A DNA stretch of 40,954 nt from Calditrichota bacterium (GTDB lineage Bacteria > Calditrichota > Calditrichia > RBG-13-44-9 > J042): NCBI GenBank assembly GCA_013150955.1, contig JAADJD010000030.1, forward strand, positions 779 through 41,732. Reading direction: 5' to 3'. The notes beneath the pieces are model-generated. The model was not told the origin of the DNA and did no database searches. It saw only the letters and a list, made by a program, of their open reading frames with translations. Positions 1-40,954 of the stretch are shown one piece after another. The translations under genes and the position numbers were made by a program. Numbering within the stretch: position 1 is the first letter of the stretch; each line of letters opens with the position of its first letter.

Positions 1-32
1 CGCCTGCGCATGAGCTCGCTACCGCTCGCACC

Positions 33-89
33 GACTCTGGAGAGTCGGGCTACAATTCACACCACGGACTCTGGAGAGTCGGGCTACAA
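33..89. repeat. Two direct copies of a short palindromic repeat
   Basis: A 23-nt unit beginning GACTCTGGAGAGTCGGGC occurs at 33-55 and again at 67-89, a 34-nt period. Each unit begins with a 14-nt imperfect inverted repeat (GACTCT, GG, AGAGTC) that could form a short hairpin. The pair lies a few bases beyond the stop codon of the minus-strand TPR gene, so it would be in that gene's 3' untranslated region. It resembles REP-type sequences. There is no T tract, so a simple intrinsic terminator is less likely. Confidence 0.7.
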
Positions 90-94
90 GAAGC

Positions 95-2080
95 TCAATC
101 TTTTGATGGTGACCTCGGTTTCACCTGTTTCAGCAACTCCGCCTTCACTTCCTGAAAGACGCTCGTCCAGTCTCTTCGGGCGGGCTGGCGAAACAGGCGT
201 GCGGTTGGATACCAGGGACTGTCCTTGCGGTGCAGAAGCCAGCGCCAATCCGGCGAGAATGGCAGCAGGATCCACACCGGTTTGGCCAGGGCTCCGGCCA
301 GGTGCGCCACCGATGTGTCCACGCTGATCACCAGATCCAGCAGGGCAATGGCCGCCGCGGTATCCGCAAAGTCGTTTAAATGCGGCGACAGGTTGATGAT
401 TTCCCCATCAGGGAAGTGCCGGGTAAGCTCTTCTTCTGCCTGACCCTTCTGCAGGCTGAACCATTGAATTTCAGGAATGTCCAGGAGGGTTTGAAAATAT
501 TCCAGGGAGCAGGAGCGTTCGCTATCGCGCAGGTGGCGCGGATTACCCCGCCAGACGATTCCGACCTTCAGCCGATCGTTTCCTGGTGACATGTGTTTTC
601 GCATGTTTTCCAGCGCTTCCGCAGGTATGGACAAATACGGCACGTGGTTGGGGATGGTGTCCACGGTTGTCTGGAATACACGGGGTAAACTGAGCAGGGC
701 AATTTGTTCATCGAAAGGGGGCAGGGGATCTCCGGCGACCACCAGGGTGTCGATCTCTGGCAGACCCGCCAGCAGGCGCTTCAGGGATCGGGGACATTCC
801 AGAATGACCTGCCCCACGCGTTCTTTCACCATGGGAAGGTAACGGATAAATTGCAGGCAGTCCCCCAGACCCTGTTCGCAATAGATCAACAGCCGCCCAT
901 CGGGCAGGGGCCGCCCATCCCAGGTGGGTTGATCAAACGGACGCGGTTTCAACTTGCCCCGTTTCCAGCGCAGTTCGTAATCCTGCCAGCCTTCTTTATA
1001 GCGCCCCAGAAGCAACAGCAGTAAAGCCCGATTCCAGCGCAACTCGATGTGGTTGGGATCCACGGTCAGCCCGGCTTCCAGGCATTCCAGGGCGTCTTCC
1101 ACCCGTAACAGTTCCTGATACACATAAGCGGCATTTACGCGGGCGGCAAGCATATCGGGCTGGATTTCGATGGTCTTCAGAAAATGCGACAGACCTTCTT
1201 CCAGGTGTCCCAGATCGGTTAAGACTTTCCCCAGGTTATATTGGGCTTTGTAGTAGTTGGGTTTAATTTGTATCGCTTTGCGGTAATTGGCTGCGGCTTC
1301 TTCCAGTTTGCCCTGCATCCGCAGGGCGTTCCCCAGATTGAAATACGTTTCCACATGTCCAGGGTCGATCTGCAGAGAAATGTGGTAGCATCCCAGTGCC
1401 TCCTCAATCTTTCCCAAGGTAACCAGGGTACTCCCCATATTGTTATAGGCAGAGGCCATGTCGGGTTTTAATTCCGCCGCTTTTCGATAGGCCTTTAGCG
1501 CCTCCACCGGTTTTTCCAGCGTTGTGTAAGTGTTCCCGAGCTGCAGGTAAAATTCTGCAGTGGGAAATTGAGGATCCAGTCGGAGCACTTCCTGATAATA
1601 TTGCAATGCCCGCTCATAGTCCTTTAGATTGTAATAATTATTCCCCAGGTAAAAGGGAATGAGGGGCTGCTCGGGGCGCCGCTGGTGAGCAAAATTCAGC
1701 GCTTCGATGGATTCCCGGTATTTTCCCAGATCGAAAAGCAGAATACCCAGGTTTATCCAGGCCTCGATCGTTCCGGGATCTAATTTGCATGCCGTCCGAA
1801 AGCAAATGATCGCCTTTTCGGGCTGGCCCATGGCGTTGAGAACGTTGCCCAGCGTTAAATAGATTCCTGCATTCTGCTGGATTTGCACTGCCTGTTGTAG
1901 CAGGCGCAGGGCCTCTGCAAATTGATTTTGCCGGTATCGTAACAATCCCAGCAGGTGCAACGCCTGAACGTGATTGGCCTGCTGCTGAAGAATTTGCTGG
2001 CATACTTTGGATGCCTGATCGTACATGCCCATCTGGTGTAATTCAATGGCGGTAGAGAGCAATTCGGACGTCGAGGCCAT
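95..2080 (-). CDS. TPR repeat protein with C-terminal GT9-like glycosyltransferase domain
   Basis: This 661-residue protein has two parts. Residues 1 to about 380 are a run of roughly eleven 34-residue tetratricopeptide repeats with the usual spaced G, Y, A and P residues (for example LKPDMASAYNNMGSTL near 204-219). Residues about 395-650 look like the heptosyltransferase/GT9-type fold, with EQGLGD at 402-407, KVGIVWRGNP at 505-514 and SVDTSVAHLAGAL at 586-598. Proteins of this architecture are common in bacteria and are usually taken to be glycosyltransferases or glycan-related scaffolds, but the substrate cannot be read here. No signal peptide or membrane segment is visible, so it is probably cytoplasmic. 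A strong ribosome binding site (AAAGGAGA) precedes the ATG. The gene diverges from murA across a 309-bp gap. Confidence 0.85.
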   Translation of the reverse strand: MASTSELLSTAIELHQMGMYDQASKVCQQILQQQANHVQALHLLGLLRYRQNQFAEALRLLQQAVQIQQNAGIYLTLGNVLNAMGQPEKAIICFRTACKLDPGTIEAWINLGILLFDLGKYRESIEALNFAHQRRPEQPLIPFYLGNNYYNLKDYERALQYYQEVLRLDPQFPTAEFYLQLGNTYTTLEKPVEALKAYRKAAELKPDMASAYNNMGSTLVTLGKIEEALGCYHISLQIDPGHVETYFNLGNALRMQGKLEEAAANYRKAIQIKPNYYKAQYNLGKVLTDLGHLEEGLSHFLKTIEIQPDMLAARVNAAYVYQELLRVEDALECLEAGLTVDPNHIELRWNRALLLLLLGRYKEGWQDYELRWKRGKLKPRPFDQPTWDGRPLPDGRLLIYCEQGLGDCLQFIRYLPMVKERVGQVILECPRSLKRLLAGLPEIDTLVVAGDPLPPFDEQIALLSLPRVFQTTVDTIPNHVPYLSIPAEALENMRKHMSPGNDRLKVGIVWRGNPRHLRDSERSCSLEYFQTLLDIPEIQWFSLQKGQAEEELTRHFPDGEIINLSPHLNDFADTAAAIALLDLVISVDTSVAHLAGALAKPVWILLPFSPDWRWLLHRKDSPWYPTARLFRQPARRDWTSVFQEVKAELLKQVKPRSPSKD

Positions 2081-2389
2081 TGGTGTTCTCCTTTAGCCGC
2101 TTAGGGTGACGGTTATGTTATCGGTCAGAAACGATGGGGTTTGAGGTGCGGATGGAAATCTTTCCGAAAATTGAGGAAAAATATGCGGAGTTCATCGTTG
2201 AATGGTAAATCCGGGACAGATATGTTCGGATTGCCGGTCAGCAAATCCGTGGGAGTGATCGGGGATGCTCCAACAAAAAATAAGTAAAAACAGAAAATTA
2301 AGAGATAACATTCTCATATCTTCCAGAGGGGAATTTTATTAAATTGTGAGGTCAGCATAAATTACGGCAGAAAGGGCTGGGGAGCCGGT
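2081..2389. other. Divergent intergenic region, no gene seen
   Basis: This 309-bp gap separates the divergent TPR gene and murA and must hold promoters for both. The murA-proximal half is AT-rich. I see no convincing -35/-10 pair, terminator or structured RNA. The GGGGAG ribosome binding site of murA is at the right edge. Confidence 0.5.
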
Positions 2390-3655
2390 ATGGATCAATT
2401 TATCATCGAAGGTGGTGTTCCTCTTCGCGGCACGGTTCGGATAAGTGGTTCGAAGAATGCGGCATTGCCCATTATGGCGGCCACGCTGCTGGCTCCGGGT
2501 GTGTATCGCATCCACAACGTGCCCCGATTGCGGGATGTTCGCACCATGGCCCATCTGCTACGCATTATTGGGGCCAAGGTAGAGTTTGAAGATCACACCC
2601 TGCAGATTGATACCTCTCGCGCGGATTTCCCGGAGGCGCCCTATGAGCTGGTGAAAACCATGCGGGCATCCATTTATGTGCTGGGCCCCCTGCTGGCCCG
2701 GATGAAACGGGCGCGGGTATCGCTGCCCGGTGGGTGTGCCTGGGGGCCACGTCCGGTAGATCTCCATTTGCGCGGCATGGAGAAACTGGGAGCGCATCTG
2801 GAGCTGGATCGGGGCTACATTGTGGCCCGTACCGATGGACTGAAGGGCGCCACGATCTACCTGGATGTCTCCTCGGTGGGCGCTACCGGTAACATCATGA
2901 TGGCGGCCACCCTGGCAAGGGGCACCACGATCATTGAAAATGCGGCGGAGGAACCGGAAATCGTGGATCTGGGACACTTCCTGCAGCGGATGGGAGCGCG
3001 CATTCAGGGATTGGGCAGCAAAACCATCCGCATTGAGGGCGTGGAGGCATTGCATCCCACCGATTACACCATCATTCCCGATCGTATTGAGGCCGGCACG
3101 TTTCTGGTGGCCGGGCTGATCACCGGGGGGCAGGTAACACTTACCCATTGCCAGCCAGATCATTTGCAGGAGGTACTGGCCAAATTGCAGGAAGCGGGAG
3201 CACAGTTGCGTATCGACCGGGACACCATTTCGCTGACGGCTTCGGATCGCATCCGTCCCACCCATGTTACGACTGCCGTATATCCGGGCTATCCCACAGA
3301 CATGCAGGCGCAGTGGATTGCTTTAATGGCTCTGGCGGAGGGAAGCAGTGTGATCACCGATACGATTTATCCCGATCGGTTTACCCATGTGCCCGAGCTA
3401 CAGCGGTTGGGGGCGGATATAATTTTAAAAAACAATTCTGCCTTCGTGCGGGGCGTGAAAAAATTAAAAGGCGCCCCCGTGATGAGTACCGATCTGCGAG
3501 CCAGTGCGTCCCTGGTGCTGGCAGCGCTGGCAGCGGAAGGCCAGACGGAAGTCCTGCGGGTCTATCATATCGATCGCGGGTACGAGCGGATAGAGGAGAA
3601 ATTGCAACAACTGGGTGCCCGGATTCAGCGCATCGATGATGGGAAATTGTATTGA
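2390..3655 (+). CDS. murA: UDP-N-acetylglucosamine 1-carboxyvinyltransferase
   Basis: MurA transfers enolpyruvate from PEP to UDP-GlcNAc, the first committed step of peptidoglycan synthesis in the cytoplasm. The protein has 421 residues, the usual length. The N-terminal active-site pair Lys22-Asn23 sits in SGSKNAALPIMAA. The catalytic loop LPGGCAWGPRPVDLH carries Cys116, the residue alkylated by fosfomycin in sensitive enzymes. Further family blocks include GATGNIMMAA and the late YPGYPTDMQAQW and DLRASASLVLAAL segments. The ATG follows GGGGAG with 6 nt spacing. No other cell-wall gene is adjacent, so it appears to be transcribed alone. Identification is secure. Confidence 0.98.
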   Translation: MDQFIIEGGVPLRGTVRISGSKNAALPIMAATLLAPGVYRIHNVPRLRDVRTMAHLLRIIGAKVEFEDHTLQIDTSRADFPEAPYELVKTMRASIYVLGPLLARMKRARVSLPGGCAWGPRPVDLHLRGMEKLGAHLELDRGYIVARTDGLKGATIYLDVSSVGATGNIMMAATLARGTTIIENAAEEPEIVDLGHFLQRMGARIQGLGSKTIRIEGVEALHPTDYTIIPDRIEAGTFLVAGLITGGQVTLTHCQPDHLQEVLAKLQEAGAQLRIDRDTISLTASDRIRPTHVTTAVYPGYPTDMQAQWIALMALAEGSSVITDTIYPDRFTHVPELQRLGADIILKNNSAFVRGVKKLKGAPVMSTDLRASASLVLAALAAEGQTEVLRVYHIDRGYERIEEKLQQLGARIQRIDDGKLY

Positions 3656-3795
3656 TCTGTTTCCCTTCAGCATCCTGTATCGATGTTTGGGACTGTGAGA
3701 AGGCATTCTAAACCGTGAATGCTTCCCGGCCAGGGGTGGTAACTTACTTGAGCACGGTGGTATTGTCCCGGATCCGTGGGCACCTGTTTTCCGGG

Positions 3796-3894
3796 CTAAA
3801 ATATCCATTGGACCAGTTTTACCACACCCCAGACAATAGCCAGGCAAAGGGAGCAAACCAGCAATATGCGTAAAACCAGTGGGATCCTTTCCAT
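3796..3894 (-). CDS. Possible 32-residue single-pass membrane peptide
   Basis: In the 430-bp gap between murA and sodC the minus strand carries a very strong Shine-Dalgarno (AAAGGAGGA). It is followed 7-8 nt later by an ATG and 32 codons ending in TAG. The product is almost entirely hydrophobic (for example LRILLVCSLCLAIVWGVVK, then LVQWIF), with a short charged start (MERIP). It would form one transmembrane helix. I do not recognise a family. The good ribosome binding site and the membrane-like composition are the only support. The rest of the gap (3656-3795 and 3895-4085) shows nothing clear except the sodC ribosome binding site. Confidence 0.4.
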   Translation of the reverse strand: MERIPLVLRILLVCSLCLAIVWGVVKLVQWIF

Positions 3895-4085
3895 TCACAT
3901 TTCCTCCTTTTTGCAAAAAAATAATTTTCACAGAGCAATAATCCAAATCGTTGTTCCGGGAAACCAGAATGTGTTCGGCGTGTCTGGTTGGAAGCCCGCT
4001 TATTTTCCCCATGGGTTGAATATGAAGGCCGGCTTGCCTAAATTCTTTATCACATTGAAATCACTAAAATTGCAAGGAGGTCATC

Positions 4086-4634
4086 ATGAAGACGGTTCGA
4101 TATACAGGCTGGTTGCTGGCCCTGCTGCTGGTCGTTCTGGGTTGTGCCCGAGAGGAAGTCGCCGAACAGAAGGAAGCTCCCCGGATTACTCGAGCCATCG
4201 CGGTACTGCACCCCACTGAGGGCAGTCAGGTGAGCGGTGTGGTCACCTTCACGCGGGTGGAAAATGGCGTTCAGGTGGTAGCCGATGTGAAGGGGCTGTC
4301 TCCGGGCAAACATGGCTTTCACATTCATGAATTTGGGGATTGCAGCGATTTGCAGGCCAAATCGGCGGGTGGGCATTTTAATCCCACCAACATGCCCCAT
4401 GGCGCGCCGGATGCGGAGCAGCATCACATCGGGGATCTGGGCAATCTGGTTGCCGATGAAAATGGGGAGGCTCACCTGGAACGGGTGTATTCATTTTTGA
4501 CCCTGGAAGGCCCCAATTCCATCATCGGACGGGCGGTTATTGTGCACCACGGCGAGGATGATTTCACCACCCAGCCAACGGGTGGAGCCGGTGCCCGTGC
4601 CGCCTGTGGCGTCATCGGCATTGCCAAACCGTAG
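4086..4634 (+). CDS. sodC: Cu/Zn superoxide dismutase, lipoprotein
   Basis: This enzyme dismutates superoxide in the periplasm or on a membrane face using copper, with zinc as structural metal. The 182-residue precursor has a lipoprotein signal peptide ending in VVLGC, with lipobox Cys20. Copper ligands are visible in GFHIHEFGDC (His79, His81). GGHFNP and the HGAPD/HHIGDLGN region supply the shared and zinc ligands, and AVIVHHGEDD holds the last copper histidine. Cys86 and the Cys of RAACGVIG form the usual disulfide. The ATG follows AAGGAGG. A hairpin lies just after the stop codon, so the gene is probably monocistronic. Confidence 0.96.
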   Translation: MKTVRYTGWLLALLLVVLGCAREEVAEQKEAPRITRAIAVLHPTEGSQVSGVVTFTRVENGVQVVADVKGLSPGKHGFHIHEFGDCSDLQAKSAGGHFNPTNMPHGAPDAEQHHIGDLGNLVADENGEAHLERVYSFLTLEGPNSIIGRAVIVHHGEDDFTTQPTGGAGARAACGVIGIAKP

Positions 4635-4644
4635 CAACGCATGG

Positions 4645-4666
4645 AGAGGGGCCAATGGGCCCCTCT
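4645..4666 (+). terminator. Hairpin after sodC
   Basis: A perfect 9-bp stem (AGAGGGGCC with GGCCCCTCT) closes a 4-nt loop 11 nt past the sodC stop codon. The following bases (TCGGGTTT) are only weakly T-rich, so termination may be inefficient or factor-assisted. Confidence 0.55.
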
Positions 4667-4779
4667 TCGGGTTTAAGGGGGACGAACTTTTTGTCCCCTG
4701 TATCATTTAACAATTGGATTTGGCGAGCGTGAGGTAAATTTTCCTAAACGCATTCCTTAAAAAGACGAAGGGAGGTATC

Positions 4780-5988
4780 ATGGTTGATGATACCCGCAAT
4801 CCGTCGGAATTCCCGGAAGAAGTGGACTTAATGCAGGAGTTGCCCCGTCTGCGCAAGCCCATGGCCGGCGATGTGGCCCTGAGTGAGGTGCTGGATCAGA
4901 TGGTGCGGGAAGGAGAACTGTATCGACGGCTGGATGGGGGAATGGTTGAATGCTACGCCTGTGGTCACCGGTGCCGGATTAAACCCGGTGCACGGGGCAT
5001 TTGCCAGGTTCGTTTCAACCTGAAGGGGCACCTGTTTGTGCCCTGGGGATATGTGGCTGCCCTGCAAAGCGATCCCACGGAAAAGAAGCCGTTCTTTCAT
5101 GTGTATCCCGGTTCGGACACGCTAACGTTTGGGATGCTGGGATGCGATCTGCACTGTTCCTATTGCCAGAATTGGGACATTTCGCAGGCCCTGCGGGATG
5201 CCAATGCCGGCCGATCTCCTGTGGAAATTTCCCCCGAGAAAATGATCGAGCTTGCGCTCAAGTATGGTGCCAGAAACGTGGCCAGTTCGTACAACGAACC
5301 GTTGATCACCTCGGAGTGGGCGGTGGCCATTTTCCGGGAAGCCAAAAAGCATCAACTGACCTGCCTGTACGTATCCAACGGGAACGCCACCCGAGAAGTG
5401 CTGGAATACATCCGACCCTACACCGACGGGTTTAAGGTGGATTTGAAGACCATGAATGATCGCAATTACCGCAAGCTGGGTGGTGTTCTGGAGAATGTGT
5501 TGAACGGCATCCGCATGGCACACGAGATGGGCTTCTGGGTGGAGATCGTGACCCTGGTGGTGCCGGGATTTAATGATTCGGAAGCGGAATTACGGGAAGC
5601 GGCCCGCTTCATCCGATCGGTTTCTCCCGATATCCCCTGGCATGTGACCGCCTTCCATAAGGATTACAAAATGACGGAGCCAGATAATACCTCGGCGCGC
5701 CAGCTCATTCGTGCCGCTGAAATCGGAAAGGAGGAGGGATTGCATTACGTGTATGCCGGAAACTTGCCGGGACAGGTGGGGCCTTTTGAAAATACCTATT
5801 GCCCCGGATGTAACGAATTGCTCATTGAGCGATACGGGTACATCATTCTGGATTATCAAATTACCGAGGATGGCAAGTGTCCGCGTTGCGATACCCCGAT
5901 TGCCGGTCTCTGGCCAAAGTCCCGCGATGAAGTGCGCCTTATGCCAGCCGAGGGATTTTTTAATCGTCGCCCGCGAATTGTGCGCTGA
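4780..5988 (+). CDS. amrS: AmmeMemoRadiSam-system radical SAM protein (AmrS-like)
   Basis: This 402-residue radical SAM protein belongs to the group related to pyruvate-formate-lyase activases and known as AmrS. The radical SAM cluster motif is GCDLHCSYCQNW, with Cys122, Cys126 and Cys129 binding the 4Fe-4S cluster. Ahead of it is a cysteine-rich CYACGHRC segment (Cys58, 61, 65) with Cys75 nearby. The C-terminus has two further pairs, CPGC and CPRC, probably a zinc ribbon. A typical NEP (SSYNEPL) segment follows the cluster. In other genomes the gene often sits with an AMMECR1-domain gene and a MEMO gene; neither is adjacent here. The start follows GGGAGG. The biochemical role of the family is not settled. 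Confidence 0.9.
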   Translation: MVDDTRNPSEFPEEVDLMQELPRLRKPMAGDVALSEVLDQMVREGELYRRLDGGMVECYACGHRCRIKPGARGICQVRFNLKGHLFVPWGYVAALQSDPTEKKPFFHVYPGSDTLTFGMLGCDLHCSYCQNWDISQALRDANAGRSPVEISPEKMIELALKYGARNVASSYNEPLITSEWAVAIFREAKKHQLTCLYVSNGNATREVLEYIRPYTDGFKVDLKTMNDRNYRKLGGVLENVLNGIRMAHEMGFWVEIVTLVVPGFNDSEAELREAARFIRSVSPDIPWHVTAFHKDYKMTEPDNTSARQLIRAAEIGKEEGLHYVYAGNLPGQVGPFENTYCPGCNELLIERYGYIILDYQITEDGKCPRCDTPIAGLWPKSRDEVRLMPAEGFFNRRPRIVR

Positions 5989-6030
5989 TTGGATTGTGGG
6001 GTGACGGGGGCAGTCGAGAAGGCAATGGAC

Positions 6031-7350
6031 CTACCGGGCCAGATAGCGCGGTAGCCAGAGGGCCAGCTGTGGCCAGAAGATCACCGCCGCCAGAACAATC
6101 AACTGAATGATGATGAACGGAATGATGCCGCGATAAATGTGTCCGGTGCGGATGGCGGGTGGTGCCACGCCTTTCAAATAGAACAACGAAAATCCGAACG
6201 GTGGTGTCAAAAACGACGTTTGCAGATTCATCCCCAGTAAGATGCCCAGCCACAACAAATCCACGCCCATTTTCTGAAAAATAGGCGCCACCACCGGCAC
6301 GATGATGAAGGTGATTTCGATGAAATCGATGAAAAAGCCGGCAATGAAGACGATGACCATGACCATTGCCAGAAACGCATGCGGGCTGAGGTTGGATTCC
6401 AGGATCAGATCGGTCAGAATGCGATCGCCGTCCAGGCCACGAAATACCAGACCGAAAGCCGTGGCACCTACCAGGATGGTGAACACCATGGTGGTCAGGT
6501 GGGTGGTTTCCTGCATCACTGCCTTCAGGGTGGAGTAGGTGAGCCGTTTCTGGGCCAGGGTGAGAAGCGAGGCCCCGAAAGCCCCCACGGCAGCCGCTTC
6601 GGTGGGGGAGGCAATGCCGGCAAAAATGCTCCCCAGCACCGCGACCACCAGAAACAACGGCATGAGGAAGGAAACCAGAATGCGCCGCCACATCTTTTCC
6701 CGGCGGAAGGCGGCCCGTTCTTCGGCGGGCATGGCCGGGGCCAGTTCCGGCCGTAATATGCTGACCACCGTTACCCATCCAATGTACAGAATGACCAGGG
6801 CCAGTCCCGGTAGCACCGCGCCCATGAACATGTCTCCCACGGAAACATTCAGAATGCTCCCCAGCAAGACCAGCACAATGCTGGGCGGAATGATCTGCCC
6901 CAGTGTCCCCGAAGCGGCAATGGTTCCTGTGGCCAGTTCCGGGGAATACCCCCGCTTTAGCATCGTGGGCAGGCTGAGCAATCCCATGGTCACCACGGTG
7001 GCCCCCACAATACCCGTCGACGCCGCCAGCATGGCCCCCACAACCACCACCGAAATGGCCAGCCCACCCCGCAGCTTGCCAAACAAAAGCGCCATGGTTT
7101 CCAGCAGCTGTTCGGCCAGACCGGACTTTTCCAGCATCACCCCCATGTAAATAAAAAGGGGAACCGCAATCAGCACGTAGTTGGTCATGACCCCCCAGAT
7201 GCGCATGGGCAACAGGTGGAAGAAATCCAGCCCGAAGCCGATGATCCCGAAAACCAGCGATACACCCCCCAGGGTAAAGGCGACCGGAAAGCCCAGCATC
7301 AGCAAAGCAAACAGCGTCAGGAATAACAGAAAAGGTAACCACTCCTGCAT
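6031..7350 (-). CDS. dctM: TRAP transporter large permease subunit
   Basis: DctM is the 12-helix inner-membrane channel subunit of tripartite ATP-independent periplasmic transporters, which use sodium or proton gradients to import organic acids. The 439-residue protein begins MQEWLPFLLFLTLFALL and contains family segments such as GATVVTMGLLSLPTML, GTLGQIIPPSIVLVLLG and GIASPTEAAAVGAFGA. The frame stays open upstream, but that part overlaps dctQ out of frame and is not coding. The start at 7350 overlaps the dctQ stop as ATGA, a sign of translational coupling. No substrate-binding DctP gene is in the window, so the substrate is unknown. Confidence 0.93.
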   Translation of the reverse strand: MQEWLPFLLFLTLFALLMLGFPVAFTLGGVSLVFGIIGFGLDFFHLLPMRIWGVMTNYVLIAVPLFIYMGVMLEKSGLAEQLLETMALLFGKLRGGLAISVVVVGAMLAASTGIVGATVVTMGLLSLPTMLKRGYSPELATGTIAASGTLGQIIPPSIVLVLLGSILNVSVGDMFMGAVLPGLALVILYIGWVTVVSILRPELAPAMPAEERAAFRREKMWRRILVSFLMPLFLVVAVLGSIFAGIASPTEAAAVGAFGASLLTLAQKRLTYSTLKAVMQETTHLTTMVFTILVGATAFGLVFRGLDGDRILTDLILESNLSPHAFLAMVMVIVFIAGFFIDFIEITFIIVPVVAPIFQKMGVDLLWLGILLGMNLQTSFLTPPFGFSLFYLKGVAPPAIRTGHIYRGIIPFIIIQLIVLAAVIFWPQLALWLPRYLAR

Positions 7351-7868
7351 CAGCCGCTCCCTTTTTGCGCCTTGGTGGATTGAATGGTTTGCCAGGCCTG
7401 CCAGGCCATTACCAGACCCTGTAGAAACACCAGAAAGAAACCCAGGGGGATGAAGGCCTTCAGGATGTAGCGGGCGGGAAGACCACCGGGATCCGGAGAC
7501 GTTTCCCGCAGGCGGAAGGAGGCTTCCACAAAATTGTAAGAAGACCAGATCACCATCAGCGAAAAGGGGAGCAAAAACAGCAGAGTGCCAGCAAAATTGA
7601 TCCATGCCTGAGCAAGAGGAGAAAGCCGTGCGTAAATCACATCCACCCGCACATGCCGGTCATGCTTCAGGGCGTAGGCGGCCGCCAGTAAAAAAATGGT
7701 GGCAAAAATGTGCCATTCCAGTTCCTGAACGGCCACGCTGCTTTTTTTGAGCAGGTAGCGGGTGAACACATCGTAACACACCACCAGAACCAGTGCCGTG
7801 GTGAGCCAGCTTACGCCATGGCCAATCGCTTCGTTAATTCGATCGATCTTTTCCAGCAGTCGCTTCAT
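7350..7868 (-). CDS. dctQ: TRAP transporter small permease subunit
   Basis: This 172-residue protein has four hydrophobic helices and the DctQ hallmarks: an early VCYDVFTRYLL segment, VQELEWHIFATIFLLAAAYAL, and the charged HDRHVRVDVIY motif. DctQ forms the membrane domain together with DctM. The stop codon overlaps the dctM start. No clear ribosome binding site precedes the ATG at 7868. The upstream 500 bp is filled with repeats, so an intact promoter must lie close to the gene. Confidence 0.92.
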   Translation of the reverse strand: MKRLLEKIDRINEAIGHGVSWLTTALVLVVCYDVFTRYLLKKSSVAVQELEWHIFATIFLLAAAYALKHDRHVRVDVIYARLSPLAQAWINFAGTLLFLLPFSLMVIWSSYNFVEASFRLRETSPDPGGLPARYILKAFIPLGFFLVFLQGLVMAWQAWQTIQSTKAQKGSG

Positions 7869-8077
7869 ACCGTGTGCCCAATGATAAAATGCCTACTGAT
7901 TGAAGAAGTTAATGCCCGCTTAAGAGACCATGTCACGAAATCCGAATTTAAAATATAGCAAATCCGCAGCGATTTAGAAAGGGCAGGCTGAATTTGTTTC
8001 CGCGGATGGATGGCTTTAGAAACCCGTCCTGCACCGGTGTGGGCTGTGATCCGAATTCCACCCCAAATCGTTTATTC

Positions 8078-8127
8078 AGGATTTTGCGTTAGCCTGGGAA
8101 TTACACGAATGAAAACGAAAAAAAACA
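8078..8127 (-). repeat. Degenerate arm of the 170-bp palindromic repeat
   Basis: A single decayed arm resembling the outer part of the dispersed repeat (GATTTTGCGTTAGCCTG, then TTACACGAATGAA). It stands just before a complete copy at 8181-8349. No matching second half is visible on this side. The 7869-8077 stretch to its left shows nothing clear. Confidence 0.5.
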
Positions 8128-8180
8128 AAATCTATCTTGTTGTGCTAATTCGGGATAAGGTAAGTATTTCAAAAACCGTT

Positions 8181-8349
8181 AAACCCAGATTGTGCATTTG
8201 CCTACGAATTACACGAATTAACACAAATAAAACAAATAAGATACATTGGATTGTGTCTGTATGAAAATGTGTTCCCGGGTTTATTCGTGATTTTATAGAT
8301 ATTTTTTGGATTCATTCGCGTGATTCGCGGTCAAATGCATGATTTGGTT
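8181..8349 (-). repeat. Full copy of the 170-bp palindromic repeat (inverse orientation)
   Basis: It starts AAACCCAGATTGTGCA and ends ATGCATGATTTGGTT. Its arms carry CCTACGAATTACACGAATT and, on the other side, ATTCGCGTGATTCGCGGT, which are inverted relative to each other. When reverse-complemented it aligns along its whole length with the copies at 21612, 34054 and 40644, including the asymmetric centre (GGAACACATTTTCAT). It is followed at 8350-8367 by the last 18 nt of another copy (AGCTTAATTTGGGTTT), so this gap is a mosaic. Confidence 0.9.
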
Positions 8350-8386
8350 AAAGCTTAATTTGGGTTTGTTTATTTCTGCCTGCAGG

Positions 8387-9187
8387 TTACACCGAATGTT
8401 GGGATCCAGATTCGCTCCAGGCGGTCAGGGCAATCTCCACCACGCGATGGGCCGCCACATCGACCGTATCCACCACCGGCACCGGCCATTGGTGTCCCCG
8501 GAGCGCCAGACTGATTTCGGTGCAGGCCAGCAGCAGCAGTTCAGCGCCCTGCTGAATACTGGCTTGAACCACCTGTTCGATGATGCGTTGGCTTTCAGAT
8601 GTTAAACCAACGCTCTTGATGCCACTGGGCCCATAGATGGCTTCCATCAGTTTGTCCACTTCCGGTTCGGGAATCAGCACCTGGTAACCTTCCGGTTCCA
8701 GATAACGGCGGTAAATACCGGCCTGATAGGTGCCGCGGGTGGCCAGCAACCCAATCCGCTTGACCGTTGAATATCGGGATTTCAGGTAATCGAGCGTTTC
8801 TTCTTCGAAACTCAGGATGGGCAGGTTGCATCGCTGACGCAAGTCATCCAGATAATAATGGGCGGTGTTGCAGATGACCACCAGAAAGTCCGCGCCCGCC
8901 AGTTCCAGTCGGCTGGCCGATTCCATCAGGTAGGGCAGGGGACTTTCCCCCTGTTCCAGAATGGCTTGAGTGCGATCAGGCGTCTGGGGTAGAATGGAAA
9001 TCAGCACCTGCAGATGATCCTGATCCCGCCGGGCTCCGCGGGACACGCTGATCTCAAATATGCGCCGGTAAAAATCCAGCGTACTTTCCGGCCCCATACC
9101 GCCCAGCAAACCCGGAACGGGATGAGGTTTCAGGGGATGTTGTTTTTTACGCGATTGTAAAATGGAAAGAATCGACTCCATGGGCAT
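8387..9187 (-). CDS. Aspartate/glutamate racemase family protein
   Basis: A 266-residue cofactor-independent amino-acid racemase of the Asp/Glu/hydantoin racemase superfamily. Both catalytic cysteines are visible: Cys106 in VICNTAHYY and Cys222 in LLACTEISL. The N-terminal GLLGGMGPEST motif is typical of aspartate racemases, which interconvert L- and D-aspartate, but glutamate or another amino acid remains possible. The ATG at 9187 has a modest GGGGGAA ribosome binding site. The gene is on the same strand as dctQM and upstream of it, but repeat DNA separates them, so a shared operon is uncertain. Confidence 0.9.
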   Translation of the reverse strand: MPMESILSILQSRKKQHPLKPHPVPGLLGGMGPESTLDFYRRIFEISVSRGARRDQDHLQVLISILPQTPDRTQAILEQGESPLPYLMESASRLELAGADFLVVICNTAHYYLDDLRQRCNLPILSFEEETLDYLKSRYSTVKRIGLLATRGTYQAGIYRRYLEPEGYQVLIPEPEVDKLMEAIYGPSGIKSVGLTSESQRIIEQVVQASIQQGAELLLLACTEISLALRGHQWPVPVVDTVDVAAHRVVEIALTAWSESGSQHSV

Positions 9188-9320
9188 TCATTCCCCCAGT
9201 TAATGTTTTCCTGCAGCGATTGGGATTTTGCTCTCTTTTGTATCTTTCTCACAAAAATAGGTTTTAATTTTGTGGAAAACAAAATATTTTTAAGCCTTTC
9301 GGAAAAAGGAGAACCGGGTA

Positions 9321-9983
9321 ATGAACTACCATTTGCAGGTGCAGGAGATCATTGAAATTGGCCGTCGCATGCATCAGGGCGGCTACATTGTAGGAACGGA
9401 AGGTAACATCAGCGTGCGCGTTTCCCCCGATGAAATATTGATCACGGCTTCCGGGAAGCGCAAGGGGGAAATGCAGCCCGAGGATGTAGTCATCGTGGAC
9501 GCAAACGGGCAATTGCGTGCCGGGGATGGACGGGTGTCCACCGAAGTTGCCCTGCACCTGGAAGTCTATCGCCAGCGCAGTGATGTGCAGGCCGTCATCC
9601 ATGCGCATCCCCCGTATTGCATTGCCCTGATGCTGAGCGGGCGAACGCTGGATGTTCCCATTCTCCCGGAAAGTGTTATCCTGCTGGGGAAGGTTCCCCG
9701 TGCGAAATACGCGCGGCCATCGACCCGGCAGGTGCCCGATTCCATCCGTCCATTCATCCGGCAAACGGATGTGGTTTTGCTGGATCGGCATGGAAGTTTA
9801 ACGGTGGGGCAGTCGCTGGAGGAAGCATTCTTGAAACTGGAGGCGCTGGAGCATGCGGCAAAGGTGTACTGGATGGCCCTCCAGGTGGGCGAGGTGACGC
9901 CGTTGCCATGGGAAGAAGTAAAGGCCCTGATGGAATTGCGCCAGTCCACTTACGGAATTCACTGGCCGATCATTGCATTTTGA
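9321..9983 (+). CDS. Class II aldolase/adducin family protein
   Basis: This 220-residue zinc-dependent enzyme belongs to the family that includes L-fuculose-1-phosphate aldolase, ribulose-5-phosphate 4-epimerase and methylthioribulose-1-phosphate dehydratase. The phosphate-binding GTEGNIS segment is at 25-31. The expected catalytic acid is Glu75 (STEVALH), and the zinc ligands would be His94 and His96 in HAHPP and His157 in DRHGSLTVG. The length and the PILPE and HGSLTVG blocks fit the aldolase group, but the substrate cannot be assigned. A good AAAAGGAGAA ribosome binding site precedes the ATG. No sugar kinase or isomerase gene is nearby. Confidence 0.9.
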   Translation: MNYHLQVQEIIEIGRRMHQGGYIVGTEGNISVRVSPDEILITASGKRKGEMQPEDVVIVDANGQLRAGDGRVSTEVALHLEVYRQRSDVQAVIHAHPPYCIALMLSGRTLDVPILPESVILLGKVPRAKYARPSTRQVPDSIRPFIRQTDVVLLDRHGSLTVGQSLEEAFLKLEALEHAAKVYWMALQVGEVTPLPWEEVKALMELRQSTYGIHWPIIAF

Positions 9984-10202
9984 GCGAATTCCGGTGGGAA
10001 CCTTATGGTTGCCAGTGGCGTTAGCGATGCGTGATGCACGGGCCGAATGCAGTCACCGAACGGCGCCATTCCTGTACGAAAGGTGTGCCAGTAAAGCCGC
10101 GAAAATTAATTTTTTATTTGATTAAATTCGCAAATCTGTTAAATTAAGCGGCTTCAAAATCCCGATAGGGAAATATCCTTGATAGAAAGGAGGTATTCAT
10201 GC

Positions 10203-12296
10203 ATGACAGATAATGTAAAACAATCTCAAAAGGAGAAGGATAACGTGGCAGAATCCATGGTAGACAACGAAGCGGTGCTGGAGACAAAAATTCAGCCGGG
10301 ACAGGTCATCAAGCTGGAAGACCTGGAAAAATTAATGGAAGAGGCAGAGCCCAAAGATCCGGAGCTGCTGCAACTTTATGAAAAGAGCTTTGAAAAAATA
10401 AAAGAAGAAGACATTGTTACCGGCGTCATTCTGGAAATTTCCGACACCCACGTGGTGGTTGACGTGGGTTTCAAGAGTGAAGGCATCATCCCTCGAGAAG
10501 AATTCATAGACATTGATGATTTTAAAGTGGGCGATGAAGTGGAGCTGTTCCTGGAAGCCCCGGAAGATCCCGAGGGGAACATCATCGTTTCCCGGCGGAA
10601 GGTATATTTTATGCGTGCCTGGGAACGGCTCATGAAAAAGTATGAAAACGACGAGATCATCGAAGGGCGCATTACCCGGCGTATCAAGGGTGGATTTGTA
10701 GTGGATCTGGGTGGCGTGGACGCCTTTTTGCCCGGCTCGCAGGTGGACGTGAAACCCATCCGCGATTTTGACGCGTTTGTGGGGCAGACCCTTCAGCTGA
10801 AAATTGTGAAAGTGAACGAGCAGCGAAAGAATATTGTGGTGTCCCGCCGGGTGATCATTGAAAAGGAACTGGAAAGCAAACGGGAAGAAATTCTACGCAC
10901 CCTGGAGAAAGGTCAGGTGCGCCGTGGTGTGGTCAAGAACATTACCGACTTCGGCGTGTTCATCGATCTGGGTGGTGTGGATGGGCTGCTGCACATCACC
11001 GATCTGTCCTGGGGACGGGTCAATCATCCCAGCGAGGTGGTCAAGCTGGATCAGGAAATCGATGTGATGATCCTGGATTTCGACGAGAACAAACAGCGCA
11101 TTTCCCTGGGACTCAAGCAGCTGGAACCGCATCCCTGGGATAAGGTGGAAGAACGCTTCCCCATCGGTTCCAAGGTGAAGGGGACGGTGGTCAGCCTGAC
11201 CGATTACGGGGCATTTGTGGAGCTGGACAAGGGCATCGAAGGACTGATTCACGTGTCCGAAATGAGCTGGTCGCAGCATATCAAGAATCCCTCTCAGATC
11301 CTGAAAGTTGGTGACGAAGTGGAAGCCGTGGTGCTGAGTATTGAGCCGGAAGAACGAAAAATTTCGCTGGGACTGAAGCAACTGACGCCGGATCCCTGGG
11401 AGAACATCGAAGAGAAATATCCGGTGGGAAGCAAGCATCGCGGTATTGTGCGGAACCTGACGCCATTTGGAGCTTTTGTGGAACTGGAAGAGGGCGTGGA
11501 TGGACTGGTGCACATTTCGGATCTGTCCTGGACGAAGAAAATCCGCCATCCCAGCGAAGTGGTACGCAAGGGGCAGGAAATCGAAGTGGTCATTCTGGAT
11601 ATTAATAAAGAAGAACGCCGAATTGCCCTGGGCCACAAGCAGGTGGAACCCAATCCCTGGGATACTTTCGAGGATGCCTATAAAGTTGGGACGGAAACCA
11701 CTGGAAAGATCTCTCGCCTGATCGATAAAGGGGTGATTGTTACCCTGCCGCTGGGCGTGGATGCGTTTGTACCCCTGAATCACCTGGGTAAGCCTAACAT
11801 CAAGCGTGCGGCCGATCATTTCAAGGTTGGCGATGAATTGCCGCTGAAGGTGATCGAGTTTGACAAGGAAAACAAACGCATTGTCCTTTCGGTAACCGAA
11901 TATCTCAAAGGCAAAGAGAAGGAAGAAGTGGACGCCTATCTGGCACAGCATTCTCTGGGAGCCACCACCCTGGAGGAACTGGTGGAAACGGTGCCCGAAT
12001 TGCTGGAAGAGGAGCCCGAGAAGGGGAAGGTGAAGAAGACGGTAAAGAAGAAGAGCAAGGATCAGAAGGAGAAAGAGGACGAGGCGGAAGTGGCAGAGGA
12101 AAAGAAAGCTGAACCGGCCCGGGCGACGAAAAAGAGCAAGGCTGAGAAGGAAAAAGCGGCAGCGGATGAGAAGGCGGAGACGGCGGCGGATGCTTCTACG
12201 AAAGCGGAGACGACGGCAGAATCGGATGGTAATGCAAAAGACACTTCTGAAAAAAACGAAGAAAAAGCTGAAGAGAAGGCCAAAGAAAAGTCCTGA
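10203..12296 (+). CDS. rpsA: 30S ribosomal protein S1
   Basis: S1 binds mRNA on the small ribosomal subunit and helps initiate translation. Six S1 (OB-fold) domains can be followed: about residues 70-140, 155-225, 240-310, 325-395, 410-485 and 500-570. Repeated signatures include DFGVFIDLGGVDGLLHITD and DYGAFVELDKGIEGLIHVSE. The tail from about 580 to 697 is a low-complexity Lys/Glu/Ala stretch that is longer than in the 557-residue E. coli protein. I chose ATG 10203 (MTDNVKQ), which follows AAAGGAGG at about 10 nt. An ATG four bases earlier ends after four codons. A strong terminator follows. Confidence 0.96.
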   Translation: MTDNVKQSQKEKDNVAESMVDNEAVLETKIQPGQVIKLEDLEKLMEEAEPKDPELLQLYEKSFEKIKEEDIVTGVILEISDTHVVVDVGFKSEGIIPREEFIDIDDFKVGDEVELFLEAPEDPEGNIIVSRRKVYFMRAWERLMKKYENDEIIEGRITRRIKGGFVVDLGGVDAFLPGSQVDVKPIRDFDAFVGQTLQLKIVKVNEQRKNIVVSRRVIIEKELESKREEILRTLEKGQVRRGVVKNITDFGVFIDLGGVDGLLHITDLSWGRVNHPSEVVKLDQEIDVMILDFDENKQRISLGLKQLEPHPWDKVEERFPIGSKVKGTVVSLTDYGAFVELDKGIEGLIHVSEMSWSQHIKNPSQILKVGDEVEAVVLSIEPEERKISLGLKQLTPDPWENIEEKYPVGSKHRGIVRNLTPFGAFVELEEGVDGLVHISDLSWTKKIRHPSEVVRKGQEIEVVILDINKEERRIALGHKQVEPNPWDTFEDAYKVGTETTGKISRLIDKGVIVTLPLGVDAFVPLNHLGKPNIKRAADHFKVGDELPLKVIEFDKENKRIVLSVTEYLKGKEKEEVDAYLAQHSLGATTLEELVETVPELLEEEPEKGKVKKTVKKKSKDQKEKEDEAEVAEEKKAEPARATKKSKAEKEKAAADEKAETAADASTKAETTAESDGNAKDTSEKNEEKAEEKAKEKS

Positions 12297-12321
12297 TATG
12301 TACCTGGAGTTTCCGATGATG

Positions 12322-12354
12322 AAAAGCCACTCTCCGTGTAGAGTGGCTTTTTTT
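12322..12354 (+). terminator. Intrinsic terminator of rpsA
   Basis: A perfect 12-bp stem (AAAAGCCACTCT pairing with AGAGTGGCTTTT) has a 6-nt loop and continues into a T run. It lies 25 nt after the rpsA stop codon. Confidence 0.92.
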
Positions 12355-12515
12355 GTTGTGTCGTGGGCAGGAGATGCTCACGTTCTTGCCAGGAATGAAG
12401 TTTCGGTGACGGTTGCGACCATTTCATGTGGAGGGAAACAACCCTCTGGCCGATAAGATGGTTGAGGGATCCCGGTGCAAAATTGGGGGTCGATCGCTTT
12501 TTGGGATGAACCAAA

Positions 12516-12740
12516 ATGCAGGAGAACAGGCTGCGGATGAGCCATGCGGGATTGGCAGCGGTGCTCAGTTTTTTAATCCCTGGATTGGGCCAGATTTACA
12601 ATGGCACATTCTTGCGGGGATTATTCTGGTTGATTATTACCCCGGGACTGTGGATCGGGACAGGGGGATTGCTGGGCTGGATTTGTCATTTCATCGCGTC
12701 GTTTACAGCGTACCGATATGCCCGTAAACATAGTTTATGA
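12516..12740 (+). CDS. Small TM2-like membrane protein
   Basis: This 74-residue protein has two hydrophobic helices. The first contains AAVLSFLIPGLGQIYNG, the hallmark of TM2-like small membrane proteins, with the polar GQIYNG turn followed by RGLFWLI. The second helix is GLLGWICHFIASFTAY, ending with a basic tail (RYARKHSL). A second in-frame ATG at 12537 (MSHAGLAAVL) has a GGAG about 12 nt upstream and matches the usual start of such proteins, so the true product may be 67 residues. Function is unknown. A short 5-bp hairpin at 12763-12780 lies after the stop codon. Confidence 0.75.
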   Translation: MQENRLRMSHAGLAAVLSFLIPGLGQIYNGTFLRGLFWLIITPGLWIGTGGLLGWICHFIASFTAYRYARKHSL

Positions 12741-12839
12741 GTCAGGTTTTGGAATCCATGGAACGGGCACCGGAACCCGTCATTTATTTTGCAGGTATTT
12801 TTTGGCGAAGGTTTGAAATAGAAAAGGAGGAACATCCGC

Positions 12840-13853
12840 ATGCGTGCGCTGGTCATTGGTGGCACTCGATTCCTGGGCTATCACATTGTAAAGCGCCTGC
12901 TACAGGAAGGCGTGGAGGTAACCCTTTTTAATCGCGGCAGAACCCCGGATGAATTCGGGGATCAGATAAAGCGTGTTCGTGGCGATCGTAAGGATTACAA
13001 AAAATTTTTTGAAACCTTCCGGCGGGAACGGTTCGATGTGGTTATCGATGTGATTGGCTACGATCCCGAGGACATTGAAGTGGCGTTAAAAACGTTCCGT
13101 GACCATGTGGGCCAGTACATCTTCATCAGCACGGGACAGGTTTACCTGGTGACCCGGGATCAGCGTCAACCGTCCCGGGAAGAAGATTACTATCGTCCGC
13201 TGATGGAATGCCCGCCGGGCGAGGAGAAAGCCTACGAATACGGGGTGAAAAAGCGGGCCTGTGAAGATTTACTGGAAGAGGCCTTCCGTGCCTACAAATT
13301 TCCCTCAGTGCGCTTCCGCTGTCCCATCATTCACGGGCCACGGGATTATACCTTGCGGTTGTACAGCTATCTGATTCGCATTCTGGATGGGCACCCGTTG
13401 ATCATCCCGGAAGGTGGCGATAGCATCATCCGCCATGTGTACGTTCAGGATGTGGTGAATGCGATCATGAACGTGCTGGAAGTGGAGCATACGCGGGGGA
13501 AGGTGTACAATCTGGCATCCGAGGAGGTGCTCCGGCTGTCCGAATTTCTGGAGCTGGCTGCCCGAATGCTGGAAAAATCCCTGACCCTGTACCAGATCCC
13601 GACAAAAATCATGCTGGAGCATGGGGTGACTCCGGAGATTTCCCCATTTAGTGGGCAGTGGGTGTCTTATCTGGATCCAGCGCTGGCGATGGAAGAAATC
13701 AAGTTCAAACCCACGCCGGTGCGCGAGTGGCTTCGCGAGGTCGTGCACTGGTACATCGATGACTATCAGGGGCCGGAACCGGAGAATTATCGTCAGCGGC
13801 GGCAGGAAATAGCTCTGGCCGAATTCTGGAAACGGCTGAAGAAACTGGAATGA
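12840..13853 (+). CDS. NAD-dependent epimerase/dehydratase (extended SDR)
   Basis: A 337-residue Rossmann-fold protein of the extended short-chain dehydrogenase family. The dinucleotide-binding loop is IGGTRFLGYHIVKRL (residues 6-20), with Arg in place of the more common Gly, as in the isoflavone-reductase/CSP41-like subgroup. The catalytic pair is Tyr134 and Lys138 in YGVKK, with Ser97 in FISTGQVY. VRFRCPIIHGPRD follows as the substrate-side loop, and HVYVQDVVNAI is the typical conserved block. It probably acts on a nucleotide sugar, but the substrate cannot be read. AAAAGGAGG precedes the ATG. The next gene starts 137 bp on. Confidence 0.88.
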   Translation: MRALVIGGTRFLGYHIVKRLLQEGVEVTLFNRGRTPDEFGDQIKRVRGDRKDYKKFFETFRRERFDVVIDVIGYDPEDIEVALKTFRDHVGQYIFISTGQVYLVTRDQRQPSREEDYYRPLMECPPGEEKAYEYGVKKRACEDLLEEAFRAYKFPSVRFRCPIIHGPRDYTLRLYSYLIRILDGHPLIIPEGGDSIIRHVYVQDVVNAIMNVLEVEHTRGKVYNLASEEVLRLSEFLELAARMLEKSLTLYQIPTKIMLEHGVTPEISPFSGQWVSYLDPALAMEEIKFKPTPVREWLREVVHWYIDDYQGPEPENYRQRRQEIALAEFWKRLKKLE

Positions 13854-13990
13854 TCGTTACTCGAGGGTAACCATTTGCCTGAATCCGCTGCAGGGACGAA
13901 AAGGTGGAAGCAATGGGACGATCATTTCAGGGGGGTGTGCGGGGCAGGAGAAAAAGCAACACATAGTCTGGAGGTTGGTGAACACCTTCG

Positions 13991-15340
13991 ATGGGTAAGA
14001 AATATCGCTGGTTGCAGAGACATTGGGATCGCTTCCTGATCGGGGGTTATATTTTTCTGATCATTTACACCACACTGGTGCCCTTCCGGTTTGCGAAAGA
14101 TCCGCAATATCTGCTTCGGAAACTCTCCAAAATTGAATGGCGCCTCTATTTTATCCACCAGGGCTTTTACTCTGGAGCAGATATTCTGATTAACGTGCTA
14201 CTATTTGTGCCGCTGGGGTTTTTCCTGGCCCTTCATCGGCAATTTCGTTCGCTTCGGGAATTGCGCCTGCCCGATTTTTTCTGGATCACGCTTCAGGGGA
14301 TGCTGGTCAGCGGGTTTGTGGAAAGCTTGCAGATTTTCACCTACAATCGTCATCCGTCGGCATCGGATCTGTTCAACAATACCCTGGGCACTTTGTTGGG
14401 TGCCCTGTTGTTTTATGCGTGTGCACCGCTGTTGCGAACGCGCATTCGCCCGCAGGTTCTGTCCTGGTTTCAGGGGCGTCCCGATAATGTCATGGCGGCA
14501 TTGCTGGTGGGGATGGTGTTGTTTGTTCAGCTGGCGCCATTTGATTTTGGATTGAACACCCACGTCCTGGCCCGGCAGCTCCGGCGATTTCTGGCCGATC
14601 CCTGGCAGGTGAATCTCTGGTTTCCCTCGGAATTCCTGGTGTTGTTTCTGTTGTATGCCCAGCTGGCGTATTTTTTAATGAGGGGATTGCAGCAGATGGG
14701 GTCGCCATTTCTCATCCGCTTCTGGGCCGGCCTTGCCCTGCTGGCCCTGGCGGTGATCATGGAGCTGATCCAATTCGGGGTTCCCGATCGCCGTCATTCG
14801 GTGCTGGATGTGCTGGCCGGGTGGACAGCCATTGTTTACGCAACGGTGCACCTCCGGGCGAATAATGGCAACACCGTTAACGCTTCGGTGGTGGAGCGGG
14901 ATCGCCCTTTTTTCCGCATGATGGCGCTGGTTTACGTTTTATTAATCGCTTATCATCTTTTCGCCATTCCCCTGATGCACTGGGGAGACGCGAATGCACT
15001 GGAGAACTGGCGCTATTTTGTGGATCCCCTGGCCTGGCTGTTGCGCAAGGATCGCATGATGACCGTCGTGCGCCTGATGGAGGTCGCCACCCTGTTTTTT
15101 CCGCTGGGATTTTTTGCCCGTTACTTTCTGGGAAAACGATTCTCCCGTTTAACGCTTCTGATGGGAGGTGTGGTTTTTGCGCTGATGACGGAGGGGTTAC
15201 AGATTGTCAGTCTACCGCTGGCGGCCCACTGGTCGCAAATCATCGCCGGCGCGCTGGGGATGTGGGCGGGATTGGATTTTGAAGGTTTTTACGAAGAGCT
15301 GTTCCGGACAAAAAATGCTGCCTCCGCTCCAAAGGCCTGA
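13991..15340 (+). CDS. Large VanZ-like membrane protein, apparently duplicated
   Basis: A 449-residue polytopic membrane protein with two or three VanZ-like units. The first (about 20-140) has IYTTLVPFRF, DILINVLLFVPLGFFLAL and SLQIFTYNRHPSASDLFNN, matching the VanZ order of TxxPF, NxxxFxPLG and (R)xxxxxDxxxN blocks. A second (about 175-280) repeats APFDFGLN, MELIQFGVPDRRHSVLDVL. A third, weaker unit follows from about 300 (TLFFPLGFF, EGLQIVSLPLAAHW). VanZ itself raises teicoplanin resistance by an unknown mechanism; most relatives have no known role. GGAGG is 16 nt from the ATG, unusually far, and no better start exists. Confidence 0.8.
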   Translation: MGKKYRWLQRHWDRFLIGGYIFLIIYTTLVPFRFAKDPQYLLRKLSKIEWRLYFIHQGFYSGADILINVLLFVPLGFFLALHRQFRSLRELRLPDFFWITLQGMLVSGFVESLQIFTYNRHPSASDLFNNTLGTLLGALLFYACAPLLRTRIRPQVLSWFQGRPDNVMAALLVGMVLFVQLAPFDFGLNTHVLARQLRRFLADPWQVNLWFPSEFLVLFLLYAQLAYFLMRGLQQMGSPFLIRFWAGLALLALAVIMELIQFGVPDRRHSVLDVLAGWTAIVYATVHLRANNGNTVNASVVERDRPFFRMMALVYVLLIAYHLFAIPLMHWGDANALENWRYFVDPLAWLLRKDRMMTVVRLMEVATLFFPLGFFARYFLGKRFSRLTLLMGGVVFALMTEGLQIVSLPLAAHWSQIIAGALGMWAGLDFEGFYEELFRTKNAASAPKA

Positions 15341-15479
15341 AGCGTGGGGCAATCATTTTCCCGGCCACCCAACAGGCCCCGGAAAGCACCGGAAGGAGTT
15401 TTGCTTAAACAGGGAAATATCGGTATATTTGCATCGTAAGCGGAAATGGAATGCGGAGTGGGTGAGGGTGTGAAAACGG

Positions 15480-16580
15480 ATGAGGAGTACGAATGTGGTC
15501 ACCCGATGGCGTACCTTTAGCATTTTAATTCTTTTTGTGGGGCTAATTTCCTGTCAAACGGGTCTACGAAAGGAGACGCGTCCGCTGGACGATCGCCCGG
15601 CCTTCACGTTTTATTACCAATCCCTGGAAGCATTGAAAGCAGGGGATCTGGAGCGGGCGCTCAGTCAGCTGGATTCGGCCATCCTGTTACGCCCCAATTA
15701 CAGCCAGTTTTATTGCGTCCGTGGACACATCCTGCAAATGTTGAATCGCCCCGATTCGGCCATTGCGGCATTTGAGCAGTGCCTGATTTACAAAAGTTAC
15801 AATCCCGACGTCTGGTTAAAACTGGGAAAACTGTATTTACAACAGGGACATTACGAAAAAGCGGCTTACTTCCTGAAAAAGTGTGTTCCCGAATTTCCGG
15901 ATTCCGTGGCCATATTGTTGAAGCTGGGGAAGGCCCAGGTACTGGCGGGGCATGCGCCGCTTGCCCGCGATGCGCTGGTACGCTATGCCCGCAGGGTTCA
16001 ACCGCCAGATCCTGAGTACTGGAAATGGTGGGGCGTGACTCACTATTTGTTGAAGAACGATGCCGAAGCCATTTCCGCATTGCGCCGGTATACGGACGCG
16101 CATCCGCAGGATGTGGAGGCGTTGCGGTATCTGGGCATGGCCTATTTCCGGGCTGGTAAGTACGATCAGGGCCTGAGTTACCTGAATCGAGTGCTGCAGC
16201 TGCAGCCAGATGATGTTCAGGTCTACGTTTATCGGGCACGCTATTTTATGCACTTCAAGAAGCCGCACGCCGCCAGGGAACAGCTGGAACTGGCCCTGGC
16301 CATCGATAGCACCAGTGTGCCGGTGCTGCTGGAAATGGGGCGATGGTATATCGGGCAGGAACAATTTCAGGATGCCCGAAAGTTTCTGGAAAAGGCCCGT
16401 GAACGGGATCCCGAGAACTGGGAAGTGTACAAGTACCTGGGAATGGTGTTTGAGCAGGAAAATGATTTGGCAACGGCGCTGGAGTATTTTACATTATATC
16501 TGGATCACACAATACAGCGGGATCCAGACATTGAACAGCGAGTGCAGCGCCTTCGGGAAGCGTTGAAAAGGCGGGATTGA
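15480..16580 (+). CDS. TPR-repeat lipoprotein
   Basis: A 366-residue protein with a lipoprotein signal (ILILFVGLISC, lipobox Cys at about 25) and then about eight tetratricopeptide repeats, for example ALSQLDSAILLRPNYSQFY and DVEALRYLGMAYFRAGKYD. It is probably anchored to the periplasmic face of a membrane and serves as a protein-interaction scaffold. The frame opens at ATG 15480, but a GTG at 15495 has a much better ribosome binding site (GAGGAG, 7 nt spacing) and still leaves a complete signal peptide, so the true start may be 15495. It begins a compact run with the unknown secreted protein, dinB and the M1 peptidase. Confidence 0.82.
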   Translation: MRSTNVVTRWRTFSILILFVGLISCQTGLRKETRPLDDRPAFTFYYQSLEALKAGDLERALSQLDSAILLRPNYSQFYCVRGHILQMLNRPDSAIAAFEQCLIYKSYNPDVWLKLGKLYLQQGHYEKAAYFLKKCVPEFPDSVAILLKLGKAQVLAGHAPLARDALVRYARRVQPPDPEYWKWWGVTHYLLKNDAEAISALRRYTDAHPQDVEALRYLGMAYFRAGKYDQGLSYLNRVLQLQPDDVQVYVYRARYFMHFKKPHAAREQLELALAIDSTSVPVLLEMGRWYIGQEQFQDARKFLEKARERDPENWEVYKYLGMVFEQENDLATALEYFTLYLDHTIQRDPDIEQRVQRLREALKRRD

Positions 16581-16698
16581 CCGCGGCAGGCACCAGCGGA
16601 AGGCATTCGACCCGTACGGATGAAAAAGCTGGAATATGCATCGTTGGGGGAGCCGGGGCGCTTTCATGATGGGCAACCGTTTCAAAAAGGAAAAAATT

Positions 16699-17388
16699 AT
16701 GTCCCGATGGATTGGCATCATCACACTTGGCCTGGGATTGATGGGGTTGGGAAATGGGCTCCGGGGGGAGACTATTTCCTTTGGGGAAATTCAATTGCAG
16801 ATTGATCAGCAGCCGCCGCGAATGTACAACATCGTGCAGGCATTATTGTATCGTCAGGTGGATATTAAATACGACACCACGGTGGTCGTGCAAAATGCCG
16901 ACAGTGTAACCTACCTGTTTTACCCCCAGCTCATCCAGGGGCAGCGCATCATTTTGCGGTTGATTGCCCAGTCCAAAACACTGGAGGAAGATTTCTACGA
17001 TCTGTTCATCTTGTTGGGAGACTCCCTTTCGGAGACCATGGTGTTTCGGCAGCAGGACAGCTCCATCTTCATCAAGCACAATGGGTTGCTGGAGACGGTG
17101 CAGAAATACAGCCGCAATTTGAGCGGGGAATTTCGCCTGAAGGAAACGCAGGGCGGACGCAATGTGGTGGGAGATTTTGCCATCGATTTTGATTATCCCA
17201 TAGTGGAAAACGACACCCGGATGCATCGGATTCATCTGGAGGGAAGTTTGCGCGTCCCCACCGGAAAGTTCCGCGAAACCAGCCTGTCCACCGAAACCCA
17301 GCAGGAAGAACGCAAAAAATCCTTTCAGCGAAATCTGGCAGTGGCGATAATTATCACCATCATTATTGTATCAACCATAGGACTGTGA
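16699..17388 (+). CDS. Secreted or membrane-anchored protein of unknown function
   Basis: I do not recognise this 229-residue protein. From ATG 16699, after AAAAGGAA, it has a signal-like N-terminus (SRWIGIITLGLGLMGLG). A mainly beta-looking middle region follows, with patterns such as NADSVTYLFYPQLIQGQRI and HRIHLEGSLRVPTGKFRE, then a basic stretch and a C-terminal hydrophobic helix (LAVAIIITIIIVSTIGL). It would be exported and anchored by its C-terminus, or span twice. The frame is open upstream to 16636, but the better ribosome binding site and the signal peptide favour 16699. Its stop overlaps the dinB start (TGATG), which implies co-translation. Confidence 0.7.
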   Translation: MSRWIGIITLGLGLMGLGNGLRGETISFGEIQLQIDQQPPRMYNIVQALLYRQVDIKYDTTVVVQNADSVTYLFYPQLIQGQRIILRLIAQSKTLEEDFYDLFILLGDSLSETMVFRQQDSSIFIKHNGLLETVQKYSRNLSGEFRLKETQGGRNVVGDFAIDFDYPIVENDTRMHRIHLEGSLRVPTGKFRETSLSTETQQEERKKSFQRNLAVAIIITIIIVSTIGL

Positions 17389-18590
17389 TGGAGAATCGCT
17401 GGCCGAGAGTGATTATCCACGTGGATATGGACGCGTTTTTTGCAGCGGTAGAGCAGCTGCTGCATCCCGAATGGAAGGGCAAACCCGTTATTGTGGGTGC
17501 CGATCCCCGTGGCGGGCGGGGACGGGGAGTGGTCTCCACCGCCTCCTACGAGGCCCGTCAGTTTGGCGTCCGATCGGCCATGCCCATCTCTCAGGCCTAT
17601 CGATTATGCCCGCACGGCATTTACGTGCGACCCCATGGGGAAGTGTACGCCCAGTATTCCCGACAAATCATGCAAATCCTGGCCGAATTTACCCCCCGCA
17701 TTCAGGCGGTAAGCATCGATGAGGCCTTTCTGGATGTCACCGGTAGCGTGCATCTGTTCGGGTCGGTGGAGGATCTGGCGCTGGAAATCAAGCGGCGCAT
17801 CTTCCAGCAAACCCGGTTGACCGCATCCATTGGTGTGGCGCCTTCCAAATCGGTGGCCAAAATCGCCTCCGATTTTCAAAAACCGGATGGCCTGACCATT
17901 GTCCCACCGGAACAGGTGCAGGCATTCCTGGATCCCCTGCCGGTTCGCAAAATCTGGGGTGTGGGGGAGAAAACTTACCAGCAACTGCATCATCTGGGAA
18001 TCGAGACCATCGGCCAGCTTCGGCAGTATCCACTCAACGTTTTGCAACAGAAATTTGGAAAGATGGGGGAGCACCTGTACCGCATGGCCCGCGGGGAGGA
18101 TGAGCGAGAGGTCGAATTGGACGATGAAATCAAATCCGTGAGCCACGAAACCACCTTTGATGTGGACGAATCCCGCCTGGACGTTCTGGACGATGTCTTG
18201 CTGAACCTGTCCGAAAAAGTGGGGCGCCGGCTGCGAAAATATCGTTTGAAAGGCAAAACCATTCAATTAAAACTGCGTTTTTCCGATTTTTCCACCTTCA
18301 CCCGAAGCCACACCCTGAGCCATTACACCAATCTGACCGAAGACATTTACCGGGTGGGACGCCATCTGCTGCAGGAATTTCAACAGTTGCCGCAGCCGGT
18401 GCGGCTCATCGGCATCGGGGTGAGTCATCTGGTGGACGAATCCGGTGTGCAATTGAGCTTCTGGGATCTGGAAAATGAGAAGAAGTTGCAGCTGGAGAAG
18501 ATCATGGATCAGCTGCAGGAAAAGTATGGTGCACTGGCGTTAACGCATGCCCAAACACTGGGGGTGAAACAACAGCGAAAAGGAAAATGA
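17388..18590 (+). CDS. dinB: DNA polymerase IV (Y family)
   Basis: DinB is a low-fidelity polymerase that copies past damaged DNA. The 400-residue protein has the catalytic motif HVDMDAFFAAVEQ (Asp13) and SIDEAFLDVTG (Asp111, Glu112). The likely steric-gate residue is Phe18. The helix-hairpin-helix thumb region is VRKIWGVGEKTYQQLHHLG. The little-finger domain runs from about 240, and no clear clamp-binding peptide was picked out at the C-terminus. The ATG overlaps the preceding stop (TGATG), with a GTG one codon earlier as alternative. Its own stop overlaps the M1 peptidase start (ATGA). No LexA-like box was recognised. Confidence 0.95.
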   Translation: MENRWPRVIIHVDMDAFFAAVEQLLHPEWKGKPVIVGADPRGGRGRGVVSTASYEARQFGVRSAMPISQAYRLCPHGIYVRPHGEVYAQYSRQIMQILAEFTPRIQAVSIDEAFLDVTGSVHLFGSVEDLALEIKRRIFQQTRLTASIGVAPSKSVAKIASDFQKPDGLTIVPPEQVQAFLDPLPVRKIWGVGEKTYQQLHHLGIETIGQLRQYPLNVLQQKFGKMGEHLYRMARGEDEREVELDDEIKSVSHETTFDVDESRLDVLDDVLLNLSEKVGRRLRKYRLKGKTIQLKLRFSDFSTFTRSHTLSHYTNLTEDIYRVGRHLLQEFQQLPQPVRLIGIGVSHLVDESGVQLSFWDLENEKKLQLEKIMDQLQEKYGALALTHAQTLGVKQQRKGK

Positions 18591-21500
18591 TCATGGCAAA
18601 CTGGCGTGGGTGGATACTCTGGCTGGTTCTGGTGGTACCGGTTACCGCCGCTTCCTATTTTCAACAATATGTTCGGTACGAAATTGATGTCAGGCTGGAT
18701 CCTGAACTGGTTCGCCTGGACGGCACTGAACGGTTGCTGTATGTCAATCATTCTCCGGATACGCTGAAAGAACTGTATTTTCACCTGTATTTCAACAAGT
18801 ACCAGTCTGGTTCCTATTATCAACCGGATCGCCATCGGACGCTGGCGTATACCGAGGTGCTGGAAATCCGTCTGGCCGATAGCATCCGGCTGAACTTTTC
18901 GGTGGATAACACCGTGCTGCATTTGCCTCTTGAAAATCACCCCATTTTACCCGGCGATAGCATTCAATTGACCATCGATTTTGTCTCCGTCTTACCGCCG
19001 TCCCAGTCCCGCTACGGTTACTCGGGCGATCACTACGATGTGGGGAACTGGTATCCCATCCCGGCGGTGTACGATCATCTGGGCTGGCACATTGAACAGC
19101 ATGTGGATGGAGAATTTTACCACGAGTGGGGCGACTACGATGTCCGCATCACGGTGCCGTCCTATCTGGTCGTTACGGCCACCGGGGAGTTGCTGAACCC
19201 GGAGGTGCTGCCGGATTCGCTGGACGATCCCGATCGCTCGTTCCCCACTCTGGATTATGAGACCATGGACACGGTAACGGTGACCTATCATTTCCGCGCC
19301 AATCGGGTGCACGATTTTGCCTGGAGCGCCGATCCGGAATTTGTCCGCGTGCGGCATCAGGTGAATGGAGTCAATCTGGATTTTTATGTGCTGGCCTACC
19401 GACTGGAGAAGTGGCAGGAGCCCATTCAGGCCGGGGTGGAGGCATTCCGGTTGTTCTCGGAACGGATCGGCCCTTATCCGTATCCCAATCTCTCCATTGT
19501 GGATGGCTTTATCCGCGCCGGGGGAATCGAATACCCCAATCTGGTGATCATCAACGATTTGATTGCCGATGTGCGTTTCCTGTCCATTGTGGTGATTCAT
19601 GAAATTGCCCACCAGTGGTTTTACGGCTTGCTGGCCAATAACCAGACCCGTTACGGGTGGATGGACGAAGGATTTACCACCTTTTTTGAAATACTTGCCA
19701 CCGAGCACATCTGGGGACGCGAGGACAACTTGACCTATCGCCGCCGGCAATCATTCTGGCACAGGCTGTTTGGTTACCAGCGAAATGCTCGCTGGAATCT
19801 GTTTAAATCCTATTTTGAATATTCCCTGGGCGGGCAGGAAGAACCTATCAATACCCATTTCGATTATTTCCAGAACAATCCTTACGTGCCCTATTACGAC
19901 AAAACGGCGGCTGTCTTATTTGCTCTAAAAGAAATGATTGGCGATTCGCTTTTCTTTAAGGCGATTCGGGAATATTATCAGCGCTGGCGGTTCCGGCATC
20001 CGTATCCAGAGGATTTATTCGTCAGTTTTGAGCGCAGTACGGGAATGGAGCTGGATTGGTTCTGGGAAGAATGGTTGAATTCCACCTGGCGTTGTGATTA
20101 TCAGCTGGATGAAGCCGCCGGGCGCTGGAGGCAATGGGGGGATTCGCTGGTGTACGAATTATCTGTAAAATTGCAACGTAAGGAACCGGCGGCCATGCCC
20201 ATCTGGTTGCGGGTGGGGTTGCAGGATGGCAGCGTGCGGCGGTACCGTATTCCGGTGGCCGGCTGGCTGCGGCAAAACCACAAACGCTTCGATTTGCCCG
20301 CCTGGCACATGGCCAACCGGCAATACCAGGTAAAATTGCGGTTGCCTCAAAAAGCCCGGTTTGTGGAGATCGAATCCAATCAGGCTAACATGGATTACAA
20401 TCCGTTTAATAATTCAACCCGGAAGATTCCACCCATTCGCTGGTACTGGTTTCGCCGGCAATATCAGGCGCCCCATCTGGACGCATATACGGTAACCGGT
20501 TTTCCTTTCCTTTTCTACAACGATGTGGATGGCATTCGGTTGGGAATCCGAACCGTGGGGAATTTTCTGTATCCCTATTACGTGCACGATCTGGAATGGC
20601 TGTGGGGAACCCGGCGGTTGCGGCCGGGGTTCATGTTCAACTGGTCGTCTCCCGTTCAAACGGGCAATCCCGATTTCACCTATCATATTCAGCTTTACGA
20701 TACCGATGGGCGCCGGGGTGGGACGTTGTTCTTTCAGTGGCGGCAATCCAGACCGCGCCGCAGCTATCGGCGACTGTCGTTTGGCTGGGAGGTGCAGTCG
20801 CTAATCGATGCCCGCTATGTAACCCTGGACAGACCAGCCACCGGAAGCCTTCAGCCGGGATGGACGTACGGATGGTCTCCGGGATGGGAGAGCAGCCTGT
20901 TTGTGGAGTGGAGCCAGACCCGCTTTTTACGCTGGCGCTGGCGAACGTATGTGAATGGCCTGCGGGTCACGCTGCGATCGTCTACCCTGGGAAGCCGGTA
21001 TGCCTTTCAAAAATTGGAATTGTTTGCCCGGCAGGAATTTCCGTTTCTATTTGATGTGCGGGGGAATCTCCAGTTTCGTCTGGGACGCTCCTGGGGCGAT
21101 GTGCCGCTGCAACACCGTTTTTATCTGGCACAGGCTTCTCCATATGAACGGTTTGCAAATCCCTATTTTCGTTCCCGGGGAACGGTTCCGGTGCAGTGGG
21201 AACGGAACGGACGGGTGTATGTTCCCGGTGGTGGGGATATCCACAGTGTGTTGCAGAATCCGGAGAAACGAAATCTTTCCGGTAAGGCACTGATTGCCAT
21301 GAGTGCCACCCTGCAGGTTGGCAACCCCATCCGCTGGGTGTGGGAAGACATGCCAGTTCTGGGTAACGTGCAGGTTGACCTGTTTGGTCGCTGGGCGCAG
21401 GTGGGAGAAACCCTGGTCGGAAATGGGGAGAATGCCATGGAGGCCGGGGTTCGTTTTCGGTACCGGCACATTCCCATCTGGTTGCGATATTTTCACCTTT

Positions 21501-21607
21501 CGGGGGTGATTGTGGAATTGCCGCTGTGGAGCACCGCCGGGAGATCGGGGGAGCCCGATTGGGCATTCCGCTGGGGCTTCACCCTGACCTCGCAAATGTT
21601 TCAGTAG
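18587..21607 (+). CDS. M1-family metallopeptidase with C-terminal putative outer-membrane beta-barrel
   Basis: A 1006-residue exported protein with a signal peptide at about residues 3-22 (WILWLVLVVPVTAAS). Residues 25-530 are an M1 aminopeptidase-like domain. The zinc site is HEIAHQW (His338, Glu339, His342) with Glu361 in MDEGFTTFFE, the canonical HExxH-18-E spacing. GGIEYP (312-317) stands where M1 enzymes have GAMEN, and YYDKTAAVLF (about 436) supplies the catalytic Tyr. From about 620 to the end the sequence is rich in alternating aromatic and polar residues (for example GTLFFQWRQSRPRR, LFVEWSQTRFLRWRW), with an aromatic near the end (SQMFQ), like an outer-membrane barrel. The start overlaps the dinB stop (ATGA); an ATG at 18593 is an alternative. 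Confidence 0.88.
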   Translation: MIMANWRGWILWLVLVVPVTAASYFQQYVRYEIDVRLDPELVRLDGTERLLYVNHSPDTLKELYFHLYFNKYQSGSYYQPDRHRTLAYTEVLEIRLADSIRLNFSVDNTVLHLPLENHPILPGDSIQLTIDFVSVLPPSQSRYGYSGDHYDVGNWYPIPAVYDHLGWHIEQHVDGEFYHEWGDYDVRITVPSYLVVTATGELLNPEVLPDSLDDPDRSFPTLDYETMDTVTVTYHFRANRVHDFAWSADPEFVRVRHQVNGVNLDFYVLAYRLEKWQEPIQAGVEAFRLFSERIGPYPYPNLSIVDGFIRAGGIEYPNLVIINDLIADVRFLSIVVIHEIAHQWFYGLLANNQTRYGWMDEGFTTFFEILATEHIWGREDNLTYRRRQSFWHRLFGYQRNARWNLFKSYFEYSLGGQEEPINTHFDYFQNNPYVPYYDKTAAVLFALKEMIGDSLFFKAIREYYQRWRFRHPYPEDLFVSFERSTGMELDWFWEEWLNSTWRCDYQLDEAAGRWRQWGDSLVYELSVKLQRKEPAAMPIWLRVGLQDGSVRRYRIPVAGWLRQNHKRFDLPAWHMANRQYQVKLRLPQKARFVEIESNQANMDYNPFNNSTRKIPPIRWYWFRRQYQAPHLDAYTVTGFPFLFYNDVDGIRLGIRTVGNFLYPYYVHDLEWLWGTRRLRPGFMFNWSSPVQTGNPDFTYHIQLYDTDGRRGGTLFFQWRQSRPRRSYRRLSFGWEVQSLIDARYVTLDRPATGSLQPGWTYGWSPGWESSLFVEWSQTRFLRWRWRTYVNGLRVTLRSSTLGSRYAFQKLELFARQEFPFLFDVRGNLQFRLGRSWGDVPLQHRFYLAQASPYERFANPYFRSRGTVPVQWERNGRVYVPGGGDIHSVLQNPEKRNLSGKALIAMSATLQVGNPIRWVWEDMPVLGNVQVDLFGRWAQVGETLVGNGENAMEAGVRFRYRHIPIWLRYFHLSGVIVELPLWSTAGRSGEPDWAFRWGFTLTSQMFQ

Positions 21608-21611
21608 CCAT

Positions 21612-21780
21612 AAACCCAAATAATGCAATAAACCGCGAATCACGCGAATGAAACCAAAACATATCGACAAAATCGCGAATAAACCCTGGAACACATCTTC
21701 ATCCAGACACAATCCAGTGTATTTTATTGGTTTTATTTGTGTTAATTCGTGTTATTCGTAGGCATCGCATAATCCGGGTT
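21612..21780 (+). repeat. Full copy of the 170-bp palindromic repeat
   Basis: It begins AAACCCAAATAATGCA just after the M1 peptidase stop and ends GCATAATCCGGGTT. The left arm has CCGCGAATCACGCGAATG and the right arm TTAATTCGTGTTATTCGTAG, which pair as imperfect inverted repeats. The centre carries the family's GAATAAACCCTGGAACAC and a CATCCAGACACAATCCAG-type segment. Confidence 0.92.
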
Positions 21781-21811
21781 CAATAAGACTGTTAACAGGC
21801 GGGAAGCATCA

Positions 21812-22252
21812 TTGAAAGAAAATTTCAGGATTTTTAGCGTTCCTCCTTTTGTTGAGTATCAATTGCCGGCCATAATTTACGCGATGGCCATTTTTGTAGT
21901 ATCCTCCATTCCTTATGCCCAGCCACCTCCGCTGGGCATTGTGTATGAGGATAAGTGGATTCACTTGCTGGAGTACGGGGGACTGGGTTTTCTGGTAGCA
22001 CGGGCATTTTATTTCCAGAATCGGCATGGGTGGCTTCGGCGCCGCTGGTTCTGGATGGCTGTGCTGGCCACGTTTGCCTATGGCATAACCGATGAAATTC
22101 ACCAGTGGTTTGTGCCGGGACGCTATGCCGATATTCTGGACGCCGTGGCCGATGGGCTGGGAGGATTGCTGGGGGCTTATTTTTTCTCCCGATACCTGAA
22201 ATGGAAAGAACTCCGAATGCAGAAGACATCACGGAAAAGAAACGGCGGATAG
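21812..22252 (+). CDS. VanZ family protein
   Basis: A 146-residue membrane protein with about four helices. VanZ blocks are present in order: SSIPYAQPPP after the first helix, EDKWIHLLEYGGLGFL in place of the NxxxFxPLG block, and DEIHQWFVPGRYADILD plus ADGLGGLLGA near the end. The likely start is TTG at 21812. The next ATG (21884) would cut into the first helix. The ribosome binding site is poor. It lies between two repeat-rich gaps. Function unknown, as for most VanZ relatives. Confidence 0.8.
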   Translation: MKENFRIFSVPPFVEYQLPAIIYAMAIFVVSSIPYAQPPPLGIVYEDKWIHLLEYGGLGFLVARAFYFQNRHGWLRRRWFWMAVLATFAYGITDEIHQWFVPGRYADILDAVADGLGGLLGAYFFSRYLKWKELRMQKTSRKRNGG

Positions 22253-22320
22253 GGATTGCCGTTTGCCCACCGGGTTGGCCAGGATGCAAAATCCAGCGAT
22301 TTTCCGGGAAAAATAAGCGC

Positions 22321-22410
22321 TTAACCCAAATAATGCATTCAACCGCGAATCACGCGAATGAACCCAAATTATGTTTTAAACCACGAATCACACGAATAAA
22401 CGCAAATAAA
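22321..22410 (+). repeat. Two tandem left arms of the palindromic repeat
   Basis: Left-arm sequence occurs twice in the same direction without its right half: 22321-22360 (CCCAAATAATGCATTCAACC, then CGAATCACGCGAATG) and 22361-22410 (CCCAAATTATG, then ACCACGAATCACACGAAT). The next 70 bases are not repeat-like. Confidence 0.75.
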
Positions 22411-22487
22411 AACAAACTTTTAGAAGATGATATTATTGTAGAAAAAACGTACCGGTTCTTAACCGAGTAATTTTACGTGAACCGGTT

Positions 22488-22652
22488 GATTATAATTGGA
22501 TTAAATCGCGAATGAACCGGTTGCGAATGCATAATCTGGAATTATCCACAACATCGCGAATATACCCAAAACACATTTTCATCCCGATCTGATCCAATGT
22601 ATTTGATTATTTTTATTTGTGTTCATTCGTGCAATTCGTGGTCTCCGGGTTT
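22488..22652 (+). repeat. Copy of the palindromic repeat with degraded left arm
   Basis: The centre and right arm match the family (CGAATATACCCAAAACACA, CATCCCGATCTGATCCAATG, GTTCATTCGTGCAATTCG, CCGGGTTT), but the left arm is diverged. ACCGGTT occurs nearby at about 22451, 22483 and 22517. Confidence 0.75.
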
Positions 22653-23028
22653 AATATGAAAAAATGAAAAAATGTGAAATTGAGGGTTTCAATGGATGTC
22701 AAAGTCTTTTATATTTATCGGTGCATGAGGAATCGAAGACGGCAATAGCGCTAAATGGATGTTTACTCAACATCTTAAATATTTCTGACTTGTTTGTCCG
22801 GAATTTTTTCATAATTTTTATTGTAAAATGAATATTCTGTGGTTAATTTTGAGTCTTAAACTATATGTTTGATTAGTTACATAAGTGGGGGATGGACGTT
22901 TTCGGGGGATATTTTTCGGGGGTTTTTTCAATAGGTTTTATTCAATTTTCTATATAACCTTTTAACGAAAGCAACAAACCTTTTTATACACTTTTATCTC
23001 TCATTAACAATTTTTGGAGGTAGGAACA
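22653..23028 (+). promoter_or_regulatory. AT-rich leader region of the cytochrome oxidase operon
   Basis: This 376-bp gap contains no gene. It is much more AT-rich than its surroundings and must carry the promoter for the six-gene operon. TTTTCGGGGG occurs twice with a 14-nt period (22899-22908 and 22913-22922), a possible operator. TATATAAC near 22951 could be a -10 element, but no matching -35 is convincing. The strong GGAGGT ribosome binding site of the SCO gene is at the right edge. Confidence 0.4.
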
Positions 23029-23829
23029 ATGCGACCAGGTCAAATGACCATGGGAAGGTCTATACATATATTTTTGCTTATTGGTTTATTGGTGATGGTG
23101 GCACTGGCTACCAGTACGGACAATACCCAGGGTGTGGAAATTGGCATTGATGAGCATCTGGGGGAGTATGTGCCCCTGGAATTGCAGTTTGTGGATGAAG
23201 AAGGCGATACCGTCCAGCTGGGGGATTTGATTGAGAAGCCCACGGTGTTGAATCTGGTGTATTACAGTTGTCCCGGCCTGTGCAGCCCGCTGCTGGATGG
23301 AGTGGTGGAAGTGCTGGATAAGCTGGATCTGGAACCGGGGCAGGATTATCAGGTCATCACGGTCAGTTTTAATCCCCGCGAAACAGTAGAGCTGGCACGG
23401 GAGAAGAAACGGAATTATTTTGCTGCTTTTCGTCTGCGCCCCGATTATCCCCCCAGTGCCTGGCGCTGGCTGGTAGGCGATAGCCTGAACATCGCCCGTT
23501 TAACCGATGCTGTTGGCTTCCGTTATCGCAAGTCGGGTGATGGGTATCTCCATTCCGCCGCCATCATGGTGTTGGGTACCGACGGGAAGATTTCCCGTTA
23601 TTTATACGGCATCACCTTTCTGCCATTCGATTTGAAAATGGCCATCATCGAAGCATCGGAGGGGCGGGTTGGCCCCACCATCTCCCGATTGTTGCAATTG
23701 TGTTTCAACTATGATCCGGAAGGGCGGCGCTACGTCTTCAATTTTCTGCGTGTCGCCGGCGTACTGATCCTGCTCTTTGCATTCATCTTTGTGGTATCCA
23801 TCTCCCTGAAAAAGAAATTCGGTTCGTAA
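23029..23829 (+). CDS. SCO family copper chaperone (SCO1/SenC)
   Basis: SCO proteins deliver copper, or reduce the cysteines, when the CuA centre of cytochrome oxidase subunit II is assembled. This 266-residue protein has an N-terminal signal or anchor helix (IFLLIGLLVMVAL), a thioredoxin-like domain with the copper motif CPGLC (Cys81, Cys85) and the distal ligand His175 (YLHSAAIMV). A C-terminal helix (VLILLFAFIFVVSI) would anchor it. GGAGGT sits 8 nt before the ATG, which decides the start over an upstream TTG. It leads the cox operon, 18 bp before ctaD, in keeping with its role. Confidence 0.93.
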   Translation: MRPGQMTMGRSIHIFLLIGLLVMVALATSTDNTQGVEIGIDEHLGEYVPLELQFVDEEGDTVQLGDLIEKPTVLNLVYYSCPGLCSPLLDGVVEVLDKLDLEPGQDYQVITVSFNPRETVELAREKKRNYFAAFRLRPDYPPSAWRWLVGDSLNIARLTDAVGFRYRKSGDGYLHSAAIMVLGTDGKISRYLYGITFLPFDLKMAIIEASEGRVGPTISRLLQLCFNYDPEGRRYVFNFLRVAGVLILLFAFIFVVSISLKKKFGS

Positions 23830-23847
23830 AAAACAAAGGGGACATGT

Positions 23848-25482
23848 ATGGCAAGTCATGCAATTACTGAAGTGCAACATGTTGAGGAAAATTATCTGGA
23901 GGTGAAGAGCCGCTGGAGGGGCATCTTCGCCTGGATTTTCAGTACCGATCATAAACGTATCGGGATTTTATATCTGGTCAGCAGTCTGACGTTTTTTGTG
24001 GTGGCAGCGACCATCGGGATTTTCATGCGGCTGGAACAGCTGACCATGGGCGAAACGCTGATGAGCCCCGATGTGTACAACCGGTTGTTTACCCTGCATG
24101 GGGTCATCATGATCTTCCTGCTCATCATTCCCGGCATTCCGGCCACATTCGGGAATTTCTTTTTGCCCATTCAGATTGGTGCCAAGGACGTGGCTTTTCC
24201 GCGGTTAAACCTGCTATCCTGGTGGCTGTACATCATTGGCGCCATTCTGGCCATTACCACGCTATTTTTGCCGGGAAGCCTGCCCGATACCGGCTGGACG
24301 TTCTACGTGCCCTACGCCGTGCGGACGGGTAGCAATGTGGCCCTGGCCGTGTTTGCTGCCTTTATTCTGGGATTTTCGTCCATATTGACCGGGTTGAACT
24401 TCCTGACCACCATTCATCGGCTACGGGCACCGGGAATGACCTGGCATCGGTTGCCGCTGTTTGTCTGGGCACTTTATGCCACGGCCTGGATCCAGATTCT
24501 GGCGACCCCAATGGTGGGAATCACCCTGTTGCTGATCATCTTTGAACGGGTACTCAATATCGGCATATTCGATCCCACCCAGGGCGGGGATCCCATTCTA
24601 TTTCAGCATCTGTTCTGGATTTATTCGCATCCCGCGGTGTACATCATGGTATTGCCGGGATTTGGGGTGGTTTCCGAAATCATTCCCACCTTTTCGCGGC
24701 GCACCATCTTTGGGTACAAACTGATCGCTTACTCCAGTCTGTCCATTGCCCTGTTTGGTTCCCTGGTGTGGGGACACCACATGTTTGTTAGCGGGGAGAG
24801 CGATACGGCCAATATTATCTTCTCTTTTCTAACGTTCTTCATTGCCGTTCCCACCGCTATAAAAGTGTTTAACTGGACGGCAACCCTGTACAAAGGTTCC
24901 ATTGCCCTGGAGCCGCCCATGCTTTACGTCCTATCATCCATCTTCTTGTTTGCCATTGGTGGGTTTACTGGATTGATGCAGGCCACTTTGCCCATCGATG
25001 TGCACGTGCACGATACCTACTTTGTGGTGGGGCACTTTCATTACACTATGTTTGGAGGGACGATCTGGGTGATGCTGGCGGGACTGTTGTACTGGTTCCC
25101 CAAGATGACCGGTCGTATGTACAATAAGAAAGTGGCTTACCTGGCCTGGCCCTTCATGTTTATTGGTTTTAATGTCTTGTATGGCACCATGATGTACATG
25201 GGCTGGAAGGGCATGCCGCGCCGGTATTACGACCATCTGCCGGAATTCCACACCGATCATGTAATTGCCACCGTGGGTTCCTGGCTGCTTTACATCGGGA
25301 TTTTAATCTTGCTGGGTAATCTGGTGTATGCTCTGTACCGAGGTGCCAAAGCTCCGGATAATCCCTGGGGTGGAGCCACCCTGGAGTGGAAAACCACATC
25401 GCCACCCCCACTGGAAAACTTTACGCAGGAACCTGTGATTAAGCATGAACCTTATTACTTTCGTGAGGAGGACAACGGATGA
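23848..25482 (+). CDS. ctaD: Cytochrome c oxidase subunit I, A2-type
   Basis: The catalytic subunit reduces oxygen to water and pumps protons across the inner membrane. The 544-residue protein has 12 helices and all metal ligands. Low-spin heme: His84 and His398. CuB: His261, His310, His311. High-spin heme: His396, in VVGHFHY. The active-site Tyr265 follows in HPAVYIM. The usual D-channel glutamate of HPEVY is absent; instead Tyr259-Ser260 precede the His (IYSHPAVY), which is the mark of A2-type oxidases such as Thermus and Rhodothermus caa3. The start follows AGGGGAC. The stop overlaps ctaE (ATGA). Confidence 0.97.
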
Positions 25483-26258
25483 AAAGTATTCATGCCTTAA
25501 CCGTAGAAGAACACCGGGATTTTGAAGGCGCCCGGCTGGGCATGTGGCTGTTTCTGCTAACGGAGCTGATCCTGTTTACCGGAATGTTCATCCTGTATGC
25601 CATGTATCGGCTCAAGTATTCTGCGGAATTCCATCGGGCATCCCTGGAGCTGGATGTGGTGATTGGTACCATCAACACCCTGGTGCTGCTGACCAGTAGT
25701 CTGACCGTGGCGCTGTCCATCGAGGCGCTGAAGCGCAATTCCCGGAAGCTGGCGCTGTGGATGCTGGGCGCAACTATCTTTTTTGCGCTGGTGTTTCTGG
25801 TCAACAAGTATTTTGAGTGGAGCGCCAAGATTCACCATGGGATTTATCCGGGTTCGCAGGAGTTGATGCAGCGGAGTCTGGGCGAGGTGATCTATTTTAA
25901 TCTTTATTACAGTATGACTGGCCTGCACGGATTGCACGTGCTGGTGGGAATGGTGGTGCTTATCTGGCTGTTCGTGCTCATCGCCCGGAAATCGCAAAAG
26001 AAATATGTGGTGCATAATCCCCATGTGGAGCAGCTGGTGGGTTCAGAAATTGCGATTCTGAAGGGGGAGAAGGACGGCTGGCTGGTGGACAAAATCGGGG
26101 ATAATGTGGAGCAGGTGGAAATTAAGATCACCTACGAGCCCAAGGCGGGTGAAGTGGATTTACCCAACATCATCAAGCTGGAAAATGCCGGTTTATACTG
26201 GCACCTGGTGGATATCATCTGGATTTTTCTATTTCCGTTGTTTTACTTAATTTCTTAA
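25479..26258 (+). CDS. ctaE: Cytochrome c oxidase subunit III with extra loop
   Basis: Subunit III stabilises the oxidase and assists proton uptake. This 259-residue protein lacks the first two helices of the long form and has five helices. It starts [17 protein letters not shown], contains [15 protein letters not shown] (147-161), and ends with [19 protein letters not shown]. Between those last two blocks, residues about 172-233 form a charged hydrophilic segment (for example [20 protein letters not shown]). In most relatives this loop is only about 20 residues. The reading frame is intact, so the insert is real. It overlaps ctaD (ATGA). Confidence 0.93.
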
Positions 26259-26270
26259 TCGGAGGGGAAC

Positions 26271-26564
26271 ATGAGCCATCATTCACATAACGAAGTGCAT
26301 ACCATTGGTTACGGCGTGTTTATTTTTGTGTGGCTGGGATTGGTGGTGTTAACCGGACTCACGGTGGTGATTTCCGGCGTTCACATTCCCAAGGTTGCGG
26401 TACTGGTGGCATTGCTGGTGGCGGCCACCAAATCCAGCCTGGTGGTGAATTACTTCATGCATATCAAATACGAAGCCCGTTTATTCAAAGTTGTCCTGTT
26501 AATGGGTATCGTAACGGTAACGATTTTTATCGGTTTAACGTTTTTTGATGTACTATACAGGTGA
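26271..26564 (+). CDS. Cytochrome c oxidase subunit IV family protein
   Basis: A 97-residue three-helix protein of the CyoD/CtaF (caa3 subunit IV) kind. It starts with a histidine-rich tail (MSHHSHNEVH) followed by GVFIFVWLGLVVLTGLTV, then AVLVALLVAATKSSLVVNYFMH, the family's most conserved block, and a final helix. It is a small structural subunit. GGAGGGG precedes the ATG, and the gene is 12 bp from ctaE and 9 bp from ctaC. Confidence 0.92.
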   Translation: MSHHSHNEVHTIGYGVFIFVWLGLVVLTGLTVVISGVHIPKVAVLVALLVAATKSSLVVNYFMHIKYEARLFKVVLLMGIVTVTIFIGLTFFDVLYR

Positions 26565-26573
26565 GGGAAGATT

Positions 26574-27545
26574 ATGGGTGCATCTAATTTTACCAATCAA
26601 GTCGATAACGTCTTTTTATTTATATTGGTCATTTCCGTGGTGCTGTTGATCGGCATTACGGCGGCCATGATTTATTTCGTCATCAAATATCGCCGATCGA
26701 AACATCCCAATCCGGTCGATATTCACGGAAACGTGCTGCTGGAAGTGGTCTGGACGGTGGTGCCCTTTTTCATTGTGATGGGCTTTTTCTATTACGGGGT
26801 GGTGGATTATCGGGAAATGCGCAACATTCCGGAAGATGCCATGGAAGTGGAAGTAATGGGGCGAATGTGGTCGTGGATGTACACTTATCCCAATGGGGTA
26901 CAGACCGACACCCTGTATGTCCCCCTGAACAAGCCCATTAAATTGAAGATTAAGTCGGTGGACGTGATTCACAGTTTTTACGTGCCGGCATTCCGGATCA
27001 AGCAGGATGCAGTACCCGGCATGGAGACCAAGATGTGGTTTAAAGCGCAGCAGGAAGGTCAATTTCAGGTGATGTGTGCCGAATACTGTGGTGATCGCCA
27101 TTCCTACATGTATTCCCAGGTACACGTGTTACCGGAAGATGAGTTTGAACGCTGGTACGCCAGTGCGGCTGCGGAGGTGGAAACCTTTGCCCAGGCCCAA
27201 GAAGGGGCCGAAGTGGATGAGGCCGCCCGGCTGGAAAAGCTCGTCAAACAGGGACAACGATTGATTAAGACCAAAGGCTGTATTGCCTGCCATACCCTGG
27301 ATGGTAGTCGCCTGGTGGGCCCCTCGTTTAAAGGCATCTGGGGCAAAACCGAAACCGTCATTGCGAATGGGGAAGAGAAGACCATTGTGGTGGACGAGGC
27401 TTACCTCCGACGCTCCATGCTGGAACCGAATGTGGAGATTGTGAAGGGCTATCCGCCGGCCATGCCGCCGCAGGGCAGCATCCTGAACGAGCAGGAGATC
27501 CAGGCGATTATTGAATTCCTGAAAACGCTGAAGGCCGAACAATGA
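26574..27545 (+). CDS. ctaC: Cytochrome c oxidase subunit II fused to cytochrome c
   Basis: Subunit II accepts electrons at a dinuclear CuA centre. This 323-residue protein has two N-terminal helices (VFLFILVISVVLL and VVPFFIVMGFFYYG) and a cupredoxin domain with ligands His133, Cys168, Cys172, His176 and Met179 (CAEYCGDRHSYM). An acidic linker (about 197-222) leads to a cytochrome c domain with CIACH (Cys236, Cys239, His240) and a likely axial Met in AMPPQG. The fusion defines caa3-type oxidases. No signal peptidase site is obvious. It overlaps ctaB (ATGA). Confidence 0.96.
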   Translation: MGASNFTNQVDNVFLFILVISVVLLIGITAAMIYFVIKYRRSKHPNPVDIHGNVLLEVVWTVVPFFIVMGFFYYGVVDYREMRNIPEDAMEVEVMGRMWSWMYTYPNGVQTDTLYVPLNKPIKLKIKSVDVIHSFYVPAFRIKQDAVPGMETKMWFKAQQEGQFQVMCAEYCGDRHSYMYSQVHVLPEDEFERWYASAAAEVETFAQAQEGAEVDEAARLEKLVKQGQRLIKTKGCIACHTLDGSRLVGPSFKGIWGKTETVIANGEEKTIVVDEAYLRRSMLEPNVEIVKGYPPAMPPQGSILNEQEIQAIIEFLKTLKAEQ

Positions 27546-28405
27546 ATCGCCCTTTGTCCGTCTTTTTAACATTGATCAAGATTCGTATTTCCGGGCTGGT
27601 GGCCCTTTCGACGGCCACCGGCTTTGTTTTGGCCACCGGTCAGTTATCCCCTGCGCTGATCACACCGGTGCTGGGCATTTTTTTGCTGGCGGCTGGTTCC
27701 GCCGCACTAAATCAGTACCAGGAACGGGAGCTGGATGCCCGCATGGAGCGTACCCGTTCCCGCCCCATTCCGTCGGGACAAATAACGCCTCAGGGGGCGC
27801 TGGCCATTTCCCTGTTGTTAATGGCAGTGGGAAGTGTGGTACTCTGGATGGGAGCCGGACACGTGGGACTGGCGCTGGGGTTGCTGAATGTGCTCTGGTA
27901 TAATGGCATTTACACCCCGTTGAAACGCATTACACCCTTTGCGGTGATTCCCGGTGCCGTCATCGGTGCCATTCCCCCGGCAGTGGGATGGATAGCCGGG
28001 GGGCGCAGTCTGCTGGAACCCCAGTTATGGGCACTGGCACTGTTTTTCTTCATCTGGCAAATTCCCCATTTCTGGTTGTTGTTGCTTAATTTTGGAAAGG
28101 ATTACGAGAAGGCGGGATTTCCTTCCCTGACGACCCGATTCAGCCCGCCGCAGCTGGCACGCATTACCTACGCCTGGATTCTGGCCACATCTCTCACCTG
28201 TCTGGCGATCCCCCTATATGGATTGGGTCATTCGTACCTGGTGTACATTGCCCTGGCCGGTAGCGCCATCTGGCTGGTGTGGAGTTCCCGGATTCTGCTA
28301 AAAGATTCCCTGAACACGCAGGTGTTTTATCTGGCCTTCCGGGAGGTGAATATTTTCATCCTGCTGATCATGATTTTCCTGACGCTGGATCGGCTGATGT
28401 TTTAA
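27542..28405 (+). CDS. ctaB: Protoheme IX farnesyltransferase (heme O synthase)
   Basis: CtaB attaches a farnesyl chain to heme B to make heme O, the precursor of heme A. The 287-residue membrane protein has eight or nine helices. The prenyl-diphosphate binding motif is NQYQERELDARMERTRSRP, fitting the family's NxxxDxxxD pattern with the TRxRP that follows. Later blocks are YTPLKRITPFAVIPGAVIG and FFFIWQIPHFWLL. It is the last gene of the operon. Heme A synthase (CtaA) is not in the window. Repeat DNA begins directly after the stop. Confidence 0.96.
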   Translation: MNRPLSVFLTLIKIRISGLVALSTATGFVLATGQLSPALITPVLGIFLLAAGSAALNQYQERELDARMERTRSRPIPSGQITPQGALAISLLLMAVGSVVLWMGAGHVGLALGLLNVLWYNGIYTPLKRITPFAVIPGAVIGAIPPAVGWIAGGRSLLEPQLWALALFFFIWQIPHFWLLLLNFGKDYEKAGFPSLTTRFSPPQLARITYAWILATSLTCLAIPLYGLGHSYLVYIALAGSAIWLVWSSRILLKDSLNTQVFYLAFREVNIFILLIMIFLTLDRLMF

Positions 28406-28513
28406 CCCGGATTTTGTGTTTGATCACGAATAACACGAATGAACACGAATAAAATTAATCCCAGATTAAGCAATCGCCTACGAATGACACGAATTCACAC
28501 CAATAAAACCAAT
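28403..28513 (-). repeat. Two partial arms of the palindromic repeat
   Basis: Two arms in the same direction: 28403-28454 (AACCCGGATTTTGTGTTTG, then CACGAATAACACGAATG) and 28455-28513 (ATCCCAGATTAAGCAATCG, then CCTACGAATGACACGAATT). The second appears to be the left arm of an outer element whose right arm is at 28685-28733. Confidence 0.8.
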
Positions 28514-28684
28514 AAACCCAAATTATGCGATAGCCTACGAATCACACGAATTAACACCAATAAAAATAATAAAATGCACTTGATTCTATCCGAATGAAAA
28601 TGTTTTCCTGGACATATTCGCTATTTTGTTGATTTTTTTCGAATTCATTCGTGTGGTTCGTGGTTTGATGCATTATTTAGGTTT
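28514..28684 (-). repeat. Full inner copy of the palindromic repeat (inverse orientation)
   Basis: From AAACCCAAATTATGCG to CATTATTTAGGTTT. Reverse-complemented, it matches the copy at 40644-40812 especially well (AAAATAGCGAATATGTCCAG, AAAACATTTTCAT). It sits between two outer arms and so appears to be inserted in another copy. Confidence 0.92.
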
Positions 28685-28733
28685 ATTGGTGTTCATTCGA
28701 GCCATTCGCGGTTTTAACGAATAATTTGGGTTT
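28685..28733 (-). repeat. Right arm of an outer, interrupted repeat
   Basis: ATTGGTGTTCATTCGAGCC, then ATTCGCGG and AATAATTTGGGTTT, is the mirror of the arm at 28455-28513. The full inner copy lies exactly between the two arms. Confidence 0.8.
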
Positions 28734-28903
28734 AACCCTGATAATGTATGAAACCGCGAATCACACGAATGAACACAAAAAATAGCAATAAAATCACGAA
28801 TAAACCTCGAAGCGAATTTTCATACAGGTCTAAACCAATGGATTTTATTGTTTTTATTTGTGTTCATTCGTGCAATTCGTGGTTTAAAGCATAATTTGGA
28901 TTT
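28734..28903 (+). repeat. Full copy of the palindromic repeat
   Basis: From AACCCTGATAATGTATG to GCATAATTTGGATTT, in direct contact with the preceding arm. It includes CCGCGAATCACACGAATG and TGTTCATTCGTGCAATTCG as inverted arms. The 218 bp from here to lpdA show no gene. Confidence 0.92.
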
Positions 28904-29121
28904 AACCTCATTGAAGTTTTGAACCATGAATCGAGCGAGTTCCCTCGTGGTGTTTACCAATTCCTAAGTCATTCATTCTCCCCTGGTTGAAAAATTAACC
29001 CAACTTTCATTTCCCCCAAAACTTTCTTAAATTAAACATTCATTGAACTTGCACGATGGTGATTCCCTAAGTGGGTAAGGCATTTAAGTTCAAAAACCAT
29101 CAAAGCGATTGGAGATAAGAT

Positions 29122-30510
29122 ATGGATTACGATGTTCTGGTCATAGGTTCCGGGCCGGGTGGATACGTGGCCGCCATTCGTGGAGCGCAACTGGGAATGA
29201 AAGTGGGGATTGTGGAGCGAGCCGATCTGGGAGGCATTTGTTTAAATTGGGGCTGCATTCCCACCAAAGCCTTATTACGCAGTGCCGAAGTTTTGCATCT
29301 CATTCAAACATCTTCCGATTTTGGCATCCAGGTAGCCGATGTTCAGATAGATTTTTCCAGGGTCATCAAACGCAGCCGCAATGTAGCCAATCGTTTGTCC
29401 AAGGGTGTGGCCTTTTTGATGCGCAAAAATAAAATCGATACGTTGTTTGGCACCGGCCGCCTGGTGGATGCCAATACCGTCGAGGTTACCGACGCCGATG
29501 GCAAGACCACTCGCCACCAGGCCAAATTCATTTTGATAGCTACCGGTGCCCGTGCCCGCCAGATTTCCGGACTGGAGGCCGACGGCAAACGGGTGTTGAA
29601 TTACAAGCATGCCCTGGCGCTGGATAAATTGCCAGCATCCATTGTGGTGGTGGGAGCAGGGGCCATTGGGGTGGAGTTTGCCTACTTTTACCGCACCTTT
29701 GGTGCAGAGGTGACCCTGGTAGAGATGATGCCCCAGCTTCTTCCCGTGGAAGACGAGGAAGTGGCCAGGGAGCTGGAAAAGGCGTTTAAAAAACAGGGCA
29801 TTCAGGTTTATACCGGGACGAAGGTGGAAAAATTAAGCAAAACGAAAAAAGGTGTGAAATTAACCGTGAGCCGGGATGGAAAAGAGGAAACGCTTTCTGC
29901 GGAGTATGCCCTGATTGCTATTGGTGTGCAGGCCAATATTGAGGATATTGGCCTGGAAACCGTTGGGGTGGCAGTGGAAAAAGGCTGGATAAAAGTCAAT
30001 TCGTTTTATCAGACCAGCGTGCCCAATATTTATGCCATCGGCGATGTGATTGGTGCTCCCTGGCTGGCGCATGTGGCCTCCAAAGAAGGAATCCTGGCCA
30101 TGGAGCATATGGCCGGAAAGGAAGTGATTCCCCTGGATTACAGGAATATTCCAGGTTGTACCTATTGCCAGCCCCAGGTGGCCTCGGTGGGAATGACCGA
30201 AAAGCAGGCCCGCGAGGCAGGGTACGACATCAAGGTTGGGAAATTCCCGCTGCGAGCCAACGGGAAAGCCCTGGCCCTGGGGGAAAGCGAAGGGTTCATC
30301 AAAATTATTTACGATGCCCGCTACGGCGAATTGCTGGGTTGCCACATCATCGGGCCAGAAGCCACCGAACTGATCACCGAAGTGACCCTGGCAAAGGCAG
30401 TAGAATCCACCTATCTGGAAGTGTTGCACACGGTGCATCCGCATCCCACGTTGAGTGAGATTGTGGCCGAAGCCACCCATGTGGCCATCGGGGAACCCAT
30501 TCATATTTAA
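29122..30510 (+). CDS. lpdA: Dihydrolipoyl dehydrogenase (E3)
   Basis: E3 re-oxidises dihydrolipoyl groups on 2-oxoacid dehydrogenases or the glycine cleavage H protein, passing electrons to NAD+ through FAD. The 462-residue protein has the FAD-binding GSGPGGYVAA (9-18) and the redox disulfide GGICLNWGCIPTK (Cys40, Cys45). The NAD-binding loop is VVGAGAIGVEFA, and AIGDV binds the FAD. The C-terminal catalytic base is in HPHPTLSE (His441, Glu446). GGAG precedes the ATG. The lipB, E2 and lipA genes follow on the same strand. Confidence 0.97.
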   Translation: MDYDVLVIGSGPGGYVAAIRGAQLGMKVGIVERADLGGICLNWGCIPTKALLRSAEVLHLIQTSSDFGIQVADVQIDFSRVIKRSRNVANRLSKGVAFLMRKNKIDTLFGTGRLVDANTVEVTDADGKTTRHQAKFILIATGARARQISGLEADGKRVLNYKHALALDKLPASIVVVGAGAIGVEFAYFYRTFGAEVTLVEMMPQLLPVEDEEVARELEKAFKKQGIQVYTGTKVEKLSKTKKGVKLTVSRDGKEETLSAEYALIAIGVQANIEDIGLETVGVAVEKGWIKVNSFYQTSVPNIYAIGDVIGAPWLAHVASKEGILAMEHMAGKEVIPLDYRNIPGCTYCQPQVASVGMTEKQAREAGYDIKVGKFPLRANGKALALGESEGFIKIIYDARYGELLGCHIIGPEATELITEVTLAKAVESTYLEVLHTVHPHPTLSEIVAEATHVAIGEPIHI

Positions 30511-30597
30511 GCAAATCCACCGGAAGCAATTGCACGATTGGGCAATTTGATAAAGCGACTGCTGTGTGTATGAATCAAAGAGGTTTAATGAGAACGA

Positions 30598-31344
30598 ATG
30601 AATGGCGAAGAAAAAGTGCTTCATGTCATAGATCTGGGCCGTCAACCCTACCGACCGGTGTGGGATTTTCAGAAGCAACTGCAGCAGCTGCGCATGGCCC
30701 ATCGCATACCCGATACGCTGGTGCTGGTGGAGCATGATCCGGTGTACACCATCGGTAAGAACGGCACCGATTTGCATGTGGTGGCCAGCGAGACGTTTTT
30801 AAAATCCCGTGGCATCGAGATTGTCCATGTGGATCGCGGAGGCGATGTGACCTATCACGGGCCCGGTCAACTGGTGGGATATCCGATATTCGACCTGCAT
30901 CAGCATCGGCAGAGCGTATCCTGGTACATGCGCCAGCTGGAAGAGGTCTTCATTCGATTGCTGCGGGAATGGGGGGTGGAGGCCGATCGTCAGCAAGGCT
31001 ACACCGGCGTGTGGGTGGGGGAAGATAAAATTGTGGCCCTGGGCGTTCGCATTTCCCGATGGGTAACCCTGCACGGATTCGCCTTTAATGTGAATACGGA
31101 TCTTTCCTTCTACGATGGGATCATTCCCTGCGGACTGTTCCACCGTGGCGTCACCTCTCTGACGCAACTGCTGGATCGTCCGGTAACGCTGGAGGAGGTT
31201 AAGCCGCAGGTGGTGGAGCAGTTTCGACAGGTATTTTCGTTTCAGAACGTGGCGTTCCGGAAACCGGAACAGCTGCCAGTGGAAGATGCCCTTGCTCAAA
31301 GATTGGGGAAATCAACTGCCAGTGTGGCGGCTCCGGATAAATAA
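30598..31344 (+). CDS. lipB: Octanoyltransferase
   Basis: LipB transfers an octanoyl group from acyl carrier protein to lipoyl domains, the first step of lipoate synthesis. The 248-residue protein has the RGGDVTYHGPGQLVGYP signature (80-96), the catalytic Lys144 in DKIVALGVRI, and the catalytic Cys178 in GIIPCGL, which forms the acyl thioester. HGFAFNVNTDL lies between them. It stands between lpdA and the E2 gene, its likely acceptor. Confidence 0.96.
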   Translation: MNGEEKVLHVIDLGRQPYRPVWDFQKQLQQLRMAHRIPDTLVLVEHDPVYTIGKNGTDLHVVASETFLKSRGIEIVHVDRGGDVTYHGPGQLVGYPIFDLHQHRQSVSWYMRQLEEVFIRLLREWGVEADRQQGYTGVWVGEDKIVALGVRISRWVTLHGFAFNVNTDLSFYDGIIPCGLFHRGVTSLTQLLDRPVTLEEVKPQVVEQFRQVFSFQNVAFRKPEQLPVEDALAQRLGKSTASVAAPDK

Positions 31345-31414
31345 TTGCCCGGAGAACAAGATAATCGATTCGAAAACCATGAGTAATCAATATAGAAATT
31401 AGGGGAGATGGAAT

Positions 31415-33091
31415 ATGAAAGTGGATGTGTTAATGCCCCAGCTGGGTGAAAGTGTGACCGAAGGGACGATCGTAAAGTGGTGGAAGAAACCCGGCGATTT
31501 TGTAAAGAAGGACGAGACATTACTGGAAATTTCTACCGATAAAGTCGACACCGAAATTCCCAGTCCCTTTGAGGGGACTCTGGTGGAAATACTGGCGAAG
31601 GAAAACGAAACCGTGGAAGTGGGGCGCGTGATTGCGCGCATTGAAACGGAAGCGGCAGAAGCCGAAACGGCACCTGTTTCGCCGCCGGAGCCCGAGCCCG
31701 AGAAGAAGGAAGCGCCTCCGGCGGAGCCCGCACCCCCTGCTCCCCCAACCGCGGAACCCAAACCGGCAACAGGGGGACAGGTGGTGGATATTTTGATGCC
31801 CCGACTGGGAGAAAGCGTAACCGAAGGTACCATCGTAAAATGGTGGAAAAAACCGGGTGATTTTGTGAAAAAGGATGAAACGCTGCTGGAAATTTCCACG
31901 GACAAGGTGGACACCGAGATCCCCAGTCCCTACGAAGGCGTGCTGAAAGAAATCCTGGTTTCTGAAAACGAAACCGTGGCCGTGGATGCCGTGATTGCCC
32001 GCATGGAATTGGGTGCCGGTGGAGCAGTGGAAGCCCCGGCAGCTCCGCAAACAGAAGCGGTAGCTACTGCAGCGCAGGCACCACCTCCATCCGCACCGGC
32101 AGCAGAACCCCCACCGGCTCGGGAAGGAAAACGAGGACGGTTTTACTCGCCCCTGGTGCTCAGCATTGCGCGCAAAGAAGGCATTTCCATGGAGGAACTG
32201 GAGCGCATTCCCGGTACCGGTCTTGGCGGTCGGGTGACCAAAAAAGACATCCTCAAATATATTGAAGAAAAGAAGGCCGCGGTGGCCCCACCGGTAACGC
32301 GGCCAGCGGCTGCACCCCCACCGCCATCTACACCGCCAGCGGCAGCGGCTCCGGCACCGGAGGATCTAACCCGGAAATACGCCGGCAAACGGGTGGAAAT
32401 TATCCCCATGGATGCCATCCGGAAGAAGATTGCCGAACATATGGTCAAAAGCAAGGCCACCTCGCCGCATGTCTATTCGGTCTCCGAATGCGACTTTACC
32501 AACGTACTGGAAATTGTGCGTAAGCATCGTCCCCGCTGGGAACGCGAGGAAGGATTCAAACTCACCATCAATCCCTTCATCCTGTATGCGGTGACCAAGG
32601 CATTGCAGGATTTTCCCCGCATGAACAGCTCCGTTGAAGGAGAAAATATCGTGGTCAAGAAATACATTAATCTGGGGATGGCCGTGGCCACCGATCGCGG
32701 TCTGATTGTGCCGGTACTCAAGAATGCGGAAGAGAAGAGCTTTCGGGGCATCGCCCGTGGCGCATACGACCTGGCTATTCGGGCTCGCGATAAAAAGTTA
32801 ACCCTGGACGATGTCCAGGATTCCACCTTCTCGGTAACCAATTATGGTGTTTTTGGCAACATTTTTGGATTGCCGATCATTAATCAACCCAACGTGGGGA
32901 TTATTGGTGTGGGAGCGGTCAAGAAACGGCCTGTCGTTGTGGAAACGCCCCAGGGAGATGCCATCGTCATTCGTTCCATTGGTTTCCTGACGTTAACTTA
33001 CGATCATCGTATCATCGATGGCGATTATGGCGGACAATTCTTGCAACGGGTGGTTCACTATCTGGAAACGGTTACCGAGGATGTGTTGTAA
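31415..33091 (+). CDS. 2-oxoacid dehydrogenase E2 with two lipoyl domains
   Basis: This dihydrolipoamide acyltransferase forms the core of a 2-oxoacid dehydrogenase complex. The 558-residue protein has, in order, lipoyl domain 1 (1-77; modified Lys43 in STDKVDTE), a Pro/Ala/Glu linker, lipoyl domain 2 (124-198; Lys164), a second linker, the E1/E3-binding domain (about 244-285; GTGLGGRVTKKDIL), a third Ala/Pro linker, and the catalytic domain (about 325-558) with YDHRIIDGD (His531, Asp535). The substrate (pyruvate, 2-oxoglutarate or branched-chain acid) cannot be decided, because no E1 gene is in the window. GGGGAG precedes the ATG. Confidence 0.95.
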   Translation: MKVDVLMPQLGESVTEGTIVKWWKKPGDFVKKDETLLEISTDKVDTEIPSPFEGTLVEILAKENETVEVGRVIARIETEAAEAETAPVSPPEPEPEKKEAPPAEPAPPAPPTAEPKPATGGQVVDILMPRLGESVTEGTIVKWWKKPGDFVKKDETLLEISTDKVDTEIPSPYEGVLKEILVSENETVAVDAVIARMELGAGGAVEAPAAPQTEAVATAAQAPPPSAPAAEPPPAREGKRGRFYSPLVLSIARKEGISMEELERIPGTGLGGRVTKKDILKYIEEKKAAVAPPVTRPAAAPPPPSTPPAAAAPAPEDLTRKYAGKRVEIIPMDAIRKKIAEHMVKSKATSPHVYSVSECDFTNVLEIVRKHRPRWEREEGFKLTINPFILYAVTKALQDFPRMNSSVEGENIVVKKYINLGMAVATDRGLIVPVLKNAEEKSFRGIARGAYDLAIRARDKKLTLDDVQDSTFSVTNYGVFGNIFGLPIINQPNVGIIGVGAVKKRPVVVETPQGDAIVIRSIGFLTLTYDHRIIDGDYGGQFLQRVVHYLETVTEDVL

Positions 33092-33134
33092 GGACAGGAT
33101 GTTGAATAAAACGTAATGATGAAAAGGGAAAGAT

Positions 33135-34001
33135 ATGGCAGCCGTAAAACGACGGCCGGAATGGCTGAAGGTTCGGTTTCAGGTTAACGAAAAATTTGCG
33201 GAGCTCAAGCAGCTGGTCACGGAAACCCGGCTGCACACCGTTTGTCAGGAAGCCCGCTGTCCCAACCAGAGCGAGTGCTGGGGCAGGGGAACGGCGACCA
33301 TCATGATCCTGGGGGATGTGTGCACGCGCTCCTGTGGGTTTTGTGCCGTTAAAACCGGGCGTCCGCCGGTGCTGGATGAGGAGGAACCCTACCGCGTAGC
33401 GCAGGCTGTGGCCCGGATGGGACTAAATCACGTGGTGATCACCTCGGTTGATCGCGATGAGCTGCCCGATGGGGGTTCCACCATCTGGGCACGTACCATT
33501 GAGGAAATTCGTAAAGCCGCTCCTCATACTTCCATTGAGGTGTTAACCCCCGATTTTAAAGGGAAACGCGAAGACATCGTCCGGGTGATCAACGCCGGGC
33601 CGGATATTTTTTCTCACAATATGGAGACCGTCAAACGCCTGCATCGCCGGGTGCGTCCGCAGGCCAAATACGAACGTTCCCTTTATGTGCTGCAGGTGGC
33701 CAAGGAGATGGGCATGGTCACCAAAACCGGTATGATGGTGGGACTGGGAGAAACCAATGAAGAGGTGGTTGAATTGATGAAGGATGTGCGAGCAGTGGGG
33801 GTGGATATTTTTAATGTGGGACAATACCTGCAACCTACCAAACGGCACCTGCCCGTGGAGCGGTACGTCACCCCCGCCGAATTCAACGAATTCAAGCGCA
33901 TTGGATTGGAGCTGGGCTTCCGCCATGTGGAGTCCGGGCCATTGGTGCGCAGCTCTTACCATGCCGAGGAGCAGGTCTTGAGGGCAAAACGCGCGATTTG
34001 A
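33135..34001 (+). CDS. lipA: Lipoyl synthase
   Basis: LipA inserts two sulfur atoms into octanoyl-lysine, completing the lipoyl cofactor. The 288-residue radical SAM protein has both clusters: the auxiliary, sulfur-donating cluster at Cys37, Cys42 and Cys48 (CQEARCPNQSEC) and the radical SAM cluster at Cys63, Cys67 and Cys70 (CTRSCGFC). The C-terminal SSYHAEEQ holds the serine that ligates the auxiliary cluster. AAAAGGGAAAG precedes the ATG. It ends the lpdA-lipB-E2-lipA group, and repeat DNA begins 50 bp later. Confidence 0.97.
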   Translation: MAAVKRRPEWLKVRFQVNEKFAELKQLVTETRLHTVCQEARCPNQSECWGRGTATIMILGDVCTRSCGFCAVKTGRPPVLDEEEPYRVAQAVARMGLNHVVITSVDRDELPDGGSTIWARTIEEIRKAAPHTSIEVLTPDFKGKREDIVRVINAGPDIFSHNMETVKRLHRRVRPQAKYERSLYVLQVAKEMGMVTKTGMMVGLGETNEEVVELMKDVRAVGVDIFNVGQYLQPTKRHLPVERYVTPAEFNEFKRIGLELGFRHVESGPLVRSSYHAEEQVLRAKRAI

Positions 34002-34053
34002 CGGTGCCGCGGAAGAGAATTTTCGTTCGGGCGAATCCCATCATTTTCTGATT

Positions 34054-34223
34054 ATCCCAGATAAAGCGTTAAACCACAAATCAAGCGAATGAAACCTAAC
34101 CATACCTAAAAAATTGCGAATATACCCTGAAACAAATTTTCATTCAGATCTGATTTAATGTATTTGATTATTTTTATTTGTGTTAATTCGTGCAATTCGT
34201 GGTTTAATTGCATAATCCGGGTT
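34054..34223 (+). repeat. Full copy of the palindromic repeat
   Basis: From ATCCCAGATAAAGCG to GCATAATCCGGGTT, with ACCACAAATCAAGCGAATG and TTAATTCGTGCAATTCGTGG as inverted arms and CGAATATACCCTGAAACAA in the centre. It lies between lipA and a minus-strand gene. The 34224-34417 stretch after it shows nothing clear. Confidence 0.92.
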
Positions 34224-34417
34224 GAATTTTTCTCCAATAATGACGTATTCCGGTAGCCAGTGACCACATTTTATAACGAATCCCAGCGGAAGCGACCGGA
34301 AAAAAGAGCCTGAACAAAAAACTTTGCCGAAATGAAGAAATCAGGTTAAAATCAATAACGGCTGCTATTCCCTCCGTCGGACTTGCCTGTTCGGCCGCTC
34401 CATTTTTAGATACTCCG

Positions 34418-34813
34418 TCAGCTTATGCTAATGTTTGGATTGTATTTTTTCAATTCCGAAATAAACATCTCAACATTGTCCGGGGATACGTAAAACTTTT
34501 GATTGTTTTTTTCGGTGATTTCCAGACGATCCACAGCCAGTGCATATGAAGCCAGGTAATTCCGGGTTCGTCTTACCTTCACAACATCTTTAACGGGCAC
34601 CTTCTTTTTTAGAACCCAGCACTTAATGAACAGCTCCCCATTCTCGATGGAATAGCGGGTACTATTCCACATCCAGAAAGAAAGCAGTACGCTGAGAATG
34701 AAAATTCCCAGAATGAGTTGGGAGTAAGAAAAAATTAAAAAGAAAAACAGAAGGATTGGCGCACTCCAGATTGCCAGGGCATAAATTCCGTCCTTTTTCG
34801 GTGAATATTCCAT
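34418..34813 (-). CDS. Small membrane protein with bacterial PH-like domain (bPH_4 type)
   Basis: A 131-residue protein. Residues about 12-52 form a two-helix hairpin (LAIWSAPILLFFFLIF and LILGIFILSVLLSFWMW). The rest looks like the small beta-rich PH-like domain found after such hairpins, with NSTRYSIENGELFIKCW and a final helix DNVEMFISELKKYNP. The starting MEYSPKKD also fits the family. Function is unknown. The ATG at 34813 has a GGAG-type ribosome binding site. Confidence 0.75.
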   Translation of the reverse strand: MEYSPKKDGIYALAIWSAPILLFFFLIFSYSQLILGIFILSVLLSFWMWNSTRYSIENGELFIKCWVLKKKVPVKDVVKVRRTRNYLASYALAVDRLEITEKNNQKFYVSPDNVEMFISELKKYNPNISIS

Positions 34814-35333
34814 TGGGCCGCTCCATGTTTTAAGTTTTGATCCATGGATCTTTTATCTGGAATTGTGAATGAATACCCGATGAGCGATGAATCCCGCGTC
34901 GTTTCATCATTTGGAAAAACAACGATGGTTTCCACTTTGCCGATTATTTCTCAACCCGGTTGACTCGAATCGCAACCTCTTAGAAACGCGCTTCATTCCA
35001 GGAATCCTGCGCCATGTCCAGAATTGTGCCCAGGATCTGTTCGGGTACCGATAGGAAATTATTCCCTCCAAAACACGTTCCTATTCCCTTTCATTACTCA
35101 GAAAAATCTATGGAAAACGATCAATAATTTCAAATGTTTTAAATAAATGGATTGTTTGGGAGGGTACGGGTGGATTCTTATTAAACTGTGGAATAATGCA
35201 ATTGCGGGGCTGTGTTTTAAGATCACCGGCGGATGAACTATTCCTGACGGATCGAATGGAAATGCTTGAATTGGTCATTTCGAGGTGTTTTATTTACTTG
35301 ATCCGTTGAAAAGGAATCAGGGAAAGAGCCAAT
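34814..35333. other. 520-bp intergenic region, no gene seen
   Basis: Between the divergent PH-like gene and the cyclo-ligase-like gene I find no convincing gene, RNA or repeat-family copy. GGCCGCTCCAT at 34816-34826 also occurs at 34393-34403, so it flanks the PH-like gene. The right half is AT-rich and may hold the promoter of the plus-strand gene. Confidence 0.5.
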
Positions 35334-36062
35334 ATGAGGTTTTCATCGAAGTCTCGTGCCCGTCAATACGTCTGGGATTTGCTGGTCGAGCAACGGGTTG
35401 CGCGTTTCCCGTTGCCGCCGCACGGACGGATTCCCAATTTCAAAGGGGCGGAAGCAGCTGCCCGCCGGCTGTTTGATTTGCCTCTATTCCAGCATGTGAA
35501 GCGCCTGAAAGTCAATCCGGATGCCCCTCAGCGTTACGTGCGACAACTGGCGCTGGAAAAGGGCATTGTGGTGTACATGCCCACACCGCGGTTACGCGGC
35601 GGATTTTTCAAATTGGATCCCGCACAGATCCCTCCCAGTAAATATGCAGAAGCCGCTCAATTGAGTCGTTGCCAGCGTTGGGCCATCCCGGTGCCTTTGA
35701 AAGACATGCCTCCGGTGGATGCCATCGTCACCGGATCGGTGGCAGTCACCCGTGAGGGGAAACGATGCGGCAAGGGTGAGGGATACGGAGATCTGGAATA
35801 TGCCATTTTACGGGAGCTGGGATATCCGGAAGTCCCGGTCGTCACCACCGTTCATCCGCTTCAGATTGTAGATGATTTTCCCCGAGACGAAAATGACCTC
35901 CCGTTGCACTGGATTGTTACGCCGCATGAAATCATCCCGGTTGAACACCCGTTCCCTGCTCCACGAGGCATCGATTGGGATCGGCTCCCTGCGGATGCCC
36001 TGAAAACGATGCCCATTCTGCAGGAACTCTATCAATCCAAATACGCATCCGGCAAAAACTGA
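35334..36062 (+). CDS. 5-formyltetrahydrofolate cyclo-ligase-like protein
   Basis: A 242-residue protein of the MTHFS fold. Family features are KSRARQYVWDLL at the start, VVYMPTPRL, and the block DAIVTGSVAVTREGKRCGKG followed by GYGDLEYAIL. This last block corresponds to the family's D-x-G-x-R-xGxGxGYYD motif, but with GYGDLE in place of GYYD. True cyclo-ligases convert 5-formyl-THF to methenyl-THF with ATP. The changed motif and greater length suggest one of the related divergent groups, so activity on folate is uncertain. The ribosome binding site is weak. Confidence 0.8.
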   Translation: MRFSSKSRARQYVWDLLVEQRVARFPLPPHGRIPNFKGAEAAARRLFDLPLFQHVKRLKVNPDAPQRYVRQLALEKGIVVYMPTPRLRGGFFKLDPAQIPPSKYAEAAQLSRCQRWAIPVPLKDMPPVDAIVTGSVAVTREGKRCGKGEGYGDLEYAILRELGYPEVPVVTTVHPLQIVDDFPRDENDLPLHWIVTPHEIIPVEHPFPAPRGIDWDRLPADALKTMPILQELYQSKYASGKN

Positions 36063-36155
36063 TCCACCGATAAATTCGGTCTCCCCATTGAAGAAAAGGT
36101 GCTTTCTCCATTAATTTTTTTTGTTTGGATGGGTTCCATAAAAACGGGGGTGATC

Positions 36156-37607
36156 ATGGATTATCAAACGCAGTTACTGGTGGTCATGGTAGGGTATTTG
36201 ACGGTGTTGATTGCCTGGGGATTGTATCAGGGACGCAAGGTCAAAACGGATGCCGATTACGCCATTGCCGGTCGCAATTTACCGGGATGGGCAGCTGCCC
36301 TGTCGGAACGGGCAACGGGCGAGTCTTCCTGGGCGTTGTTGGGATTACCCGGATTTGCTTATGCCACGGGTATCTCGGGTATCTGGACGGCCATCGGGTG
36401 TGTGGTGGGGATTGTTACCGCATGGTGGGCCATTGCCTGGCGGTTGCGCGATGAAGCCGAGCGCTTCCGTGTAAAAACATTTAGCGAGTACATGGGTAAA
36501 CGCCATCCCGAAATGGAAAAACCCATTCGCCTGGTCGGCAGCCTGACCATCGTTTTCTTTTTCTTTTTTTACGTGGGGGCGCAATTCCTGGGTGGCGGTA
36601 AAACGTTGTATACCATGTTTCATATCCGGCCGGAATGGGGCATGTTGATTACCGCAGCCATCATCGTACCCTATACGGTATATGGCGGGTTCCGCAGTGT
36701 GGTTTATACCGATGTGATTCAGGCGGTGGTGATGATCACCACTTTAATACTGGGGCCGATCGTGGGAATGATTTACATTGCCACCCATCCTGATGTGTAT
36801 GCGTCGACGGTGGTGGGTGCGTTGACCACCGCCGGGGATAAATACACCTCGCTTACAGGTGCCGCTTCCGGGTTTGCGGCGGGGATTGTCATCATGGGGG
36901 GACTGTCCTGGTTTTTTGGGTACCTGGGTGGGCAACCTCAGTTGAGCATGCGTTTTATGGCCATTCGGGATGCCCAACAGGCACGCAAAGGACGAAACAT
37001 CGGCATTGTCTGGACCCTTTTTGCGTATCTGGGTGCCCTGTGCATTGGATGGCTGGGCATCGCCTTATTTGGTCCCCAGGGACTGGATGATCCCGAATAT
37101 GTCATGCCCCGGGTGATGTTAACCATTTTCCCGCCGGCACTGGCCGCCGTTTTAATCACCGGTGCGATCGCTGCCATGATTTCAACTGCAGATTCCCTGT
37201 TGATCCTGTCTTCCACCGAACTCAGCGAGAACTTGCTTCGCGTGGATCGGGATGAAGAGGCCCGTGCGTTGCGACGATCCCGGCTGGTGACCGCATTGTT
37301 GGCCGTCATAGCACTGGGACTGGCCTACGTGTCCCCCTCTAAAATTATTTACACGTTGGTTGGATACGTCTGGGCAGGAATTGGCGGAACCTTTTCCATC
37401 GTAATTTTATTCACCCTGTTCTGGAAGCGGTTTCATGGGCGGGCGGCACTCACGACGATCATTGCGGGAATGGCATTCACCATCCTCTGGATTAGCAGCG
37501 GGATGGAAGAGGTGATCACGGCGCGGGTGATGACCTTTTTGGTTGCGGGAATGGTTGCTGTGGTGTCCACGTTGGCTATGCCCGGATCCTCCATTACCCG
37601 GGAATGA
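36156..37607 (+). CDS. Sodium:solute symporter (PutP-like)
   Basis: A 483-residue inner-membrane protein with about 13 helices of the SSS family. The segments YAIAGRNLPGWAAALSERA and GESSWALLGLPGFAYATG match the PutP (sodium/proline) pattern. Later blocks are TAAIIVPYTVYGGFRSVVY and AAMISTADSLLILSSTEL, the latter in the region that supplies the sodium site. Proline or a similar amino acid is the likely substrate but not proven. The start follows GGGGGTGATC at 36156. The upstream open frame lacks a ribosome binding site. Confidence 0.92.
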   Translation: MDYQTQLLVVMVGYLTVLIAWGLYQGRKVKTDADYAIAGRNLPGWAAALSERATGESSWALLGLPGFAYATGISGIWTAIGCVVGIVTAWWAIAWRLRDEAERFRVKTFSEYMGKRHPEMEKPIRLVGSLTIVFFFFFYVGAQFLGGGKTLYTMFHIRPEWGMLITAAIIVPYTVYGGFRSVVYTDVIQAVVMITTLILGPIVGMIYIATHPDVYASTVVGALTTAGDKYTSLTGAASGFAAGIVIMGGLSWFFGYLGGQPQLSMRFMAIRDAQQARKGRNIGIVWTLFAYLGALCIGWLGIALFGPQGLDDPEYVMPRVMLTIFPPALAAVLITGAIAAMISTADSLLILSSTELSENLLRVDRDEEARALRRSRLVTALLAVIALGLAYVSPSKIIYTLVGYVWAGIGGTFSIVILFTLFWKRFHGRAALTTIIAGMAFTILWISSGMEEVITARVMTFLVAGMVAVVSTLAMPGSSITRE

Positions 37608-37612
37608 TAGCC

Positions 37613-38575
37613 CTACAATCTCCAGCGCCACCAGAACAGTAAATCCCACAGGCTGTATCGGGGAATGGAGCGCAGGGAATACGGTTTACCTGTTAAGATA
37701 GATTGGGCAGCCAGCAGGCCACTCTGAATGGCCGGCCCAATGCCCTCGCCCATATCCACAGTGGCCAGCCCGGCAGAATCGCCAATCAGGTAAATTCGGC
37801 CCTGCTGTGGGATCGTTTGAGGATGCCGTAAAAAGTATTGGTGCCCTTTGTTGGTAAAGGAATGATGGGTGACCAGTCCCGTTTCCACCAGTTTTTGCTG
37901 GAGGGATTGCCAGTGATCGCGCAAATGGTCTCCCTTCGTTTTCAGAGATTGAATTTTGGCGCCAATGCCCACATTCAGGTAACCGTTCCCTTTGGGGACG
38001 TACCACGAATAGCCCGGCAGATCGTTGTCGAAGAACCAGAGGTAGCATTCCGAATCGTGGTAATCGTAGGGGAATTCTTCTTCGAAGGTGGCAATGCGTC
38101 GGGATTCTTCCCGGGGACATTGCCTGGCAAAAAAGGTGTGATAGACCGGACAATTGGTTCCCCCTGCACCGACCAGATAACGGCATCGGTAGGTATCGTC
38201 GATGACAAAATAGTCGCCATCCTGAACAATGTGCCGCACCGTATGGGGCTGAAAGTCCGCACCCGAACGTTGGAGCAGCCAGTGGTCGAACTCATAGCGA
38301 CGAATGGAATATTGGCGTGTGGGCAGGGCAATCCGCTTGCCGCGGATGTGGAAAATCAGTCGGCGCAGGCGGATGAGACTATGGGGATAGTCCCGAGGGT
38401 GAACCCGCAGCAGATGCCAGACCCGTGGGGTTACCCAGCCGGCACAGAGTTTCAGGCGGGGGAAGGATTTCCGATCCAGGACGAGCACCCGCATCCCTGC
38501 CCGTTTTAATGCTCCGGCACAACTGCTCCCCGCCGGCCCTCCCCCCACCACAATCACATCATACTCTTTCTTCAT
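37613..38575 (-). CDS. FAD-dependent oxidoreductase of the geranylgeranyl reductase type
   Basis: A 320-residue flavoprotein. The N-terminus has the FAD-binding VGGGPAGSSCAGALKRAG (about 10-27) followed by VLVLDR. A conserved KLCAGWVTPR comes next, where geranylgeranyl reductases have K-x-CG. The second FAD block is YLIGDSAGLATVDMGEGI, and PGYSWYVPKGNGYLNVGIG is the family's PxGY-W-x-P-K block. Such enzymes reduce isoprenoid chains or related lipids or quinones; the substrate is unknown. AAAGGAAAG precedes the start at 38575. The upstream open frame runs into repeat DNA and is not coding. The 5' end is next to the inverted arm at 38588. Confidence 0.85.
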   Translation of the reverse strand: MKKEYDVIVVGGGPAGSSCAGALKRAGMRVLVLDRKSFPRLKLCAGWVTPRVWHLLRVHPRDYPHSLIRLRRLIFHIRGKRIALPTRQYSIRRYEFDHWLLQRSGADFQPHTVRHIVQDGDYFVIDDTYRCRYLVGAGGTNCPVYHTFFARQCPREESRRIATFEEEFPYDYHDSECYLWFFDNDLPGYSWYVPKGNGYLNVGIGAKIQSLKTKGDHLRDHWQSLQQKLVETGLVTHHSFTNKGHQYFLRHPQTIPQQGRIYLIGDSAGLATVDMGEGIGPAIQSGLLAAQSILTGKPYSLRSIPRYSLWDLLFWWRWRL

Positions 38576-38716
38576 CTTTCCTTTTTCCCTACGAATAACT
38601 CGAATAAAACAAATAAATGCGAATTTTGTGTTTGAATAATATTTAAAACCCAATGCTTATGGATTTTAAAAATCCAAGTTTGTTGTTTGTTTTCATTAGA
38701 AAAGAAAAAATTAAAT

Positions 38717-38884
38717 AAACCCAAATTATGCAATAAATCGCGAATCACACGAATGAAACCAAAAATATCCATAAATTCGCAAATAAACTCTGAAACAAAT
38801 TTTTATCCAGATTTTACTCAATGTATTTTATTATTTTTTTTGTGTTAATTCGTGTCATTCGTAGGCTATTGCTTAATCTGGGAT
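38717..38884 (+). repeat. Full copy of the palindromic repeat overlapping a gene's 3' end
   Basis: From AAACCCAAATTATGCA to GCTTAATCTGGGAT, with TCGCGAATCACACGAATG and TTAATTCGTGTCATTCGTAG as inverted arms. Its right end contains the stop codon of the minus-strand GxxExxY gene. Confidence 0.92.
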
Positions 38885-39283
38885 AAAAACAAAGCGTTCA
38901 TATTCCAAACCAGGATAATGACCAAAATTAACTAATAATCCCAATTGGAAGTGAGATGCGCTTAAGTAATTAATGATTTGCGCTCTGAATTCATCGATTA
39001 AATTCGGTACAGCCTTTATTTCTAAGATGATTTTATCATAACAAATAAAGTCTGGCTTGAATCCCTGTTTTAGAGGAACCCCTTTGTAATTTAATTTCAT
39101 CTCCTGCTGTTCAACGAAGGGAATCTTTCTTAGTTTGAACTCTATTGCCAGGCTTTCCTGATAGACGGCTTCTAAAAAGCCACATCCAAGTGCATTGTAC
39201 ACTTCATAGCAAGCTCCAATAATATTGTAACTTTCCTTCGGATATATGATTTCTTTGTTCGTTTGAGCAATTTTTTTATTCAA
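38873..39283 (-). CDS. GxxExxY protein, PD-(D/E)XK nuclease fold
   Basis: A 136-residue protein with the family signature GFLEAVY (Gly35, Glu38, Tyr41). A restriction-nuclease-like core follows: KPDFI (Asp78) and LEIKA (Glu88, Lys90), then AQIINYL (Gln102), matching a D...ExK pattern. Members are small and often dispersed, with no established function. The start is TTG at 39283 with AGGA 6 nt upstream; no ATG is near. The last codons (IPD and stop) lie in the end of the repeat at 38717-38884. Local DNA is more AT-rich than in neighbouring genes, which suggests transfer. Confidence 0.88.
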   Translation of the reverse strand: MNKKIAQTNKEIIYPKESYNIIGACYEVYNALGCGFLEAVYQESLAIEFKLRKIPFVEQQEMKLNYKGVPLKQGFKPDFICYDKIILEIKAVPNLIDEFRAQIINYLSASHFQLGLLVNFGHYPGLEYERFVFIPD

Positions 39284-39410
39284 CGTTTTTCCTATCCAAA
39301 ATTTAATTTACCAGAACCATTTGAACCAGTGTCTCAAAAAATGTTACAATTTTCTTTTTTGAGAGCGGTGTCGTTCTTTTCGTTTTATTCGGGTGATTCG
39401 TAGGAAAAAA

Positions 39411-40532
39411 TCAGCTAAAGCGGCAGTTGGGTTGTTCGCGGCCGGGTTTGGTCATCACCACCTGCCACAGCTGATTGGTCCGTGCCCGGAAGCTCCCGGC
39501 AGAGCTTAGCAAATAGTACCGCCACATGCGGTAGAAACGTTCTCCATATTTATCTTTTAGCTCTGGCCAGGCGGCTTCAAAATTGCGGTACCAGGCCATC
39601 AATGTGGGATCGTAGTGGGGACCAAAGTTGTGCCAGTCCTCCATCACGAACAGTCCCTCCATGGCCTTCGCCAGCTGGGCAATGGAAGGAATCATCCCGT
39701 TGGGAAAAATATATTTGGTTGTCCAGGCATTGGCTGTAGTGGTACTAACGTTCCCACCTATGGTATGAAAGAAAGCAATTCCGTCGTCCTTTAATGTCCG
39801 GTCTACTACCTCCATGTAAGTTCGGTAGTTCTTATAGCCCACATGTTCCATGATCCCGATGGAGATGACCCGGTCGTATTTGCCCTCCACTTCCCGGTAA
39901 TCCTGTAGCCGCAGCTCTACCGGGAGTCCCTTGCACAGTTCCCTTCCCAGTTCCACCTGCTGGCGGGATACGGTAACACCAACTACCCTGACACCATATT
40001 TTTCGGCGGCATACTTGGCAAACGATCCCCAGCCACAGCCCAATTCCAGCACCGTCATGCCCGGTTCCAGGTTGATTTTTTTGCAAACCAGTTCCAGTTT
40101 GGCTTCCTGGGCTTCGTCCAATGTTTTGGCGTTTTTCCAGTAGGCGCAGGTGTAATTCAGACGTTTGTCCAGCATACGGGTATACAGATCGTTGCCCACG
40201 TCGTAGTGTTTTTCTCCCACCTCGAAGGCGCGTCGTGGAGATTGCAGATTGAACAGTTTGGAGCGTAAAATATGAAGTTTAATTTTCCAGCTGTCTTTCA
40301 CGTACTGATCCAGACGGGCCCGAAGGACTTTGTCGAAGAATTGATCCAGCGCCTCGCAATCCCACCAGCCATCCATGTACGATTCGCCCAGACCCAGGGC
40401 CCCATCACGCAACGCCCGACTGTAAAAATGGGGATTGTGTACCTGAATGTCCCACGGGTTTGGGCCGTTGACCTCGACTCCGGCCATGGCTAATAAATCC
40501 CGTACAATTTTTTCCGCTTTTTGGGTTCCCAT
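39411..40532 (-). CDS. cfa: Cyclopropane-fatty-acyl-phospholipid synthase
   Basis: Cfa adds a methylene group from S-adenosylmethionine to unsaturated acyl chains of membrane lipids. The 373-residue protein is similar in length and order to the E. coli enzyme. It has EKHYDVGNDLY (107-117), the SAM-binding VLELGCGWGSFAKYAA (161-176), YTCAYW with the conserved Cys129, SIGIMEHVG, and the C-terminal YYLLSSAGSFRAR block. GGGAGG precedes the ATG. Its stop codon at 39411-39413 lies 7 bp from the arm of the composite element. Confidence 0.96.
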   Translation of the reverse strand: MGTQKAEKIVRDLLAMAGVEVNGPNPWDIQVHNPHFYSRALRDGALGLGESYMDGWWDCEALDQFFDKVLRARLDQYVKDSWKIKLHILRSKLFNLQSPRRAFEVGEKHYDVGNDLYTRMLDKRLNYTCAYWKNAKTLDEAQEAKLELVCKKINLEPGMTVLELGCGWGSFAKYAAEKYGVRVVGVTVSRQQVELGRELCKGLPVELRLQDYREVEGKYDRVISIGIMEHVGYKNYRTYMEVVDRTLKDDGIAFFHTIGGNVSTTTANAWTTKYIFPNGMIPSIAQLAKAMEGLFVMEDWHNFGPHYDPTLMAWYRNFEAAWPELKDKYGERFYRMWRYYLLSSAGSFRARTNQLWQVVMTKPGREQPNCRFS

Positions 40533-40643
40533 AACCGGCCTCCCATGTTTTGACGCTATAAGTTATGAAAATCCGATCAGATTTCATAGAGATGATGGGA
40601 ATTGATTGGGGAATTGGCAGGAAGAAGGGCAAAATGTGGGCAT

Positions 40644-40812
40644 AAACCTAAATAATGCGTTAAACCACGAATCACGCGAATGAATTCGAATAATGTCAAC
40701 AAAATAGCGAATATATCCAGCAAAACATTTTCATCAGATAGAATCCAGTGCATTTGATTATTTTTGTTGGTGTTCATTCGTGTAATTCGTAGGCTATTGA
40801 ATAATTTGGGAT
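40644..40812 (+). repeat. Full copy of the palindromic repeat abutting a transposase remnant
   Basis: From AAACCTAAATAATGCG to GAATAATTTGGGAT, with ACCACGAATCACGCGAATG and TGTTCATTCGTGTAATTCG as inverted arms. It is upstream of cfa (111 bp from its start) and its right end touches the transposase fragment. Confidence 0.92.
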
Positions 40813-40954
40813 AAAGGATCCGACAAGAAATTCAACTATCATCTACTTGTCGAATCCTACCGCACCCCCAACGGTCCCCGGCAACGCACGCTTTTGTCTT
40901 TAGGCCAACTCTCCCTGCCCCGACAACAGTGGAAGGCACTGGCCAACCGCATCG
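40801..40954 (+). pseudogene. IS1634-like transposase, 5'-truncated and cut by the window end
   Basis: One frame is open from 40801 to the window end and encodes YHLLVESYRTPNG, then PRQRTLLSLG, then LPRQQWKALANRI. This is typical of the N-terminus of IS1634-type (IS4 superfamily) transposases (VESxR...RQRTLLxLG...P..W..LA.RI). It has no ATG or GTG and no early TTG: the frame is closed by TGA at 40798-40800 inside the repeat. The expected first 10 or so residues are therefore missing or replaced by repeat sequence. Whether the rest of the gene is intact lies outside the window. Confidence 0.6.

Follow-up and report, generated by a model that had tools for sequence, protein, structure and literature searches.

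The ctaB–lpd locus

Downstream of ctaB, the window (the whole stretch of DNA analysed, 40,954 nt) carries a pile-up of repeat copies, in which a full inverse copy lies between two arms that face each other. The question raised by this locus is how such an array arises, and whether its concentric arrangement records serial insertion into the loops of existing copies, as the original prediction held. The ctaB gene (27542-28405) encodes a UbiA family protein whose top NCBIfam match is heme o synthase, with a score below the cut-off of that model. The lipoamide dehydrogenase gene lpd (29122-30510) follows after a spacing of 716 nt, and the array lies in between. Its ends were refined with a copy profile made from 30 copies, an arm profile, and the 5-bp target rule described below. 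The inner inverse copy, the flanking arms, the further left arm and the right forward copy that had been named from the letters are all present by profile, with ends refined. From left to right the parts are:

28401..28405, no strand: 5-mer TTTAA, the left array edge, holding the ctaB stop TAA (28403-28405)
28406..28454, minus: lone left arm 1, B type; arm profile E = 1.4e-8; 79.6% identity to the subfamily III B arm
28455..28459, no strand: 5-mer TTAAT between arm 1 and arm 2
28460..28511, minus: lone left arm 2, B type; E = 7.1e-10; 89.5% to the subfamily I/II B arms over 28460-28516
28512..28516, no strand: 5-mer ATAAA, left flank of the inner copy; fits WTWAW
28517..28681, minus: inner full MITE copy, subfamily I; 174.6 bits, E = 8e-52; 7.9% from consensus
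28682..28686, no strand: 5-mer TTTAT, right flank of the inner copy; fits WTWAW and differs from the left 5-mer
28682..28730, plus: lone right arm 3; E = 2e-9; A/B typing tied, 25.0 vs 25.0; its first five bases are the TTTAT
28731..28735, no strand: 5-mer TTTAA, common to arm 3 and the forward copy
28736..28899, plus: full forward MITE copy, subfamily III; 97.4 bits, E = 4e-28; 12.7% from consensus; TTTAA on both sides
28900..28904, no strand: 5-mer TTTAA, right duplicate of the forward copy
28905..28945, minus: candidate arm, heavily decayed; repeat comparison gives 58-64% identity to the arm consensi

The last of these has no match in the profile search with the arm profile. Arm 1 begins directly after the ctaB stop, the stop being inside TTTAA, and the C-terminal end of the ctaB product is MF* where the ortholog in the sister genome (G001) has MFVK*. 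As RNA, the array is computed to fold strongly, at -169.8 kcal/mol with z = -9.7, and Rfam at gathering score gives 0 matches for the window. Contigs C64 and C29 carry arrays of the same architecture.

The repeat is a MITE with a 5-bp target

The consensus of the repeat is 165 nt long with CCC...GGG ends and a middle of about 60 nt, and its two inverted arms are similar to each other yet distinguishable, A reading CCCAAATAATGC... and B reading CCCAGATTATGC... The initial search gave at least 98 matches, with the best 40 of 710 candidates scored. The census that followed took in 740 kb of sequence on four contigs, as well as the window and three smaller pieces, and contains 109 full copies (94 of them within the 740 kb) and 380 arms at E < 0.01 (320 within the 740 kb). 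As a control, the arm profile has 1 match at E < 1 in the reversed sample versus 403 in the real sequence. Copies cover 24,863 of the 740,000 bases and 22,872 of the approximately 86,000 non-coding bases, a share of about 27% that rests on coding calls made as a simple greedy set of open frames. From the comparison of mismatched flanking 5-mers onward, copies under 60 bits (1 of the 109) were left out; the subfamily alignment used a length filter of 155-180 nt, and a clustering distance of 0.20 was chosen, 0.25 having merged nearly all copies.

Of the 109 copies, 42 have identical 5-mers on both sides, where shuffled pairs give 8.6%; a 6-bp duplication occurs in 0 of 109. The target is WTWAW: position -4 is T in 102 of the 109 copies, and position -2 is A in 100; the AAT/ATT beside the inner ctaB copy, where a target preference had been suspected, turns out to be part of ATAAA/TTTAT and to reflect this motif. 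One guest copy (L030) has ATTAT twice, and the matching empty site, with ATTAT once, is in the window at 22424-22446. The repeat is short, has terminal inverted repeats, carries no transposase gene and no proposed coding frame, and has its ends in common with an autonomous-type element of the same genome, an IS of the IS1380 family. It is a MITE with 5-bp WTWAW target duplications.

The flanking 5-mers differ at 2 or more positions in 44 of 108 copies, and in 15 of these both are still WTWAW. The data favour neither mere mutation nor rearrangement as the source of the mismatches. A reverse-complement relation is found in 4 of the 44 versus 3.4 expected, so that there is no overall enrichment and reverse-complement flanks by themselves are not special.

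Some other repeats of the window are recorded here. A second complex array at 22314-22645 has two left arms 38 nt apart (22325, 22363) and a truncated copy, and in between a different palindromic repeat at about 22440-22490 that also flanks copy L030. Diverged direct repeats lie inside open frames at 11025-11664 (three of 118 nt, 261 nt apart) and at 31421-32025 (two of 242 nt, 363 nt apart).

An IS1380 element as the likely transposase source

The genome has a single IS1380-family transposase gene, at the start of contig C18, matching NF033539 with 219.4 bits (cut-off 180) and PF13701 with 138.3 bits. The IS itself is multicopy and breaks contigs: in the only sizeable copy the transposase is in two overlapping frames and cut by the contig start, and the others are broken at contig ends. 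Five left ends read CCCAGATTACGCATTAG, with outer 5-mers ATTAT, TTTAA, TTAAA, TTAAA and TTAAA, and four right ends read ...CTATTGCGTAATCTGGG, followed by TTAAA in three and AATCT in one. Taken together, the ends CCCAGATTACGCATTAG and CCCAGATTACGCAATAG adjoin WTWAW 5-mers at 8 of 9 junctions, and of the first 17 bases of the IS, 16 match the MITE B end CCCAGATTATGCATTAG. Because near-identical ends and the same target occur in the same genome, the predicted IS1380 transposase most likely moved the MITE copies in trans.

IS1380 copies also occur inside or directly beside MITE copies (L079, L085). At the contig end, window 40811-40954, there is a candidate transposase start noted by eye (…LVESYRTPNGPRQRTLLSLG…), and in front of it a MITE copy at 40647-40810 with ATAAA on both sides. 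A GxxExxY gene (window 38873-39283, minus strand; TIGR04256, 136.5 bits) has its end inside the MITE copy at 38720-38882. It was considered as an element-borne partner gene and rejected: the genome has no second TIGR04256 match, so this gene cannot be a common MITE partner.

Nesting across the genome

When a guest and one 5-mer are removed, a host is restored across the junction for 22 of the 109 full copies, with an exact duplication in 12. Fourteen nests have both host arms located, and in 14 of 14 these are one A and one B arm; the restored host measures 160-167 nt in 10, and 121, 133, 136 and 181 nt in the remaining four. Among neighbouring ends within 200 nt, two left ends follow one another 50 times and two right ends 57 times, as against 10 cases of a right end followed by a left end, so copies are nested much more often than they are merely adjacent. 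Nesting is real and common in this genome, so the proposal of serial insertion into existing copies stands genome-wide; where it does not carry over is to the ctaB array as a simple nest, as discussed below.

Of the 30 full copies that count as young (at least 140 bits), 8 lie in a spanning host, 7 are bordered by old element on both sides, and 13 on one side. Special self-homing is not needed, since 36.6% of the non-coding WTWAW sites are already within older copies. There is a preference for the inner B-arm edge, the junction falling at positions 100-129 in 9 of the 21 cases with a spanning host and in 19 of the 33 one-sided ones. For the one-sided pile-ups, a first look found the outer duplication in 3 of 21 and 4 of 18; under strict counting it is exact in 3 of 16 versus 1.3 expected (P = 0.12), and the idea that these pile-ups keep the outer duplication of the host after host-guest recombination is not supported.

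The ctaB array is probably no simple nest

At ctaB, the inner copy has both ends intact and WTWAW 5-mers on both sides, but the 5-mers are ATAAA on the left and TTTAT on the right and the target duplication is absent. The original prediction took the flanking arms for two arms of one other element, and reckoned that outer arms not joinable into one normal copy would speak against it. The arms at 28460 and 28730 leave 101 nt of host with the loop missing, versus 165 nt for a normal copy, and cannot be so joined, nor do they restore one full host with one duplication. Free loop-less copies were also sought as hosts, and among 126 pairs of left and right ends 0 lie at 80-140 nt. On the unequal flanks, the 101-nt host without a middle, and this lack of free loop-less copies, the array is probably no simple nest.

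Simple serial insertion, in which a single outer copy took the inner one into its loop and later lost that loop through decay or an unrelated deletion, draws on the frequency of simple loop insertions (the 22 restored hosts above), on the way the arms at 28460 and 28730 face each other, and on layer ages that fit. It needs an ATAAA duplicate where the right flank has TTTAT, however, and the missing DNA ends exactly at the end of the inner copy, as a chance deletion would not; the outer 5-mers, TTAAT and TTTAA, are also unequal, and the restored host is too short at 101 nt. We regard it as unlikely. If the element also existed as a short hairpin version with no loop, entry of the inner copy at its centre would account for the flanks CCAATAAA and TTTATTGG, which are perfect inverted repeats as at a hairpin centre, but insertion there should still give a 5-bp duplication, and the empty 80-140 nt class of end pairs offers no such version; this is the least probable of the readings weighed. 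An artefact of short-read assembly, by collapsed or chimeric copies, comes to mind with a genome in 66 contigs and an IS that breaks contigs. Against it, the copies differ by several percent, the array has unique sequence on either side within a contig of 41.7 kb, and other contigs hold similar arrays, leaving an artefact very improbable.

Those other arrays bear on the number of hosts. In all, 7 copies have arms on both sides without a restorable host, and by arm type they are B+B in 4 (C3 piece at 8166, C64:132373, C29:95713, where the call is weak at 17 vs 19, and C29:143833), A+B in 2 (C23:150589, C29:127551), and undecided in 1, the ctaB array. The typing was right for 215 of 216 known arms. 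B+B arms are thus found in 4 of 7 such arrays versus 0 of 14 true nests (Fisher p = 0.006), or in 4 of 6 when ctaB is excluded. Since one host carries one arm of each type, B+B arrays join two hosts, and most of the loop-less arrays elsewhere cannot derive from a single host copy. The 2 of 7 that are A+B count against a two-host origin as a general rule, and because the A/B type of arm 3 is tied, the order B, copy, B' is unproven at ctaB itself.

Order of the layers

The divergence of each layer, a check that had been suggested at the outset, gives values in keeping with an order. The inner copy belongs to subfamily I at 7.9% from consensus (subfamily median 7.0%), the forward copy to subfamily III at 12.7% (median 10.3%), and the arms are at about 20% for arm 1, 10.5% for arm 2, and 15% for arm 3, placing the left arms at 10-20%. 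The inner copy is plausibly the youngest layer, with the reservation that short arms date poorly. A relative order of events can thus be kept in so far as it follows from subfamily and divergence; geometry alone does not provide it. The 5-mers at 28401-28405 and 28731-28735 are both TTTAA, which also fits a single outermost element at 28406-28730 (chance about 9%), and the paired TTTAA of the forward copy is as expected had that copy itself inserted into the duplicate of that outermost element, or beside it.

Proposed origin

The reading we prefer, with a probability of about 0.68, is serial insertion followed by an element-bounded deletion that fused two hosts through one copy. Counting against it are the tied type of arm 3, the two A+B arrays, the TTTAA match that would suit a single outermost element, the weak result for the outer duplication in one-sided pile-ups, the lack of enrichment of reverse-complement 5-mers, and the split, truncated transposase gene in the only sizeable IS copy. 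MITE copies, most likely moved in trans by the IS1380 transposase, insert into and duplicate 5-bp WTWAW sites. Older copies, AT-rich and sited in non-coding DNA, are good targets, above all at the B arm inner edge (ATAAA/TTTAT), and later copies thereby land in earlier ones. Near ctaB, we infer that one older copy received a subfamily I copy at the edge of its B arm and that another insertion took place at a TTTAT site in the arm of a second host. An element-bounded deletion would then have removed both host loops plus the intervening DNA, leaving arm, copy and arm with unmatched 5-mers as the end product. Its exact bounds, a copy end and a WTWAW site, point to the elements themselves; as to the route, either recombination between two guests or an adjacent deletion made by the transposase would fit the data.

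More tentatively, and with a good deal of doubt, the transposase itself might regularly generate the loop-less B, copy, B' arrays, when one end of a nested copy attacks a second WTWAW site and the host loops are deleted. That second site would be the opposite arm edge or an extruded hairpin stem, in which ATAAA pairs with TTTAT. If so, MITE pile-ups would be pruned by the transposition machinery and not by host recombination.

Distribution in related genomes

In the sister genome G001, the ctaB–lpd interval has 112 nt between alignments versus 585 here and holds no element. Genome-wide, G001 has 2 weak element matches, and the IS1380 family has no match in G001 or in two family members. A single 307-nt relative (L167, G001:C15:2441-2747) has B and A arms and ATAAT on both sides around an unrelated middle. 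With no array in G001 and only this relative, the MITE copies thus multiplied in the lineage of the present genome. Other ctaB relatives include many Calditrichota, so the host probably belongs near that phylum. The sub-terminal motif CCACGAATTACACGAATTAACAC was seen in several distant genomes of the phylum that have no full element (L178-L183), with matches in 7 of 40 genomes, the present one and G001 included, and could represent a more widespread repeat or a binding motif.

Relation to known elements

Bacterial MITEs such as Correia elements, ERIC, Chunjie and QMITEs are reviewed in PMC10969869, and the array repeat resembles them in being short and non-coding, with terminal inverted repeats, a target duplication, many mostly intergenic copies, and ends like those of a resident IS. 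It departs from those reviewed there in its 5-bp WTWAW duplication, dense self-nesting and fused arrays, and in its likely partner family, as the name IS1380 was not found in the accessible part (PMC10969869). For ISEcp1, 5-bp direct repeats and an AT-rich target are described in PMC7527135; the 5-bp duplication and AT-rich target of the MITE are alike, and the transposase of the resident IS is of the same family, above the NF033539 cut-off. The array repeats differ from IS1380 elements in having no transposase and only about 17 terminal bases in common with the resident IS. ISEcp1 is a member of the IS1380 family.

The pneumococcal BOX, RUP and SPRITE repeats form clusters inserted into one another, according to PMC3049150, and the ctaB-type clusters of mutually inserted repeats are similar in this; the sequences are unrelated, and in the present genome guest and host belong to the same family, the order of whose subfamilies can be measured. 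The Tn3-derived TIMEs (PMC4133298) are likewise non-autonomous, with AT-rich 5-bp duplications and composite forms. They have 38-bp Tn3-type repeats and use the Tn3 transposase, whereas the CCC...GGG ends here match IS1380, a separation made by description. No IS1380-linked MITE nest was found in the available portions of the open-licence literature on MITEs, nesting, IS1380 and ISEcp1 (including PMC3852290), and no paper joining Calditrichota and a transposable element was found in the open-licence literature.

Implications

For the reading of such loci, the ctaB array is a warning against taking concentric arms as proof that a single host copy was entered. For this genome, one MITE family makes up about 27% of the sampled non-coding DNA, and since its layers can be dated, its partner is probably the IS1380 element and its target is clear, both the order of insertions and the loss of DNA by element-bounded deletion are readable from the sequence.
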